From NCBI RefSeq assembly GCF_023573145.1, contig NZ_CP097635.1, positions 1,240,001 through 1,304,000 on the forward strand: a stretch of 64,000 bases of DNA, given 5' to 3'. This document shows, in pieces, positions 1 to 64,000 of the stretch. The stretch comes from Aquincola tertiaricarbonis (lineage in GTDB: Bacteria; Pseudomonadota; Gammaproteobacteria; Burkholderiales; Burkholderiaceae_C). A program made the translations under genes and the position numbers. Each line of letters begins with the position of its first letter. The first letter of the stretch is position 1. The notes beneath the pieces were generated by a model. The model made no database searches and was not told the origin of the DNA. It saw only the letters and a list, made by a program, of their open reading frames with translations.

Positions 1-2
1 CG

Positions 3-413
3 GCGCCGGTGCTGGCGCTGATGCGGCCCGACCATCCGCTGGCCGGCGCTGCCGGCATCGGGCTGCGCGCGATGAGCGAGCACCCGCTGGCCCTGCCCGG
101 CCCGCAGACCACGCTGCGGCAGATGATCGACGCGGCCTGTGCGCGCCAGCAGCTCCGGCTGCGCCCGGCGCTGGTGAGCAACAACATGAGCACGCTGCAC
201 AGCTTCGCGATCGAAGGCGGTGGCTTGTCCGTCTCCAGCGGGGTGGCGGTGCGCCAGCTGCGGGCCGAAGGCCGGCTGGCCGCGGTGCCGGTGACCGACG
301 CCGGCCTGGACCTGCGGACGCTGGAGGTGCAGACCCTGGCCGGCCGCACCCTGCCGCGGGCGGTGCAGGCCTTTCTGGAACACCTGAAGCTGCAGCTGCC
401 GGAGGTGATGTAG
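3..413 (+). CDS. LysR-family regulator, C-terminal part (5' end outside window)
   Basis: The reading frame is open from the window edge and closes with TAG, giving about 136 residues. The sequence resembles the second half of a LysR substrate-binding domain: an early P-D-H-P-L-A stretch typical of this fold, a block around 'LVSNNMSTLHSFAIEGGGLSVSSG' type positions (about residues 58-81), and an 'AVQAFLEHL' type C-terminal helix. The N-terminal helix-turn-helix lies upstream of the window and is not seen. It precedes a Bug-type binding protein and gamma-glutamyltransferase on the same strand, so it may control them; that is inference from position only. LysR family assignment is moderately certain, the ligand unknown. 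Confidence 0.7.
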   Translation, partial: APVLALMRPDHPLAGAAGIGLRAMSEHPLALPGPQTTLRQMIDAACARQQLRLRPALVSNNMSTLHSFAIEGGGLSVSSGVAVRQLRAEGRLAAVPVTDAGLDLRTLEVQTLAGRTLPRAVQAFLEHLKLQLPEVM

Positions 414-520
414 CCGCGCCGCTTTGCGGTGGCAGCAAGGCAGCCTTGCCCAATCCATGTTGTACGCGCCGCCGGTCCTTTCTAGGATGCGCGGTCGTCT
501 CTGCTGCCCACGCCACGCCC

Positions 521-1504
521 ATGCGCCTTTCCCGCAAGCTGTTTCTGCGAACCCTGGCCGGTGCCGGCCTGGCCAGCTTCACGCTGTTGTCCCAGGCCCA
601 GGCCTGGCCCGCCAAGCCGGTGCGGCTGGTGGTGCCCTTTCCGGCCGGCGGCGCCACCGACACCGTGGCCCGCGTGGTGGCCCAGCAGGTGGCCACGGAA
701 ACGGGCCAGTCCTTCATCGTCGACAACAAGGCCGGTGCCGGCGGCACGCTGGGCGCCACCGAAGGCATGCGCGCCGCGGCCGACGGCTACACGCTGGTGT
801 TCACCACCAGCAGCACCCACGCCATCTCGCCGCATCTGATGGCCAAGGCGCCCTACGACCCGGTCAAGGACTTCACCCCCATCGCCCACGTGGCCGATGC
901 CGCCAGCGTGCTGCTGGTCACGCCCGGCCTGCCGGTCAAGAGCGTGGCCGAGCTGATCAGCTACGCCAAGGCGCACCCTGGCGAGCTGAACTACGCCAGC
1001 AGCGGCAACGGCACCATCGTGCACCTGACCACCGAAGCCTTCCGCTCACAGGCCGGGCTGCAGATGCTGCACGTGCCCTACAAGGGCACCGGCCCCGCCC
1101 TCACCGACCTGGCCGCCGGCAACGTGCAGGTGCTGTTCGACTCCATCCCCACCGGCCTGCCGCATGTGCGCAGCGGCCGGCTGAAGGCACTGGCCGTCAC
1201 CGGCGGCCAGCGCTCGCCGCTGATGCCCGAGCTGCCCACCGTGGCCGAGGCCGGGCTGCCCGGCTTCACCTCGGTCACCTGGTTCGGCCTGTATGGCCCG
1301 GCCAGGCTGCCGGCCGACGTGGTGCGGCAGATCAACGCCGCCTTCAACAAGGCGCTGCGCGCGCCCGAAGTGGGCGCCAAGCTGGCCCAGCTGGGCGCCG
1401 AACCGGCCGCGCCGCAGTCGCCGGAGGCCTTCGCCGCGATGGTGGCCAAGGACAGCAAGCGCTGGGGTCAGCTGATCCGCGAGCGCAAGATCACTGTAGA
1501 TTGA
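521..1504 (+). CDS. Bug/TctC-family periplasmic substrate-binding protein
   Basis: About 327 residues, the usual length of the Bug (TctC) family, which binds carboxylates or amino acids in the periplasm. The start at 521 puts an N-terminal signal peptide first (Arg/Lys then a hydrophobic run ending near 'QAQAWP'). Family hallmarks follow: 'RLVVPFPAGGATDT', 'VDNKAGAGGTLG', 'HVPYKGTGPAL', and a C-terminal 'GLYGPARLPADVV' block. An in-frame ATG at 446 would add 25 residues in front of the signal and is less likely. No TctA/TctB membrane partners are nearby, so this is an orphan binding protein. It ends 14 bp before the gamma-glutamyltransferase start, which suggests co-transcription and possibly a glutamate or gamma-glutamyl ligand (inference). 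Confidence 0.88.
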   Translation: MRLSRKLFLRTLAGAGLASFTLLSQAQAWPAKPVRLVVPFPAGGATDTVARVVAQQVATETGQSFIVDNKAGAGGTLGATEGMRAAADGYTLVFTTSSTHAISPHLMAKAPYDPVKDFTPIAHVADAASVLLVTPGLPVKSVAELISYAKAHPGELNYASSGNGTIVHLTTEAFRSQAGLQMLHVPYKGTGPALTDLAAGNVQVLFDSIPTGLPHVRSGRLKALAVTGGQRSPLMPELPTVAEAGLPGFTSVTWFGLYGPARLPADVVRQINAAFNKALRAPEVGAKLAQLGAEPAAPQSPEAFAAMVAKDSKRWGQLIRERKITVD

Positions 1505-1518
1505 GCTTCCATCCCACC

Positions 1519-3126
1519 ATGACTCGTCTAGACAACCCGCTCGACTGGACCCAGCCCTACGCCTCCGCCCGCTCGGCGGTGCTGGGGCGCAACGTGGTCA
1601 GCACCTCGCACCCGCTGGCGGCGCAGGCCGGCCTGCGCATGCTGCTGGCCGGCGGCAACGCGGTGGACGCCGCCGTGGCCGCCGCGATGACGCTGACCGT
1701 GGTGGAGCCCACCGGCTGCGGCATCGGCAGCGATGCCTTCGCCATCCTGTGGGACGGGCAGCAGTTGCACGGGCTCAATGCCTCGGGCCGCTCGCCGGCC
1801 GCCTGGTCGGCCGACCGTTATGCCGGCCGCACCGCCATGCCCGATGCCGGCTGGGACGCGGTGACCGTGCCCGGCGCCGTCTCGGCCTGGGTCGAGCTGT
1901 CGCGCCGCTTCGGCAAGCTGCCGCTGGCCCAGGTGGCGGCGCCGGCCATCGGCTATGCGCGCGAGGGCTTTCCGGTCTCGCCCATCATCGCCACGCTATG
2001 GGCCATGGGCGGCCAGCGGCTGGGCGGCCAGCCCGGCTTTGCCGAGTGCTTCCTGCCCGAGGGGCGGGCACCCCGTGCCGGTGAGATCTTCCGCAGCGAA
2101 GCCCACGCACGCACGCTGGAAGCCATCGCCGACACGCAAGGCGAAGCCTTCTACCGCGGGCCGCTGGCCGAGAAGATCGCCGCCTTCGCCAAGGCCCACG
2201 GCGGCGCGATGACCGAAGCCGACCTGGGCGAACACCGGGCCGACTGGTGCGGCACGCTGTCGCAGCGCTTCGGCAGCTCGGTGGTGCACGAGATCCCGCC
2301 CAACGGCCAGGGCATCGCCGCGCTGATGGCGCTGGGCATGCTGGAAGCGCTGGGCGCCGACGACCTGCCCATCGACCACGTGGACACGGTGCATCTGCAG
2401 ATCGAGGCGATGAAGCTGGCCCTGGCCGACCTGCACCGCTACAACGCCGACATCGACCACATGCACGTGCCGCCGCATGCCCTGCTGGATGCGGCCTACC
2501 TGGCCGAACGCGCGGCGCTGATCGACCGCCAGCAGGCCGGCGACCCCGGCCACGGCACGCCGCGCCCCGGCGGCACGGTGTACCTGAGCTGCGCCGACGC
2601 CAGCGGCATGATGGTGTCCTTCATCCAGAGCAACTACATGGGCTTCGGCTCGGGCGTGGTGGTGCCGGGCACCGGCATCAGCCTGCAGAACCGCGGCCAC
2701 GGCTTCGTGCTGGAGCCGGGCCATGCCAACCAGGTGGGGCCGCGCAAGCGGCCTTCACACACCATCGTGCCGGCTTTTGCGATGAACGCCGACGGAACGC
2801 CGCAGATGAGCTTCGGCGTGATGGGCGGTCCGATGCAAAGCCAGGGCCATGTGCAGATGGCCATGCGGGTGCTGCGCCACGGCCAGAACCCGCAGGCCGC
2901 GGTGGACGCGCCGCGCTGGCGCGTGACCGGCGGCCGCCAGGTGGCGCTGGAGCCCGGCTTCGCGCCCGAGGTGGTGGCCGAGCTGCAGCGCCGCGGGCAC
3001 CAGGTGACCATCGAAACCGGCAGCGGCGTGTTCGCCTTTGGCGGCGCCCAGCTGGTGCTGCGCCAGGGCGAGACCTACATCGCCGGCTCCGACCCGCGCA
3101 AGGACGGCCAAGCCGTCGCTTTTTGA
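1519..3126 (+). CDS. Gamma-glutamyltransferase (gamma-glutamyltranspeptidase family)
   Basis: A 535-residue Ntn-hydrolase of the gamma-glutamyltranspeptidase family, which cleaves or transfers the gamma-glutamyl group of glutathione and related amides. The N-terminal 'LAAQAGLRMLLAGGNAVDAA' region and 'VEPTGCGIGSDAF' are typical. The self-cleavage nucleophile is most likely Thr353 in 'GGTVYLS', splitting a ~352-residue large subunit from a ~183-residue small subunit; downstream 'GPRKRPSHTIVP' and 'GVMGGPMQSQGH' fit the small subunit. The motif at the nucleophile is TVYLS rather than the TTHxS of classical enzymes, as in the branch that includes cephalosporin-acylase-like proteins. No obvious signal peptide, so it may be cytoplasmic. 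The TGA stop is immediately followed by a copy of the 74-bp element. Confidence 0.9.
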   Translation: MTRLDNPLDWTQPYASARSAVLGRNVVSTSHPLAAQAGLRMLLAGGNAVDAAVAAAMTLTVVEPTGCGIGSDAFAILWDGQQLHGLNASGRSPAAWSADRYAGRTAMPDAGWDAVTVPGAVSAWVELSRRFGKLPLAQVAAPAIGYAREGFPVSPIIATLWAMGGQRLGGQPGFAECFLPEGRAPRAGEIFRSEAHARTLEAIADTQGEAFYRGPLAEKIAAFAKAHGGAMTEADLGEHRADWCGTLSQRFGSSVVHEIPPNGQGIAALMALGMLEALGADDLPIDHVDTVHLQIEAMKLALADLHRYNADIDHMHVPPHALLDAAYLAERAALIDRQQAGDPGHGTPRPGGTVYLSCADASGMMVSFIQSNYMGFGSGVVVPGTGISLQNRGHGFVLEPGHANQVGPRKRPSHTIVPAFAMNADGTPQMSFGVMGGPMQSQGHVQMAMRVLRHGQNPQAAVDAPRWRVTGGRQVALEPGFAPEVVAELQRRGHQVTIETGSGVFAFGGAQLVLRQGETYIAGSDPRKDGQAVAF

Positions 3127-3200
3127 GGTTCGCCCCCAAGCTCGCTGCGCTCGCGCCCCCCCGAGGGAGAGCTCAGTCCCTTGGGGCGGCCCGGCGGGAC
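3127..3200 (+). repeat. 74-bp palindromic element, copy 1 (tandem)
   Basis: Core lies between TGA at 3124-3126 (the stop codon of the gamma-glutamyltransferase gene) and TGA at 3201-3203. It has the family features: GCCCCCAAG, the direct repeat GCTCGC-TGC-GCTCGC, a C-run/G-run hairpin, then TCAGTCCC pairing with GGGACTGA across a GC-rich loop containing CTTGGGGC. Same strand orientation as the gene it follows. Confidence 0.85.
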
Positions 3201-3203
3201 TGA

Positions 3204-3277
3204 GGTTCGCCCCCAAGCTCGCTGCGCTCGCGCCCCCCCGAGGGGGAGCTCAGTCCCTTGGGGCGGCCCTGCGGGAC
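3204..3277 (+). repeat. 74-bp palindromic element, copy 2 (tandem)
   Basis: Second copy directly adjoining copy 1, with TGA 3201-3203 shared between them and TGA 3278-3280 at its far end. It differs from copy 1 at a few positions only. The pair forms a 77-bp tandem repeat in the gap after the gamma-glutamyltransferase gene. Confidence 0.85.
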
Positions 3278-3294
3278 TGACCCTCGCAGGGCCT

Positions 3295-3570
3295 TCACCG
3301 CGCGGCGGCGACCGCCAGCGGCGCCGAGGCGCGGGCCGACTGGGCGATCTGGCGCAGGCACTCATGCCGCGCGGGGCCGGCCTGCGGCGCCTCGCAGCTT
3401 GCGGCCGCGCTGGCCGCCCAACCGCCCGGCGGGAACCAGGGCGTGCGGCCGTCTCCCTCGAACAGCGCCAGCACCGCGGCCAGCACCACCAGGCCGGTGC
3501 TCACGCCGGCCAGCAGGATGCACCGCCGCTCCAGCGGATTGAGGATCTCGATCTCGTCATGCTCGTCCAT
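3295..3570 (-). CDS. Small single-pass membrane protein, function unknown
   Basis: 91 residues from the ATG at 3570 (an upstream ATG at 3606 would add 12 residues). An acidic N-terminus 'MDEHDEIEILNPLERR' is followed by one clear membrane helix at about residues 18-38, then a Pro/Gly/Ala-rich tail with two cysteines (about 64 and 75) that could form a periplasmic disulfide. I do not recognise a named family. It stands alone, convergent with the gamma-glutamyltransferase gene and separated from it by two copies of the 74-bp element. The helix and charged start make a real gene likely. Confidence 0.6.
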   Translation of the reverse strand: MDEHDEIEILNPLERRCILLAGVSTGLVVLAAVLALFEGDGRTPWFPPGGWAASAAASCEAPQAGPARHECLRQIAQSARASAPLAVAAAR

Positions 3571-3830
3571 CGTGGTTCCTGGCGGCGCCCCGGGTGCTGA
3601 AGGCACGGCAGCCGGGCACCGGGCCGCCGTGCCTGCAAGTTAGGTGCTGCCGGCGGGCGCCGCCTCGTGCGGGCGAAGGACGACCTGGCCTGCCTCATCC
3701 ACCCGGAGGAGGCTCGACTGGCGAATGTGAAAACCGCACAAACCGGCCGGTCAGATTCACGACTCCGCAACAAAGGTGACAACTAGTCTTTCCTGCAAGC
3801 AACCGTGTGTGTTGCGCCAGGAGAGAACAG

Positions 3831-4571
3831 ATGACGACGCACGCCTTCGATGCCGCACTCCCCTGGGGTGCCCGGCCTGCCCTGCCAGCCACGCGCCTCA
3901 CCGACACGCCGCACCCGCTGCGGCGGGCCGACGATCCGCCCCGCGGCCACCCGCTGGGCGCCGCGGCCATGGCCCTGGTGCTGGACGAGGTGGACTACGG
4001 CCTGGTGCTGGTGGATGCCGCCGACCAGGTGCAGCACGCCAACCACACCGCACGCGCCCAGCTGCAGGCCGGGCTGCCCTTGCAGCTGCAGGGCCGCCGG
4101 CTGGTGGCCTGCCGTGACCGCGACACCGCCGCGCTGCAGGCTGCGATGGACAACGCCCGCCGCCGCGGCCTGCGCACGCTGGTGGCCGTGAGCACCGGGC
4201 TCGGCCAGCGCGCCACGCTGGCCGTCACCCCGCTGCAGACGGCGCCGGCCGCCCAGGCCAGCGGTGTGCTGGTGATGCTGGGCAAGCGCCGCATGTGCGA
4301 GGAGCTGACCGCCCTTTCCTTCGGCAAGGCCCACGGCCTGACGCCCACCGAGACGCAGGTGCTGATGCACCTGTGCAATGGCGACACGCCGGCCGAGGCG
4401 GCGCGCCGCTGCGGCGTCAAGGTGTCCACCACCCGCACCCACATCAGCAGCATCCGCACCAAGCTAGGCGCGCACAACCTCGACGAGATGATGCGCACGG
4501 TGGCCCTGCTGCCGCCGCTGGTCGGCTCGCTGCGGGCGGGTGGCCGCGGCGCCACGGCGCAGGCGATGTAG
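3831..4571 (+). CDS. LuxR-type helix-turn-helix transcriptional regulator
   Basis: 246 residues from the ATG at 3831, chosen because AGGAGA lies seven bases upstream. The middle part (about residues 45-150) looks like a PAS-type sensory domain ('YGLVLVDAADQVQHAN'). The C-terminal 170-225 region is a LuxR DNA-binding domain: 'LTPTETQVL', then 'TPAEAARRCGVKVSTTRTHISSIRTKLGA' type recognition residues. A single cytoplasmic regulator without a receiver domain; its signal is unknown. It is followed by a Crp-type regulator on the same strand 67 bp downstream, so the two may be transcribed together. Confidence 0.85.
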   Translation: MTTHAFDAALPWGARPALPATRLTDTPHPLRRADDPPRGHPLGAAAMALVLDEVDYGLVLVDAADQVQHANHTARAQLQAGLPLQLQGRRLVACRDRDTAALQAAMDNARRRGLRTLVAVSTGLGQRATLAVTPLQTAPAAQASGVLVMLGKRRMCEELTALSFGKAHGLTPTETQVLMHLCNGDTPAEAARRCGVKVSTTRTHISSIRTKLGAHNLDEMMRTVALLPPLVGSLRAGGRGATAQAM

Positions 4572-4638
4572 GGGGAAGCTCAGGCGGGCCGGCCGGCCCG
4601 AGCCCGATAGCATCGGCGGATCCACAGGGGGTCCGCCC

Positions 4639-5301
4639 ATGCCCGACGAACAGCCCTCGCCCGTTCCTTCCCCCGGCCCGGTACCCTCGCCCGCCGAGCT
4701 GCTGGGCGAGCTGGCCGCTCGCGGCAGCCGCCTGCGGGCGCCGCGCCACGCGCTGCTGATCGAAGAGGGCGAAACCGGCGACTCGCTGTTCATCATCCTG
4801 TCGGGCCGGGTGCGGGTGTTCGCCGCCGACCGCAACGGCCGCGAGGTGACCTACGGCTTCTATGGCGCGGGCGACTACGTGGGCGAGATGAGCCTGGACG
4901 GCGAACCCCGCTCGGCCAGCGTGATGACGCTGGAGCCCACCGAATGCGCGGTGGTGACGCGGCACACGCTGACGCTGTTCCTGCGCGAGCGGCCGGAGTT
5001 CGCCTATGTGCTGATCTCGCGGCTGATCCGCCGCGCCCGCTCGGCCACGCTGTCGGCCCGTCAGATCGCGCTGAACGACGTCTACGGCCGGCTGGTGCTG
5101 GTGCTGCAGCAGATGGCGCAGCCCGGCCACGACGGTCGCCCGACCATCCCGGAGCGCCCCACCCACCAGGCGCTGGCCCACCACGTCGGCGCCTCGCGCG
5201 AGATGGTCAGCCGCCTGATGAAGGACCTGGAGCGTGGCGGCTACATCCTCAAGGCCGGCCCGGCGCTGGTCATCGCCAAGCCGCTGCCCGAGCGCTGGTG
5301 A
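4639..5301 (+). CDS. Crp/Fnr-family transcriptional regulator
   Basis: 220 residues. A proline-rich start is followed by a cyclic-nucleotide-binding type beta-barrel (about 35-140, 'LIEEGETGDSLFIILSGRVRVF' and '[16 protein letters not shown]' regions) and a C-terminal winged helix ('[17 protein letters not shown]', from about residue 178). No cysteine cluster for an iron-sulfur centre is present, so it is not an FNR oxygen sensor. The HTH is close to that of the second Crp-type regulator at 49160-49828, with the same ASREMVSR core. Start at 4639 has AGGGGG upstream. Convergent with the FUSC gene. Confidence 0.88.
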   Translation: MPDEQPSPVPSPGPVPSPAELLGELAARGSRLRAPRHALLIEEGETGDSLFIILSGRVRVFAADRNGREVTYGFYGAGDYVGEMSLDGEPRSASVMTLEPTECAVVTRHTLTLFLRERPEFAYVLISRLIRRARSATLSARQIALNDVYGRLVLVLQQMAQPGHDGRPTIPERPTHQALAHHVGASREMVSRLMKDLERGGYILKAGPALVIAKPLPERW

Positions 5302-5319
5302 GCGCCCGCGCCGGGCGCC

Positions 5320-7485
5320 TTAGGGTTCGCGCGGCGCTTCCTTCACCGCCACCGCCGCCGCCGACACGCGGCGGGCACCCTGCACGGCCAGGCCCAGGCG
5401 GCGCTGCAGCCACGGCAGCAGCGGCTCGTTGTTGCCCAGCGGCGGCAGGCGCAGGTCGCCGGTGGTCTGCGGTGCGCCGGTCGCCATTGTCTCGGGCGGC
5501 GCCGTGCCCGGCTGGCTGATGGCGGCCAGCAGCTGGTCGATCTGCTGCGCCGCGTCCTGCAGTGCCTGCTCGGAGGCCTCGCGGTCCAGCCGGTCGGCGC
5601 GGCGGGTGAGCATGGTGTGCACCGCGGCCAGCTGGGCCAGCAGCACGTGGCACTGGGTCAGCAGCGTGGCCATCGCGTACAGCGGCACCTGCACGCTGCG
5701 CGGCTCGGCCCGGGTGCGCTGGGCGCTGGCGGCAATGCCGCCGATGGCCTCGTACACCTCGCGCCGCGCCAGCCGCAGCGCCACGTCGCGCTCGCCGGCC
5801 TCGGGCCAGCGCAGCGCCTCCTTCACCAGCGCGCGCAGGCTGCGCTGCACCCGCTCCACCAGGCGGCCGAGGCCACGCCGCTCCCAGGCCGGCAGCACGT
5901 AGCTGAAGCCCCAGGCCAGCAGCGCGCCCAGCACCGTGTCGGCCAGCCGCTCGCCCACGCCGAAGCCGCCGCTGGGGTCGGCCAGGTGGGCCTGCACCAG
6001 CGCCATCACCGTGGCGGCGGTGGCGGTGACCAGGTAGCGCACGTTGACGAACGCATGCGAGGTGCCCGCCGCGATGAGGAACACCAGGCTGGACAGCAGC
6101 GGCGAATGCACCTGCGCGAACACCAGCACCAGCAGGCAGCCCAGCACGGTGCCGGCCACCCGCGCATCGCGTCGCGACAGCGTCTGGTCGAGGTTGCCGC
6201 GCAGCACCACGCCCACGCTGAGCACCAGCCAGTGCGGGTGCGAAGCCCAGGGTAGCGCCAGCGCCAGGAAGTAGGCGCTGCCCAGTGCCACCGCGCTGCG
6301 CAGCGCATGGCGCAGGATGGGCGAGCCCAGGCGCAGGTGCGGCTTCAGCGCCGCCAGCGGCCAGCCCTCGGGCGAAACGAAGGCGCGCAGCTCGGCCGCG
6401 CCCAGCGGCTGCGGCACCTGGATGCCGGCCAGCGCCGCCTGCATGCGGGCCAGGTCGTCGGCGATGTGGCGCGAGCGGTCGAGCAGCGCGGTGGCCAGCG
6501 CGCTGCGCGAAGGCTGGGCACCAAAGGCCTGCACCGCGTCGGCCAGCGCCGGCTGGTGGGCGGTGGTGGGCGCATCGCCCGGCAGGCCCAGCTGCAGCGC
6601 CAGCGCCATGCGGTCCAGCGAAGCGGCGGTGTGGTCGATGGTGGCGGCCAGCTGGCTGCGCAGCCGCTCGGCCGCGGCGTCGTGGCCCAGCAGGTCCAGG
6701 TCCAGCTCGCTGCCCAGCAGCGTGTCTCGCAGGTCGATGGCCAGCAGCAGCACCGCGATGCGGCGCGGCACGTCGGGCGCGTCGGGGCGGTGGGCCGCCT
6801 CGAACAGCAGGTCGCGCGCGGCCTGCAGCCGTTCGTCCAGGCTGACCTGCCGCTCCATCCAGTCCTGCAGCGGCGGTGCGCCTTCGGGCCTCATGCGGTC
6901 CTGCAGCAGCAGCACGGTGCGCGAGCGCAGCAGCGCGGCCGTGGCTTCCAGCGCGGCGGCCAGCGCCAGGCCGCGGTAGCGCGGCTGCAGCGCGCGTGAG
7001 GCCAGCACCGACCACACCAGGTACAGCGCGCCGCCCAGCGCCGTCCAGCCGGTGTGTTCCAGCTGCGCGCGCCAGCCCACCAGCGGCGGCGCCGCCATGG
7101 TGAACACGATGGCCAGGATGGGCACGAACGAGATGGGGCCCGCGCGCGCGCCCCAGGCCAGCGCCAGGCTGGCCAGGAAGGCGATCACGGTGACCACGCC
7201 GCCCAGCGCCAGCTCGTGGCTGCGCAGCAGCGTCACCAGCACGGTGGCCACCAGGCCGGCCATGGCGGCGGTGAACACCCGGCGCAGCGTGCGGCGCGGC
7301 ACGTTGGGCGTGTCGGCCAGGCTGGCGAAGATGGCCCCGCCCGAGGCCACCAGCGCCGCCGGGTGGCCGCCCAGCAGGCCGCCCACCAGCTGCACCAGCA
7401 GCACGCCCAGCGCCACGCTGATGCCGTTGATGCCATGCGCCGGCAGGTGCCAGGGCCAGCGCCGGGGCAGCGACAGGCGGTTCAC
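5320..7485 (-). CDS. FUSC-family inner membrane protein (YccS/aromatic acid exporter-like)
   Basis: 721 residues from a GTG start. Two hydrophobic blocks of several helices each (about residues 20-170 and 385-510) are separated by, and followed by, soluble helical regions, the layout of FUSC/YccS/AaeB proteins linked to efflux of aromatic carboxylates and similar compounds. 'HGINGISVALGVLLVQLVGG' (with conserved 'ASGGAIFASLAD' next) marks the first block and 'HPHWLVLSVGVVLRGNLDQT' the second, a pattern conserved in the family. No periplasmic adaptor (AaeA-type) gene is adjacent, so the substrate and even the transport role are uncertain. Confidence 0.85.
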   Translation of the reverse strand: MNRLSLPRRWPWHLPAHGINGISVALGVLLVQLVGGLLGGHPAALVASGGAIFASLADTPNVPRRTLRRVFTAAMAGLVATVLVTLLRSHELALGGVVTVIAFLASLALAWGARAGPISFVPILAIVFTMAAPPLVGWRAQLEHTGWTALGGALYLVWSVLASRALQPRYRGLALAAALEATAALLRSRTVLLLQDRMRPEGAPPLQDWMERQVSLDERLQAARDLLFEAAHRPDAPDVPRRIAVLLLAIDLRDTLLGSELDLDLLGHDAAAERLRSQLAATIDHTAASLDRMALALQLGLPGDAPTTAHQPALADAVQAFGAQPSRSALATALLDRSRHIADDLARMQAALAGIQVPQPLGAAELRAFVSPEGWPLAALKPHLRLGSPILRHALRSAVALGSAYFLALALPWASHPHWLVLSVGVVLRGNLDQTLSRRDARVAGTVLGCLLVLVFAQVHSPLLSSLVFLIAAGTSHAFVNVRYLVTATAATVMALVQAHLADPSGGFGVGERLADTVLGALLAWGFSYVLPAWERRGLGRLVERVQRSLRALVKEALRWPEAGERDVALRLARREVYEAIGGIAASAQRTRAEPRSVQVPLYAMATLLTQCHVLLAQLAAVHTMLTRRADRLDREASEQALQDAAQQIDQLLAAISQPGTAPPETMATGAPQTTGDLRLPPLGNNEPLLPWLQRRLGLAVQGARRVSAAAVAVKEAPREP

Positions 7486-7684
7486 CGTGCCAGGGCCCGG
7501 CGGGGCAAGTAAGACGGGGGGCAGGCGCGGTGTGAGGGGTGCATCGGGGCGTACAGGCGGTGTTCTTGTGGGCAGCCGCAGCGCCGGCCAGGCTGGCGGA
7601 GGCTGCGCGGCGCATTCTGCCGCCCCGCAGCGCCGGGGGCGGGGCCGTTAAAGTCGGTTCACCTGATCCATGCATGGAAGCACG

Positions 7685-8386
7685 ATGTCCCAGCTGATCC
7701 GACTTTCCCGTCTTGCCGCTGCCGCGGCCCTTTCCGCCCTGCTGGCGGCCTGCGGCGGTGGCAGCGACGACGATGCCGGCGAACCGGCCACCACCACCTA
7801 CAACGCCCGCGCGGCCTTCCAGCAGTTGCTGGGCACCGGCGGCAGCTGGACGGTGAGCGGCACCGGCAACGACAGCCGGTCCTACCAGATCACGCTGAGC
7901 TACACGCCCAGCGGCAGCAGCCTGTTCGTGATGGACGGGCTGGTGTACGACACCGCCACCCAGACGCTGACGCTGCGCCAATCGGGCAGCTCGTCGGACA
8001 GCGTCACCCAGACCATCTATCACAACCTGTCCACCGCCACGGTGGCCGGCACCCGCACCACCGACGACGAATGCAGCGTGGCGGTGGCCACCGGCAGCCT
8101 GCCCACCGCCGCCCGCGTGGGCGACAGCGGGCCGCTGTTCCGGCTGACCGACTACGAAGGCTGCGTCGGCAGCACCGCGGTGGGCGTGTCCGACGTCACC
8201 TGGTCGGTGGAACGCAATGCCGGCCGCGCCTACTACTGCCTGACCACCCGGTACGTGACCGCGGGTGGCCTGGAGATCGAATGCGTGGAGGCCAACGGCA
8301 CCGGCGGCCTGCTGGGCAACCGTGCCCGCGTGCGCCTCGAAGCGCCGGTCACCGGCGGCACCTTCATCCTCGACGCCTCGAACTGA
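7685..8386 (+). CDS. Predicted lipoprotein, function unknown
   Basis: 233 residues from the ATG at 7685, chosen because GGAAG lies five bases upstream; an ATG at 7670 is in frame. A short lysine-poor signal ends in a lipobox 'LLAACGGG' with the acylated Cys near residue 23, followed by a Gly/Ser/Asp linker. The mature part is rich in Thr, Ser and Gly and contains four further cysteines that could pair ('DDECSVAV', 'YEGCVGS', 'YYCLTT', 'IECVEA'). No domain is recognised. It is isolated, with about 150 bp to the next gene. Confidence 0.75.
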   Translation: MSQLIRLSRLAAAAALSALLAACGGGSDDDAGEPATTTYNARAAFQQLLGTGGSWTVSGTGNDSRSYQITLSYTPSGSSLFVMDGLVYDTATQTLTLRQSGSSSDSVTQTIYHNLSTATVAGTRTTDDECSVAVATGSLPTAARVGDSGPLFRLTDYEGCVGSTAVGVSDVTWSVERNAGRAYYCLTTRYVTAGGLEIECVEANGTGGLLGNRARVRLEAPVTGGTFILDASN

Positions 8387-8537
8387 GCGATCTTCTAGTA
8401 GGCCGGGGCCCACGGTCTGCGGCCTCGCTTTGCATGCATTGAGCGCATTGAACAGCGGCTCACAATGCATTGGACGTTGCATGTCGCGCTTCCCAGAATG
8501 AGCTTGCACCCTGACAAGCTCACGCAAGGAGATGACG

Positions 8538-9545
8538 ATGACGACGATGAACCGGCGTACGTTCCACGCCCTGGCGGCCACGGCCCTGCTTGCCGGCACC
8601 ACGCGCATCGCGTCAGCGCAGGGGCCGGGCGCCAGACCGATGACGCTGGTCGTGCCCTACCCCGCCGGTGGCCTGTCGGATGCGATCGCACGGGTGGTCG
8701 AGCGGCCGCTGGCCAAGGCTGTCGGTCAGATGGTGATCATCGAGAACATCGGCGGCGTGGGCGGCGCGATCGCGGCGCAGAAGGTCCTGGGCGGCGCCCT
8801 CGACGGCGGCGCGATCTACCAGGGATCGCCCAATGAGCTGATCCTGACGCCGATGGCGCTGCAGGCGGCCAGGTACCGTGCCGAGGACTGGCGCCTGGTG
8901 CAGATGATCGGCAGCTTTCCGCTCGCGGTGCTGGCGCGCAAGGGGCTGCCGGCCAACGACATCGACGAACTGGTGGCGCTGGCCAGGAAGGCCCATGCCG
9001 CCGGCAAGCCGCTCAGCTACGCCAGTGTCGGCGTCGGCAGCCTGTACCACCTGCTGGGCGCGCACTTCGCCAACAGCATCGGTGTGCAGATGACGCACGT
9101 GCCGTACAAGGGCGCTGCACCGGCCATGCAGGACCTGGCCGGCGACCAGGTCGACGTGGCCTTCATCGTCGTCGGTGAGTCCGGCATCGCGATGGCCCAG
9201 CAAGAGCGCCTGAAGGTGCTGGCCACCCTGGCGCCGGCGGGCAAGGTGGAGGCGGCCTTCCTCAGGGGCTACCCGAGCATCAACGAGAGCAAGTCGGTGC
9301 ACGACTTCGCGTTCAACACCTGGACCGGCTACTTCGTGCCCAAGAGCACGCCGGAGCCGGTGGCGCGGGCACTGAACCAGTCACTCTCGGTCGCCATCGG
9401 CGACCCGGAGGTGAAGGCCCAGATCGAGAAGCTGGGCGGTACCGTGCCGCCGATGATGACGCTCGAAGCCGCCGCGAAAGAGTACGAATCGCAGACGGCG
9501 CGCTTCCGCGCGATCGCCAAGTCCGTGAAGCTTGAACCGCTGTGA
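8538..9545 (+). CDS. Bug/TctC-family periplasmic substrate-binding protein
   Basis: 335 residues from the ATG at 8538, which sits six bases after AAGGAG; ATGs at 8532 and 8547 are alternatives. A signal peptide with 'NRRTFHALAATALLAG' and cleavage near 'ASAQG' is followed by Bug-family motifs 'LVVPYPAGGLSDAIARVV', 'IIENIGGVGG', 'HVPYKGAAPAMQDL' and 'WTGYFVPKSTPEPVARAL'. It is less similar to the other two Bug proteins of the window than they are to each other in the 'VDNK/RPGAGG' region (here IENIGGVGG). No transporter membrane genes or enzymes are adjacent; ligand unknown. Confidence 0.88.
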   Translation: MTTMNRRTFHALAATALLAGTTRIASAQGPGARPMTLVVPYPAGGLSDAIARVVERPLAKAVGQMVIIENIGGVGGAIAAQKVLGGALDGGAIYQGSPNELILTPMALQAARYRAEDWRLVQMIGSFPLAVLARKGLPANDIDELVALARKAHAAGKPLSYASVGVGSLYHLLGAHFANSIGVQMTHVPYKGAAPAMQDLAGDQVDVAFIVVGESGIAMAQQERLKVLATLAPAGKVEAAFLRGYPSINESKSVHDFAFNTWTGYFVPKSTPEPVARALNQSLSVAIGDPEVKAQIEKLGGTVPPMMTLEAAAKEYESQTARFRAIAKSVKLEPL

Positions 9546-9555
9546 GTGGGCCAGG

Positions 9556-9583
9556 CCGGGGGCGCGCCACGGCACGCCCCCGG
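9556..9583. terminator. GC-rich hairpin between convergent genes
   Basis: CCGGGGGCG (9556-9564) pairs perfectly with CGCCCCCGG (9575-9583) across a 10-base loop, in the 45 bp between the convergent stops of the Bug gene and the PhoX-like gene. There is no T-run, so termination is inferred from position and stem strength. Confidence 0.5.
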
Positions 9584-9590
9584 GTGGCGC

Positions 9591-11081
9591 TTACAGCGCG
9601 CCGTCGTCCCAGGGACCGGTGATGGCGAAGGTGATGCCCGGGGTCTGGATGTTCACGAACAGCCACTCATGGTGGAAGGTGGCGCCCGCGAACTCCGAGC
9701 CGCGCTGGTCGCCGGTGAAGGTGCGACCCGACGGGCGGGTGTAGCTGCCGGTGGCCGCGAAGTTCACGTTGTTGTGGCAGAACGGGAAGATCTGGCCATC
9801 CAGCGTCAGGCCCCGCAGCGACTGCGGATCGTTGTCGCCGTCTTCGCACAGGATGAGGCTGCCGCGCGGGCTCCAGGCGATGTTGTCGGGCATGTGCACG
9901 TCCGCAGCGCGGCGTGATTCATAGACCAGCGTGAAGGTCTCGCGCCGCGGGTCATAGGCAAAGATCTGCCCCGCGCGCACCGTGCCGCCGCTGGTCGAGC
10001 AGACGTAGATCACGCCATTGCCGTACCAGCAGCCCTCGCCACGCACCAAGCTGGCCGCGCCCTGCACCAGGCCCTGGGCCACCACGCCGCCATAGCTGGT
10101 GCCGCTGATGAAGGGCTTGTTCGGCTCATTGATGTCCACCCACTCCACGTCCCAGGTGGTGCCGTCGGCAAAGCCGGCACCGGTGTTGAAGAAGGCGATG
10201 TTCTGGCCCAGCGCGTTGATGCTGGCATTGGCGGGCACCTTCAGCTTCATCATCTGCAGCTTGCCGCCGGCCGAGGGTCGGCCCGGCACCTTGGGGATGA
10301 AGCGGTAGAAGCCGCTGGGGGTGGAATCCTCGGTCTCGTAGATGATGCCGGTGACCGGGTCCACCGCCACCGCTTCATGGCTGAAGCAGCCCATGTCCAG
10401 CAGCGGCACCGGGTTGGCCGGGCCGGCGGCGGGCACGTCGAAGCAGTAGCCGTGCTGCTTGCTGGCGCCGTTGTGCACGCCGTCCGAGGTTTCTTCGCAG
10501 GTGATCCAGGTGTTCCACGGCGTGGGGCCGCCGGCGCAGTTGCGGATGGTGCCCGACAGCGTGGCCCAGGACGAGATGAACTTCTGCTGCCGCGGTGCGA
10601 ACACCAGGTTGGTGGTGCCGCCATTGCACTTGGGGTCGTAGGTGATCTTGGGCGCGGCATAGCTGCCGGCGCTGCGGCTGCCCTGCTCGTGGTTGCGCAC
10701 CAGCACCAGCTTGTCGGCATCGGAGGCCACCACGGCCATGCCGTCGTGCGCGCCCGGCGTGGCAATGCCGTCGCTCATCACATCGCCGGTCCAGCCGAAG
10801 GACCAGTAGCGGAAGCCTGAGGGCAGCTGCAGCAGCGGCAGGCCGGTGGACTGGTCGGCCACCGGGGCCAGCGGGCCGTAGTCGGGGCTGTAGGGCAGCT
10901 TGACCGCATGCGCGGCGCCGGAGCCCAGCACACCGAAGGGCAGGCCCACGGCGGCAGCGGCGGCCACGCCGCTGCGCAGGAAGCCGCGGCGGCCAAAGCT
11001 CCAGTGCGGGTCCATGTCGCGGCCGGTGTCGGCGCGGGCGAAGGCGCGCATCACGTCGATGTGTTCGTCACGGGAAGTCAT
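9591..11081 (-). CDS. PhoX-like (DUF839) secreted phosphatase
   Basis: 496 residues, starting at 11081 where AGGAGA lies seven bases upstream. A twin-arginine signal 'GRRGFLRSG' at about residues 30-38 predicts export of the folded protein by the Tat system. The body matches the PhoX/DUF839 family of calcium-iron alkaline phosphatases: 'VLVRNHEQ', 'GGTTNLV', 'WITCEE' and 'GCFSHEAVAVDP' regions contain the acidic and His residues of the metal sites, though I cannot align every ligand. PhoX enzymes release phosphate from organic esters. It follows the PEP-CTERM gene on the same strand by 60 bp, suggesting co-transcription. Confidence 0.85.
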   Translation of the reverse strand: MTSRDEHIDVMRAFARADTGRDMDPHWSFGRRGFLRSGVAAAAAVGLPFGVLGSGAAHAVKLPYSPDYGPLAPVADQSTGLPLLQLPSGFRYWSFGWTGDVMSDGIATPGAHDGMAVVASDADKLVLVRNHEQGSRSAGSYAAPKITYDPKCNGGTTNLVFAPRQQKFISSWATLSGTIRNCAGGPTPWNTWITCEETSDGVHNGASKQHGYCFDVPAAGPANPVPLLDMGCFSHEAVAVDPVTGIIYETEDSTPSGFYRFIPKVPGRPSAGGKLQMMKLKVPANASINALGQNIAFFNTGAGFADGTTWDVEWVDINEPNKPFISGTSYGGVVAQGLVQGAASLVRGEGCWYGNGVIYVCSTSGGTVRAGQIFAYDPRRETFTLVYESRRAADVHMPDNIAWSPRGSLILCEDGDNDPQSLRGLTLDGQIFPFCHNNVNFAATGSYTRPSGRTFTGDQRGSEFAGATFHHEWLFVNIQTPGITFAITGPWDDGAL

Positions 11082-11141
11082 GTCGTTTTCTCCTGGCAAT
11101 TGGTCGTTGGGCTGGGAATCAGCAGCGGGTGCGGGGCCGCA

Positions 11142-11702
11142 TCAGGCGCGGCGGCGGCGCGCGGCCGCGGCCAGCAGCGCCAGGCCGCCGGCCATCAGGG
11201 CGTAGGTGCCGGGCTCGGGCACGGCGGCGGTGATCGTGTAGCCCAGGGCCCCCTGGCCCAGGCCGTCGGCATGGTCGGCAATCGCCAGCACGAAGGTGCC
11301 GCTGCCATAGACGTTGTCGAAGCGCAGCGTGGCGGCTTCGCCAGGCCCGCCCAGCGACCATTCGGTGGTGCCATCGGCCAGCGCCACGTGCACGCTTTGC
11401 GTGCCGGTGCGCAGGTCGAGGTAGCCGCTGCTGTCGGACTCGGTGCCGTAGAAGGCCGCGATCACCGGGTCGAACGACGCATCGGACGGCGTCACGGTGA
11501 TCGTCACCTGCGCCATGAAAGGCGCGGTGAACTGCCAGAACGACCAGCCGGCCGCATCGCCCCAGGGGCCGCTGTCGGCGGCCACGCTGCCGGCAAAACT
11601 GCCGCTGGTCAGCACGCCCTGGTAGGCCACGGGCACAGCCTGGGCCGAGGCGGCCAGTACCAGGCCGCCCGCCAGGGCAGCCCATCGGGATACAAAGCTC
11701 AT
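11142..11702 (-). CDS. PEP-CTERM sorting-domain protein
   Basis: 186 residues from the ATG at 11702, preceded by GGAGGAAG. An N-terminal signal ends near 'ASAQAVP'. The mature domain is beta-rich with 'SFWQFTAP' and 'SDASFDPVIAAFYG' and probably lies outside the cell. The C-terminus is a textbook PEP-CTERM tail: 'VPEPGTYAL', a hydrophobic helix and a terminal Arg cluster. Such tails are recognised by exosortase (EpsH-type) enzymes, often in exopolysaccharide producers; none is encoded in this window. A longer ATG at 11813 is in frame but would displace the signal. Confidence 0.88.
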   Translation of the reverse strand: MSFVSRWAALAGGLVLAASAQAVPVAYQGVLTSGSFAGSVAADSGPWGDAAGWSFWQFTAPFMAQVTITVTPSDASFDPVIAAFYGTESDSSGYLDLRTGTQSVHVALADGTTEWSLGGPGEAATLRFDNVYGSGTFVLAIADHADGLGQGALGYTITAAVPEPGTYALMAGGLALLAAAARRRRA

Positions 11703-11848
11703 CACTTCCTCCGGTTGGAGATCGAAGGCACGGCAGGCCGGCGCGCCAACGGCGCAGCCAGGGGTCGACCCCGTGCCCGCAGGTCGACCGCGGGAAACGG
11801 TGGAGGCAGGCACGCCCGGGCGGCCTGCACAGGCCGCGGCGCGGCCCT

Positions 11849-12253
11849 TCAGGCGGCGCGGGGTGGGCGCTTGCGGCGGCGCTGGCCGCAGCTGCGCCAG
11901 CGGGCGCCAGCCGGCGGTCGCCGGCGTGCCGCACGGCCTCTGGGGCCGGAGCCAGCGGGGCGCAGGAAGTCACCCGCCAGGTCCGCCAGATCGGTGGCCG
12001 GCGTGGGATCGGCTGCGCGGTCGTCGGCCGGTGCCGCGTCGTGGCTCTGGCCGCAGGCGCTGCCGGCTTTCAAGGCGCAGTCCGGGGCCGAAAGCGCGGC
12101 CACCGTCTGCGCGGCCCGCGTGGCGAGGCCGGCACCGGAGCCCCAGGCTGCCGCCATCAGTCCGGCCACCAGCCAGAGGACGCCCCAGCCACCGGCCAGC
12201 CGCAGGCACCGCAGGCAGCGGTGCAGGGGGGAGGACGAAGGCAGGCGGCGCAT
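11849..12253 (-). CDS. Hypothetical membrane-anchored protein
   Basis: 134 residues. The N-terminal 35 residues have basic residues then a hydrophobic helix ('GGWGVLWLVAGLMAAAWG'), followed by a low-complexity Ala/Asp/Pro stretch with two cysteines ('DCALKAGSACG') and an Arg/Pro-rich end. No family is recognised, and the arginine-rich tail is of the kind that GC-rich antisense frames produce by chance, so the call is weak. No clear ribosome binding site is seen. If real, it precedes the PEP-CTERM gene on the same strand. Confidence 0.4.
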   Translation of the reverse strand: MRRLPSSSPLHRCLRCLRLAGGWGVLWLVAGLMAAAWGSGAGLATRAAQTVAALSAPDCALKAGSACGQSHDAAPADDRAADPTPATDLADLAGDFLRPAGSGPRGRAARRRPPAGARWRSCGQRRRKRPPRAA

Positions 12254-12347
12254 GGGGGTGCAAGGCGTTGGTCGCCCTGATCCTCGGCGGCCAAGATGAC
12301 TTGCCCGTGACGGGCCGCACCCCGTCCGGACTGCCTGCGGTGGGCCC

Positions 12348-14930
12348 TCAGCGCCGGCGCACGATGCGCGGCTTGGGCAGCCGCGGCCGCGGGGGCAGCG
12401 GCGGATGGGCCAGCACCTTCTCCGCGTCGGCCACGATGCGGGCCAGCCGGTCGGCCAGCTTCTCGGTGCTGAGCTGCTCGCGAAAGCGCTCGACCATCAG
12501 CGGCAGGCTCATCGGCGTGGGCACCTGCAGCGGCACCAGGTCGATCTGCTGGGCCCGCATGCGCGCCAGCACCTCGCCCAGCCGACCCAGTTCCAGCTCT
12601 TGCGCCAGCACCTCGTGCTCGGCCTGGCTGAGCAGGCGGTTGCCGGCGTCGTACTTGCGGAACACCTCGTAGAACAGGCTGGACGAAGCCTGCAGCTGCC
12701 GCGTGCTCTTGGCCGCGCCGGGAAAGCCGCTGAACACCAGCCCCGCCACGCGTGCGATCTCGCGGAAGCGCTTGCGCGCCAGCGCGCTGCTGTTCAGGCT
12801 GGCCAGCATGTCGTGCATCAGGCCGTCTTCCGCCAGCACGCGGCCGTCCAGCAGCGGCGCCACCTCCACCGGGTGGATGCTGAGCAGCTCGAAGCCGTAG
12901 TCGTTGATCGAGATGGAGAAGGTGTTGGGCTGCTGCTGCGAGAAGCGCCAGGCCAGCAGCTGGGCCAGGCCCAGGTGCACGTTGCGGCCGCCGAACGGGT
13001 AAACGAAGAGGTGATGGCCCTCGCGCGAACGGTACTGCTCCACCAGCAGCCGGCCGGCCTGCGGCAGGTGCGACAGCCGCACCTGCACCTGCAGCATCGG
13101 CCAGGCGGCGCGCAGTTCAGGCTCGCTGAACGCAGCGCCCTTGCGGGCCGGCGGCGGCGGGGCTTCGGCCTCCGGCAGGCCGTCGGGGTAGGTCTCGGCC
13201 ACCTCGCGCGCAGCCTGGTGCAGCAGGGCCTGGATGGCATCGGCCAGCTCGCTGGACAGCGGCATCTTGGCGCCGTTCCACGAGGCCAGCTTGCCGCTGC
13301 GGCTGCTGGCCTTGCGCACGTAGGCCGTCATGTCACGGGTGCGCACGTATTCCAGCGCACGGCCACCGAAGATGAAGCAGTCGCCGGGGTTGAGGCGGGC
13401 GATGAAGCTTTCTTCCAGGTGGCCCAGCACGCCGCCGCCCACCCACTGGATCGGCATGGTGCTGTCGCTGACGATGGTGCCCACGCCCATGCGGTGGCGG
13501 CGGGCGATGCCGGCATCGGGCACGCGGTAGACGCCCTGATCATCGGGCAGCACGCGGTGGTATTCGGGGTAGGCGCCCAGGCTGCTGCCGCCACCCTCGA
13601 CGAAGGCCAGCGCCCAGTCGAACTCCTCACGCGTCAAAGTTGCATAGGCAGGTGCGCTGCGCACTTCCTCATACAGCGCGTCGGGCGTGAAGCCGCCGCC
13701 CAGCGCCACCGTCACCAGGTGCTGCACCAGCACGTCCAGCGGCTTGGCCGGGGTGTGGCGGCCTTCCACCTGGCCGGCCTTGGCGGCACGGCGGGCCGCG
13801 GCGCCTTCCACCAGCTCCAGCGCCTGGGTGGGCACCAGGGTCACGCGGCTGGGCCGGCCGGGCGCATGGCCGCTGCGGCCGGCGCGCTGCAGCAGCCGGG
13901 CCACGCCCTTGGCGCTGCCGATCTGCAGCACCCGCTCCACCGGCAGGAAGTCCACGCCCAGGTCCAGGCTGGAGGTGGCCACCACCGCACGCAGCCGGCC
14001 CTCCTTCAGGCCCAGCTCCACCCATTCGCGCACGCTCTTGTCCAACGATCCGTGGTGCAGCGCCACCAGGCCGGCCCAGTCGGGCCGTGCAGCCAGCAGC
14101 AGCTGGTACCAGGCCTCTGCCTGCGAACGCACGTTGGTGAACACCAGCGTGGGGCCTGAGCGCTCGATCTCCTCGACCACCGGCATCTGCATCTGCGCGC
14201 CCAGGTGGCCGCCCCACGAGAAGCGGCCCACGTCGGCGGGCAGCAGCGTGTCGATGGCCAGGTCCTTGGGCACCCGCCCCACCACCAGCTGGCCTTGCGC
14301 ATCGCCCACCAGCGTGGCCATGGCCTCGGCCGAGTTGCCCAGCGTGGCCGACAGGCCCCACACCACCAGCTGCGGGTTCCAGTGCCGCAGCCGCGCCAGC
14401 GCCAGCTGCACCTGCACGCCCCGCTTGTTGCCCAGCAGCTCATGCCACTCGTCGACGATGACGGTGTGCACGCCGGCCAGGTCCTGCTGCGCGCTGGCGC
14501 GGGTGAGCATCAGCGTCAGCGATTCGGGCGTGGTGACCAGCGCGGTGGGCAGCCGCCGGTCCTGCCGCGCCCGCTCGGCCGAGGCGGTGTCGCCGGTGCG
14601 CTGGCCGATGGTCCAGGCCGGCGCCTCTTCAGCCAGCGGCAGCGTGAGCGAGCGGGTGGTGTCGGCGGCCAGGGCGCGCATCGGCGTCAGCCACAGCACG
14701 CCCAGCGGCGGCGCCTGCCGGGCATCGTCCGTCGCCACGCCCAGCGCGGCGGCCCGCGCCAGTGCGCCGAACCACACCGCATAGGTCTTGCCGGCGCCGG
14801 TGGTGGCGTGCAGCAGGCCGCTGCGGCCGGCGGCCATCGCCGACCACACCTCGCGCTGGAACGGAAACGGCTTCCAGCCATGGCGCTCGAACCAGGCGCC
14901 CGGGGCGTAACGGCGGCGGCGTCCGGTCAT
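12348..14930 (-). CDS. Lhr-type DEXH helicase (ligase-associated DNA damage response family)
   Basis: 860 residues. Superfamily 2 helicase motifs: Walker A 'TTGAGKT' at 43-49, 'TTPESL' near 133, DEWH box at 160-163, 'WGLSATLGN', and motif VI '[11 protein letters not shown]'. The remaining C-terminal half matches the Lhr core winged-helix and DUF4011-like region. The length and the short N-terminus fit the 'ligase-associated DNA damage response DEXH box helicase', normally encoded beside an ATP-dependent DNA ligase, a 3'-processing exonuclease and a phosphoesterase. None of those partners is present here: the neighbours are a DUF429 protein 33 bp upstream and a hypothetical protein downstream. 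Confidence 0.88.
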
Positions 14931-14963
14931 CCGCGGGGTGGGCGGGCCGTGGCCGTCATGCGC

Positions 14964-15914
14964 TCAGGCCTTGACCGGTGAGGCCTTCTTCACCGGCGCG
15001 GGCGCGGTGGCCGCGGCCTTGCCGCGGCGGGCGCGCGGGGCGGGCTTGGCAGGCGCGGTGGCGCCGGCTGGCGGGCCGGCTGGTGCGGCCAGTGGGGTGG
15101 CCGCCTCATGCGGCACCGAGACGATCCAGCCTTCCAGCGGATCGACCTGCGGCGGCAGGCCCCAGCCGGGCTGGCCATGGGCCCAGGCCGCCTGCAGCAT
15201 GCACAGCACCGCGTCCAGCTTGTCGCCGCTGCCGTCCGCCGCCAGCGCATCGCGCTGCGCATGGCTGCACTTGAGCCGCAGGCCCAGCCGGCTGCGGCCT
15301 TGCTCCAGCGCTTCCAGCAGGTCCTTGCGGGCGATCAGCCGCTCGGGCGTGTGCTTGGCGCGCTCGTCGCTCTTGTACGAGCGGGCGCCGATCAGCTCAC
15401 GCGCCAGCAGGCCGGGGTAGGCCTCCAGCGCCACGCGGCGGGTGTCGCCCTCATGGTGGCCGGGCAGGTGCACGCCGGCTTCGCGCAGCAGCGGCACACC
15501 GGCATGCAGCATGTAGGCCACCGGCGGGTTCACCCACTTCATCGAAGGTGACGAGCCCGCCGGCCGATCGACCGCGCGGTGCGCGAACTTGCCACCCACC
15601 GGCCGCGCCGCGCAAAAGGCGGCGAAGGTCTCGCGGATCTGCGGGCGGGTCATGGCCGCGTAATGCGTCATCAGCGCGGCCCAGTCCTGCGGCCAGCCCA
15701 GGGCCTGCACCAGCTCGCGCGGCAGGCCGAAAGGCAGGTCGAAGCCGCCCACCCACGGGCCCGGCGTGTGCAGCCACTGGCCGAAGGCGGCCAGCGTGGG
15801 ATGGCTGTCGATGCGCAGCAGCGTGCAGCGGCTGCCTTCCAGCCGGCCGTGGGCCACCACCACCGGCTTGCGCGCCGTGGGCGCGCTGCTGAAGTCGATG
15901 CCGTAAATGTCCAT
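14964..15914 (-). CDS. DUF429-family protein
   Basis: 316 residues from the ATG at 15914 (an ATG at 15923 adds three). The start 'IYGIDFSS' has the Asp of the RNase H-like fold shared by DUF429 proteins, with 'WVGGFDLPFGLP' about 60 residues on and 'SGDKLDAVLCMLQAAWA' near the end supplying further acidic residues. That fold suggests a nuclease or related role, but no activity is established. The last 45 residues are an Ala/Pro/Lys/Arg-rich tail, probably disordered and nucleic-acid attracting. It lies just upstream of the helicase gene on the same strand, suggesting an operon. Confidence 0.8.
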   Translation of the reverse strand: MDIYGIDFSSAPTARKPVVVAHGRLEGSRCTLLRIDSHPTLAAFGQWLHTPGPWVGGFDLPFGLPRELVQALGWPQDWAALMTHYAAMTRPQIRETFAAFCAARPVGGKFAHRAVDRPAGSSPSMKWVNPPVAYMLHAGVPLLREAGVHLPGHHEGDTRRVALEAYPGLLARELIGARSYKSDERAKHTPERLIARKDLLEALEQGRSRLGLRLKCSHAQRDALAADGSGDKLDAVLCMLQAAWAHGQPGWGLPPQVDPLEGWIVSVPHEAATPLAAPAGPPAGATAPAKPAPRARRGKAAATAPAPVKKASPVKA

Positions 15915-16016
15915 CGGCCGCATTGTCGCGGCGCGGCCATGCCGGTGCCGGCGCGGGGTCGGGCCGGCGCTACAGTGGCCCGCTCATCCCCCTCACTGCC
16001 AGCGGAGCCGTCAGCC

Positions 16017-17084
16017 GTGCCAGCGCATCCTGTTCTTGTGGAAGTCACCCGCGGTGGCTTCGTCGAATCGTTCCACCGCGGGTCGCTGGCCATCGTCGAT
16101 GCCGGCGGCGCTTTGCACACCGCGCTGGGCGACATCGAGCGGCCGGTGTTCCCGCGCTCGGCCGTCAAGGTGATGCAGGCGCTGCCCCTGGTGGCCAGCG
16201 GCGCGGCCGCGCGGCTGGGGCTGACCGACGCCGAGCTGGCCATCGCCTGTGCCTCGCACAACGGCGAGCCCGCCCATGCGGCCACCGCCGCCGGCATGCT
16301 GGCCAAGGCAGGGCTCGACGCCACCGCACTCGAATGCGGCGGCCACTGGCCGATGTGGGACGTGGCCGGCCGCGCGCTGGCCGCCACCGGCGCCCAGCCC
16401 GGCGCACTGCACAACAACTGCTCGGGCAAGCATGCGGGCTTTGCCTGCCTGGGCTGCCTGATGGCCACGGCCGAAGGGCGCGACGCACGCGCCTTCCTGG
16501 CGGGCTACGTGCGGCCCGACCATCCGCTGATGCGCGAGGTGACGGCCGCGCTGCAGGCCGCCACCGGCTGCAACCTGGCGCAAGCGCCGGTGGGCACCGA
16601 TGGCTGCGCCATTCCCACCTTTGCCATCCCGCTGCGGCAACTGGCCCACGGCTTTGCGCGCATCGCCACCGGCAGCGGCCTGTCGCCCGCGCATGCCGCA
16701 GCCGCGGCACGGCTGCGGCGGGCCGTGGCGGCAGCGCCCTTCATGGTGGCCGGCACCGGCCGCTTCGATACCCGGGTGATGGAGGCGCTGGGCGAGCGGC
16801 TCTTCTGCAAGGTGGGGGCGGAGGGCGTGTACGGCGCCGCGCTGCCCGAGCTGGGCCTGGGCGTGGCGCTGAAGATGGACGACGGCAACAACGCCCGCGC
16901 GGCCGAGGTGGTGATGGCGGCGGTGGCCGCGGCGCTGCTGCCCCGGGCCGCGCCGCTGCAGCCGGCGCAGGCCACGTTGCTGGCCGAACTGGCCGCCCCC
17001 ACGCTGCGCAACTGGAACGGCACCGAGGTGGGCGGCCTGCGTGGCGCCGAGGCACTGCGGCAGGCGCTGACGGTGGCCGCCTGA
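16017..17084 (+). CDS. L-asparaginase II family protein
   Basis: 355 residues from a GTG at 16017 with GGAG nine bases upstream. The family (PF06089 type, unlike the E. coli AnsB fold) hydrolyses L-asparagine to aspartate and ammonia in the cytoplasm. Conserved blocks seen are 'FPRSAVKVMQALP' (45-57), 'ACASHNGEPAH' (78-88), 'HNNCSGKHAGF' (132-142) and 'VGTDGCAIPTFA'. No signal peptide. Divergent from the DUF429 gene with about 100 bp between starts, so regulation from a shared intergenic region is possible. Confidence 0.87.
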   Translation: MPAHPVLVEVTRGGFVESFHRGSLAIVDAGGALHTALGDIERPVFPRSAVKVMQALPLVASGAAARLGLTDAELAIACASHNGEPAHAATAAGMLAKAGLDATALECGGHWPMWDVAGRALAATGAQPGALHNNCSGKHAGFACLGCLMATAEGRDARAFLAGYVRPDHPLMREVTAALQAATGCNLAQAPVGTDGCAIPTFAIPLRQLAHGFARIATGSGLSPAHAAAAARLRRAVAAAPFMVAGTGRFDTRVMEALGERLFCKVGAEGVYGAALPELGLGVALKMDDGNNARAAEVVMAAVAAALLPRAAPLQPAQATLLAELAAPTLRNWNGTEVGGLRGAEALRQALTVAA

Positions 17085-17093
17085 GGGCCGGCC

Positions 17094-17112
17094 GGGCGCC
17101 GTCGCGGCGCCC
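17094..17112. terminator. Hairpin between convergent genes
   Basis: GGGCGCCG and CGGCGCCC form a perfect 8-bp stem with a 3-base loop, ten bases after the asparaginase stop and before the convergent diguanylate cyclase stop. No T-run follows. Confidence 0.5.
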
Positions 17113-17129
17113 AGCTCAGAACGCCCCGG

Positions 17130-18332
17130 TCAGGACGCCCAGAACGGCAGGTCGCTCTGCGGCGGCAGCGCGTCACCCAGGGCCTGCGTGACCTGATTGC
17201 GGCCGCGGGCCTTGGCCGTGTAGAGCGCGCGGTCCACCCGCTGCACCAGGTGCTCGGGCTCGCCATCGATCGCCACGCCATAGGTGCCCACGCCGCCGCT
17301 GGTGGTGACGGCGATGTGCCGGTCGCGCCACGCCACCGGCGTCAGCGACACCTGGTGTCGGAAGGCCTCGGCACGCTGCCAGGCCTCTGCCGCCGTCGTG
17401 CCCGGCATCAACACGCCGAACTCTTCGCCGCCCAGGCGAACCAGTACGTCGCCGGGGCCAGCGAAGGCCGTGCGCAGCCAGCCGGAAAAGGCGATCAGGC
17501 AGGCGTCGCCCGCGGCATGGCCGTGGGTGTCGTTGATGCGCTTGAACCAGTCGATGTCGAACATGGCGAGCGACAGCGGCTGGCCGCTGCGCTGCGCCTG
17601 ATGGGCCATCTCGGGCAGCACCTGGTTGAAGTGCAGCCGGTTGCCCAACTGCGTCAGCCCGTCGGTGCGGCTGAGCGCCCGGAAGCGTTCACGCTGGTCC
17701 AGCAGCTCGAAGGCCATCGCGGTGTGGGCGTGGTATTCGGCATGGCCCCGCCGCAACGCCAACACCAGGAAAGCCAGGTGCCCGACCAAAGTCAGCACCA
17801 CCGGCAGTGCCTGCGCGTCATGCCAGGCCAGCGCGGCGATGCCGGGCAGGCTGAGAAAGGCGACGCCCAGCAGGGCCAGCGGACGGTTCATCGCGAAGGT
17901 GAACACCATGGCGGTGGCAAAGGCCACGGTGGACACCACGGCCACCAGCCGTGCATTGCCGAAGTCTGGTGTCGCCAGCACCCAGCTGCTGGCCAGCCCC
18001 CAGCTCAAGGCGGTGGCCAGCAGCAGATTCCAGTGCACCAGGGCCCAGCGGCGCAGCACATCGACGTCGGCCTGCCGGGGCAGGCGGTGCAGCAGCCGCA
18101 GCAACAGCAGCAGCGCGAACAGCGCGGTGACCATCAGGCCCGCCGCCCAGTGCATCCCCGGGCGGCTGGCAAAGCCCCAGCACAGGCACCAGGCGACCAG
18201 GTAGAAGAAGCCGCCGAGCCGCGTGCGCTGGCGTATGTCCTGCGCCTGCCGCCATTGCGCGAAGTGCTCCCTGGTGGTGGGCGGACCGGCCTCGGGCAGG
18301 GTCGCGGTGGACGGCACGTCGTTGTTCTTCAT
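17130..18332 (-). CDS. Membrane-bound GGDEF diguanylate cyclase
   Basis: 400 residues from the ATG at 18332; an ATG at 18377 is possible but lies before a polar stretch. Residues about 35-205 carry several membrane helices with short loops, an uncharacterised membrane sensor. The C-terminal GGDEF domain has 'TDGLTQLGNR' at its start and an intact active site 'GGEEF' near residue 300, so it should make cyclic di-GMP. The usual RxxD inhibitory site is replaced by GPGD, suggesting no product inhibition through that site. Convergent with asparaginase II. Confidence 0.88.
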   Translation of the reverse strand: MKNNDVPSTATLPEAGPPTTREHFAQWRQAQDIRQRTRLGGFFYLVAWCLCWGFASRPGMHWAAGLMVTALFALLLLLRLLHRLPRQADVDVLRRWALVHWNLLLATALSWGLASSWVLATPDFGNARLVAVVSTVAFATAMVFTFAMNRPLALLGVAFLSLPGIAALAWHDAQALPVVLTLVGHLAFLVLALRRGHAEYHAHTAMAFELLDQRERFRALSRTDGLTQLGNRLHFNQVLPEMAHQAQRSGQPLSLAMFDIDWFKRINDTHGHAAGDACLIAFSGWLRTAFAGPGDVLVRLGGEEFGVLMPGTTAAEAWQRAEAFRHQVSLTPVAWRDRHIAVTTSGGVGTYGVAIDGEPEHLVQRVDRALYTAKARGRNQVTQALGDALPPQSDLPFWAS

Positions 18333-18407
18333 CAGGCTCGGCAGTGGTCGCTCGCGCCCCGAACGGGGCCGGCGCATTGTCTGCGACCGGCGCTCAGAAC
18401 TGTGGCA

Positions 18408-19193
18408 TCAAGCCATCGCCGCCTGCGCTGCCAGCACCTCGGTGCGCACCTGCTCGGTGAGCTCGGCCTTCAGCTCGGAGAAGGCGGCGGTGGTCTTGAC
18501 CGCGTAGTGCCGCGGATGCGGCAGCGGCACCGCCCGGTCGAGCTTGATGCGGCCAGGCCGGGCGCTCATCACCATCACCCGGCTGCCCATGAACACCGCT
18601 TCGTCGATGTCGTGGGTGACGAAGAGCACCGTGGTGCGTTCGGCCTCCCAGATGCCCAGCAGCAGCTCCTGCATCAGCTCGCGGGTCTGGTGGTCCAGCG
18701 CGCCGAAGGGCTCGTCCATCAGCAGCATGCGCGGGCCGTTGGCCAGCGCCCGGGCCAGCGCGGTGCGCTGCTGCATGCCGCCCGACAGCTGCTTGGGGAA
18801 GTGGTGCTCAAAGCCCGACAGCCCCACCTTCTGGATGAAGCCTTGCGCGATCTCGATCTGCTGCGCCCGCGGCAGGCCGCGCTCACGCAGGCCGAAGCAC
18901 ACGTTGTCGCGCACCGTCAGCCACGGAAACAGCGTGTAGCTCTGGAACACCATGCCGCGGTCGGCGCCGGGACCGCTGATGCGCCGGCCATCGAGCAGCA
19001 CTTCGCCGGCGGTGGGCTGGTCGAGGCCGGCGACGATGCGCAGCAACGTGCTCTTGCCGCAGCCCGAGGGGCCGAGGATGGTGATGAAGTCGTTCTCGGC
19101 CACCTGCAGGTCGGTGGCCGACAAGGCCAGCGTGCTGCCGTGGCTGGACTGGAAGCGGCGCTCGACGCCGCGCACGGTGAGGATGTGGCTCAT
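18408..19193 (-). CDS. ABC transporter ATP-binding protein (nitrate/sulfonate/taurine type)
   Basis: 261 residues from the ATG at 19193. Complete ABC ATPase motifs: Walker A 'GPSGCGKST', Q-loop 'MVFQSYTLFPW', signature 'LSGGMQQR', Walker B 'LLMDEPFGALD' and the switch His in 'FVTHDIDEA'. The family is SsuB/TauB/NrtD. It is the last gene of the hutH operon, 15 bp after the permease, and powers import of whatever the adjacent binding protein captures. Placement with hutH suggests histidine, urocanate or a related compound (inference). Confidence 0.92.
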   Translation of the reverse strand: MSHILTVRGVERRFQSSHGSTLALSATDLQVAENDFITILGPSGCGKSTLLRIVAGLDQPTAGEVLLDGRRISGPGADRGMVFQSYTLFPWLTVRDNVCFGLRERGLPRAQQIEIAQGFIQKVGLSGFEHHFPKQLSGGMQQRTALARALANGPRMLLMDEPFGALDHQTRELMQELLLGIWEAERTTVLFVTHDIDEAVFMGSRVMVMSARPGRIKLDRAVPLPHPRHYAVKTTAAFSELKAELTEQVRTEVLAAQAAMA

Positions 19194-19207
19194 GCGGTGC
19201 GCTCCGG

Positions 19208-19987
19208 TCAGCGTCCGAGGGCCGCCCAGCGGAACATCCGCCGGTTGGCCCACTTGAACAGCAGGTCGCTCAGCAGCCCGATGAGGCCGATGACGATGAT
19301 GCCGAAGATGATCTGGTCGGTGGCCAGCAGCGCCTGGCTGTCGGTGATCATGTGGCCGATGCCGCTGGAAGCGCCGATCAGCTCGGCCACGATGACGTAG
19401 GTCCAGGCCCAGCCCAGCACCATGCGCAGGATCTCGGCGATCTCGGGCGCGGCGCCGGGAATGAGCACCCGGCGCACCACGCCGCTGTCGCCGCAGCCCA
19501 GGGTGTAGGCCGCCTCCACCAGGTCGCGCCGCGTGTTGCCCACGGCCACCGCGATCATCAGCACCAGGTTGAAGAAGCTGCCGATGAAGATGACAGAGAG
19601 CTTCTGCGCCTCACCCAACCCGGCCCACAGGATGAGCAGCGGGATGAAGGCGCTGGCCGGCAGGTAGCGGGCAAAGCTGACGAAGGGCTCGAAGAAGGCC
19701 TCGATGGGCTTGTAGGCGCCCATCAGCACGCCCAGCGGCAAGGCCAGCACCGCGGCGATGGCAAAGCCACCCACCACGCGCCACACCGTCATGCCGATGT
19801 CCACCGCGAAACCCATTTCGGTGAGCAGCGTCCAGCCGCTGCGCAGCATGGTCAGCGGGTCGGCCAGGAAGGTCTTGCTGACATGGCCGCCCAGCGTGGC
19901 GAACGACCACACGGCGAAGAACACGACGAAGAACGAGAGGCCGAGCACGAAGCGCGTGCCTCGGGGGACAGGTGTCAGCGGTTTCAT
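19208..19987 (-). CDS. ABC transporter permease (SsuC/TauC type)
   Basis: 259 residues with about six membrane helices and the permease EAA loop near residues 150-175 ('LVEAAYTLGCGDSGVVRRV'), which contacts the ATPase. The start codon overlaps the hydrolase stop as ATGA (19984-19987), implying translational coupling. It belongs to the binding-protein-dependent SsuC/TauC group used for small organic anions and zwitterions. Confidence 0.92.
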   Translation of the reverse strand: MKPLTPVPRGTRFVLGLSFFVVFFAVWSFATLGGHVSKTFLADPLTMLRSGWTLLTEMGFAVDIGMTVWRVVGGFAIAAVLALPLGVLMGAYKPIEAFFEPFVSFARYLPASAFIPLLILWAGLGEAQKLSVIFIGSFFNLVLMIAVAVGNTRRDLVEAAYTLGCGDSGVVRRVLIPGAAPEIAEILRMVLGWAWTYVIVAELIGASSGIGHMITDSQALLATDQIIFGIIVIGLIGLLSDLLFKWANRRMFRWAALGR

Positions 19988-20763
19988 GCGGAAGGCGGCA
20001 GCGCCTGGTTCAGCCAGGCCACGATGTCTTGGGGATAGCGCCGGTGGAAGGCCTCGCGGTCGAAGCCGGGCGGGTCTTGCGACGGCGGAAATGCCGGCTT
20101 GACCAGGGCCTTGGGAAACGGCGTGATGAACGAGAAGTGGCCCGCGCCCGGCACCAGCCGGCTGTCGACGCGGCGCGCGTCGGCCACGCCGTGTCGGATG
20201 ATCTCGCCCTGGCTCAGCGGCGTGATGTCGTCGTGCTCGGCTTCCATCAGCAGGATGGGCAGGTCCACCGCGCGCAGGGCATCGGGAGCAACGAAGAAAA
20301 AGGCCGCCGGCGCCAGCAGCACCAGGGCCTTCACGCGCGGGTCGTGCGCAGGCGCCACGGCTTCACCGCTGCGCGCATGCGCCTGGCCACCGGCCACGGC
20401 CAGCGCGGTGTAGGCGCCCAATGAATGGCCGATGACGGCAATGCGATCCGTGTCGATGGGCAGGCGGGCCAGCACCTCGGAGATGACCAGGCCCACGTGG
20501 CGTGGACGGTCCTCCAGGTTCTGCAGCGTGCCCTTGAGCCGGTCGTCCTTGCGGTTGTTGCCCGGATGGTCGAACGCGGCCACCACCCAGCCCGCCGCCA
20601 CCAGCGCCTGGCACAGCGCGCGGTAGATCTGGTAGCTGCCGCCATTGCCATGGGACAGCACCGCCAGCGGCACGGGTGCCGCCGGCGCGGCCTCGGTCGG
20701 CCAGCCCATCACCTCGGCCGGGAAGCGGAGGCCCCCGGCCGCATCGACGACGTCGATGTACAT
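19984..20763 (-). CDS. Alpha/beta hydrolase (dienelactone hydrolase-like)
   Basis: 259 residues. The nucleophile elbow 'GHSLG' is near residue 114, an acidic partner lies in 'EAEHDDITP', and the catalytic His in 'GAGHFSF'. An oxyanion-type 'SHGNGG' occurs near residue 37. It most resembles dienelactone hydrolase or platelet-activating-factor-acetylhydrolase-like proteins and has no signal peptide. It is encoded between the binding protein and permease of the ABC system, so its substrate may be an imported ester or amide. The specific reaction cannot be told. Confidence 0.8.
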   Translation of the reverse strand: MYIDVVDAAGGLRFPAEVMGWPTEAAPAAPVPLAVLSHGNGGSYQIYRALCQALVAAGWVVAAFDHPGNNRKDDRLKGTLQNLEDRPRHVGLVISEVLARLPIDTDRIAVIGHSLGAYTALAVAGGQAHARSGEAVAPAHDPRVKALVLLAPAAFFFVAPDALRAVDLPILLMEAEHDDITPLSQGEIIRHGVADARRVDSRLVPGAGHFSFITPFPKALVKPAFPPSQDPPGFDREAFHRRYPQDIVAWLNQALPPSA

Positions 20764-20782
20764 GCGGCCCTCAGTTGAGGAA

Positions 20783-21745
20783 TTAGTTCAGGAAGCGCGT
20801 GTCGGCCAGCTTGGTCAGGTCGGGAATCTGCTTGATGATGCCCACCTCCAGCAGCAGGTCGGCCGCTTCCTTGGTGAACTGCGGGTGCTCACTGGCGAAG
20901 AACTTCTGGTTGGCCGCGCGGTCCTGCCAGCGCAGGAACTTCTGCGAGTTCTCGAAGGCTTCGCCGCTTTGCTTGACGTCGGCGCCCATGATCTCGTAGC
21001 TCTTCTTCGGGTCGGCCTTGATCAGGTCCAGCGCGTCGAAGTAGGCATCGGCCAGGCCCTTGGCGGCCTTGGGGTTGTCGGCCAGGAACTTGGGCGTGCA
21101 GCCGAAGGTGTCCATCACCATCGGGTAGTCCAGCGTGGTGGCGATGATCTTCCCGGCCTCGGGCTTGGCGCGCACGCTGCTCAGGTAGGGTTCGTAGGTC
21201 ATGCCGGCGTCGATGCCGTCGGTGCCGGCCAGGAAGGCGTTAGCCACCGGCTGCGGCTCCAGCGTCAGCACCTTCACGTCCTTGATGGACATGCCGTTCT
21301 TCTTCAGGATCCAGGCGGCGCCGAAGTAAGGCGCGGTGCCCGGTGCGCTGGCGGCCAGGGTCTTGCCCTTCAGGTCGCTGATCTTGTTGATGCCGGGCTT
21401 GACCACCAGGCCGTCGGCACCGTAGCTCTTGTCCATCTGGAAGATCTGGGTGCCGGCCACGCCGTTGGCGTTCCAGACCACCCAGGTTTCCACCGTGGTG
21501 GCCGCGCACTGGATGTCGCCCGAGGCCAGGGCCAGGTGGCGGTCCTTCTGCGGGATCTTCTTGATGGTGACGTCCAGGCCGTGCTTCTTGAACAGCCCCG
21601 CCTCCTTCGCGAGCGTGAGCGGCGCAAAGCCCGTCCAGCCCGAGATGCCGACGGCGACCTTGGTGTCCTGGGCATGGGCCAGCGTGGCAGCACTGGCGCA
21701 GGCCAGGGTGGCGACGAGGCGGAAGGCGGAGGCTTTGAACGTCAT
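20783..21745 (-). CDS. ABC transporter periplasmic substrate-binding protein (SsuA/NMT1-like)
   Basis: 320 residues from the ATG at 21745; its Lys-containing hydrophobic signal ends at 'LAHAQD'. The mature start 'VAVGISGWTGFAPLTLAKE' and 'ASGDIQCAATTVETW' are typical of the SsuA/TauA/NMT1 group. It is the second gene of the hutH operon, 26 bp after hutH. The pocket-lining residues are not predictable by eye; a histidine-pathway ligand is inferred only from the operon. Confidence 0.9.
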   Translation of the reverse strand: MTFKASAFRLVATLACASAATLAHAQDTKVAVGISGWTGFAPLTLAKEAGLFKKHGLDVTIKKIPQKDRHLALASGDIQCAATTVETWVVWNANGVAGTQIFQMDKSYGADGLVVKPGINKISDLKGKTLAASAPGTAPYFGAAWILKKNGMSIKDVKVLTLEPQPVANAFLAGTDGIDAGMTYEPYLSSVRAKPEAGKIIATTLDYPMVMDTFGCTPKFLADNPKAAKGLADAYFDALDLIKADPKKSYEIMGADVKQSGEAFENSQKFLRWQDRAANQKFFASEHPQFTKEAADLLLEVGIIKQIPDLTKLADTRFLN

Positions 21746-21771
21746 GATGCTCGCTTGGGAGTGAAGAGGGA

Positions 21772-23397
21772 TCAGGCCGGAATCCACAGCGCCGGCAGAG
21801 CCGGCAGCGTTCGCAAGATGCGCGCCAGTGCACCGCTGTGCACCAAGGCCGTGGCACGCTCGATGTCGGGCGCCAGGTAGCGGTCGACGTCGATGCTGGG
21901 GCAGTGGCTGCGCAGCAGCGCATGCACCTCTTCCAGCGCGGCCGAGCTTTGCAGCGGCCGCAGGAACTCGATGCCCTGGGCCGCGGCCAGCAGTTCGATG
22001 CCCAGGATGTGCGCGGTGTTGGCGATCATGGCCTGCAGCCGCCGGGCCGCGAAGGTGGCCATGGACACATGGTCTTCCTGGTTGGCCGAGGTGGGCAGGC
22101 TGTCCACGCTGGCCGGGTGCGCCAGCGACTTGTTCTCGCTGGCCAGCGAAGCGGCGGTGACGTGGGCGATCATGAAGCCGCTGTTCAGGCCCGCATTAGC
22201 GGTCAGGAAGGGCGGCAGCCGCGACACGCCGCTGTCGATCAGCATCGCGATGCGGCGCTCGGCGATGGCACCGACCTCGGCAATGGCCAACGCCATGCCG
22301 TCGGCCGCCAGGGCCACGGGCTCGGCATGAAAATTACCGCCCGAGATCATGGTGCCCCCCAGCTCGCTGCGCTCGCGGCCCCCCGAGGGGGCGCGACCCG
22401 GCTCCGGGCGGCCGAGCGCCGGGTCCATCGCCCCGTCTTCCGCGAACACCAACGGGTTGTCGGTCACCGCATTGGCTTCCCGCACCAGCACCAGCGCCGC
22501 ATGGCGCAACTGGTCTAGACAAGCACCCACCACCTGCGGCTGGCAGCGCAGGCAGTACGGGTCCTGCACCCGGTCGTCCCCTTCCGCGTGCGAGGCGCGG
22601 ATGGCGCTGCCCTGAAGCAGTGCACGGTAGTACTGCGCCACGTCGATCTGGCCGGGCTGGCCGCGCAGCGCATGGATGCGCGGATCGAATGGGCCGTCGC
22701 TGCCGCGGGCCGCGTCGATGGTGAGCGCGCCGATGACCAACGCCGATTCCAGCACCGGCTCGAACGCCAGCAGCGCATGCAGCGCCAGCGCGGTGGAGGT
22801 CTGCGTGCCGTTGATCAGCGCCAGGCCTTCCTTGGCGGCCAGCTTCAGCGGCGCGATGCCGGCCTGCTGCAGCACCGGCAGCGCTGGGCGGCGCTCGCCG
22901 TCCACCAGCATCTCGCCTTCGCCCATCAGCGCCAGCGTCATGTGGGCCAGCGGCGCCAGGTCGCCCGAGGCACCCACCGAACCCTGGCTGGGCACGTAGG
23001 GCACCAGGCCGGCATTGAGCACCGCCAGCAGCGTGTCGATGACCACCGGCCGCACGCCGGAATGGCCGCGCGCCAGGCTGGCGGCCTTGGTGGCCAGCAT
23101 CAGCCGCACCACCGGCGGCTGCAGCGGCGCACCCACGCCCACGCTGTGCGAGCGGATGAGGTTGAGCTGCAGCGTGTCGAGATCGGCTTCGCTGATGCGC
23201 TGGTTGGCCAGCTTGCCGAAGCCGGTGTTCACGCCGTAAACCGGCGCGTCGCCGGCCGCCGCCGACTGCACCACGGCGGCGCTGGCCTGCACGGCCGCCG
23301 CCGCATGCGGGGCCACGGTGAGGGTGACGCCGCCGGCATGCACCGCCTGAAGCGTCTCGAGCGTCAGGCGCCCAGGGTCAAGTTCGATCGCAGTCAT
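21772..23397 (-). CDS. hutH: Histidine ammonia-lyase with an in-frame 26-residue insertion
   Basis: 541 residues; HutH removes ammonia from L-histidine to give urocanate in the cytoplasm. The electrophilic MIO cofactor forms from Ala143-Ser144-Gly145 in '[11 protein letters not shown]', and other family blocks ('[11 protein letters not shown]', '[11 protein letters not shown]', '[10 protein letters not shown]') are intact. The usual length is about 510-515. The excess is residues 324-349, between '[10 protein letters not shown]' and '[10 protein letters not shown]', and is encoded by a copy of the 74-bp palindromic element (antisense) plus a 3-bp duplication. It starts an operon with ABC transport genes, divergent from hutC with an operator between. 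Confidence 0.93.
22351..22425 (+). repeat. 75-bp palindromic element, copy 3, inside hutH
   Basis: Same 5' half as the intergenic copies (GGTG, C-run, AGCTCGCTGCGCTCGC, C-run/G-run hairpin) but the 3' stem is GACCCGG paired with CCGGGTC. CAT occurs directly at both ends (22348-22350 and 22426-22428). The total of 78 bp keeps hutH in frame and encodes a segment including '[12 protein letters not shown]'. Confidence 0.88.
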
Positions 23398-23407
23398 CCT
23401 GCAGACT

Positions 23408-23437
23408 CTACTTGTCTATACAACTTCAGGCAAGTAG
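23408..23437. promoter_or_regulatory. HutC-type operator between hutH and hutC
   Basis: The 49 bp between the divergent hutH and hutC starts hold TTGTCTATACAA (23412-23423), close to the TTGTATATACAA-like palindrome bound by HutC repressors. A wider inverted pair CTACTTG (23408-23414) and CAAGTAG (23431-23437) surrounds it. Position and match suggest HutC represses both operons until urocanate binds; the role is inferred. Confidence 0.6.
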
Positions 23438-23446
23438 GATCTGCTC

Positions 23447-24172
23447 ATGCCGATCAAGACCACCTCCACCGCCGCCCCGGCCCCGTACGCCCGGGTCAAA
23501 CAGTACCTCAAGCGCGAGCTGGCCAAGGGCCGCTGGACACCCGGCACGCTGATGCCGTCGGAGGCGGAGCTGGTGCAACGCTTCAACGTCAGCCGCATGA
23601 CGGTGAACCGCGCGCTGCGCGAACTGCAGGCTGAAGGCCTGGTCGATCGGGTGCAGGGCTCGGGCACCTACGCGGCGCAGCTGCACCGGGTGTCGTCCAC
23701 GCTCACGATACGCGACCTGCAGGAAGAGATCCAGGCGCGCGGCCACGAGCACAAGGCCGTGGTGCACCTCAAGCGCGAAGAGGCGGCTTCGCCGGGCCTG
23801 GCGCAGCAACTGGGCATGCAGGCCGGTGCGCCGGTGTTCCATACCTTGATCGTGCACCACGACAACGGCGTGCCGCTGCAGTGCGAAGACCGCTACGTCA
23901 ACCCCGCCTGCGCCCCTGGCTACCTGGACGTCGACTTCACCCAGATCACGCCCACCCACTACCTGCTGGACGTGGCGCCCACCTGGGAGGCGCACTACGC
24001 CATCGAGTCGGCGGCCCCCACGGCAGAAGAAGCCCGGCTGCTGGGCATCCGCCGCGACGAGAGCTGCCTGATCATCGTGCGCCGCACCGAGAGCCGCGGC
24101 ACCGGCATCACGCTGGCGCGTCTGGTGCACCCGGGCAGCCGCTACGTGATCGAAGGCCATTTCCGGCCCTGA
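23447..24172 (+). CDS. hutC: Histidine utilisation repressor (GntR/HutC family)
   Basis: 241 residues. An N-terminal GntR winged helix ('SEAELVQRFNVSRMTVNRALRELQAEG' type residues 40-66) is followed by a UTRA ligand-binding domain (about 85-235), the HutC layout; urocanate is the usual inducer. It opens the hutC-hutD-hutG-hutF operon, with one base between its stop and the hutD start. Operator-like TTGTCTATACAA lies just upstream, so autoregulation is likely. Confidence 0.92.
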   Translation: MPIKTTSTAAPAPYARVKQYLKRELAKGRWTPGTLMPSEAELVQRFNVSRMTVNRALRELQAEGLVDRVQGSGTYAAQLHRVSSTLTIRDLQEEIQARGHEHKAVVHLKREEAASPGLAQQLGMQAGAPVFHTLIVHHDNGVPLQCEDRYVNPACAPGYLDVDFTQITPTHYLLDVAPTWEAHYAIESAAPTAEEARLLGIRRDESCLIIVRRTESRGTGITLARLVHPGSRYVIEGHFRP

Positions 24173-24173
24173 C

Positions 24174-24752
24174 ATGGCCGTGCAACTGATCGACCTGTTC
24201 CGCCAGCCGCCCGAGCCCTGGCGCAACGGCGGTGGCCACACCCGCGAGCTGCTGCGCCGCCCGGCCGCGCCCGGTACCGACTGGGCGCTGCGCATCAGCG
24301 TGGCCGACATCGACCGCGACGGCGACTTCTCGGCCTTTGCCGGCGTGCAGCGCTGGTTCGCAGTGCTGGAAGGCGCGGGCGTGGAACTGAGCCTGCCCAG
24401 CGGACGCCAGCGCCTTTCGGCCAGCAGCTCGCCGCTGGCCTTCGACGGCGCCGACGCGCCCGGCTGCCGGCTGCTGGACGGGCCCACCCGAGACCTCAAT
24501 CTGATGGTGCAGCGCGGCCGCGGCACCCTGCTGCCGGTGCAACCGGGCGTGGAGTGGGCTGAACCTTTCGAGGCCCGCGGGCTCTTCAGCCTGAGCGGCG
24601 GCCTGTGGCACCCGCGCGAAGGCCGGCCGGTGGTGGTGGCCCCCTTCACGCTGCTGTGGACCGACGACGGCACGCCCTGCCGCTTCGAGCCGGTGGAAGC
24701 ACCGGCCGATGGGCGGCCTTGCGGCTACTGGATCGGGCATGCGGCCTGCTGA
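24174..24752 (+). CDS. hutD: HutD-family protein
   Basis: 192 residues, a cupin-like beta-barrel protein of the HutD/Ves family found in histidine-degradation operons. Typical 'PWRNGGGHTREL' near residue 16 and 'WALRISVADIDRDGDFSAFAG' regions are present. Its biochemical role is unsettled; in Pseudomonas it has been proposed to limit hut activity, perhaps by binding an intermediate. It is sandwiched tightly between hutC and hutG, which supports the assignment. Confidence 0.88.
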   Translation: MAVQLIDLFRQPPEPWRNGGGHTRELLRRPAAPGTDWALRISVADIDRDGDFSAFAGVQRWFAVLEGAGVELSLPSGRQRLSASSSPLAFDGADAPGCRLLDGPTRDLNLMVQRGRGTLLPVQPGVEWAEPFEARGLFSLSGGLWHPREGRPVVVAPFTLLWTDDGTPCRFEPVEAPADGRPCGYWIGHAAC

Positions 24753-24777
24753 ACCTGCCGCGCCAACGGAACCTGCC

Positions 24778-25587
24778 ATGAGCGACGACACCCCTTACAC
24801 CCTGCACCGCGGCCACAGGCCGCTGCTGGTCAGCGTGCCGCACGCCGGCCGCGAGATCCCGCCCACGCTCATCGACCGCTACCTGCCGCGCGTGCTGAAC
24901 GTGGAAGACACCGACTGGCACCTCGACCAGCTGTACGACTTCGTGCGTGAGCTGGGCGCCAGCCTGCTGGTGCCACGCTACAGCCGCTACGTGGTCGACC
25001 TGAACCGGCCGCCCGACAACCAGCCGATGTACCCGGGCGTCAACAACACCGAGCTGTGCCCCACCCGCTTTTTCACCGGCGACCCGCTGTACCGCGAAGG
25101 CCAGGCACCCACGCCCGAGGAGGTGCAGCTGCGCGTGGGCCGCTATTGGCGGCCCTACCACGACGCCCTGGCCGCCGAGCTGCAGCGCCTGCGCGCCGAA
25201 CACGGCCATGTGGTGCTGTTCGATGCCCACAGCATCAAGAGCGAGCTGCCCTGGCTGTTTGAAGGCACGCTGCCGGCCCTGAACCTGGGCACCGCCAACG
25301 GCACCGCCTGCGACCCCGGGCTGCGCGATGCGCTGGCCGCGGTGATGGCCGCCCAATCCGTGCACAGCCATGTGGTGGACGGCCGCTTCAAGGGCGGCCA
25401 CATCACCCGCCACTACGGCCAGCCGGCGCAGCAGGTGCATGCGGTGCAGCTGGAGATGTGCTGGCGCTGCTACCTGCAGGAAAGCACCCCCGCCGAGTGG
25501 GACGCGCTGCGCGCCGGCGAGATCACCCCGCTGCTGCGCCAGCTGGTGCAGACCATGCTGGACTGGCAGCCGCCGGCAGCGCGATGA
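24778..25587 (+). CDS. hutG: N-formylglutamate deformylase
   Basis: 269 residues from the ATG at 24778. HutG hydrolyses N-formyl-L-glutamate to formate and glutamate, the last step of the five-step histidine pathway. Family blocks include 'LVSVPHAGREIPP', 'VVDLNRPPDN', 'YHDALAAEL' and 'LFDAHSIKSELPWLF', the last two bearing probable zinc-site His and Asp residues. Its stop overlaps the hutF start (ATGA at 25584-25587). An upstream in-frame start at 24709 would overlap hutD and is rejected. Confidence 0.92.
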   Translation: MSDDTPYTLHRGHRPLLVSVPHAGREIPPTLIDRYLPRVLNVEDTDWHLDQLYDFVRELGASLLVPRYSRYVVDLNRPPDNQPMYPGVNNTELCPTRFFTGDPLYREGQAPTPEEVQLRVGRYWRPYHDALAAELQRLRAEHGHVVLFDAHSIKSELPWLFEGTLPALNLGTANGTACDPGLRDALAAVMAAQSVHSHVVDGRFKGGHITRHYGQPAQQVHAVQLEMCWRCYLQESTPAEWDALRAGEITPLLRQLVQTMLDWQPPAAR

Positions 25588-26972
25588 AGAGGCGCACCAC
25601 TTCCTGGTGGGCGCCGCGCGCCTGGCTGCCCGGCGGCTGGGCCGATGGCGTGCTGCTGCAGGCCGATGCCAGCGGCCACTGGTCGGCCGTGACGCCCGAC
25701 GTGCCCACCCCGCCGGAGGGCGCCCAACGCCTGCCCGGCCCGGTGCTGCCCGGCCTGGTGAACGCCCACAGCCATGCCTTCCAGCGCGCCTTCGCCGGCC
25801 TGGCCGAACGGCGCGAGGCCGATGCCGACGACTTCTGGGGCTGGCGCGACCGCATGTACCAGGTGGCGCTGCGCATCACGCCCGCGCAGCTGCAGGCCAT
25901 TGCCGCCCACCTCTACATCGAGCTGCTGCGCGGCGGCTATACCCAGGTGTGCGACTTCCACTACCTGCAGCACGACGAGCAGGGCCGGCCCTATGCCGAC
26001 GACCCGCTGGCGATGATCTGGGCGCTGGCCGATGCCGCGGCCACCGCCGGCATCGGCCTGACGGTGCTGCCGGTGCTGTACGAGCGCGCCGGCTTCACCC
26101 AGCCCACGCTGCGGCCCGACCAACGCCGTTTTGCCACCACCGCCGACAGCGTGTGGCAGGCCTGCCAGCGCATCGGCGCGGCCGGCCGGCCGCTGCTCAA
26201 TGCCGGCGTCGCGCTGCACTCGCTGCGCGCGGCGGCGCCCGAGTCCATCCACCGGCTGCGGCAGCTGGCCGAAGGTTTTGCCGGCCCGGTGCACATCCAC
26301 GTGGCCGAACAGACGGCCGAGGTGGACGACTGCCTGCGCGCCACCGGCCAGCGGCCCATCGAATGGCTGGCCGCACAAGGCCTGCTGGACCCACGCTGGC
26401 AGCTGGTGCATGCCACCCACACCGTGCCGACCGAGATCGATGCGGTGGCCCGTAGCGGCGCGGCGGCCGTCATCTGCCCCAGCACCGAAGCCAACCTGGG
26501 CGACGGGTTGTGCGACCTGCCGCGCTGGCTGGCCAGCGGCGCGTCGCTGGCGCTGGGCTCCGACAGCCACGTGACCCGCGCCTGGCGCGAAGAGCTGCGG
26601 CTGCTGGAGTACGGCCAGCGGCTGGCGCTGCGCCAGCGCAACGTCAGTGCCGCGCCGGCCGAAGGCCAGCCGGCCACCGCGCAGCGGCTGTGGCAGCGCA
26701 TGCAGGCCGGCAGCGGCGCGGCCGCCGGCCTGGGCGCCTGGGGCCTGCAGCCGGGCGCCCGTGCCGACCTGCTGGTGGTGGACGAAGCCGATGCCGCGCT
26801 GCGCGGCATACCGCCCAGCCACCTGCTGGATGCGCTGGTGTTCTCCAGCCCCGGACGGCCCTGGCACAGCGTGATGGTGGCCGGCCAGTGGGTGGTGCAG
26901 GCGCATCGCCACCCGCAGGCGGAGGCGGTGGCCGACCGCTTTGCCGAGGTGATGGCGCAACTGTGGCGTTGA
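25584..26972 (+). CDS. hutF: Formimidoylglutamate deiminase
   Basis: 462 residues of the amidohydrolase superfamily. HutF converts N-formimidoyl-L-glutamate to N-formyl-L-glutamate and ammonia, feeding HutG. The metal-binding 'NAHSHAFQRAFAGL' near residue 55 distinguishes HutF from HutI. Later ligands lie in 'HIHVAEQ', 'VHATHT' and 'ALGSDSHV'. Presence of HutF with HutG indicates the five-step route, but hutU and hutI, which supply its substrate, are not in the window. A copy of the 74-bp element starts at the base after its TGA stop. Confidence 0.92.
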   Translation: MKRRTTSWWAPRAWLPGGWADGVLLQADASGHWSAVTPDVPTPPEGAQRLPGPVLPGLVNAHSHAFQRAFAGLAERREADADDFWGWRDRMYQVALRITPAQLQAIAAHLYIELLRGGYTQVCDFHYLQHDEQGRPYADDPLAMIWALADAAATAGIGLTVLPVLYERAGFTQPTLRPDQRRFATTADSVWQACQRIGAAGRPLLNAGVALHSLRAAAPESIHRLRQLAEGFAGPVHIHVAEQTAEVDDCLRATGQRPIEWLAAQGLLDPRWQLVHATHTVPTEIDAVARSGAAAVICPSTEANLGDGLCDLPRWLASGASLALGSDSHVTRAWREELRLLEYGQRLALRQRNVSAAPAEGQPATAQRLWQRMQAGSGAAAGLGAWGLQPGARADLLVVDEADAALRGIPPSHLLDALVFSSPGRPWHSVMVAGQWVVQAHRHPQAEAVADRFAEVMAQLWR

Positions 26973-27046
26973 GGTCGGCCCCCAAGCTCGCTGCGCTCGC
27001 TGCCCCCCAAGGGGGCGCTCAGTCCCTTGGGGCGGCCCGGCGGGAC
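26973..27046 (+). repeat. 74-bp palindromic element, copy 4
   Basis: Core between TGA 26970-26972 (the hutF stop codon) and TGA 27047-27049, in the same orientation as hutF. The 3' stem is TCAGTCCC with GGGACTGA, and the loop contains CTTGGGGC complementary to the 5' GCCCCCAAG. Confidence 0.85.
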
Positions 27047-27095
27047 TGAGACTCTGACGGCGCCCGCCGCCGTGTGTGGCACAGTGGCGCCCCTC

Positions 27096-27656
27096 ATGGC
27101 CATCAAGTCCACCATCTTCAAGGCGCAGCTGCAGATTGCCGACATGGACCGCGGCGTCTATGCCGACCATGCGCTGACCATCGCGCGCCACCCTTCCGAA
27201 ACCGACGAACGCATGCTGATGCGCGTGCTGGCCTTTGCACTGCACGTGCCGGCCAGCGACGACAACGGCCGGCTCGAACTGGCCAAGGGCATCTCCGACA
27301 CCGACGAGCCCGACCTCTGGCAGCACGACCTCAGCGGCCAGTTGCTGCACTGGCTGGAAGTGGGCCAGCCCGACGACCGCCGCATGATCAAGGCCGCCGG
27401 CCGCGCCCAGCGGGTGACGGTGATCGCCTATGCGGCCAGCACGCCGATCTGGTGGGCCGGCCTGCAGAACAAGGTGGCCCGCGCCGCCCGGCTGGCCGTG
27501 TGGCAGGTGCCCGCCGAACAAAGCCAGGCCCTGGCCAAGCTGGCGCAACGCACGATGCAGCTGCAGGTCACGGTGCAGGACGGCACCGTGTGGGTGAGCG
27601 ACGGCCAGCAGTCCATCGAGGTGGAGCCGCAGGTGCTTAAACCCGCTGCCGATTGA
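27096..27656 (+). CDS. YaeQ family protein
   Basis: 186 residues, the usual YaeQ length, from the ATG at 27096. The start 'MAIKSTIFKAQLQIADMDR' and the block 'HPSETDERMLMRVLAFAL' are characteristic, as is 'EPDLW' near residue 70. The fold resembles PD-(D/E)XK nucleases, with acidic residues in 'DEPDLW' positions, but no activity is established. E. coli YaeQ was once linked to RfaH suppression, which was not substantiated. Monocistronic between the repeat and a convergent VOC gene. Confidence 0.9.
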   Translation: MAIKSTIFKAQLQIADMDRGVYADHALTIARHPSETDERMLMRVLAFALHVPASDDNGRLELAKGISDTDEPDLWQHDLSGQLLHWLEVGQPDDRRMIKAAGRAQRVTVIAYAASTPIWWAGLQNKVARAARLAVWQVPAEQSQALAKLAQRTMQLQVTVQDGTVWVSDGQQSIEVEPQVLKPAAD

Positions 27657-27724
27657 GCGGATAGACGGCCCCGCGGCCGCCGCCCGGCCGCTCCGAAGGC
27701 GGCCGCGCAACCCGCCCGGCGGGT

Positions 27725-27746
27725 GGCTTCAGGTACTCCTGAAGCC
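27725..27746. terminator. Perfect hairpin between convergent genes
   Basis: GGCTTCAGG (27725-27733) and CCTGAAGCC (27738-27746) form a 9-bp stem with loop TACT between the yaeQ-like stop and the convergent VOC gene stop. No T-run on either side; probably a bidirectional terminator. Confidence 0.55.
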
Positions 27747-27756
27747 GGGTGCTCCA

Positions 27757-28182
27757 TCAGTTGGCGAAGACCTGGCTGCGGTCGGCAAAGGCTTTGAACT
27801 CCAGAGCGTTGCCCGACGGGTCGAGGAAGAACATCGTGGCCTGTTCGCCCACCTCGCCCTTGAAGCGCACATAGGGCTCGATCACGAACTTCACGCCCGC
27901 GGCGCGCAGCCGGTCGGCCAGTTCGTGCCATTGCGCCAGCGTGAGGATGGCCCCGAAATGGCGCACCGGCACGTCGTGCCCGTCCACCGGGCTGTGGTCG
28001 CGGTGGCCGCACTCTTCCGGGGCCAGGTGGGCCACGATCTGGTGGCCATAGAAGTCGAAGTCCACCCAGGCGTCGGAGCTGCGGCCCTCAGGGCAGCCGA
28101 GCAGCTCACCGTAGAAAGCCCGGGCCTCGGTCAGGTCGCGCACCGGAAAGGCGAGGTGGAACAGCGGTTGGGGCGTGGTCAT
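27757..28182 (-). CDS. VOC-family (glyoxalase/dioxygenase fold) protein
   Basis: 141 residues from the ATG at 28182, which has GAAGG eight bases upstream; ATGs at 28200 and 28227 are in frame. The start '[24 protein letters not shown]' is a classic VOC beginning with a metal-site His, and '[16 protein letters not shown]' near the end supplies the Glu. Probable metal ligands are His6 and the Glu of LEFK, so an enzyme is likely, but members range from glyoxalases to extradiol dioxygenases and resistance proteins. Substrate unknown. Confidence 0.82.
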
Positions 28183-28211
28183 GGCAGTGCCTTCGTTCAT
28201 GGACCCGTACC

Positions 28212-30356
28212 TTAACTTGCATGACACATGCCCGAAGCGGCTGGCAGGGTCCGCTGTTCACGCCATGTTTCAAATGCAGCCAGGTCCATCGGCCGGCCGG
28301 TGTGATAGCCCTGCACCAGGTCGCACCCGGCCTGCCGCAGCGCCTGCAGCTCGGCGGCGGTTTCCACGCCCTCGCCGGTCACCTTCAGGCCCAGCCCATG
28401 GCCCAGGTGCACGATGGACTGCAGCAGCTCGCGCCGCCGGGCATCGGCATGCACCTCGGTGACGAAGCTGCGGTCGATCTTCAGCTCATGCATCGGCAGC
28501 CGCTGCAGGTAGGCCAGTGACGAATGGCCGGTGCCGAAGTCGTCGATGGCCAGGCCCACGCCGGTATCGCACAGCGCATGCAGCACCGTCACCGGGTCCT
28601 GGCTGCTGTCCATCAGGCCGGTCTCGGTCAGCTCCAGCTGCAGCCGCGCAGGTGCCACGCCGTGGCGCTGCAAGAGCGCCGACACCCGCGCGGGCAAGCC
28701 CGCGTCCTGCAGGTCGTGGGTGGAGATGTTCACCGCGATGGTGAGCGACAGGCCTTCGCGCTGCCAGCGCGCCAGCGTGCGCACCGCCTGCTCCAGCATC
28801 CAGTCGGTCAGCGGGCCGATGCGGCCGGTGCGCTCGGCAAAAGGCACGAACTCGCCGGGCGGCACCCAGCCGCGCTGCGGGTGGCGCCAGCGCACCAGCG
28901 CCTCGGCGCCGCGCAAGGTGCCGTCCAGCGAGAACTTGGGCTGCAGGTACTGGTGCAACTGGCCGCCCTCGATGGCCTCGGCCAGCGCCGACAGCAGACT
29001 CAGCTGCGACTGGCGTGACGCCTCCAGCGAGGGCGCATACACCGCGCAGCCGATGTGCAGGCGCTTGGCCTCGAACAGCGCCTGCTCGGCATGGCGCAGC
29101 AGCGGCTCCAGTGCGGGGGCATCGGCGGGGTACATCGCCAGCCCGGTGGTGATGGACAGGTCCAGCGACTCGCCCTGCCAGCGCACCTGATGCTCCACCT
29201 CGCGTTTCATCGCCAAGGCCATCTCTCGCGCGCTGTCGGTGTCGCTGGTGGGCACCAGCGCCGCGAAGGTGCCACCGGCCACGCGGGCCAGGCGGCCCTC
29301 GGCGCCGATGACCGTCTGCAGCCGTTCCGCGGCATCGCAGATCACCGCGTCGCCGGCATCAAAGCCCAGCAGCGCGTTGATGGTCTTGAGCCGGTCGATG
29401 TCGAAGCACAGCAGCGTGACCTGCCGACCGGCCCGTTCGGCGCCGGCCAGCAGCGCCTCGCCTTCGGCCAGGAAGCGCGGGCGCTGCGCCAGGCCGGTCA
29501 GGCTGTCGGTGTTGACCAGGCGGTGGATGCGCAATTCGCGCTCGCTCACCGCCTCGGCCAGGGTGTTGAGCGCCGCCGAGACGCGGCCCACCTCGTCCTG
29601 CGTGGTCACCGCCACGCGGCTGCGGTAGTCGCCCGCGGCGATGCGGCGGGCCGCCCGTTCGGCATGCTTGAGTGGCTGGGCGATGCCGCGCGCCACCCGC
29701 AGCGAGAACAGCGTGCCCACCACCAGCGCCAGCGACACCAGCGCCAGCAGCAGCAGCCGGTCGCGCCGCAGGCGGGCCTGGGTCTGGGCGGTCGCCAGGT
29801 TGGCCGCCGCCTCTTCGGCCTCGTTGAAGTGGTCGCGCGCCACGGCCAGCAGGTCCAGCGTGTCCTGCGTGTCTTCGGCCAGGGTGCGGCGCGCATAGGC
29901 CACGGCGCCGGCCTCGAACCAGTCCAGCGTGTCGCGCGAGGCGCGCAGGTATTCGGTCAAGCGCGCGCGCACCTCCTCGAAGGCCTCCTGCCGCGGCCCG
30001 GGCGGCAGCAGCACCTCCAGCGCCTCCACCGCCTGGCGCAGCCGCGCGTTGGAGGCGGCGATGCCGGCCCGCAGCCGCGCCTCGTCCTGCGACGTGTCGT
30101 TCACCAGCTGCAGCATCTGCCGGGTCGAGCTGTCGGCCTCACGCCCGATCTGCGCCGTCAGTGCCACCACGCGCAACTGCTCGCGTGACAGCTCCGCCAG
30201 GGCCTGTGAGGCGGCATGCATGCGGGCCAGCGCCAGCCCGGCCAGCAGCAGCATGGCCATGAGCAGCACCGCGAAGGCGCCCACCAGTCGCACACCGATG
30301 CGGTGGACGAAGGGCAGGGGCGGCTCGGTCGTGGTCGAGGCGATCATGCTGCCCAT
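28212..30356 (-). CDS. Membrane protein with HAMP, degenerate GGDEF and EAL domains
   Basis: 714 residues from the ATG at 30356 (30347 also possible). An N-terminal membrane helix, a helical periplasmic region with an '[15 protein letters not shown]' coil (about 35-190), a second helix and a HAMP linker ('[17 protein letters not shown]') precede the output domains. The GGDEF site reads AGGTF, so cyclase activity is unlikely. The EAL domain is complete: 'EALVRWRHP', '[13 protein letters not shown]' and 'EGVET', so it probably degrades cyclic di-GMP, perhaps tuned by GTP binding to the degenerate domain. Divergent from the S9 peptidase gene. Confidence 0.88.
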
Positions 30357-30517
30357 ATCGGCCACTGCCGGAATTACTTTTGCCGAATTTGCAGGCTGCT
30401 GCCGGTTGGAAGGCCGCCGCACCTGCCGCAACCCCGCACACACACGGGGCGTGGGCTGCCGCGCCTATCATGGTCCGCCCATCCTCTTCCGCAGGCCGCG
30501 CCGGCCGCTTGCCCCCG

Positions 30518-32692
30518 ATGCGCCGCTGTTTCGCTGCATTCCTGATCTGCATGAGCATGATGTCCTCCCACGCCGCACCTGCCGCCGCCGACCCGTTCCT
30601 GTGGCTGGAGAACGTCCAGGGTGACGACGCCCTGGCCTGGGTGCGAGCCCAGAACGCCACCACCCGCGCCCAGCTGGAAACCGATCCGCGCTTCGTGCCG
30701 ATGCGCGACAAGCTGCGCGAAATCCTGGACTCCAAGGCACGCATCCCAGCCATCGCCCGCCGCGGTGACGCGCTCTACAACTTCTGGCGCGACGAGGCAC
30801 ACCCGCGCGGCCTGTGGCGGCGCACCACGCTGGCCGAGTACCGCAAGCCCGAGCCCGCCTGGGAAACCGTGCTCGACCTGGACGCGCTGGCCAGCGCCGA
30901 GAAGGAGAACTGGGTGTGGTCCGGCGCCACCTGCCTGGGCCCGGACTACCGGCGCTGCCTGATCAGCCTGTCGCGCGGCGGCGCCGACGCCACCGTGGTG
31001 CGCGAGTTCGACAGCGTCACCAAGCAGTTCATCCCCGGCGGCTTCAGCCTGCCCGAAGCCAAGTCGCGGCTCGACTGGGCCGACGAGAACACGCTGTACG
31101 TGGCCACCGATTTCGGCCCCGGCTCACTCACCGATTCGGGCTACCCGCGGGTGATCAAGCGCTGGCAGCGCGGCACCCCGTTGAGCGCCGCCACCACGGT
31201 GTTCGAGGGTGAAAAAACCGATGTCTCGGTCAGCGTCTCGGTGGACCGCACGCCGGGCTTCGAGCGCACCGTGTTCAGCCGCGCCACCGACTTCTACAAC
31301 GCGATCGAGTTCCTGCTGGTGCGGCCCGCCGGCCCGGACGCGCTGCAGCGCATCGACAAGCCCACCGACGCCAGCCTCTCGTTCTGGAACGAACGGGCGC
31401 TGCTGGAGCTGCGCACCGACCTCACCGTGGGCGGCACCATCTGGCCGCGTGGCGCGCTGCTGGCCACCACCGCCGACGACATCCTGCGCCGCCCGCCGGC
31501 CGAGCGGCGCTACACGCCGCTGTTCGTGCCCACGCCCACCCGCTCGCTGGCCGGCTATGCCGTCACCCGCGACCGGCTGCTGCTGACCATCAGCGACAAC
31601 GTGGCCAGCCGGCTGGAAGAACTGACCCCGACGGACCAGGGCCCCTGGCAGCGCCGGCCGATCGACGCGCCCTTCCCCGGCACGCTGGGCGTGGCCACGC
31701 TGCACGACCCGCTGCTTCAGCGCGACCCGCTGGCCGAGGACTACCTGCTGACGGCGGTGGACTTCCTGTCGCCCGAAACCCTGTCGCTGGGCCGCACCGG
31801 CACCGATGCGCGCGAGGTGCTCAAGGCCTCGCCCCGCTTCTTCGATGCACAGGGCATGCGGGTAGAGCAGCGCTTTGCCACCAGCAAGGACGGCACCCGC
31901 GTGCCCTACTTCATCGTGTGGCCGCCCGGCGCCCGGGAAGACGGCAACAACCCCACGCTGCTTTATGGCTACGGCGGCTTCGAGATATCGCTGCAGCCCT
32001 GGTACGCGGCCGCCAGCGGCAACGTGTGGGGCGCGCACGGCGGCGTGTTCGTGGTGGCCAACATCCGCGGCGGTGGTGAATTCGGCCCCGCCTGGCACCA
32101 GGCCGCCATCAAGGCCCACAAGCAGAAGAGCTACGACGACTTCATCGCGGTGGCCGAGGACCTGGTGGCCCGCAAGGTCACGCGGCCGCGGCGCCTGGGC
32201 ATCCAGGGCGGCAGCAACGGCGGCCTGCTGATGGGCGCAGTGATGCTGCAGCGGCCCGACCTGTTCAATGCGGTGCTGTGCCAGGTGCCGCTGCTGGACA
32301 TGAAGCGCTTCCACCTGCTGCTGGCCGGCGCCAGCTGGATGGGCGAGTACGGCAACCCCGACGAGCCGGCCGACTGGGCGGTGATCTCGCGCTACAGCCC
32401 CTACCAGGTGCTGCAGCAGCTGCCCAAGGGCGCGCCGCTGCCGCCGGTGCTGTTCACCACCAGCACCCGCGACGACCGGGTGCACCCGGGCCATGCCCGC
32501 AAGATGGCGGCGCAGATGATGGCCCAGGGCTATTCACCGCTGTACTACGAGAACATCGAAGGCGGCCATGGCGGCGCGGCCGACAACGCCCAGCGCGCCG
32601 ACATGATGGCGCTGGGCTATGTGTTCCTGTGGCAGCGGCTGGGCGATGAAGGTGCGGGCATGCCGGCCGCCGCCAGGAAGGATGTGAAATGA
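30518..32692 (+). CDS. Exported prolyl oligopeptidase family (S9) serine peptidase
   Basis: 724 residues from the ATG at 30518, where 'RRCFAAFLICMSMMSSHAAPA' supplies a signal peptide of about 25 residues. A beta-propeller-like N-terminal half beginning 'DPFLWLENVQGDDALAWVRAQN' is followed by an alpha/beta hydrolase domain: nucleophile Ser566 in 'GGSNGG', Asp in 'TRDDRVHPGH', His in 'EGGHGGAA'. It cleaves short peptides on the carboxyl side of proline or a related residue, here probably in the periplasm. Its stop overlaps the next start as ATGA. Confidence 0.9.
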   Translation: MRRCFAAFLICMSMMSSHAAPAAADPFLWLENVQGDDALAWVRAQNATTRAQLETDPRFVPMRDKLREILDSKARIPAIARRGDALYNFWRDEAHPRGLWRRTTLAEYRKPEPAWETVLDLDALASAEKENWVWSGATCLGPDYRRCLISLSRGGADATVVREFDSVTKQFIPGGFSLPEAKSRLDWADENTLYVATDFGPGSLTDSGYPRVIKRWQRGTPLSAATTVFEGEKTDVSVSVSVDRTPGFERTVFSRATDFYNAIEFLLVRPAGPDALQRIDKPTDASLSFWNERALLELRTDLTVGGTIWPRGALLATTADDILRRPPAERRYTPLFVPTPTRSLAGYAVTRDRLLLTISDNVASRLEELTPTDQGPWQRRPIDAPFPGTLGVATLHDPLLQRDPLAEDYLLTAVDFLSPETLSLGRTGTDAREVLKASPRFFDAQGMRVEQRFATSKDGTRVPYFIVWPPGAREDGNNPTLLYGYGGFEISLQPWYAAASGNVWGAHGGVFVVANIRGGGEFGPAWHQAAIKAHKQKSYDDFIAVAEDLVARKVTRPRRLGIQGGSNGGLLMGAVMLQRPDLFNAVLCQVPLLDMKRFHLLLAGASWMGEYGNPDEPADWAVISRYSPYQVLQQLPKGAPLPPVLFTTSTRDDRVHPGHARKMAAQMMAQGYSPLYYENIEGGHGGAADNAQRADMMALGYVFLWQRLGDEGAGMPAAARKDVK

Positions 32693-32976
32693 CCGAACGC
32701 ACGCCGGTGACGGTGACCCATGACGCGGCCGCCGGCCGCTTCGAGGCGGTGGTGGACGGCCGGCGCTGCGAGCTGGACTACGTGCTGCGCAACGGCGTGG
32801 CGGTGATGCACCACACCGGCGTGCCGCCGGCGCTGGAAGGCCGCGGCATCGCCGGGCAGCTGGTGCAGGCGGCGATGGCGCATGCGCGGCAGGCGGGCTG
32901 GAAGGTGCAGCCCAGCTGCAGCTACGTGGCGGCGTGGATGCGTCGGCACCCCGACTCGCAAGATCTCCTGGCTTAG
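32689..32976 (+). CDS. Small GNAT-type N-acetyltransferase (YjdJ-like)
   Basis: 95 residues. This is the short GNAT form with a single acetyl-CoA loop: 'HHTGVPPALEGRGIAGQLVQAAMAHARQ' pattern around residues 41-68 (the RGIAG part binds the pyrophosphate), followed by 'CSYVAAWMRRHP' typical of the family. Target unknown. Start overlaps the stop of the S9 peptidase by ATGA, so the two are translationally coupled. It is convergent with the acyl-CoA ligase gene, 3 bp apart. Confidence 0.85.
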   Translation: MTERTPVTVTHDAAAGRFEAVVDGRRCELDYVLRNGVAVMHHTGVPPALEGRGIAGQLVQAAMAHARQAGWKVQPSCSYVAAWMRRHPDSQDLLA

Positions 32977-32979
32977 TCC

Positions 32980-34683
32980 TCAGGCCTTCTGCGGCTCCTG
33001 GTCCTGCAGCAGCCGCCACATCACCTTGCCCGAGCCGCTCTTGGGCAGCGCCTCGACGAACTCCACCACGCGCGGCACCTTGTAGGCGGCCATGTGCTCG
33101 CGGGCCCAGTCGATGATGTCCTGCTCACGCGTGTGGCCGCGCGCCTCTGCGCGCAGCACCACCACGGCCTTGACGCTTTCGCCGCGGTAGGCGTCCTTGG
33201 TGCTGATGACGCAGGCTTCCTGGACCGCCGGGCACTTGAACAGCAGCAGCTCCACCTCGCTGGGCCACACCTTGAAGCCGCTGGCGTTGATCATCCGCTT
33301 GAGCCGGTCGGTGATGAAGAAGTAGCCCTCTTCGTCCATGCGGCCCAGGTCACCGGTGCGGAAGAAGGACTTGCCTTCGATCTCGATGAAGGCGCGGGCG
33401 GTGGCATCGGGGTGCTTCCAGTAGCCCTTGAACACCATCGGCCCATGGGTCACGATCTCACCCACTTCGCCCACCGGCACTTCCTTCAGCGTGTCGGGGT
33501 CGATCACCCGGCTGTCGGTGCCGAAGAGCGGAATGCCCAGGCACTGCAGCTTGGCCCGCTCCGGCGGGTTGGCATGCGTGGGCGCCGCGGTTTCGGTGAG
33601 CCCGTAGCCCTCGGCGAAGGTCAGGCCGAACTCGGTCTTCAGCCGCTCGGCCACCGCGGCCGGCATGGCCGCGCCGCCGCCCGACAGGTAGGTGAGGCTG
33701 GTGAGGTCGAAGCTGCGGTAGTTGGGGCTGCCGAACAGGTCGATGATCATCGTGGGGATGCAGGTCCAGTGCGTCACCCGGTGGCGTGAGATCAGCCGCC
33801 CCGCCAGCTCGCGGTCCCAGCGCGGCATGATGACCACGGTGCTGGCGGTGTAGACGGGGCTCAGCACCCCGTACAGCATGCCGGTGATGTGGAAGAAGGG
33901 CACCACGCCCAGGCTCACCGTCTCGGGGCTGGCCAGGCCCCACACCGCACCACCGACGATGTTGGGCATCAGCGTCATGTGGGTGTGCAGGCAGCCCTTG
34001 GGCAGGCCGGTGGTGCCCGAGGTGTAGGGCAGCAGCACCAGGTCGTCGGGCTCGGCGGTGTGCGGGCCGGGCACATGGCCTTCGGCCAGCGCTGCCGGCC
34101 AGCGCTCATGGCCGGGCAGCGCGGGGTGCTCGGCCGTCAGCCACTGCTGCAGCGGTGCCGAGGGCGCCTCGTCGGCCGGTATGCCGCCTTCCTGCATCGC
34201 ATCGGCAAAGCGGGTGACCAGCACATGGCGCAGGCGCTGCGCCTCCGGCAGGGCCTGGTTGGCCTGGTCGACGATGCCGGCCAGGTCGGCCGTGGTGATG
34301 ACGACCCGCGCGTCGGGGTCGGTGATGTAGTGGCCGAACTCGTCGGCACGGTTCATCGGGTTCACCGGCACCACCACCGCATTGGCGCGCACGACGGCAT
34401 AGAAGGCGACGATGAACTGCGGGCAGTTCTGCATGTACAGCAGCACCCGGTCGCCCTTGCCCACGCCGCGGCTCTGCAGCCAGCCGGCAAACGCCTCGGC
34501 CCGCTGCTGCAGCTGGCGGAAGGTCATCGGCTGGCCCAGGTACAGGTAGGCCGCCTTGTCGGGAAAGCGGCGGGCCGACACCTCCAGGTTGAACCACAGC
34601 GACGTGCGCGGAACGGCCAGTTCACGCGGCAGGCGGCGGGGCCAGATGGCGTGGTGCGGTCGGACGGCAACGGTCTCGGTCAT
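32980..34683 (-). CDS. Long-chain fatty-acid--CoA ligase family protein
   Basis: 567 residues from the ATG at 34683, preceded by AAGGAG eight bases upstream. An ATP-dependent adenylate-forming enzyme: P-loop 'YTSGTTGLPKG' near residue 215, 'YGLTETAAP' and 'RTGDLGRMDEEGYFFITDR', and the C-terminal lysine 'SGSGKVMWR'. It activates a carboxylic acid to its CoA thioester, probably a medium- or long-chain fatty acid. No beta-oxidation genes lie nearby, so chain length cannot be refined. Confidence 0.9.
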   Translation of the reverse strand: MTETVAVRPHHAIWPRRLPRELAVPRTSLWFNLEVSARRFPDKAAYLYLGQPMTFRQLQQRAEAFAGWLQSRGVGKGDRVLLYMQNCPQFIVAFYAVVRANAVVVPVNPMNRADEFGHYITDPDARVVITTADLAGIVDQANQALPEAQRLRHVLVTRFADAMQEGGIPADEAPSAPLQQWLTAEHPALPGHERWPAALAEGHVPGPHTAEPDDLVLLPYTSGTTGLPKGCLHTHMTLMPNIVGGAVWGLASPETVSLGVVPFFHITGMLYGVLSPVYTASTVVIMPRWDRELAGRLISRHRVTHWTCIPTMIIDLFGSPNYRSFDLTSLTYLSGGGAAMPAAVAERLKTEFGLTFAEGYGLTETAAPTHANPPERAKLQCLGIPLFGTDSRVIDPDTLKEVPVGEVGEIVTHGPMVFKGYWKHPDATARAFIEIEGKSFFRTGDLGRMDEEGYFFITDRLKRMINASGFKVWPSEVELLLFKCPAVQEACVISTKDAYRGESVKAVVVLRAEARGHTREQDIIDWAREHMAAYKVPRVVEFVEALPKSGSGKVMWRLLQDQEPQKA

Positions 34684-34797
34684 CGGAGCGGCTCCTTGTG
34701 TGGGCAGGCCTCGGGGTTTACCGCAGCGGGGCGGGCGGGTCATCGGCTCTTTCCCTGCACGCCTTGTCGCGCTGGTTACACGGCCCTATGCTCGGGC

Positions 34798-35370
34798 ATG
34801 ACCGCGACCGAAACCCTTGCCGATGCACCGTGCGTGCTGGACATGGAAGCCTCCGGCTTCGGCCGCCACAGCTATCCGGTGGAAGTGGGCGTGGCCCTGC
34901 CCGATGGCCGCGCGCTGTGCACGCTGATCCGCCCGCAACCCGAATGGACACACTGGGACGACAGTGCCCAGAGCCTGCACGGCATCTCGCGCGAGACGGC
35001 CGTGCTGCACGGCCGCAGTGCCCGCGCCGTGGCCGAACTGCTCAACCGCGAACTGGCCGGCCGCACCGTCTACACCGATGCCTGGGCCCACGACTACGCC
35101 TGGCTGGCCACGCTGTTCGAGGCCGCCGGCCTGCGGCCGGCCTTCAAGCTGGAGCATGTGCGCACGCTGCTGGACGAAGACCAGACCAACTCGTTCGACG
35201 AAGCGCTGCGCAGCGTGGCAGAAGAACTGCGTGTGACGCGCCACCGGGCCAGCAACGATGCGCGCATGCTGCAGCTGGCCGTGGTGCGGCTGCAGCGCGG
35301 CGTCAAGCCGTCGGCATCAAGCCGTGTTCCACCGTCGGGTGGTGCAGCCGCAGGCGCAGCTCGGTCTTGA
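34798..35370 (+). CDS. DnaQ-like 3'-5' exonuclease family protein
   Basis: 190 residues from the ATG at 34798. The DEDDh exonuclease motifs are visible: Asp15 and Glu17 in 'VLDMEASG' (ExoI), Asp in 'DAWAHDYAWL' (ExoII), and His with Asp in 'HRASNDARML' (ExoIII). It is small and stand-alone, so it may trim RNA or DNA rather than proofread. The last 68 bp overlap the 3' end of the convergent epimerase-like gene, so the final residues ('PSASSRVPPSGGAAAG') may be a read-through extension. Confidence 0.8.
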   Translation: MTATETLADAPCVLDMEASGFGRHSYPVEVGVALPDGRALCTLIRPQPEWTHWDDSAQSLHGISRETAVLHGRSARAVAELLNRELAGRTVYTDAWAHDYAWLATLFEAAGLRPAFKLEHVRTLLDEDQTNSFDEALRSVAEELRVTRHRASNDARMLQLAVVRLQRGVKPSASSRVPPSGGAAAGAARS

Positions 35371-36190
35371 GCCGGCGGTTGTCTAGCCGGCGCGATTCGG
35401 ACAGAAAGCTCATCTGCATCGGCGACAGCGCCTGCGCGGCCTGTTCGCGCGTCAGCCGCGGTGGCCGCGGCAGGCCATGCAGCTCGGCCACCCGGTCGAA
35501 GTAGTCGCCCATCTTCAGCTCGGTGTCGTCGCTGGCGTGGTACACGCGCTGCGGCGCGCCACGCAGCAGCGCCGCCACGCAGGCCCGCGCCAGGTCGTCG
35601 GCCTGGATGTGGTTGGTGTACACGTCGTCCGCCTGCGCCAGCACCGGTGTGCCGCGGCGCACCCGCTCGCGCGGGTCGCCGCCGGGGCGGTCGAGTGCAT
35701 AGATGCCGGGCACGCGCAGCACGCATACGGTGGCGCCCGTGGCGCGGCCAAAGACACGCACCTGGCGCTCCGCGTCCACCCGCCGGCGGCCGCGGGCGGT
35801 GGCGGGTTGCGGCAGCCGGGTTTCGTCGAAGCGGGCGCCGCCGGCATCGCCGTACACGCCGCTGGTGCTCATGTACACCAGCCGCCGCGTGGCACCGCCG
35901 CGCGCCAGCGCGGCCAGCAGGTGGGCAGTGCGGCGGTCGGTCTCGCCCTCGTTGGCCGGCGGCGCCAGGTGCAGCACCCGCGGCGCCAGCGCGGCGATGC
36001 GGCGCAGGCTGGCGGCATCGTCCAGGTTGCCCACCACCGGCACCGCGCCCGCGGCGCGCAGCTCAGCGCAGCGCGTGGGCTGCGACGTGAGCGCTGCCAC
36101 CCGCCAGCGGCCAGCCAGCAGGCGCAGCACACGCAGGCCGACGTCGCCGCAACCGACGATGAGCAGTTCAGGACGACGGGCTGGGTGCAC
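35303..36190 (-). CDS. NAD(P)-binding epimerase/reductase-like protein (YeeZ-type)
   Basis: 295 residues from a GTG at 36190 with GGAG five bases before it. The start 'LLIVGCGDVGLRVLRLL' is a Rossmann nucleotide-binding motif (GxGxxG), and 'YMSTSGVYGDAGG' supplies the SDR-like Ser/Tyr region. It resembles the extended SDR group that includes YeeZ. The substrate is unknown. Its 3' end overlaps the convergent exonuclease gene by 68 bp. Confidence 0.82.
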   Translation of the reverse strand: MHPARRPELLIVGCGDVGLRVLRLLAGRWRVAALTSQPTRCAELRAAGAVPVVGNLDDAASLRRIAALAPRVLHLAPPANEGETDRRTAHLLAALARGGATRRLVYMSTSGVYGDAGGARFDETRLPQPATARGRRRVDAERQVRVFGRATGATVCVLRVPGIYALDRPGGDPRERVRRGTPVLAQADDVYTNHIQADDLARACVAALLRGAPQRVYHASDDTELKMGDYFDRVAELHGLPRPPRLTREQAAQALSPMQMSFLSESRRLDNRRLKTELRLRLHHPTVEHGLMPTA

Positions 36191-36312
36191 GACAACTCCA
36201 TGGGATGAGGCGGGTCAGGGGCGCTGTGCCGGCCGGCCTGCGGCACGGGGCCGGGGCACAATCCGCCCTGCGCCCGTCATCGGCCGCGCCCTTCTTGCCT
36301 TCTCATTCCATC

Positions 36313-37374
36313 ATGACTTTTTCCATCACCGTGCAGCCGGCCGGCGTGTCCTTCGACGTGCCGCGTGACGACACCATCCTGGCCGCTGCCATCAGCGCCG
36401 GCATCGGCCTGCCCTATGGCTGCAAGGACGGCGCCTGCGGCTCCTGCAAGAGCCGGCTGGTGGAAGGCCGGGTGATCCACGGCGCCCACCAGAGCAAGGC
36501 CTTGTCGCCCGCCGAGGAAGAGGACGGCCTGATCCTGCCCTGCTGCGCCACGCCGCAAACCGACTGCGTGATCGAGGCGCGCACCGTGCCCGGCGCCGGC
36601 GAATACCCGGTGCTGAAGATGCCCGCCCGCGTGAGCAGCCTGCAGAAGGTGGCGCCCGACGTGATGCTGATGCGGCTGCAGCTGCCGGCCAACGTGGCCT
36701 TCCAGTACCACGCCGGCCAGTACGTGGAGTTCATCCTGCGTGACGGCTCGCGCCGCAGCTACAGCATGGCCAATGCACCGCTGACGCCGCCGCCCACCAC
36801 CGGCGATGCACCGCCGCCGGCCGGCAGCATCGAGCTGCACCTGCGCCACCTGCCGGGCGGCAAGTTCACCGACCATGTGTTCGGGGCGATGAAGGAACGC
36901 GAGATCCTGCGCGTCGAAGGGCCGTTCGGCAGCTTCTTCCTGCGCGAAGACAGCGAGAAGCCGATGGTGCTGCTGGCCTCGGGCACCGGCTTTGCGCCCA
37001 TCAAGGCCATCATCGAGCTGATGCGGGCCAAGGGCATCCAGCGCCAGGTCAAGCTGTACTGGGGCTGCCGCAGCCGCGCCGACCTGTACCTGCACGAATG
37101 GGCCGAAGAGGCCGCCGCCACGCTGCCCCAGCTGCAGTACATCCCGGTGCTCAGCGATGCCAAGCCGGAAGACGGCTGGACCGGCCGCACCGGCTTCGTG
37201 CACCAGGCGGTGATGGCCGACCTGCCCGACCTCTCAGGCTGGCAGGTGTATGCCTGCGGCGCGCCGGTGATGGTGGAGTCGGCGCAGCGCGACCTGGTGG
37301 CCCAGTGCCGGCTGCCCGAAGACGAGTTCTACGCCGACGCCTTCACCAGCGAGGCCGACAAGCACGGCGGCTGA
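36313..37374 (+). CDS. CDP-6-deoxyglucoseen reductase-like 2Fe-2S flavoreductase
   Basis: 353 residues. A plant-type ferredoxin domain comes first, with cluster cysteines in 'GCKDGACGSCKSRL' and 'ILPCCATP' (about 36-80), followed by a ferredoxin-NADP reductase FAD domain ('RRSYSMANAP') and an NAD domain ('LASGTGFAPIKAI', 'VYACGAPVM'). The layout matches AscD/RfbI-type CDP-6-deoxy-delta-3,4-glucoseen reductases and oxygenase reductases of the same shape. No deoxysugar genes are near, so an electron-transfer role for another oxygenase is possible. Confidence 0.88.
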   Translation: MTFSITVQPAGVSFDVPRDDTILAAAISAGIGLPYGCKDGACGSCKSRLVEGRVIHGAHQSKALSPAEEEDGLILPCCATPQTDCVIEARTVPGAGEYPVLKMPARVSSLQKVAPDVMLMRLQLPANVAFQYHAGQYVEFILRDGSRRSYSMANAPLTPPPTTGDAPPPAGSIELHLRHLPGGKFTDHVFGAMKEREILRVEGPFGSFFLREDSEKPMVLLASGTGFAPIKAIIELMRAKGIQRQVKLYWGCRSRADLYLHEWAEEAAATLPQLQYIPVLSDAKPEDGWTGRTGFVHQAVMADLPDLSGWQVYACGAPVMVESAQRDLVAQCRLPEDEFYADAFTSEADKHGG

Positions 37375-37381
37375 ACGACCG

Positions 37382-38329
37382 TCACTTGCTGGCCGGCGTG
37401 GTGGCCTTTTTCACCGGGGCCGGCTTGCGGGTGCTGGCCGGCGCCGGCTTGGCCGCGGCGTCCACCTCCTGCGAGGCCGCCGTGCTGCCGCCCTGCACGC
37501 CCAGCGTGCCGCCGGTGCCCAGGCCGCCCTTGACGGTTTGTGCCTGGTAGTTGCGCACCGCCTTCACCAGCTGGTTGTACGAGTCGGCGAAGGCCGCGAT
37601 GATGATCTTGCCCTCGGGCGAATTGGCGTAGCCGCTGGCACCGCCACCGATGGCGCCGCCGAACAGGCCGCCCATCAGGTTGAAGTCGGTGTTCTTGGCT
37701 GTGCCCTCGGCCGCGGCCAGCTGCACGCCCGAGCGGTTGTCGATCATGATCAGCGTGGTGGCCGCCTCGTTGGTCTTGAGCCCGCCGGCCACCGCCCCCA
37801 GGATGCCCAGCCCGCCGCTGAAGCCGCCCAGCGCGCCGCCCATGCCGCCGGTGTTCTGGCTGAACTGGATGCTGGGGCTCATCGTGTAGTCGGCCGCCAC
37901 CATCTGGCCCTTGCCGAAATTGCTGTTGTTGCGCATCTCGCCCGAATCGCGCAGCGCGCGTTCGGTGTTCATGTTGTTCATCGCGGCGCCACGCTCCACC
38001 ACCACGAAGCAGTTGCTCTGCTGGATCATCATGCGGATGACCGGCACGGTGGAGCCCAGCTTGTAGTTGCGCAGGTACTGGTACCAGGTGGCGTTCTGGT
38101 CTTCCACCACCGCCAGCGTGCCCAGCGACTGGTCGCACTTCTCGAGGCTGCTGTTGGCGTTGGCGGTGGTGGCGCCGCCGGCGGCACCGGTGACGGCGGA
38201 TTTGGAGCCACCGCCCACTTCCGGCTGGGTGGACACGCAGCCCGCCAGCAGCAGCGTGGCGCTGCCCGACAGCAGCAGCATGCGGCCCAGCTGGGCGAAG
38301 GGCCGGGAGGCCGGGGGGGTGGTCTTCAT
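37382..38329 (-). CDS. CsgG-family lipoprotein
   Basis: 315 residues, start supported by AGGAGAG six bases upstream. Lipobox 'LLLAGCVST' with Cys near residue 31. The mature protein resembles CsgG/HfaB: 'LGTLAVVEDQ', 'RMMIQQSNCFVVVERGAAMNN', 'MVAADYTMSPSI', and a Gly-rich stretch near residues 155-175. CsgG is an outer-membrane channel that secretes curli subunits. No csgA/csgB/csgE/csgF homologue is adjacent, and the C-terminal 40 residues are a Pro/Lys/Ala-rich tail. Assignment is by pattern only. Confidence 0.72.
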   Translation of the reverse strand: MKTTPPASRPFAQLGRMLLLSGSATLLLAGCVSTQPEVGGGSKSAVTGAAGGATTANANSSLEKCDQSLGTLAVVEDQNATWYQYLRNYKLGSTVPVIRMMIQQSNCFVVVERGAAMNNMNTERALRDSGEMRNNSNFGKGQMVAADYTMSPSIQFSQNTGGMGGALGGFSGGLGILGAVAGGLKTNEAATTLIMIDNRSGVQLAAAEGTAKNTDFNLMGGLFGGAIGGGASGYANSPEGKIIIAAFADSYNQLVKAVRNYQAQTVKGGLGTGGTLGVQGGSTAASQEVDAAAKPAPASTRKPAPVKKATTPASK

Positions 38330-38532
38330 GACGCTCTCTCCTGTGCTTGCGCCGCGACGCGGCTGGAATTTGCAAAGAATTGTGTTGCGCTCCCTGTGCG
38401 CGAACTATCCCGCTCATTGCGGGAATAAAGCACAGCCTCGTTCATGCTTTGGAGGGGATTGACAGCCCGCACCCGGGCGCCGGATACGCGCCTGCTGCCG
38501 CGCCGGCGCCCGCTGGGTTAGGCTCGCGCCCG

Positions 38533-39531
38533 ATGAAACGCCGTACTTCCCTCAAGCTCCTGAGCGCCCTTGCGGGCACCGCCGGCCTGGCCGGCGCACC
38601 GGCCGTGCTGGCCCAGTCCAACCAGGTCATCCGCCTGGTGGTGCCTTATCCGCCGGGCGGCCCGCTGGACGTGATCGCCCGCGCGCTGGCGCAGGCGGTG
38701 CACGGCTCGCTGGGCCAGGTCATCGTCGACAACCGTCCCGGCGCTGGCGGCAACCTCGGCGCCGACCAGGTGGCCAAAGCGGCGCCCGATGGCCGCACCA
38801 TCGGCATCGGTGCGGTGGCCACGCACGCCATCAACCCGTGGCTGTACCGCAAGATGCCGTACGACCCGATCCGCGACTTCACGCCGGTCACGCTGGTGGC
38901 CCAGGTGCCCAACGTGCTGGTGATGAATGCCGAGACGGCGGCCAAGCTGAAGATCCAGAACCTGCGCGACCTGATCGGCTATGCCAAGCGCAACCCGGGC
39001 AAGCTGAACTACGGCTCGGGCGGCAATGGCAGCGCCGGCCATCTGGCGGGCGAGATGTTCAAGTCGCAGGCGGGCCTGTTCATGGTCCACATCCCCTACG
39101 CGGGCGGCAACCCAGCGCAGCTGGCGCTGCTGTCGGGCGAGGTGGACCTGAACTTCGACAACCTGGCCACGGCATCCACCAACATCCGCGCGGGCAAGCT
39201 CAAGGCGCTGGCGGTGACCACCGCCAAGCGCGCCAGCGCGATGCCCGAGGTGCCGACCGTGGCCGAAGAGGGCCGCGAGCTGGGCCTGGGCCGCTTCGAC
39301 ATCAACACCTGGTTCGGCCTCTTCGGCCCTGCCGGCCTGCCGGCGGACGTGCTGCAGCGGATGAACCGCGCCTTCATCGACGCGATGGGTCAGCCCGAGG
39401 TCAAGGCCCGGCTGGCAGCCCTGATGGCGGAGGCCTCGCCGACCACGCCGCCGCAGTTCGCGGCGTTCGTGAAGGCGGAGCTGGCGAAGTACGAGAAGGT
39501 GGTGAAGGCTTCTGGGGCGACGGTGGATTGA
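38533..39531 (+). CDS. Bug/TctC-family periplasmic substrate-binding protein
   Basis: 332 residues from the ATG at 38533. A signal of the 'MKRRTSLKLLSALAG' type ends near 'VLAQSNQ', then 'RLVVPYPPGGPLDVIARAL', 'IVDNRPGAGGNLGADQVAKAA', 'HIPYAGGNPAQLAL' and 'WFGLFGPAGLPADVL' follow, all family hallmarks. It is the third Bug protein of the window and, like the others, has no TctA/TctB partners adjacent. It precedes the large non-coding structured element. Confidence 0.9.
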   Translation: MKRRTSLKLLSALAGTAGLAGAPAVLAQSNQVIRLVVPYPPGGPLDVIARALAQAVHGSLGQVIVDNRPGAGGNLGADQVAKAAPDGRTIGIGAVATHAINPWLYRKMPYDPIRDFTPVTLVAQVPNVLVMNAETAAKLKIQNLRDLIGYAKRNPGKLNYGSGGNGSAGHLAGEMFKSQAGLFMVHIPYAGGNPAQLALLSGEVDLNFDNLATASTNIRAGKLKALAVTTAKRASAMPEVPTVAEEGRELGLGRFDINTWFGLFGPAGLPADVLQRMNRAFIDAMGQPEVKARLAALMAEASPTTPPQFAAFVKAELAKYEKVVKASGATVD

Positions 39532-40258
39532 GCGGCTTGTCGGCCTTGTTTTTTGTGCGAGGCCGCAGGGCTGTTCTTGTTCGGCCGCCGTGCGGTGGGC
39601 GGGGGGCGGCGGGGCTCATGCTGGGGCGGTCGGCCCTGCGGGCCGACTCCGCTGCGGTGCTCGCGTCGAGGTCGCGCGGTGGAACTCGCTACGTTCGCTG
39701 TCGCTCACTGCGCTCGGACAACCACCGCGAGTCAGTTCACGAAGCGCGCTCACGCGCGCCGACCTCGCCGCTGCGCTCCTCGCCACCCCAGAAATCGCCC
39801 CACCGCCCCCCACCCACCGCACGGCTCGGACTGGCGGGTGCCAGCCCTTCGTCGCGTGGAAAGGAAATGGACGCTGCGCCCGTAGCACGGCCCATGCACG
39901 GTACGCGTGCGATGCGCGCAGCGCGAGCCGAAACGCAATGCGCCAGCGGTGGACCTTTGCGCAGGGCCGTGCGGGTGGGTCCGGGGGCGCATCTGGAGCG
40001 CCGAGCAACGCAGGGTGGGTGGCCGCGCGCGCAGCGCGCTTCGTGCACTGACTCGCGGTCGCTGTTCGAGCGCAGTGAGCGTCAGCGAACGTAGCGAGTT
40101 CGGCCGCGGGCCACCCTCCCGAGTAGCGCAGGGCAGTTCGCGCTACGCGCGGACCGCGGAAGCTAAGCCCCCGGGCCCACCCGCACGGCCCGGAGCAAAC
40201 AGCCCAACACTACGAAGGGGTGTTTCCACCCATCTGCCACAGCCAGCAGCCGCCAAGC
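39532..40258. repeat. Non-coding structured element with three interleaved inverted repeats
   Basis: This 727-bp gap between the Bug gene and livF has no convincing protein. Inverted repeats: A 39587-39615 with 39797-39825 (27 of 29 match), B 39682-39750 with 40033-40101 (64 of 69), C 39964-39988 with 40167-40191 (24 of 25). Order is A B A' C B' C', so the arms cross. Each B arm is itself flanked by a short inverted pair (39667-39678 with 39753-39767, 40013-40027 with 40105-40119). A perfect hairpin lies at 39629-39647 (GTCGGCCC, GGGCCGAC). Open frames here are short, in several phases and low-complexity. Function unknown: mobile element remnant or structured RNA are possibilities. Confidence 0.75.
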
Positions 40259-40975
40259 TCATTCGCCCAGATAAGCCGCCCGCACCTTCGGGTCGTTCAG
40301 CAGCGCCTTGGCTTCGCCGCTCATCGTCACTTCGCCCGAGTCCATCACGTAGCCGCGGTCGGCCAGCGACAGCGCGCGGCTGGCGTTCTGCTCGACCAGC
40401 AGGATGGTGACGCCCTGCTTGTGGATGGTTTCCACCACCTCGAAGATCTTGTCGACCATGATGGGCGACAGACCCATCGAAGGCTCGTCCAGCAGCAACA
40501 CCTTGGGGCGGGCCATCAGCGCACGGCCCATGGCCAGCATCTGCTGCTCACCGCCCGACATGGTGCCGGCCAGCTGGTTGCGGCGCTCCTTCAGGCGCGG
40601 GAAGGTGGTGAACACCTTGTCGATGTCGGCCTCGATCTCGCGGTCGTTGCGGATGAAGGCGCCCATCTGCAGGTTTTCGGTGATCGTCATGCGGGTGAAG
40701 GTGCCCCGGCCTTCCGGCACCATCACCAGCCCCTGCTTGACCAGGTCCCACGGGCCCTGGCCCTGGATCGACTTGCCCAGGTACAGGATGTCGCCCGCAC
40801 CCACCGGCTGGATGCCGGTGACCGCCTTCAGCGTGGTGGTCTTGCCCGCGCCGTTGGCGCCGATCAGGCTCACCAGTTCGCCTTCGGCGACCTCAAAGTT
40901 CACACCCTTGACGGCCTGGATGCCGCCATAGGCCACCTTCAGCCCCTTGACCTGGAGCAGCGTTTTCTTCGTCAT
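40259..40975 (-). CDS. livF: Branched-chain amino acid ABC transporter ATP-binding protein
   Basis: 238 residues, the second ATPase of the LIV-type importer. Motifs: Walker A 'GANGAGKTT', signature 'MSGGEQQMLAMGRAL', Walker B 'LLLDEPSMGLSP' and 'LLVEQNA'. Last gene of the livH-livM-livG-livF operon, 13 bp after livG. These systems import leucine, isoleucine, valine or other amides. Confidence 0.93.
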   Translation of the reverse strand: MTKKTLLQVKGLKVAYGGIQAVKGVNFEVAEGELVSLIGANGAGKTTTLKAVTGIQPVGAGDILYLGKSIQGQGPWDLVKQGLVMVPEGRGTFTRMTITENLQMGAFIRNDREIEADIDKVFTTFPRLKERRNQLAGTMSGGEQQMLAMGRALMARPKVLLLDEPSMGLSPIMVDKIFEVVETIHKQGVTILLVEQNASRALSLADRGYVMDSGEVTMSGEAKALLNDPKVRAAYLGE

Positions 40976-40988
40976 CGTGGGCTCCGTG

Positions 40989-41765
40989 TCAGTGGGCGGC
41001 GTGGCCGGCGCCGAGGTAAGCCTCGATCACCTTCTCGTTCTTCTGCACCTCGGCCGGCGTGCCTTCGGCGATCTGCTTGCCGTAGTCGAGCACGGTCAGC
41101 CGGTCGCACAGGCCCATCACCAGCTTCACGTCGTGCTCGATCAGCAGGATGGTGCGGCCGTCTTCACGGATCTGGTTGATCAGCTCGCGCAGCGTGACCT
41201 TCTCGGTCGCGTTCATGCCGGCGGCCGGCTCGTCCAGCGCGATGAGCTTGGGGTCGGTGGCCAGGGCGCGGGCGATCTCCAGGCGGCGCTGGTCGCCGTA
41301 GCTCAGCGTGCGTGCCTTGTAGTCGGCGTAGCGGCCCACGCCCACGTAGTCCAGCAGTTCGCGCGCGCGGTCGGTGATCTCTCGCTCTTCACGCTTGAAG
41401 CTGCCAGTGCGGAACACCGCGCCGCCCAGGCCGGACTTGGTACGCACATGGCGGCCCACCATCACGTTTTCCAGCGCCGTCATCTCGGCGAAGAGGCGGA
41501 TGTTCTGGAACGTGCGCGCGATGCCGGCCTTGGCCACTTCATGCACCGCAGTGGGCTGGTAGGTGGCGCCGCCCAATTTGAAGGTGCCGGAATCGGGCGT
41601 GTACAGCCCGGTGAGCACGTTGAAGAAGGTGGTCTTGCCGGCGCCGTTGGGGCCAATCAGCCCATACACCTGGCCCGGCTGGATGGTGATGCCCACGTCC
41701 GACAGCGCCTGCAGGCCGCCGAAGCGCTTGGACACACCGCTGACTTCGAGTACGGGGTTGCTCAT
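40989..41765 (-). CDS. livG: Branched-chain amino acid ABC transporter ATP-binding protein
   Basis: 258 residues. Walker A 'GPNGAGKTTFFN', the livG-type insert, signature 'LSYGDQRRLEIARAL', Walker B 'IALDEPAAGMN', and 'LLIEHDVKLVMGLCDR'. It pairs with LivF to energise the LivH/LivM channel. 19 bp separate it from livM. Confidence 0.93.
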   Translation of the reverse strand: MSNPVLEVSGVSKRFGGLQALSDVGITIQPGQVYGLIGPNGAGKTTFFNVLTGLYTPDSGTFKLGGATYQPTAVHEVAKAGIARTFQNIRLFAEMTALENVMVGRHVRTKSGLGGAVFRTGSFKREEREITDRARELLDYVGVGRYADYKARTLSYGDQRRLEIARALATDPKLIALDEPAAGMNATEKVTLRELINQIREDGRTILLIEHDVKLVMGLCDRLTVLDYGKQIAEGTPAEVQKNEKVIEAYLGAGHAAH

Positions 41766-41784
41766 GTTGGTGTTGTCCTTGTCC

Positions 41785-42867
41785 TCAGGCCTTGATCGGG
41801 TTCGGGGCTGCCTTGCCGTGTTCCGGCGAGGGCCACAGGCCGCGGGGACGAACCAGCATGATGATGATCATGGCGGAGGCGATCAGCAGCTGGCGCAGGA
41901 TGGCGGCGTCGAGCCGGCCACCGGTGATCTGCTGCAGCGGCCCGGCCACGTAGCGCAGCACTTCGGGCAGCGCGGCCAGCATCACCGCACCCAGGATCAC
42001 GCCCGGCAGGTGGCCCAGGCCACCCAGCACGATCATGGCCACGATCATCACGCTTTCCATCAGGCTGAACGACTCGGGCGAGACGAAGCCCTGGAAGGCC
42101 GCGAACATGGAGCCCGACACGCCGCCGAAGCTGGCGCCCATGGCAAAGGCCAGCAGCTTCATGTTGCGGGTGTTGATGCCCATGGCCTTGGCGGCGATCT
42201 CGTCCTCCCGGATGGCCATCCAGGCGCGGCCGATGCGCGAGGTTTCTAGCCGGTGGCAGATGACGACGCTGACCACCACCAGCAGCAGGAACAGGTAGTA
42301 GTACAGCGTGACCGACGGGATGGTGAAGTCGCCGATCTGCAGCGACTTGCCGAAGTCGAAGCCGAAGATGCGCATCGAGTCGATGCGGTCCAGGCCGCGC
42401 GGGCCGTTGGTGATGTTGACCGGGTGCTCCATGTTGTTCATGAAGACGCGGATGATTTCACCGAAGCCCAGCGTGACGATGGCCAGGTAGTCGCCGCGCA
42501 GCTTGAGCACCGGGGTGCCCAGCATCACGCCCGCGATGGCAGCCAACAGCGCCGCCAGGGGCACCACCAGCCAGATCGGCGTGTGCAGGCCGTCGGGGAA
42601 CATCGCCTTGAAACCCTCGAAGGTTTCGGACAGGTGCGGCGAAGCCAGCAGCGCGAACATGTACGCGCCCACTGCATAAAAGGCGACGAAGCCCAGGTCG
42701 AGCAGGCCGGCATAGCCCACCACGATGTTCAGGCCCAGGGCCAGCAGCACGTACAACAGGGCCGAGGCCATGATGCGCACCCAGCCGGCGCCGAACTGGC
42801 CGGCGAAGATCGGCAGCGCGATCAGGAACGCGGCCGCGATCAGGAAGAGGACGATCTTGTTCTTCAT
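41785..42867 (-). CDS. livM: Branched-chain amino acid ABC transporter permease
   Basis: 360 residues with about nine membrane helices. The LivM-type 'GYAGLLDLGFVAFYAVGAY' and the coupling region 'GRAWMAIREDEIAAKAMGINT' (about residue 235) are conserved. It forms the channel with LivH. Start codon 15 bp after livH stop. Confidence 0.93.
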   Translation of the reverse strand: MKNKIVLFLIAAAFLIALPIFAGQFGAGWVRIMASALLYVLLALGLNIVVGYAGLLDLGFVAFYAVGAYMFALLASPHLSETFEGFKAMFPDGLHTPIWLVVPLAALLAAIAGVMLGTPVLKLRGDYLAIVTLGFGEIIRVFMNNMEHPVNITNGPRGLDRIDSMRIFGFDFGKSLQIGDFTIPSVTLYYYLFLLLVVVSVVICHRLETSRIGRAWMAIREDEIAAKAMGINTRNMKLLAFAMGASFGGVSGSMFAAFQGFVSPESFSLMESVMIVAMIVLGGLGHLPGVILGAVMLAALPEVLRYVAGPLQQITGGRLDAAILRQLLIASAMIIIMLVRPRGLWPSPEHGKAAPNPIKA

Positions 42868-42882
42868 GTGCTTGTTCTCGCG

Positions 42883-43806
42883 TCAGGCACGGTCGGCCAC
42901 GCGCTCGCCCAGCAGGCCCGAGGGGCGCAGCGTCAGCACGAGGATCAGGGCGATGAACGCAAAGATGTCGGCGTAATGGCTGCCCAGCACGCCGCCGGTC
43001 AGCTCACCCAGGTAGCCGGCGCCGATGGCCTCGATCAGGCCCAGCAGCACGCCACCCACCATGGCACCGGTCAGGTTGCCGATGCCGCCCATCACCGCGG
43101 CGGTGAAGGCCTTGAGGCCGGGCAGGAAACCCATCGAGTGCTGCACCGTGCCGTAGTTGAGCGCCCACATCAGGCCGGCGATGGCGGCCAGCGCTGCGCC
43201 GATGATGAAGGTGGCCGAAATGACCATGTCGGGCCGCACGCCCATCAGCGAGGCGACGCGCGGGTTCTCGGCGGTGGCGCGCATCGCGCGGCCGAGCTTG
43301 GTCTTGTTCACCAGCCACAGCAGGGCCAGCAGGATGATGCCGGTGGTGACCAGGATCAGGATCTGGGTGACGCTGATGACGGCGCCGCCGAGGTCGATCG
43401 GGTCGGTGGGCAGCAGCAGCGGGAAGGGCTTGGGATTGGGCTTCCAGATGATCATGGCCAGGGTCTGCAGCAGCAGGCTCATGCCCATGGCGGTGATCAG
43501 CGGGGCCAGGCGCGGCGCATTGCGCAGCGGCCGGTAGGCGAGTTTTTCGATCGTGAAGTTGAGCGCCGCGCAGACGACGATGGCACAGGGCAGCGCGATC
43601 AGCAGCAGGGCCCAGCCCGGCAGGCCGCTGTCGGCCAGGGCGGTGACGACGGTCCAGCTGGTGAGCGCGCCCACCATCAACACTTCCCCGTGCGCGAAAT
43701 TTATCAGGTTGATGATGCCGTAGACCATCGTGTAGCCCAGTGCCACCAGCGCGTACATGCTGCCGAGCACCAGACCATTGATGATCTGTTGAAAGAAGAT
43801 ATCCAT
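42883..43806 (-). CDS. livH: Branched-chain amino acid ABC transporter permease
   Basis: 307 residues, about eight membrane helices; LivH features include 'INGLVLGSMYALVALGYTM', 'NFAHGEVLMVGA' and the coupling segment 'GRAMRATAENPRVASLMG'. First gene of the operon; GGAGG lies eleven bases before its ATG. No binding protein (livK) is encoded next to it, so the periplasmic subunit must be elsewhere. Confidence 0.93.
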   Translation of the reverse strand: MDIFFQQIINGLVLGSMYALVALGYTMVYGIINLINFAHGEVLMVGALTSWTVVTALADSGLPGWALLLIALPCAIVVCAALNFTIEKLAYRPLRNAPRLAPLITAMGMSLLLQTLAMIIWKPNPKPFPLLLPTDPIDLGGAVISVTQILILVTTGIILLALLWLVNKTKLGRAMRATAENPRVASLMGVRPDMVISATFIIGAALAAIAGLMWALNYGTVQHSMGFLPGLKAFTAAVMGGIGNLTGAMVGGVLLGLIEAIGAGYLGELTGGVLGSHYADIFAFIALILVLTLRPSGLLGERVADRA

Positions 43807-44043
43807 TGGGAAAGTAGCCTCCGGTAGGTCCCGTGCCGCGCCTCCTCATGGGAAGGCGCTGCTCTTGTTCAGGCGGTAGCAAGAATTCGGCCGTGTGTGC
43901 CTTGCTGCGCCCTGCACCACTCGTCTGTCACGCTGGCGGCGCGGATTGTAGGTGCCCGTTTTTGGGGCGCGGCGGGTAGTAACCCGTCTGCACAGCGCGT
44001 GGACAGCATGGCTTCATGCCGAGCTTGCACACCCGCTTGCCTA
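43807..44043. other. Intergenic region upstream of livH
   Basis: 237 bp upstream of livH with moderate GC content. It should hold the operon promoter, but I could not define a convincing -35/-10 pair. No operator or riboswitch structure is recognised. Confidence 0.4.
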
Positions 44044-44046
44044 CGT

Positions 44047-44121
44047 TGCGCCCCCAGCTCGCTGCACTCGCGGCCCCCCAAGGGGGCGCGTTCAGCCTTG
44101 GGGGCGGCCCGGCGGCTGAAC
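44047..44121 (+). repeat. 75-bp palindromic element, copy 5
   Basis: Core between CGT at 44044-44046 and CGT at 44122-44124. The 5' half has GCGCCCCCAGCTCGCTGCACTCGC; the 3' stem is GTTCAGCC with GGCTGAAC, unlike the other copies but still complementary. It ends one base before the rarA stop (antisense to rarA). Confidence 0.82.
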
Positions 44122-44123
44122 CG

Positions 44124-45494
44124 TCATTCCTCGGGCGGTGCGGCGCGGGCTTCGTCGTTCAGCCGCCGCAGCTCGGCCAGGCGTTCGCCGATGCGCAGCT
44201 CCAGACCGCGCGGCACCGGCTGGTAGAAGCCGGGCGGCGCCATGCCCTCGGGCAGGTAGCTCTCGCCGGCCGCGAAGCCGCCGGCCTCGTTGTGGGCATA
44301 GCGATAGTCGCGGCCGTAATCCAGTTCCTTCATCAGCTTGGTGGGCGCGTTGCGCAGGTGCAGCGGCACGGGCCGCGTGCCGTCGCGCTTGACGAAGGCG
44401 CGGGCGGTGTTCCAGGCGCTGTACACCGCGTTGGATTTGGGCGCCATCGCGAGGTAGACGACGCACTGCGCGATGGTCAGCTCGCCTTCCGGCGAGCCCA
44501 GCCGCTCGTAGGTGTCGGCGGCGTCCAGCGCCAGCCGCAGCGCACGTGGATCGGCCAGGCCGATGTCCTCGCTGGCCATGCGCACCACCCGCCGGATCAC
44601 GTAACGCGGATCCACGCCGCCGTCGAGCATGCGGGCCAGCCAGTACAGCGCAGCGTCGGGGTCGGAGCCACGCACCGACTTGTGCAGCGCCGAGATCGTG
44701 TCGTAGAACTGCTCGCCGCCCTTGTCGTAGCGGCGCAGTTGCTCACCCAGCGACTTTTCCAGCGCGGCCTCGTCCAGCTCCGCCACCGGGCCGGCCAGGC
44801 TCACCAGGTTGTCATAGGCGTTGAGCAACCGGCGGGCATCGCCGTCGGCATAGCCCACCAGGCGGTCGCGCGCGGCGTCGCTCATCGGCGGCGCCTGCAG
44901 CTCCTGCCGCGCGCGCTCGATCAGCGCGGCCATGTCCTCGGCGTCCAGCGCCTTGAGCACATGCACCGTGGCGCGCGACAGCAGCGCCGAGTTGACCTCG
45001 AAGCTGGGGTTCTCGGTGGTGGCGCCGATGAAGGTGAAGAGCCCCGCTTCCACATGCGGCAGGAAGGCGTCCTGCTGACCCTTGTTGAAGCGGTGCACCT
45101 CGTCCACGAACACCACGCTGGCGCGGCCCTGGCCGCGGGCCACCTGGGCGCGGTTCACCGCCTCGCGGATGTCCTTGACGCCGCCCAGCACCGCCGACAG
45201 CACGATGAACTGCGCATCGAAGGCGCCGGCCATCAGCCGCGCCAGCGTGGTCTTGCCCACCCCTGGCGGGCCCCACAGGATCATCGAATGCAGGCGCCCG
45301 GTCTCGAAGGCGATGCGCAGCGGCTTGCCGGGGCCCAGCAGGTGGCGCTGGCCGATCACCTCGTCCAGCGTCCGCGGTCGCAGGCGCTCGGCCAGCGGCA
45401 CGGGGCCGGCGGGCGCCGCCTGGGTCTTGGGGGTCTTGGCCGGCGCGCCGGCGGGCGGCGGCGCGGGCAGGTCGTCGAACAGCGACTCGGTCAT
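44124..45494 (-). CDS. rarA: Replication-associated recombination protein A
   Basis: 456 residues from the ATG at 45494. AAA+ ATPase of the RarA/MgsA/WRNIP1 family, which acts at stalled replication forks. Walker A 'GPPGVGKTT', Walker B 'VVFVDEVHRFNK', sensor 1 'GATTENPSFEVN', arginine finger 'LLSRA', and a C-terminal tetramerisation region ('ALYWLARMLDGGVDPRYIA'-like and 'AMAPKSNAVYSA'). Typical betaproteobacterial neighbour of lolA and ftsK; here cheW lies between, on the opposite strand. Confidence 0.92.
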   Translation of the reverse strand: MTESLFDDLPAPPPAGAPAKTPKTQAAPAGPVPLAERLRPRTLDEVIGQRHLLGPGKPLRIAFETGRLHSMILWGPPGVGKTTLARLMAGAFDAQFIVLSAVLGGVKDIREAVNRAQVARGQGRASVVFVDEVHRFNKGQQDAFLPHVEAGLFTFIGATTENPSFEVNSALLSRATVHVLKALDAEDMAALIERARQELQAPPMSDAARDRLVGYADGDARRLLNAYDNLVSLAGPVAELDEAALEKSLGEQLRRYDKGGEQFYDTISALHKSVRGSDPDAALYWLARMLDGGVDPRYVIRRVVRMASEDIGLADPRALRLALDAADTYERLGSPEGELTIAQCVVYLAMAPKSNAVYSAWNTARAFVKRDGTRPVPLHLRNAPTKLMKELDYGRDYRYAHNEAGGFAAGESYLPEGMAPPGFYQPVPRGLELRIGERLAELRRLNDEARAAPPEE

Positions 45495-45589
45495 TGCATG
45501 GATTGTGGCGGCCTTTCCCCGCGCTATTCGGCCCTTCGCTCCCGGCGCTCGGGGCCACACTGGCTGCGTTACCGCCAGTGAGGTCGTCC

Positions 45590-46099
45590 ATGAGCGTCAC
45601 CACCCCCGACGAATCCCAAGCCGTTGCCGCCGTCGAGGCGACCGGCGCGCCCCGTGAAGTGCTGTCCTTCAAGCTCGGCGCGGAGGAGTACGGCATCGAC
45701 ATCCTGAAGGTGCAGGAGATCCGCGGCTATGAGCCGCCCACCCGCATTGCGCATGCGCCGCACTTCTTCAAGGGCGTGGTCAACCTGCGTGGCGTGATCG
45801 TGCCGATCATCGACCTGCGTGCGCGCTTCGGCCTTGAAAATGCCGAGATCAACGAGTTCACCGTCGTCATCATCCTCAACATCGCCAACCGCACGGTGGG
45901 CATCGTGGTGGATGCGGTGAGCGACGTGCTGGAGATGCCGCCCGAGCGCATCCAGCCGGCGCCGGAGTTCAACTCGATGATCGACGCCAGCTACATCCAC
46001 GGCCTGGGCAGCGTGACCATGGGCGATGCGGAGCGCATGCTCATCGTCATGGACATCGAGCGCCTGATGAGCAGCCCCGACATGGGCCTGTTCGATTAA
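45590..46099 (+). CDS. cheW: CheW chemotaxis coupling protein
   Basis: 169 residues. CheW links chemoreceptors to the CheA kinase. The domain spans about residues 23-160 with 'VLSFKLGAEEYGIDILKVQEI', 'VNLRGVIVPIIDLRARFGL' and 'VVDAVSDVLEMP', all conserved. The N-terminal 20 residues are a short flexible extension. No other chemotaxis gene is in the window. Divergent from rarA with about 95 bp between starts, and convergent with lolA 3 bp away. Confidence 0.92.
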   Translation: MSVTTPDESQAVAAVEATGAPREVLSFKLGAEEYGIDILKVQEIRGYEPPTRIAHAPHFFKGVVNLRGVIVPIIDLRARFGLENAEINEFTVVIILNIANRTVGIVVDAVSDVLEMPPERIQPAPEFNSMIDASYIHGLGSVTMGDAERMLIVMDIERLMSSPDMGLFD

Positions 46100-46102
46100 G
46101 CG

Positions 46103-46738
46103 CTAAGGCTGCCGCAGCACCTCCGCGCCCTTGGGCGCGGTGAAGCGGAAGGTGTCCTCCGGCAGCGCGACGTTGGTCTCGAAGCCGTCGAACTGCAGCA
46201 CCGAGCGCTGGCCGAAGCCGTCGACGATCTCCACCGTCGCCAGCGTCTTGCCGCGGAAACCCACCCGCAGCGACTGGAAGGCGCCGTCCTTCTGCTTGGG
46301 CTGGGCCAGCGCCCAGTCCAGGCCGTTGGCGCTGGGCTGCGCGCTCAGGTCGAAGTCGGTGTCCAGCGACTTGCCGGCCAGCAGCGCCGCCGGCGTGGCG
46401 CCCAGCGCGGCCGACATCGGGCGCACGCTGACCTGGTTGAGGTCCACGTCGTGCAGCCACACCTGCTTGCCATCGCCCACGATCAACTGCTCGAAGGGCT
46501 TGGCATAGGCGAAGCGGAAGCGGTCGGGCCGCGAGAACTCGAAGCGGCCGCTGGACGTCTTCTTCTTCGCGCCATCGGGCGAGGTCACCGTCTGGGTGAA
46601 GGCGGCGCGGCCGCTCTTCACATCGCGCACGAACTCGCGCAGGGTGTCCACCGCATCGGCATGGGCCACGGTGGTGGCCACGCTCAGCACCAGCGCTGCC
46701 ACCGGCGCCATCAGGGTTCGCAACATCGTCTTCGTCAT
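46103..46738 (-). CDS. lolA: Outer-membrane lipoprotein carrier protein LolA
   Basis: 211 residues with a signal ending near 'AHADAVD'. LolA shuttles lipoproteins across the periplasm from LolCDE to LolB. Family features: '[19 protein letters not shown]', '[19 protein letters not shown]', '[24 protein letters not shown]'. Its start overlaps the ftsK stop (ATGA), so it is co-translated with ftsK, the standard arrangement. Confidence 0.92.
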
Positions 46739-49113
46739 TCTTCGCGGCGCGGCACCAGCAGGTCCCGGTTGCCGTTGGTGGCCATGCTGGATACGAGGCC
46801 CGACTTCTCCATTTGTTCCAGCAGGCGGGCGGCGCGGTTGTAACCGATGCGCAGGTGCCGCTGCACCAGCGAGATGGAGGCGCGCTTGTGCTGCAGCACG
46901 ATGGCCACCGCCTGGTCGTACATCGGGTCGGCCTCGCCATTGGCTTCGCCGGGCGCGGGCGGCTCGCCGTCTTCGCCACCTTCCAGCGTGCCGCCTTCCA
47001 ACAGGCCTTCGATGTAGTTGGGCTCGCCCTGGCTCTTGAGGTACTCGACCACGCGGTGCACTTCGTCGTCGCTGACGAAGGCGCCGTGCACGCGGATCGG
47101 CAGGCCGGTGCCGCTGGGCATGTAGAGCATGTCGCCCATGCCCAGCAGCGCCTCGGCGCCCATCTGGTCGAGGATGGTGCGGCTGTCGATCTTGCTGCTG
47201 ACCTGGAAGCTCAGGCGGGTGGGGATGTTGGCCTTGATCAGGCCGGTGATCACGTCCACCGACGGACGCTGCGTGGCCAGGATCAGGTGGATGCCGGCGG
47301 CGCGCGCCTTCTGCGCCAGGCGGGCGATCAGCTCCTCGATCTTTTTGCCCACCACCATCATCAGGTCGGCCAGCTCGTCGATCACCACCACGATGTACGG
47401 CAGCCGCTCCAGCGGCTCCGGCTCTTCCGGCGTCAGGCTGAAGGGGTTGCCGATCTTCTCGCCGGCGGCGGTGGCCTCGTCGATCTTCTTGTTGTAGCCG
47501 GCCATGTTGCGCACGCCCAGCTTGCTCATCAGCTTGTAGCGGCGCTCCATCTCGGCCACACACCAGTTGAGCGCGTTGCCGGCCTGCTTCATGTCCGTCA
47601 CCACCGGGCACAGCAGGTGGGGGATGCCTTCGTAGACGCTCATCTCGAGCATCTTCGGGTCGATCAGGATCAGGCGCACGTCGCGCGCCTCGGCCTTGTA
47701 CAGCAGGCTGAGGATCATCGCGTTGATGCCCACCGACTTGCCCGAGCCGGTGGTGCCGGCCACCAGGCAGTGCGGCATCTTGGCCAGGTCGGCCACCACC
47801 GGCGCGCCGATGATGTCCTTGCCCAGGCCCATGGTCAGCTGCGAAGCGGCATCGGCATACACCTGCGAGCCCAGGATCTCGGCCAGCCGGATGGTCTGGC
47901 GCTTGGCGTTGGGCAGCTCCAGCGCCATGTAGTTCTTGCCCGGGATGGTCTCGACCACGCGGATGCTGACCAGGCTGAGCGAACGCGCCAGGTCCTTGGC
48001 CAGGTTGACCACCTGCGAGCCCTTGACGCCGGTGGCCGGCTCGATCTCGTAGCGGGTGATCACCGGGCCCGGCGAGGCTGCCACCACCCGCACCTCGACG
48101 CCGAAGTCCTTCAACTTCTTCTCGATCATGCGGCTGGTCATCTCCAGCGTCTCGGGCGTCACGGTTTCCATGCGGCCGGGCGCGGCGTCCAGCAGGTCGA
48201 CCTGCGGCAGCTTGGTGTCGCTCAGCTCGCGGAACAGCGGCTTCTGCCGCTCCTTGGCCACGCGGGTGCTCTTGGGCACCTCCACCATCGTGGGCTCGAT
48301 CAGGATGGGCGCGTGGTCTTCCACCACCTGGCGCTCGACCTCCACCGTCTCGTCGCGCTCACGCTGGGCCTGCTCGCCGATGCGCTGGTCTTCGGCGCGC
48401 TCGCGCCGCACCTGCTGGCGCACCCGCAGGCTTTCGATCAGGGTGCCCAGGCGCTCGGCCACGCGCAGCCACGAAAAGCGCATGGCCAGTGCCATGCCGC
48501 CCACCAGCGCCGCGATCCACAGCACACCGGAGCCGGCAAAGCCCAGCCACTTCATCGACAGGGGGCCCAGCAGGAAGCCGATCACGCCGCCCGCCGGGCC
48601 GGGCAGCGAATCCTCGAAGCGGTAGAGCCGCGTCCATTCCAGCGCGGTGCTGGCAGCCATCAGCAGCGCCAGGCCCACCCAGAAGCGGGCCCGGCCTTCG
48701 GGCGGATCGACCTGGCCGCGCAGACCGCGCAGCAGCGCCGCCAGCCAGGCGCGCGCGGCCACCAGCGGCAGCCACCACACCGAATGCCCGAACAGGTACA
48801 GCGCGCAGTCAGAAGCCCAGGCACCCAGCAGGCCCACCTTGTTGTTCAGCGGACCACCGGTGCCGGAGGTGGAAAAGCCCGGATCGGCCGGGTGGTGCGT
48901 GACCAGGGCCAGCACGCCCAGCAGCCACAGCACGCCACCGACGATGAGCATCAGCTGCAGGCGCAGGCGCAGGCTGACCTCGCGGTTGGCGACGGCCTCG
49001 CCGCCTGCAGCGGCGGCCTTGGAAGAAGAAGCGGAAGCGGCGGCCGCGCGGGCCGAGCCGCGGGTGGTTGCCGCACCGGGTTCGGTGCGCAGGGACCCTA
49101 ACGGAAACGTCAT
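46735..49113 (-). CDS. ftsK: DNA translocase FtsK
   Basis: 792 residues from the ATG at 49113. FtsK couples division to chromosome segregation at the septum. Four to five membrane helices (about 45-200), a short charged linker, the motor domain with Walker A '[10 protein letters not shown]', Walker B '[12 protein letters not shown]' and '[20 protein letters not shown]', and a C-terminal gamma winged helix ('[28 protein letters not shown]' region) that reads KOPS. The N-terminal part before the first helix is Ala/Ser-rich. It shares the operon with lolA. Confidence 0.93.
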
Positions 49114-49159
49114 GGGCCGGGATTGTGGCGCATCGCGCCGCGGCGCCAAGCGCCCGTGA

Positions 49160-49828
49160 TCACTGCTGCTTGGCGGCTTCGCGGATGATGACCGAGCCGT
49201 TTTCCTGGGTCTCGATCACGCCGCGCTCCTCGAGATCCTTCATCACGCGGCTGACCATCTCGCGCGAGGCACCGACCACCTTGGCCATGTCCTGGCGAGA
49301 CACCTTGTTGCGAATCAGTTGGACGCCGTTGACGTCTTCGGCCATCTCCAGCAGCGTGCGCGCCACACGGCCGTACACGTCCAGCAGCGCCAGCGACTCG
49401 ATCTGCCGGTCGGCGCTTCGCAGGCGCTGCACCAGGCCGCGCATGATGGCGTAGGCCAGGCTGGAGTTTTCGGGCAGGCAGCGCGCGAATTCGGCCCGGC
49501 CCAGGATCAGCATGTCGGTCTGGATCTCGGCGCGCACCGTGGCCGAATGCGGCTCGTTGTCGATCAGGCTCATCTCACCCACGTAGTCGCCCGCCTCCAG
49601 CACCGCCAGGATCACCTCGCGGCCGCGCTGATCGGCCGTGAGCACGCGGGCGCGGCCGTTGAGCAGGATGAACAGCGCATTGCTCTTGCGGCCCTGTTCC
49701 ACCACCAGTTCGCCGCGGCGGAAGCGGCGCTTGACCACACTGTCGGCAATGGCCTGGGCCTGCTCATTCGTCAGCAGCGAGAAGAGCGGCACACGGCGGA
49801 TCAGATCTAAGTTCGAGAGCATGGACAT
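49160..49828 (-). CDS. Crp/Fnr-family transcriptional regulator
   Basis: 222 residues from the ATG at 49828 with AGGAG upstream. A cyclic-nucleotide-binding type barrel (about 15-130, '[22 protein letters not shown]') and a winged helix ('[21 protein letters not shown]'). No N-terminal cysteines, so not an FNR. It sits between ftsK and trxB, a conserved position in Burkholderiales, and is divergent from trxB. The target is unknown. Confidence 0.9.
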
Positions 49829-50001
49829 GGGCGGACTCCTGCGTCGGTGGTTGTTACTTATCGGCGTGCGACGCTATGGGGTTGAGGGGCTGCCTACAAT
49901 TTCACTATTGTGCCCATTGACAAGCTTGCGCAAGGGCACGCGCACCCCCATGACACACTGACGGCGGCGCCCTACAACGGCCCGCGCCCGTCCCGCGCTG
50001 A

Positions 50002-50994
<993 letters not shown>

Positions 50995-51049
50995 CGCGGT
51001 CTTTGCCGGATCCTCGGCTGAACCGCACATTTAACGGAGAAGCGTCGTC

Positions 51050-51283
51050 ATGGCACGCGTCTGTCAAGTAACGGGCAAGGGCCCGATGACGGGAAACAAT
51101 GTTTCCCACGCCAACAACAAGACCAAGCGTCGCTGGCTGCCGAACCTGCAGTACCGCCGCTTCTGGCTTGAAACCGAGAACCGTTGGGTGCGCCTGCGCA
51201 TTTCCAACGCGGCTCTGCGGCTGATCGACAAGGTCGGTATCGACCAGGTCGTCGCCGACCTGCGCGCCAAGGGCGCCCTGTAA
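51050..51283 (+). CDS. rpmB: Large-subunit ribosomal protein bL28
   Basis: 77 residues. It begins '[28 protein letters not shown]' in pattern, the start of bL28, and continues with '[16 protein letters not shown]'. It is a structural protein of the 50S subunit. rpmG follows 17 bp downstream in the standard pair, both read from the promoter next to trxB. Confidence 0.95.
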
Positions 51284-51300
51284 ACCCCTAGGAGCAGCTG

Positions 51301-51471
51301 ATGGCCACCAAAGGCGGACGCGAAAAGATCAAGCTGGAGTCGACTGCCGGCACCGGTCACTTCTACACCACGAACAAGAACAAGAAGACCACGCCCGAAA
51401 AGCTGGAATTCCTGAAGTTCGACCCCAAGGCACGCAAGCACGTGCTGTACAAGGAAACCAAGCTGAAGTGA
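51301..51471 (+). CDS. rpmG: Large-subunit ribosomal protein bL33
   Basis: 56 residues, too short for many automated callers. Begins '[20 protein letters not shown]' and ends '[11 protein letters not shown]'. It has no zinc cysteines, so it is the zinc-free form common in proteobacteria. TAGGAG lies upstream. Followed by a strong terminator. Confidence 0.95.
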
Positions 51472-51492
51472 TCTTCAGCCCGGTTCCACCAG

Positions 51493-51520
51493 AAGGCCGC
51501 TCTTGAGCGGCCTTTGTTTT
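51493..51520 (+). terminator. Rho-independent terminator after rpmG
   Basis: AAGGCCGCTC (51493-51502) and GAGCGGCCTT (51505-51514) form a perfect stem, followed by TGTTTT. It lies 22 bp after the rpmG stop. Confidence 0.85.
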
Positions 51521-51642
51521 GGGCGCTTCTTCTTGCTGTTCGTCCGGGCACCTGACACCGCACCGTGATGCGCCGCCAAGACGTCCGACAGGCCTGCTCC
51601 GGGAAGCTGGCTGCGAAAGCGCAACGCCCTTCCGCAGGGCGC

Positions 51643-51670
51643 AAAAAAAGGGAGCCGCCGGCCCCCTTTG
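51643..51670 (-). terminator. Rho-independent terminator after the desaturase gene
   Basis: On the minus strand, GGGGGCC and GGCTCCC form a stem with one wobble pair, followed by a run of seven T. It lies about 35 bp after the stop of the desaturase gene. Confidence 0.75.
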
Positions 51671-51700
51671 TCTTGAGCCCCTCGCGGGGCCGTCGATCCG

Positions 51701-52924
51701 TCAGGCGCGCGCAGCGCGCAGCTTGGTCGAGAACTCCTGCAGCGCGGTGATGCCGCTGTCCTCGGCGCGCTTGCACCAGGCCTGCAGTTCACCCACCAGC
51801 TGCTCGGCCGAGACGTTGGTGCGCGTCCAGATCTGGCGCAGCTCTTCGCGCATGGTCACCAGCTTGGTCAGCGACGGGCTTTGCGCCATCGCCCCAGCCA
51901 CGTGCGCCTTCACGCCGTGCGGGATCTTGTCGTCGTCGCGGTGCAGCCAGCGCTTGGCCAGGCGCATCTCGGTCCAGCGCGCGGAGTTCTTGGCGCCCTG
52001 CTTCTTCAGGTGCTCCAGCTCCATTGCGCAGGCGCGGCGCAGCTCCTTGGCGTACGAGGCCATGACCTCGTAGCGGTTGGCGATCACCGCCTCCAGCGTC
52101 TTGTCGTCGGCCACCGGCTTGACCTGGCCCAGCTTGAGCTGCGGCGCGGTCTTGCGCACCTTGGCCCAGCCGATCATCTCCATCGCGCGGATGTAGCCCC
52201 AGCCGATGTCGAACTCGTACTTCTTGACCGAGAACTTGGCCGAGGTGGGGTAGGTGTGGTGGTTGTTGTGCAGCTCTTCACCGCCAATGATGATGCCCCA
52301 GGGCGACACATTGGTTGAAGCGTCCACCGCCTCGAAGTTGCGGTAGCCCCAGTAGTGGCCGATGCCGTTGATGATGCCGGCCGCGTTGATCGGGATCCAC
52401 AGCATCTGCACCGCCCAGATCGTCAGGCCGATGGCGCCGAACAGGAACACGTTCAGCAGCAGCATCAGGCCCACGCCCTGCCAGGAGTAGCGGGTGTACA
52501 GGTTGCGCTCGATCCAATCATCGGGCGTGCCGCGACCGTACTTCTCGATGGTCTCGCCGTTCTTGGCTTCGGCGCGGTACAGCTCGGCACCCTCCAGCAG
52601 CACCTTCTTGATGCCGCGGGTTTGCGGGCTGTGCGGGTCTTCGTCCGTCTCGCACTTGGCGTGGTGCTTACGGTGGATGGCCACCCATTGCTTGGTGACC
52701 ATGCCGGTGGTCAGCCACAGCCACAGACGGAAGAAGTGCTGCGGCACGGGGCCCAGGTCCAGCGCCCGGTGGGCCTGGCTGCGGTGCAGGAAGATCGTGA
52801 CCGCTGCGATCGTGATGTGGGTCACCACCAGGGTGTAGACGAGCACCTGCCACCAGGAGGCGTCCAGCACACCGTGCGCCAGCCACTCGACGACTGCGCT
52901 CCACACCGTCATCAAACCATTCAT
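51701..52924 (-). CDS. Fatty acid (acyl) desaturase, delta-9 type
   Basis: 407 residues. A membrane di-iron desaturase that introduces a double bond in fatty acyl chains. The three His boxes are present: 'HRSQAH' (47-52), 'HRKHH' (84-88) and 'HNNHH' (219-223), among about four membrane helices. The C-terminal 130 residues, after 'KYEFDIGWGYIRAMEMIGWAKV' pattern, are a soluble helical extension with 'ELRRACAMELEHL' coils that is longer than in minimal desaturases. The ribosome site AAAGG lies before the ATG. Confidence 0.9.
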   Translation of the reverse strand: MNGLMTVWSAVVEWLAHGVLDASWWQVLVYTLVVTHITIAAVTIFLHRSQAHRALDLGPVPQHFFRLWLWLTTGMVTKQWVAIHRKHHAKCETDEDPHSPQTRGIKKVLLEGAELYRAEAKNGETIEKYGRGTPDDWIERNLYTRYSWQGVGLMLLLNVFLFGAIGLTIWAVQMLWIPINAAGIINGIGHYWGYRNFEAVDASTNVSPWGIIIGGEELHNNHHTYPTSAKFSVKKYEFDIGWGYIRAMEMIGWAKVRKTAPQLKLGQVKPVADDKTLEAVIANRYEVMASYAKELRRACAMELEHLKKQGAKNSARWTEMRLAKRWLHRDDDKIPHGVKAHVAGAMAQSPSLTKLVTMREELRQIWTRTNVSAEQLVGELQAWCKRAEDSGITALQEFSTKLRAARA

Positions 52925-53091
52925 TGAGAACCTTTCGGAGAACCTACCGATTGTAGGTGGTGCACCCCCGGGCGCACGCGTGGAACTACATAGCTAGCAC
53001 GGTGCTTTTGGCGCCCACGCCACAGACGATCGCCGCAGATCGACCCAAGATTGCGGCAGATCAACGCGGCAGGTAGTGAGACTCCGAATCC

Positions 53092-54354
53092 TCAGCGTCG
53101 TTCCCAGACTGCGGCAAAAAATCCATCCGTGGCATGGCGGTGGGGCCACAGGCGCAGGTACGGGCCCGACACCAGGCTCTCCCAGCCTTCCACCTTGGCG
53201 GCCGACAGCAGATCGCCGACCGGCACCGGCGCCCATTCGCGCTCGAACTCGGCGCTGAAGGCGGCGGCGATGTCTTCGTTTTCCGAGGCCATCAGGCTGC
53301 AGGTGGCGTACACCAGCCGGCCGCCTTGCTTGAGCAGGCGGGCGGCGCCCCGTAGGATGGAGGCCTGCTGCGTGCGCAGGGCCGCCAGCGTAGCGGGCGA
53401 CTGGCGCCACTTCAGGTCGGGGTTGCGGCGCAGCGTGCCCAGGCCCGAGCAGGGCGCATCCACCAGCACGCGGTCGATCTTGCCGGCCAGACGCTTGATG
53501 CGCTCGTCGCGCTCATGGGCGATCTGCGCTGGGTAGACGTTGGACAGGCCGCTGCGGGCCAGCCGGGGCTTGAGCGAATCCAGCCGGTGGCCGGACACGT
53601 CGAACGCATACAGGCGGCCGGTGTTGCGCATCGCCGCGCCCAGCGCCAGCGTCTTGCCGCCGGCGCCGGCACAGAAATCCACCACCATCTCGCCGCGCTT
53701 GGCGTCGGTGATCAGCGCCAGCAGCTGGCTGCCTTCGTCCTGCACTTCCACGCCGCCGCCGGTGAACACGTCCAGCTTGTTCAGCGCCGGCTTGCCTTCG
53801 ATGCGCAGGCCCCAGGGCGAGTACGGTGTGTCGGTGGCCTCGATGCCGGCGTCGGCCAGGATCTGCTTCACCTCGGGCCGCTTGGCCTTGAGGGTGTTCA
53901 CCCGCAGGTCCAGTGGCGCGGGCTGGTTCAGGCTCTCGGCCAGCGTCAGGAATTCATCGGCACCCAGCGACTGCTCCAGCGGCTGCCAGATCCAGTCGGG
54001 CGTGCTGTGGCGCAGCTTGCGCGGCAGGCTGCTGCGGTCCACCTTCTGCACGTCGGCCAGCCAGGCCTGCTCGTGCGGGTTGAGCGCGCCGCGCAGGAAG
54101 CCCTCGTTGCCCTGCCAGGCCAGCAGCACCAACCGTCGCTCCAGCGGGCCGCTGCCGCTTTGCGCCAGATGCTGGAACAGCAGGCGCTGGCGCACCACGG
54201 CATACACCGTCTCGGCCAGGGTGTGGCGCTCACGTGGGCCGAGCGTGCGGTGGCGGCGAAAAAACGACGACACCACGGCGTCGGCCGGGATCTCGAACTT
54301 CAGGACGTCACCGAGCAGCTCGGTCGTCATTTCCACAAGGGCATTAGGATGCAT
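53092..54354 (-). CDS. RsmB/NSUN-type rRNA m5C methyltransferase
   Basis: 420 residues from the ATG at 54354. The N-terminal NusB-like helical region (about 1-135) is followed by a SAM-dependent domain: 'VVDFCAGAGGKTLALGAAM' (SAM loop), 'VLVDAPCSGLGTLRRNPDLKW' (Cys of the release step) and 'YATCSLMASENEDI' (catalytic Cys). Such enzymes methylate cytosine C5 in rRNA. The start overlaps the start region of the divergent DUF1345 gene. RsmB itself is the best guess, but the close RsmF-like group cannot be excluded. Confidence 0.88.
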   Translation of the reverse strand: MHPNALVEMTTELLGDVLKFEIPADAVVSSFFRRHRTLGPRERHTLAETVYAVVRQRLLFQHLAQSGSGPLERRLVLLAWQGNEGFLRGALNPHEQAWLADVQKVDRSSLPRKLRHSTPDWIWQPLEQSLGADEFLTLAESLNQPAPLDLRVNTLKAKRPEVKQILADAGIEATDTPYSPWGLRIEGKPALNKLDVFTGGGVEVQDEGSQLLALITDAKRGEMVVDFCAGAGGKTLALGAAMRNTGRLYAFDVSGHRLDSLKPRLARSGLSNVYPAQIAHERDERIKRLAGKIDRVLVDAPCSGLGTLRRNPDLKWRQSPATLAALRTQQASILRGAARLLKQGGRLVYATCSLMASENEDIAAAFSAEFEREWAPVPVGDLLSAAKVEGWESLVSGPYLRLWPHRHATDGFFAAVWERR

Positions 54355-54409
54355 CCCCCGGATTATCCGCGCCGCACCCGTTTTGGCGGGCCAGGCTGCC
54401 GCCCTGCCC

Positions 54410-55081
54410 TTGCTGCGCCCCTTTCGCACCCGCCCCCGCCTGCTCGTCAGCCTGGCGATCGCCCTCGCGGCGGGCTTCTTGTCCGATGGGATCGGCGGCG
54501 GCCGCCTGAACTGGACCACGCAGGTGCTGATCGGCTGGAACGCTGGTGTGTGGCTGTACCTGGCCAGCACCGCGCTGATGATGCGCCGCGCCTCGCACGA
54601 ACGCATGCGCGACATCGCCGCTGCCCATGCCGAGAGCGCTTTCGCGGTGGTGAGCACGGCGGTGGTGGCCGTGGTGGTGACGCTGGCTGCCATTGCGCTG
54701 GAACTGGCCGGCGCGCCCAAGGGCGAGGCCTCGGCCGCGCCGCGGGTGGCGCTGACGCTGGCCACGCTGTTCGGCTCCTGGCTGCTGCTGGCCACGCTGT
54801 TCGCACTCGCCTACGCCAGCCTCTTCTACCGCGACCGCACCCGGCCGGGCCGTGGCCTGGGCTTTCCCGGTGAGCCGGCGGAAGGCGAGGACGAAGACCC
54901 GCCGCACTACGGCGACTTCCTCTACTTCTCGTTCACCATCGCCGCTACTTCGCAGACCTCGGACGTGACGGTGAGCGACCGCCAGATCCGCCGCTGGGTG
55001 CTGGGCCAGGGCGTGCTGGCCTTCATGTTCAACACGGTGCTGCTGGCGCTGGCCATCAACACCGCGGCCGGCTTGTTCTAG
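54410..55081 (+). CDS. DUF1345 membrane protein
   Basis: About 223 residues from TTG 54410, in a frame open from 54383 (TTG) upstream; the true start is uncertain because no ATG is near. Four to five membrane helices and the conserved end 'HYGDFLYFSFTIAATSQTSDVTVSDRQIRRWVL' pattern match DUF1345. Pentapeptide 'TSQTSDV' is the family hallmark. Function unknown. The stop codon TAG shares bases with the convergent purN stop (CTAG 55078-55081). Confidence 0.78.
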   Translation: MLRPFRTRPRLLVSLAIALAAGFLSDGIGGGRLNWTTQVLIGWNAGVWLYLASTALMMRRASHERMRDIAAAHAESAFAVVSTAVVAVVVTLAAIALELAGAPKGEASAAPRVALTLATLFGSWLLLATLFALAYASLFYRDRTRPGRGLGFPGEPAEGEDEDPPHYGDFLYFSFTIAATSQTSDVTVSDRQIRRWVLGQGVLAFMFNTVLLALAINTAAGLF

Positions 55082-55650
55082 GCCCGACCCTCGACCACCG
55101 CCCGCACGGCTTGTGGGTACAGGCGGTGCTCTTCCACCAGCACGCGTGCGGCCAGGCTGTGTTCGTCGTCGCCCGGCAGGATGGGCACGGCGGCCTGGGC
55201 CACCATCGGGCCGTGGTCCAGCTCGGCGGTCACGTAGTGCACGGTGCAGCCGGCTTCCGCGCAACCCGCCTCGATGGCACGGCGGTGGGTGTGCAGGCCC
55301 GGAAAGGCCGGCAGCAGCGAGGGGTGGATGTTGAGCATGCGGCCCTCGTAGCGCTGCACGAAGGCCGCACCCAGGATGCGCATGAAGCCGGCCAGCACCA
55401 GCAGGTCGGGCGCAAGGCCGTCGATGGCGGCGGCCAGCGCGGCGTCGAACTCGTCGCGGCTGGCGAAAGTCTTGTGGTCGACCACCGCGGTGGCGATGCC
55501 GTGCGACTGCGCAAAGGCCAGGCCCGCGGCCTCGGGCCGGTTGCTGACCACCCCCACCACCTGGGCCGGCCAGCCCTCGGCCGCGCAGGCCTGCACGATG
55601 GCCTCCATGTTGGAGCCACGGCCGGAAATGAGGATGACGATGCGTTTCAT
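55078..55650 (-). CDS. purN: Phosphoribosylglycinamide formyltransferase
   Basis: 190 residues. PurN formylates GAR with 10-formyl-tetrahydrofolate in purine synthesis. 'ILISGRGSNMEAIV' binds the phosphoribosyl part, 'GFMRIL' and 'NIHPSLLPAFPGLHTHRRA' carry the catalytic Asn and His residues, and 'DHGPMVAQAAVPI' supplies Asp. Monocistronic, with trpS divergent. Confidence 0.93.
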   Translation of the reverse strand: MKRIVILISGRGSNMEAIVQACAAEGWPAQVVGVVSNRPEAAGLAFAQSHGIATAVVDHKTFASRDEFDAALAAAIDGLAPDLLVLAGFMRILGAAFVQRYEGRMLNIHPSLLPAFPGLHTHRRAIEAGCAEAGCTVHYVTAELDHGPMVAQAAVPILPGDDEHSLAARVLVEEHRLYPQAVRAVVEGRA

Positions 55651-55724
55651 GAGGCGCGGCAGTGTAACGACGAGGGTTTGAGGGCCCCGCCTAGAATCCC
55701 CCTCCCTCGCCGCCAGCCCTCACC

Positions 55725-57035
55725 ATGACCGAACGCGTTCTCACCGGCATCACCACCACCGGCACGCCCCACCTGGGCAACTACGTGGGCGCGATCCGCC
55801 CGGCCATCGCGGCCAGCCGCGAACCCGGCGTGGAGAGCTTCTTCTTCCTGGCCGACTATCACGCGCTGATCAAGTGCGACGACCCGGCCCGCATCGAGCG
55901 CAGCCGGCTGGAGATCGCCGCCACCTGGCTGGCGGCCGGGCTGGACACCGAGCGCGTCACCTTCTACCGCCAGAGCGACATCCCCGAGACGCCCGAGCTG
56001 ACCTGGCTGCTGACCTGCGTGTGCGCCAAGGGCCTGATGAACCGCGCCCATGCCTACAAGGCGGCCACCGACGTCAACGCCGCGGCTGGTGAAGACCTGG
56101 ATGCGGGCGTGACCATGGGCCTTTTCAGCTACCCGATCCTGATGGCGGCCGACATCCTGCTGTTCAACGCACACCGGGTGCCGGTGGGCCGCGACCAGGT
56201 GCAGCACATCGAGATGGCGCGCGACATGGGCCAGCGCTTCAACCACCTGTTCGGCCAGGGGCGTGAGCTGTTCGTGCTGCCGCGCGCCGAGATCGAGGAA
56301 GAAGTGGCGACGCTGCCGGGCCTGGACGGCCGCAAGATGTCCAAGAGCTACGACAACACGATTCCGCTGTTCGGAGGCGGCGCCAAGGGGCTGAAGGAAG
56401 CGGTGGCGCGCATCGTCACCGACTCGCGACTGCCCGGCGAGCCCAAGGACCCGGAAGGCGCCGCCCTGGTGACGGTGCACGACGCCTTTGCCACGCCCGA
56501 GCAACGCAGCGCCTTCCATGCCGACCTGCGGGCCGGCCTGGGCTGGGGCGAGGCCAAGCAACGCCTGGTGAACCTGCTGGAAGGCCAGATCGCGCCGATG
56601 CGCGAGCGCTATGTCGAGCTGATGGCCCACCCCGAGCGCATCGAGGAAGTGCTGCAGCACGGCGCCGCCAAGGCGCGCCGCGTGGCCACGCCCTTCCTGG
56701 CCGAGCTGCGCGCCGCCGTCGGCCTGCGGCCGATGCTGGCGGTGCCACGCGCCGCGCCGGTGGCGGCAGGCCCTGCCGACAAGGCCGCGCTGCCGCTGTT
56801 CAAGCAATACCGCGAGGCCGATGGCCGCTTCTTCTTCAAGCTGGTGGACACGCACGGCCACACGCTGCTGCAAAGCCTGGGGCTGCCCGACGGCCGCGAG
56901 GCCGGCGGCTGGGTCAAGCGCCTGAAAACCGAGGCCGCCGCAGCGCTGGCCGAGGCGCCGATCGACTGGGCCGCCAGCGGTGAGCGTGGCGCGGCCGAGG
57001 CCGCCCTGGCCGCGCTGGCCGCCGCCCAGGACTGA
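55725..57035 (+). CDS. trpS: Tryptophanyl-tRNA synthetase with C-terminal extension
   Basis: 436 residues against the usual 330-350. Charges tRNA-Trp in the cytoplasm. HIGH-type motif 'PHLGNY' at 15-20 and KMSKS at 204-208. The core ends near residue 335; the last 75 or so residues, after an Ala/Pro-rich linker, hold '[21 protein letters not shown]' type beta-strands that resemble the small DUF1508 (YegP) module. The extension also occurs in other Burkholderiales as I recall. The role of the extension is unknown. Confidence 0.93.
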
Positions 57036-57045
57036 ACCTGCATCC

Positions 57046-57495
57046 ATGGCCGGCATCCACATCCTCGACATCGAAGCCGCCATCAACTGGTGGCGCGAGA
57101 AGTCGCCCTCGCCCGACGGCATCACCGCCTGCCCCGAAGTGCTGGCGCTGGCCGAGGTGTACGCGCTGATGGTGTACTACCACGAGACCGAGTGCGACGA
57201 GGCCACCATGCCCGCCAAGGCGCGCGAGGCCTGGCTGGGCTGGTATGCCCACACGCCCGATGCGCCGTGCATCGCCATCTGCTCCACGGCACAGGGTGAT
57301 GCGGTGTGCAAGGGCTGCGGCCGCACCGAAGGCGAAGTGCAGCATTGGCCGCAGTTGACGCCCGCGGAAAAGCGCATCGTCTGGCGGCGCATCACCCGCG
57401 AGGGCACGGCCTGGCGCTTCAACAAGTACGCGGAGCGCGCACGGCAGGCCAGCGGCGTCGACCATCCGCCGCCGGATTCCCTTGCCGACCGCTGA
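57046..57495 (+). CDS. DUF3717 and DUF1289 domain protein
   Basis: 149 residues. An N-terminal DUF3717 part ('ILDIEAAINWWREKSPSPDG', about 5-60) is joined to a DUF1289 part (about 75-125) with the Cys pattern 'PCIAICSTAQGDAVCKGCGRT', a probable metal or iron-sulfur site, then 'WPQLTPAEKRIVWRRI'. Both families are of unknown function. Follows trpS by 10 bp, and the MATE gene starts inside its 3' end, so it is in an operon with both. Confidence 0.85.
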   Translation: MAGIHILDIEAAINWWREKSPSPDGITACPEVLALAEVYALMVYYHETECDEATMPAKAREAWLGWYAHTPDAPCIAICSTAQGDAVCKGCGRTEGEVQHWPQLTPAEKRIVWRRITREGTAWRFNKYAERARQASGVDHPPPDSLADR

Positions 57496-58882
57496 GGCGG
57501 TCCAGGACCAGGCGCCCAGGCGCCTGGCCGACAACGCACGCGGCATCGCGCGGCTGGCCGCACCGCTGCTGCTGGGCCAGCTGGCGGTGCTGGCTTTCGG
57601 CACCATCGACACCATGCTGGTGGCCCGCTATGCCGCGGCCGATCTGGCGGCGCTGGCCGTCGGCGGCGCGGCCTACATCACCGTGTTCATCGGCCTGATG
57701 GGCGTGGTGCTGGCGCTGGGGCCCATCGTCGGCCAGCTGTATGGCGCCCGCCAGCTGGAGCAGGCCGGTGCCCAGCTGCACCAGGCGGTGTGGCTGGCGC
57801 TGGGCCTGTCGGTGCTGGGCAGCACGCTGCTGGCGTTTCCGCAGCCCTTTTTGTGGCTCTCGCGCGCCGAGCCCGCGGTGGCCGACAAGGTGCACAGCTA
57901 CACGCTGGCGCTGGCCGTCTCGCTGCCGGCGGCGCTGCTGTTCACCGCCTACCGCGGCTTCAACACCGCGGTGTCGCGGCCCAAGGCCGTCACCGTGCTG
58001 CAGATCGGCGGGCTGGCGCTCAAGGTGCCGCTGTCCTTCGCGCTGGTGTACGGCGTGGGCCCGCTGGCGCCGATGGGCGTGGCCGGCTGCGGCATCGCCA
58101 CCGCCATCGTGATGTGGGCGCAGCTGATCGCCGCTTTTGTGCTGCTGCGGCGCGACCCGTTCTACCGGCCCTTCCGCATCCTGGGCCGCGGCCTGCTGCC
58201 GCCCAGCCGGCCGGCGCTGGTCGCGCAGCTGAAGCTGGGCATTCCGATGGGCCTGTCCATCGGCATCGAGGTGACGGGCTTCACCTTCATGGCCTTCTTC
58301 ATCTCGCGCATATCACCCACCGCGGTGGCCGGCCACCAGATCGCGGCCAACCTGGTGGCGCTGATGTACATGCTGCCGCTGGCGCTGGCCAATGCCACCA
58401 GCACGCTGGTGGCCCAAGCCATCGGCGCCGGGGCGATGCGGCAGGCGCGCCGGCTGGGCTGGCACGGCCTGGGCATCGGCTTGGGGCTGGCGGTGGCCAT
58501 CGGCCTGCTGGTGTTCGCGGGCCGCCATGGCCTGGTGCGGCTGTATGCCAGCGACCCGGTGATCATCGCCGCGGCGCTGCCGCTGCTGACCTGGGTGGCG
58601 GTGTTCCACCTGGGCGATGCCGCGCAGTGCCTGGCCTCGTTCATCCTGCGGGCCTACCGCATCGCCACTGTGCCGCTGGTCATCTACGCCAGCGCCATCT
58701 GGGGCGTGGGCCTGGGCGGTGGCTACTGGCTGGCCTTTGGCCAACCGGCCTGGGCGCCGGAGGCGCTGTACGGCGCCCGCGGCTTCTGGTCAGCCGCCAC
58801 CGTGGGCCTGCTCACCGCCGCCGCCGGCCTGTGCCTGCTGCTGGGCTGGGTGCAGCGCAAGCGCTTGGGCCGGCCGGGCTGA
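57482..58882 (+). CDS. MATE-family multidrug/toxin exporter
   Basis: 466 residues from a TTG at 57482 that overlaps the previous gene by 14 bp. Twelve membrane helices in two pseudo-symmetric halves. 'FGTIDTMLVARYAAADLAALAVGG' at the first helix pair and 'ISPTAVAGHQIAANLVALMYMLP' in the second half fit NorM-type exporters that use Na+ or H+. Substrates not predictable. Its TGA stop is followed by two copies of the 75-bp element in antisense orientation. Confidence 0.9.
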   Translation: MPTAEAVQDQAPRRLADNARGIARLAAPLLLGQLAVLAFGTIDTMLVARYAAADLAALAVGGAAYITVFIGLMGVVLALGPIVGQLYGARQLEQAGAQLHQAVWLALGLSVLGSTLLAFPQPFLWLSRAEPAVADKVHSYTLALAVSLPAALLFTAYRGFNTAVSRPKAVTVLQIGGLALKVPLSFALVYGVGPLAPMGVAGCGIATAIVMWAQLIAAFVLLRRDPFYRPFRILGRGLLPPSRPALVAQLKLGIPMGLSIGIEVTGFTFMAFFISRISPTAVAGHQIAANLVALMYMLPLALANATSTLVAQAIGAGAMRQARRLGWHGLGIGLGLAVAIGLLVFAGRHGLVRLYASDPVIIAAALPLLTWVAVFHLGDAAQCLASFILRAYRIATVPLVIYASAIWGVGLGGGYWLAFGQPAWAPEALYGARGFWSAATVGLLTAAAGLCLLLGWVQRKRLGRPG

Positions 58883-58888
58883 CGCTCA

Positions 58889-58963
58889 GTCTCGCCGGGC
58901 CGCCCCAAGAGACTGAGATCCCCCTTGGGGGGACGCGAGCGCAGCGAGCTCGGGGGCATCACC
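58889..58963 (-). repeat. 75-bp palindromic element, copy 6 (tandem)
   Basis: On the minus strand, the core lies between TGA (plus 58964-58966) and TGA (plus 58886-58888). The 3' stem is TCAGTCTC with GAGACTGA, changed at one pair from copies 1, 2, 4 and 8. It shares its upstream TGA with copy 7. Confidence 0.83.
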
Positions 58964-58966
58964 TCA

Positions 58967-59041
58967 GTCTCGCCGGGCCGCCCCAAGAGACTGAGATCCC
59001 CCTCGGGGGGACGCGAGCGCAGCGAGCTTGGGGGCACCACC
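58967..59041 (-). repeat. 75-bp palindromic element, copy 7 (tandem)
   Basis: Begins at the base following the TGA stop of the sensor kinase gene (plus 59042-59044), same orientation as the kinase, and ends at TGA (plus 58964-58966), joined to copy 6. Confidence 0.83.
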
Positions 59042-60472
59042 TCAAGCCGCTGGCAGCTCGATGATGAAGCAGCTGCCGCCGCCCTCGCGGGCTTCGCAGC
59101 GCACGCTGCCCTGGTGGCGCTCGGCGATCTGGCGCACCAGGCTCAGACCCAGGCCGACGCCGCCGGCATGCTCGGCATGGCCGGGCAGGCGGAAGAAGGG
59201 CTCGAAGATGCGCTCGCGCATGTCGGGCGGCACGCCCGGGCCTCGGTCGCACACACGCATCTCGACGCGGCGGGGGGCGCCGCGCTGCAGCACCAGTTCC
59301 ACCTCGTCGCCGCCGTAGCGGCGGGCGTTTTCCAGCAGATTGCGCATCGCGCGGCGCAGCAGGCGTTCGTCGCCCAGCACCGTCAGCGGGCCATCAGGCG
59401 CGCTGAGTTCCGCCTGCAGGCGGGCGGTTTCTTCGGCGCCCAGTGCCACCAGCTCGACCGGCTCACGCTCGGGGCTCGCCGACTGCGATTCCAGGCGGCT
59501 CGCCATCAGCACCTCTTCCACCAGCGCGTCCAGCTCGCCGATGTTGGTATGGATCTCGCGGCGCAGCTGCGCGCGCTGCTGGGCCTGGCAGCCGGTGTCG
59601 TCGTCCAGCATGGACACCGCCATCTTCAGTCGCGCCAGCGGCGAGCGCAGCTCATGGCTGGCATTGGCCAGCAGGCTCTGGTTGGCGCGCACCAGGGCTT
59701 CCACCCGTTCGGCAGCGCGGTTGAAGCTGGCGGCCACGGCCGCCACTTCGTCGCGCCCACCTTCGTCCACACGGTGGTGCAGCGCGCCGGCACCAAAGCG
59801 CTCCACACCCTGCTTGAGCGCCTCCAGCCGGCGCGTGAGGCGGCGCACCACCGGAAAGGCGCCGATGGCAATGGCCGCGAACAGCAGCGCCAGCACCGCG
59901 ATCATGCCCACGCCACGGCCCCAGCCCGGCGGCGCGAACGGGAACCACGGCGGCAGCGGAAAGTCTTCTTCCAGCCCCAGGCCACGGAAGCGCAAGGCCT
60001 CCAGCTGCAGCCGGCCGGGGTGCAGGCCATCGGGCCGTGGGCCCTCCACCCGCAGACCTTCGCCGCCGTGCGGCAGGCGCAGCAGCACGGGCCGCATCAC
60101 CCACAGCGTGCGGCCGTCGGCAAAGCGGATCGGGAAGATGCGCGGTGGCGGCGATTCGCCGTTGTCCATGCGCCGCTCGAAGGTGGCGGTGGCCACGATG
60201 CGGCGGCCGCGCGCGTCGTCCAGCGCCAGCGGCATGCGCAGCCGCTGCGACCAGTCGAGCACGGCTTCAGACTGCTCTTCGGTCGGCGCCTCGGCCCCGG
60301 GCAGGCTGCGCTGGATGAGGTCGGCCCAGGCGGCCACGCGCTCGGCGGCCAGCGCATCGGCGCGGCCGCGTTCGCGTTCCATGTGGCGCTGCACCAGCCA
60401 GCCGGAGCCGAGCGCAAACAGCGCCAGCACGGCCACCACCGTGAGCCACACCCGCAGGTAGAGCGATTTCAT
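59042..60472 (-). CDS. Two-component sensor histidine kinase
   Basis: 476 residues. Membrane helix at about 7-25, a periplasmic sensor of about 150 residues rich in Pro and Arg, a second helix near 195-215, HAMP, then HisKA ('LANASHELRSPLARLKM', phospho-His) and HATPase motifs ('NLLENARRYGG', 'DRGPGVPPDMRERIFEPF', 'GVGLGLSLVRQIAERH'). It resembles CpxA/RstB kinases. The gene follows the response regulator by 52 bp. Confidence 0.9.
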   Translation of the reverse strand: MKSLYLRVWLTVVAVLALFALGSGWLVQRHMERERGRADALAAERVAAWADLIQRSLPGAEAPTEEQSEAVLDWSQRLRMPLALDDARGRRIVATATFERRMDNGESPPPRIFPIRFADGRTLWVMRPVLLRLPHGGEGLRVEGPRPDGLHPGRLQLEALRFRGLGLEEDFPLPPWFPFAPPGWGRGVGMIAVLALLFAAIAIGAFPVVRRLTRRLEALKQGVERFGAGALHHRVDEGGRDEVAAVAASFNRAAERVEALVRANQSLLANASHELRSPLARLKMAVSMLDDDTGCQAQQRAQLRREIHTNIGELDALVEEVLMASRLESQSASPEREPVELVALGAEETARLQAELSAPDGPLTVLGDERLLRRAMRNLLENARRYGGDEVELVLQRGAPRRVEMRVCDRGPGVPPDMRERIFEPFFRLPGHAEHAGGVGLGLSLVRQIAERHQGSVRCEAREGGGSCFIIELPAA

Positions 60473-60524
60473 GCCCGGCCCCCGCCAGCACGCCGGCGGG
60501 CCGCCGGCGGGCGGCCGTGCAGCA

Positions 60525-61235
60525 TCAGGATTCGCCGTCCTGCTTGCGCGCGAAGAGGTAGCCCACGCCGCGCACGGTGAGCACGCGCTTGGGGTTCTTC
60601 GGGTCGTCCTCGATCAGCGCGCGGATGCGGGAGATGTGCACGTCGATCGAGCGGTCGAAGGCCTCCAGCGGGTGGCCCTTGAGCGCGTCCATGATCTGGT
60701 CGCGCGACAGCACCCGGCCCGGGCTCTGCGCCAGCACCACCAGCAGGTCGAACTGGTGGCTGGTGAGGTCGCAGGGCTGACCGCCGAGGTAGGCCTGGCG
60801 GGCGCCGAGGTCGATTTCGAGCCGGCCGAAGCGCAGCACCTCGTCGGCCGCCGGTTCTGGCGATGCGCGGCGCAGCAAGGCCTTGATACGGGCCAGCAGC
60901 TCACGCGGCTCGAAGGGCTTGGGCAGGTAGTCGTCGGCGCCGATCTCCAGGCCGACGATGCGGTCCATCGGCTCACCGCGGGCGGTGAGCATCAGCAGCG
61001 GCAGGCGCCGCGTGCGGGCGTCGCCGCGCAGCTCGCGGGTCAGGTCCAGGCCGTCGCCGTCGGGCAGCATCAGGTCCAGCACCAGGGCATCGTACTGGCC
61101 CAGGCGCAGGCGGTCGCGGCCGGCGGCCACGGAGCCCGCGATGTCGATCTCGTAGCCGGCGTTGCGCAGGTAGTCCCCTACCATGGTCGTCAGCCGGGCA
61201 TCGTCATCGATCAGAAGCAAACGTTGCGCAGTCAT
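60525..61235 (-). CDS. OmpR-family response regulator
   Basis: 236 residues. Receiver domain with Asp10, Asp11, phospho-acceptor Asp54 ('LVLDLMLPDGDG') and Lys106 ('LPKPFEP'), followed by a winged-helix DNA-binding domain ('LTSHQFDLLVVLAQSPGRVLSRDQ', 'VDVHISRIRALIEDDPKNPKRVLTVRGVGYLF' patterns). Middle gene of the Spy-like, regulator, kinase operon. It resembles CpxR/RstA. Confidence 0.92.
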   Translation of the reverse strand: MTAQRLLLIDDDARLTTMVGDYLRNAGYEIDIAGSVAAGRDRLRLGQYDALVLDLMLPDGDGLDLTRELRGDARTRRLPLLMLTARGEPMDRIVGLEIGADDYLPKPFEPRELLARIKALLRRASPEPAADEVLRFGRLEIDLGARQAYLGGQPCDLTSHQFDLLVVLAQSPGRVLSRDQIMDALKGHPLEAFDRSIDVHISRIRALIEDDPKNPKRVLTVRGVGYLFARKQDGES

Positions 61236-61363
61236 GGCCGGATGGTAGGGGTGTGCGGGCGATCTTGCAGGCGCCGTGGGCGCGGCGGCCACGGCCGCTG
61301 CGGTGTTGACGGGGGGCTGGCTGGCGGCACCGCCGCGTTGGAACATGCTGGAGACTCGCATGA

Positions 61364-61915
61364 TCAGCCCGCCGGTGCGCGTTCGCCACGGGGTGCACCC
61401 CGATGCATGGGGCCTCGGCGCTCTTCGGGCCCGCGGGCCATGCGCTCGGCCAGCTGCTGGCGCTGCTCGGGCGTGAGCACCTTGGCCACGTCCACCATCA
61501 CCTGCATCATGCGGCGCGAAGCCTGCTCATGCTGGGCCATCATCTGCTGGCGCAGGCGCTCGGCGGCGTCGGCGTCCACGATGGGCGCGGTGAAGATCTT
61601 GCCGGCTTCGTCGTGCAGGCTGCGCGAGGCTTCCTGCTGGCTGCGCAGGTCGGCTGCGGCAGCTTCGGTGATCTGGCGGATCTGGTCGCGCTGCTCCGGC
61701 GTGGCCTTGACGTCGTCCAGCATGCGCTGCATGCCGGGGCCCTGCAGCGGCATGCCCACGAAGCCCGAGCCCGGCGGCATCGGGTGGCCGGCGGCGGGCG
61801 GGGGCGGCGTGTCGGCGCGGGAAGCGGTGGGCAGCATGGCGACGGAGGCCCCGGCCAGCAGCAGGCTGGCGGCCATCCAGCGGAACGGGTGTGCAATGGA
61901 AGCGCGGGTCTTCAA
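61364..61915 (-). CDS. Spy/CpxP-like periplasmic protein (LTXXQ motif)
   Basis: 183 residues from a TTG at 61915, chosen because GGGAGA lies just upstream; the next candidate is an ATG inside the signal peptide. A signal ('FRWMAASLLLAGASVAM', cleavage near 'ASRADT') precedes a helical domain with two repeats 'KATPEQRDQIRQI' and 'VLTPEQRQQLAERM', the LTXXQ motif of Spy/CpxP proteins, which act as periplasmic chaperones or stress sensors. First gene of the two-component operon, which suggests control by it. Confidence 0.78.
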   Translation of the reverse strand: MKTRASIAHPFRWMAASLLLAGASVAMLPTASRADTPPPPAAGHPMPPGSGFVGMPLQGPGMQRMLDDVKATPEQRDQIRQITEAAAADLRSQQEASRSLHDEAGKIFTAPIVDADAAERLRQQMMAQHEQASRRMMQVMVDVAKVLTPEQRQQLAERMARGPEERRGPMHRGAPRGERAPAG

Positions 61916-62027
61916 GCGGCTCTCCCTTGTTATTCGAAGGAGCCGAGAGCTTCGGGGCAGGCGGTAAAGCAGCGCCCGCGCCCGCGGTGAAGAAGTGTGA
62001 AGCGAGCGTGGCATCTGCAGCAGCTCA

Positions 62028-62100
62028 GTCCCGCCGGGCCGCCCCAAGGGACTGAGACCCCCTGCGGGGGGAGCGAGCGCAGCGAGCTTGGGGCGCCACC
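62028..62100 (-). repeat. 73-bp palindromic element, copy 8
   Basis: On the minus strand, the core starts after the TGA stop (plus 62101-62103) of the lipoprotein gene and ends at TGA (plus 62025-62027). Same orientation as that gene. The stem is TCAGTCCC with GGGACTGA. Confidence 0.83.
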
Positions 62101-63015
62101 TCAGGCCGCCGGCTCCACACGCAGCAGGGTGCGCCGCAGCGCAAAGTCGGCATTGCTGCTGCGCAGCTCCAGCCGCAGCAGCACGCCGCTCTTGCGGTCA
62201 ACCACCATCACGCCGTCGATGCGCGTGGTGTGGCGGCGAAAGGGCACGTCGCCGTAGAGCTCGATCACCGCCGCGTCGAACGCCCGTCCGAAGCCGGTCT
62301 GCACGCCGGTGGCCACCACCTGGCCACGCACGCGGCCCTGCTCGCCGTTGGTGTTGCGCAGCTCGCCGGCCAGCACATCGCCCAGACCCAGCTCGGGGCG
62401 CAGCAGCCGCGTCCAGTACACCACGGTGTCGCCCGCCGATGGCGGCTGGATGTTGCCGGCGCCGTCCTGCTGCCAGCGCACGGGCTTGTCGGCGCCCGGC
62501 AGGTCGGCGCGGAACTCGAGCTGGTCGCGCCGCAGGCTCTGCAGCCGCAGGCCCAGCTCGCGCGCGGCGGTGCGGCCCCGGCGCTCCTCGTACACCAGAC
62601 GCTCGCCCACCTTCAGCGGCATGCCGGCCAGCTGCTCGACGCTCAGCGTGTCGGGCTGCGGCGGGCAGCCGCGCTGTCCGAGGGCAGACTGCAGCGCGTC
62701 GTAGCGGCCGCGCAAGCGCGCCAGTTCGGCGGCGTCGGGGCCATCGGGCCGCATGGCCAGCATCGCAGGCCAGAAGACGGTGGCACCCACGCCCAGCGCG
62801 ATGATGTTGTTGCCGACACGCTCGTCGACGGTGTAGGCCACGTCGGCGGCGCTGCGCTGCACCTTGTCGGCCTCGGTGTAGAGCGCTTCGCAGGGCCAGT
62901 GGCTGAATGCGGCGGGGTCGGAGGGCAGGGGCTTGACGTCGACGGAACGGGTGGCGCAGCCGGCCAGCAGCATCAACAGGCCGGCGGCGGCAACGGCGGA
63001 GCGAAAAGCGGGCAT
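62101..63015 (-). CDS. Predicted lipoprotein, function unknown
   Basis: 304 residues with a lipobox 'LMLLAGCATR' (Cys near residue 20). Asp at +2 of the mature protein is absent (Ala), so it is likely carried to the outer membrane by Lol. The mature region has a short hydrophobic segment near residues 70-85 ('NNIIALGVGATVFWPAMLAM') and a beta-rich C-terminal half. No family recognised. Its TGA stop is followed directly by element copy 8. Confidence 0.75.
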   Translation of the reverse strand: MPAFRSAVAAAGLLMLLAGCATRSVDVKPLPSDPAAFSHWPCEALYTEADKVQRSAADVAYTVDERVGNNIIALGVGATVFWPAMLAMRPDGPDAAELARLRGRYDALQSALGQRGCPPQPDTLSVEQLAGMPLKVGERLVYEERRGRTAARELGLRLQSLRRDQLEFRADLPGADKPVRWQQDGAGNIQPPSAGDTVVYWTRLLRPELGLGDVLAGELRNTNGEQGRVRGQVVATGVQTGFGRAFDAAVIELYGDVPFRRHTTRIDGVMVVDRKSGVLLRLELRSSNADFALRRTLLRVEPAA

Positions 63016-63071
63016 CGGCCGATTGTGCCCCGCGCGACGCCGGGGCTGGCTGCGGTGAGAATGGGCCGGCC

Positions 63072-64000
63072 ATGACCGCAGTACAACCCCGCCCGCTCAG
63101 TAGCAGCACCCTCACCTTGCTGGAGGGCGAACGACGGGTGCTGGCGCAGATCGTCGCGGGCGTGCCGCTGCCCCAGGTGCTGGAAGTGCTGGTGGCCGAG
63201 CTGGAGGCCGGCTCGCCGGTGGGGCTCAAGGTCGGCGTGCTGCTGCTGACACCGCAAGGGCTGGTGGTAGGCGCGACGGGCGGCCTGCCGCCCGACCTGC
63301 GGGAGGCACTGCAGGCTGCGCTGCGGCCACCGGCGGCGGCCAATGCGGACTCAACGGCCGCGCCGACCCTGGCGGGGCAGGTCGACTGGCCGGGCTTGAA
63401 GGCGGCGGCCGGCCGCCACGGCCTGCACCACGTGTGCGGCCAGCCCATCCAGGCCGCCGAGGGCCGGCCCCTGGGCCTGCTGGTGTGCTTCCTGCCCCAG
63501 CTGCACGAGGCGCCGCAGCATCGGCTGGACGCGCTGGCCATCACCACCCAGACCGCGGCGCTGGTGATCGAGCGCGACGAAGCCAACCAGCGCCTGCGCC
63601 AGGCCGAAGCTCGCCACCGGCAGATCCTGGACAGCGCCACCGACTACGCCATCATCGCGCTCGACGCCCAGGGCCGGGTGACCCGCTGGAACGAAGGCGC
63701 GCACCGCATCCTGGGCTGGCGTGAGGAAGAGATGCTGGGGCAGACGCTGCACCGCTGCTTCACGCCGCAGGACCTGGCGCTGGGGCGCATCGAGCGCGAG
63801 ATGGCCGCCGCGCTGGACGGCCACCCCGCCCCCGAGGAAGGCTGGCGGCTGCGCGCCGATGGCAGCCGCATCTGGGCTTCGGGTGAGATGACGCTGCTGC
63901 GCGGCGATGCCGGTCAGGCGCTGGGCTTCGTCAAGGTGCTGCGCAACCGCACCCGCCAGCGCGCCGCCGATCAGCGCCAGGCCTTCCTGCTGCAGCTCAG
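63072..64000 (+). CDS. PAS-domain sensory protein, 5' part (3' end outside window)
   Basis: At least 309 residues from the ATG at 63072, still open at the window edge. A first GAF-like part (about 15-175, 'LEVLVAELEAGSPVGLKVGVLLL') is followed by a short coil and a PAS domain ('RQILDSATDYAIIALDAQGRVTRWNEGAHRILGW' pattern, about 190-300) with a PAC-like tail. The output domain lies beyond the window; a histidine kinase or cyclic di-GMP enzyme is likely. Divergent from the lipoprotein gene. Confidence 0.8.
   Translation, partial: MTAVQPRPLSSSTLTLLEGERRVLAQIVAGVPLPQVLEVLVAELEAGSPVGLKVGVLLLTPQGLVVGATGGLPPDLREALQAALRPPAAANADSTAAPTLAGQVDWPGLKAAAGRHGLHHVCGQPIQAAEGRPLGLLVCFLPQLHEAPQHRLDALAITTQTAALVIERDEANQRLRQAEARHRQILDSATDYAIIALDAQGRVTRWNEGAHRILGWREEEMLGQTLHRCFTPQDLALGRIEREMAAALDGHPAPEEGWRLRADGSRIWASGEMTLLRGDAGQALGFVKVLRNRTRQRAADQRQAFLLQL

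Follow-up and report, generated by a model that had tools for sequence, protein, structure and literature searches.

Short repeats translated within conserved proteins are known from Rickettsia, where one report describes RPEs of 105-146 bp sitting in protein-coding genes, and an RPE-bearing gmk product that is active with a changed substrate affinity (PMC2229807). REPs are likewise described inside the open reading frames of many bacteria, Thauera included, and recB carries them at roughly corresponding positions in two Xanthomonas species; according to that source, loops are tolerant sites and REP ends can supply stop codons (PMC3733652). The same source places REPs tagged with GTAG or CGTC mostly between convergent or same-direction genes, near 3' ends (PMC3733652). 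In E. coli, REP elements lie within 15 nt of stop codons, as a further paper discusses (PMC12306157). In-frame insertion of a REP or RPE is therefore known already in Rickettsia and other bacteria, and the case in the histidine ammonia-lyase HutH described here is a variant of it. The original prediction drew the Rickettsia parallel, which is apt, although such insertions are not confined to that genus: one of the bacteria with in-frame REPs, Thauera, is a betaproteobacterium. Among the matches listed from openly licensed PMC papers, no title or abstract start names the element family or the HutH inserts.

Like the RPEs, the insert in hutH is a dispersed palindromic repeat standing in frame in conserved proteins, with the gene apparently kept. 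It is set beside them by description, and differs in host order, in the length of its core (75 bp against 105-146 bp) and in that a single loop of one enzyme appears to have been entered in several genera. It shares with the GTAG/CGTC-tagged REPs a position mostly near gene 3' ends, with some copies inside open reading frames; unlike them, it shows neither tag fixed at an end, has a two-part structure of covarying arms and a mostly constant loop block, and recurs over several genera. Length variation is also seen in other variable HutH loops, but these have no match to the element profile.

The window analysed here is a stretch of 64,000 nucleotides (G000:C1:1240001-1304000) from the host genome, G000, which comprises 7.11 Mb on 4 contigs (Table 1). 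The hutH product scores 680.7 bits against TIGR01225 (cut-off 539.15), matches PF00221 as well and is modelled with the HAL fold, identifying it as a member of the HutH family. It is the only full HAL-type match in G000, the two others being short and confined to the repeat-encoded part of the query. Intact hutC, hutG and hutF genes adjoin it, while hutU lies elsewhere (C1:102286-103935).

Table 1. Genes, parts of the hutH insert and further element copies in the window (positions counted from its first nucleotide).
Feature	Position	Strand	Basis
hutH, histidine ammonia-lyase, 541 aa, insertion-bearing	21772..23397	-	open ORF, TIGR01225, PF00221
hutC, histidine utilisation repressor	23447..24172	+	TIGR02018 above cut-off
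hutG, N-formylglutamate deformylase, start codon uncertain	24709..25587	+	TIGR02017 above cut-off
hutF, formimidoylglutamate deiminase, start codon uncertain	25581..26972	+	TIGR02022 above cut-off
Left-junction ATG copy (CAT on +)	22426..22428	-	direct read
Element core, 75 bp; with one ATG encodes residues 325-350	22351..22425	-	direct read, sister alignment
Hairpin 1, left arm, GACCCGGC	22418..22425	-	family arm parsing
Conserved loop block, hutH form GCTCGGCCGCCCGGA	22403..22417	-	79/101 parsed copies are GCCGGGCCGCCCCAA
Hairpin 1, right arm, GCCGGGTC, full complement of left arm	22395..22402	-	arm parsing
Second palindrome GCCCCCTCGGGGGGC	22378..22392	-	by eye
Conserved tail CGCGAGCGCAGCGAGCTGGGGGGC	22354..22377	-	pattern and family alignment
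Right-junction ATG copy (CAT on +)	22348..22350	-	direct read
Two tandem element copies, 3130-3203 and 3207-3280	3130..3280	-	profile search
Element copy, immediately past hutF stop codon	26977..27049	-	profile search
Element copy	44051..44120	-	profile search
Two tandem element copies, 58886-58959 and 58964-59036	58886..59036	+	profile search
Element copy	62025..62093	+	profile search

Read on its own strand, hutH runs through GGGGCG, ATG, the 75-bp core, a second ATG and ATCTCGGG. The core plus one CAT makes an insertion of 78 bp, or 26 codons, exactly as the original prediction had counted, and the DNA alignment of the locus with that of G001, a sister species in the same genus, likewise differs by 78 bp. 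The 26 extra residues follow directly after VFAEDGAM. HutH of G001 is 97% identical before the segment and 96% after it, with the segment itself absent, and the alignment to Pseudomonas putida HAL (1gkm) ends at query residue 322 and resumes at 348 with nothing between. Because the site is empty in this sister, the insertion is lineage-specific; the proposed in-frame interruption of two normal HutH halves is borne out.

The inserted sequence belongs to an abundant repeat family. A 27-base tail pattern with at most two mismatches gives 129 matches in the G000 genome and none for the reversed control, so the repeat is not due to chance. An initial genome search with the core gave at least 54 matches at E<=10 (40 of 259 candidates scored), and the loop block with at most one mismatch has 155 matches (89+66; control 0). 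A profile built from G000 copies, that in hutH included, identifies 106 copies in 703 kb, regions picked partly by best match; over 464 contiguous kb it identifies 12, eight of which fall within the window.

Each element consists, in order, of a variable arm, the block GCCGGGCCGCCCCAA, a complementary arm, a CCCCC/GGGGG palindrome and GCGAGCGCAGCGAGCTTGGGGGC, and is GC-rich and hairpin-forming. The length from arm to GGGGGC could be measured in 98 of the 106 copies and is 72 nt in 67 of these; 12 others, in which the middle part is extended, reach 98-103 nt. Each of the six reading frames is free of stops in 51 to 91 of the 98. Arm parsing succeeded for 101 of the 106 copies, and in these the arms pair at 95.0% of positions by Watson-Crick rules, compared with 56.5% in 1000 shuffles (maximum 64.2%). 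When the 38 different arm pairs are counted once each, 86.8% of positions still pair, and near-complete pairing over so many different pairs indicates strong compensatory change. Copy-specific complementary arms thus surround one mostly constant loop block in G000. The hutH copy has an arm pair of its own, GACCCGGC/GCCGGGTC, and by eye differs from the usual sequence at four positions of the loop block and one of the tail, with no stop codon. The description of the insert as a palindromic repeat holds in that it is dispersed and hairpin-forming, but a repeat finder with a minimum of 12 nt detects no inverted repeat in the core, the hairpin arms being 8 bp. RNA stability is not above that of shuffled sequence for the hutH copy (z 0.05) or one other copy (z -1.46), and an Rfam scan of 21700-23450 returns a single chance match outside the insert, leaving the element unmatched. 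In the sister species, six or more related elements follow one another in tandem at G001:C9:222541-223027, with a spacing of 88 bp. Intergenic copies aligned to G001 are mostly too diverged to give exact element ends.

To assess the setting of the 106 copies, a codon model was applied to flanks of 240 nt; the counts are approximate because the flanks of tandem arrays hold other copies. The best coding frames lie on opposite strands at 59 copies, 57 of them convergent. A further 33 have flanking frames on the same strand but in different frames, 12 have the same frame with a stop, and two are in frame and open, a fraction that is not a genome-wide rate because the 703 kb were chosen partly by best match. 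Among the 85 non-tandem copies (those without another copy after the GGGGGC end), 46 have a reverse-complement stop codon exactly +5 or +6 past GGGGGC, against a stop-triplet background of 1.3% per offset and 7.1% at the highest single background offset. The GGGGGC end therefore sits 4-5 nt behind a gene stop in about half of these copies, one example being the copy at 26977-27049 of the window. Of the 46 stops, 42 terminate a frame on the opposite strand that is 55 codons long or longer, compared with 34% of 92 control triplets at +30 to +120. An element edge a few nucleotides past a stop codon recalls the E. coli REPs, from which the family differs in the fixed spacing to an opposite-strand stop. 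Targeting or selection may be the cause of this spacing.

Being short, high in copy number, hairpin-forming and mainly extragenic near gene ends, the element is a REP in the broad sense. It is also an intragenic in-frame repeat: a dispersed repeat that stands in frame in a conserved protein and is absent from a close relative. Assignment to the RAYT-associated REPs was rejected, as neither their end tag nor a repeat-flanked tyrosine transposase was found. GTAG is present in 17 of 106 copies, in the rows examined inside the element before CGAG, and neither GTAG nor CGTC was seen fixed at an end (CGTC by eye). A MITE-type target-site duplication is not supported as a family rule because flanking repeats show no excess: over 65 single copies the mean longest shared string is 3.18 against 3.09 when shuffled, with 92 of 500 shuffles as high. 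The CAT duplicate noted in the original prediction is real at hutH, with no corresponding excess of flanking repeats across these copies.

G000 has a single Y1-transposase-like gene (L141, C2:569642-570364), whose H-x-H motif is altered (NQVHLL, compared with NHVHLL in G022) and whose Pfam score is below the cut-off; its neighbours presumably correspond to dgt and gltB, which they resemble. Such a gene is present in 12 of 12 genomes searched, with the motif altered in several. The loop block, allowing at most one substitution, occurs in none of 14 Y1-like loci of about 3.7 kb. Given the sub-cut-off score, the altered motif and the lack of a nearby loop block, this gene is unsupported as the mobiliser and was set aside; it looks like a domesticated RAYT relative, and no mobilising enzyme for the element was found.

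The other of the two open in-frame copies (C1:1583893) lies in the interior of an AMP-binding enzyme with PF00501 and PF13193 domains (L191, G000:C1:1583474-1585150). In the alignment with the G001 ortholog, query residues 3-138 and 162-543 are covered by overlapping stretches of DNA, so that the segment between them has no counterpart there. A single TGA occurs within the G001 match, at residue 381 of 382 and thus at the end of it. In G000 the enzyme continues at its C-terminus into another element copy, which provides the stop codon.

Recurrence in HutH is not visible from a single window and needs many genomes. Of 83 HutH loci, two without the motif (G021 and G271) were removed, giving a loop set of 81, in which G238 and L031, apparently one genome, are counted once. 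The element profile matches six of the 81 loop DNAs, from five genera, each in plus-strand orientation: G138 (E = 9e-15), G000 (3e-12), G298 (4e-11), G238 (3e-7), G341 (8e-6) and G018 (3e-4). The remaining 75 are unmatched. A seventh loop, from G028 in a sixth genus, contains by eye a tail-like stretch ending in GGGGGC, with no profile match. Six or seven of 81 is not a prevalence, because the 81 rows favour genomes most like the query. The case is not restricted to this strain, since elements that match the profile occupy this loop in four other genera, and in a fifth if the G028 remnant is counted. In six of the seven insert-bearing genes the right junction falls at a common codon (GGGGGC-NNN-NNN-NNN-Ser), while in G341 the GGGGGC end is one codon nearer and in a different reading frame. 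The frame is otherwise largely shared, giving GRPxPxRAPSGG or close to it. Two species of genus g138 bear inserts of unequal length.

Insert-free relatives from the same genus are available for most of these genes: G001 for G000; G117, G419 and G361 for G298; G433 for G138 and G238; and G022 for G341. In the last pair, four stretches of DNA that precede the loop are 96-98% identical, with the insert in G341 only. Insert-free G208 pairs with G018 on a quick HutH tree, built with the loop removed, in which 24 of 78 inner forks are open. Mapping the insert on this tree requires five changes (six rows) or six (seven rows, with G028), at least four of which are forced by supported branches. Shuffled labels cluster as tightly in 57 of 500 and 94 of 500 cases, respectively, so the inserts are not clearly clustered. 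The AU test rejects a single insert-bearing clade (p 2.6e-4 for seven rows; 2.8e-50 for six rows without G341); it was run on 70 of the 81 rows after 11 distant ones had been removed, with the group defined by the trait. The changes could be gains or losses; gains would be the simpler reading, because the short EDGAM loop recurs in distant relatives and most of the 81 rows are free of the element.

In an even sample of the family, 172 of 399 genomes have HutH at E<=1e-100. The junction pattern is matched with at most one mismatch in 11 of the 399, six of these without mismatch; of the five one-mismatch genomes, the four that were read, all except G237, have no element in the loop, and the pattern misses G341. 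The loop block is matched in 16 of 16 genomes, below the control in G419 and a few-fold above it in G012 and G018, and resident elements are a plausible source of the HutH inserts. Counted from after NP, the HutH loop has 7-18 residues in 73 of 81 rows. The same loop in G150 (L268) has 31 residues with an acidic tandem repeat (SDTGETGDTGETGEQGG) and no match to the element profile. The strongest part of the finding is that one enzyme loop appears, on the sequence evidence, to have been invaded several times by such elements.

Comparison with G001 gives a hutH dN/dS of 0.070, indicating purifying selection. Synonymous and nonsynonymous changes number 37 and 3 on the G000 branch and 39 and 13 on the G001 branch, with 30 unpolarised; the signal spans the whole G000 branch, so part of it may predate the insertion. 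An AlphaFold model from 54 sequences has pLDDT 88.1 and pTM 0.90 and superimposes on P. putida HAL (1b8f) with TM 0.89/0.95. Residues 322-341 have pLDDT below 50, covering 325-341 of the insert (325-350), as do stretches 141-143 and 433-436. The model thus predicts that the HAL fold is kept intact and that most of the insert forms a low-confidence loop on it. The insert ends six residues ahead of the position that corresponds to F329 of P. putida HAL, a residue whose mutants have been crystallised according to structure titles, and catalysis could therefore be affected.

It is very probable that a dispersed, non-coding, REP-like hairpin element entered the HutH loop after the split from the sister species, was translated and was tolerated. 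The element stands just before the SGGNFHAEP block and would be translated as a largely disordered 26-residue loop; tolerance would follow because such a loop would leave the core fold and presumably the activity intact. An in-frame fate would suit the element, whose length from arm to GGGGGC is usually 72 nt and in which every frame is open in roughly 50% of copies or more. The naturally variable length of the HutH loop would account for repeated entry, and a resemblance of the loop sequence to the preferred landing site of the element is a possible added cause. We consider it possible, though somewhat doubtful, that the hutH loop is itself such a preferred site, entered repeatedly in a single orientation and, in most cases, at a single codon as a protein-internal decoy of the gene-end target; the mechanism would then normally dock the GGGGGC end at a constant distance of 4-5 nt from a stop codon.

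An impaired enzyme or decaying pseudogene, surviving only because the insertion is recent, would be consistent with 26 extra residues near the active-site block and with an insertion present in the host and absent from its sister. We regard this as improbable: the frame is open, dN/dS is low with fewer nonsynonymous changes on the G000 branch than on that of the sister, no second HAL gene is present and hutC, hutG and hutF are intact alongside, with hutU elsewhere. Two species of genus g138 carrying inserts of unequal length, and a hutH copy that by eye departs from the usual loop block and tail without containing a stop, also argue against recent decay. If the insert were instead useful, the disordered proline/glycine/arginine-rich loop having been domesticated and repeatedly selected, for example for regulation, stability or oligomer contacts, its occurrence in several genera, with one orientation in the six profile matches and largely the same frame, would be explained. 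Against this stand the 75 unmatched loops, the different frame of G341, the short remnant to which G028 is reduced and the low model confidence of most of the insert, and we give this explanation similarly little weight.

Spread of insert-bearing hutH segments across genera by recombination or gene transfer would fit G018 and G238, which share a 62-residue loop without being sisters on the tree and have identities of 0.89 across the insert, 0.88 just upstream and 0.75-0.81 further upstream. The raised identity next to the loop is not diagnostic, because this stretch is conserved in all nine pairs compared. The long form in G018 and G238 may nevertheless be linked by transfer. As a general account transfer is unlikely, since the inserts of G000, G298, G138 and G341 differ in arms or length, G000 and G341 pair with insert-free sisters, and G298 and G028 fall among insert-free rows, at weakly supported forks. 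That the segment is an ancestral HutH loop lost by most relatives is hardly credible. The identical junction codon in six of seven insert-bearing genes would agree with a common ancestry, but copies of the inserted repeat are dispersed through the host genome, the arms and lengths of the inserts differ and one origin would need several exact losses. Although parsimony alone cannot separate gain from loss, the single clade is rejected.

Repeated entry of a tolerated REP-like element would make the HutH loop a natural replicated experiment, in which a selfish repeat has entered one enzyme loop several times, with insert-free sisters as controls. If the loop is a preferred landing site, insert-bearing HutH would be an enzyme variant produced over and over. 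The system would make it possible to test directly whether inserts of this kind cost the host, benefit it or have no effect, and whether short repeats have sequence-specific landing sites within genes.
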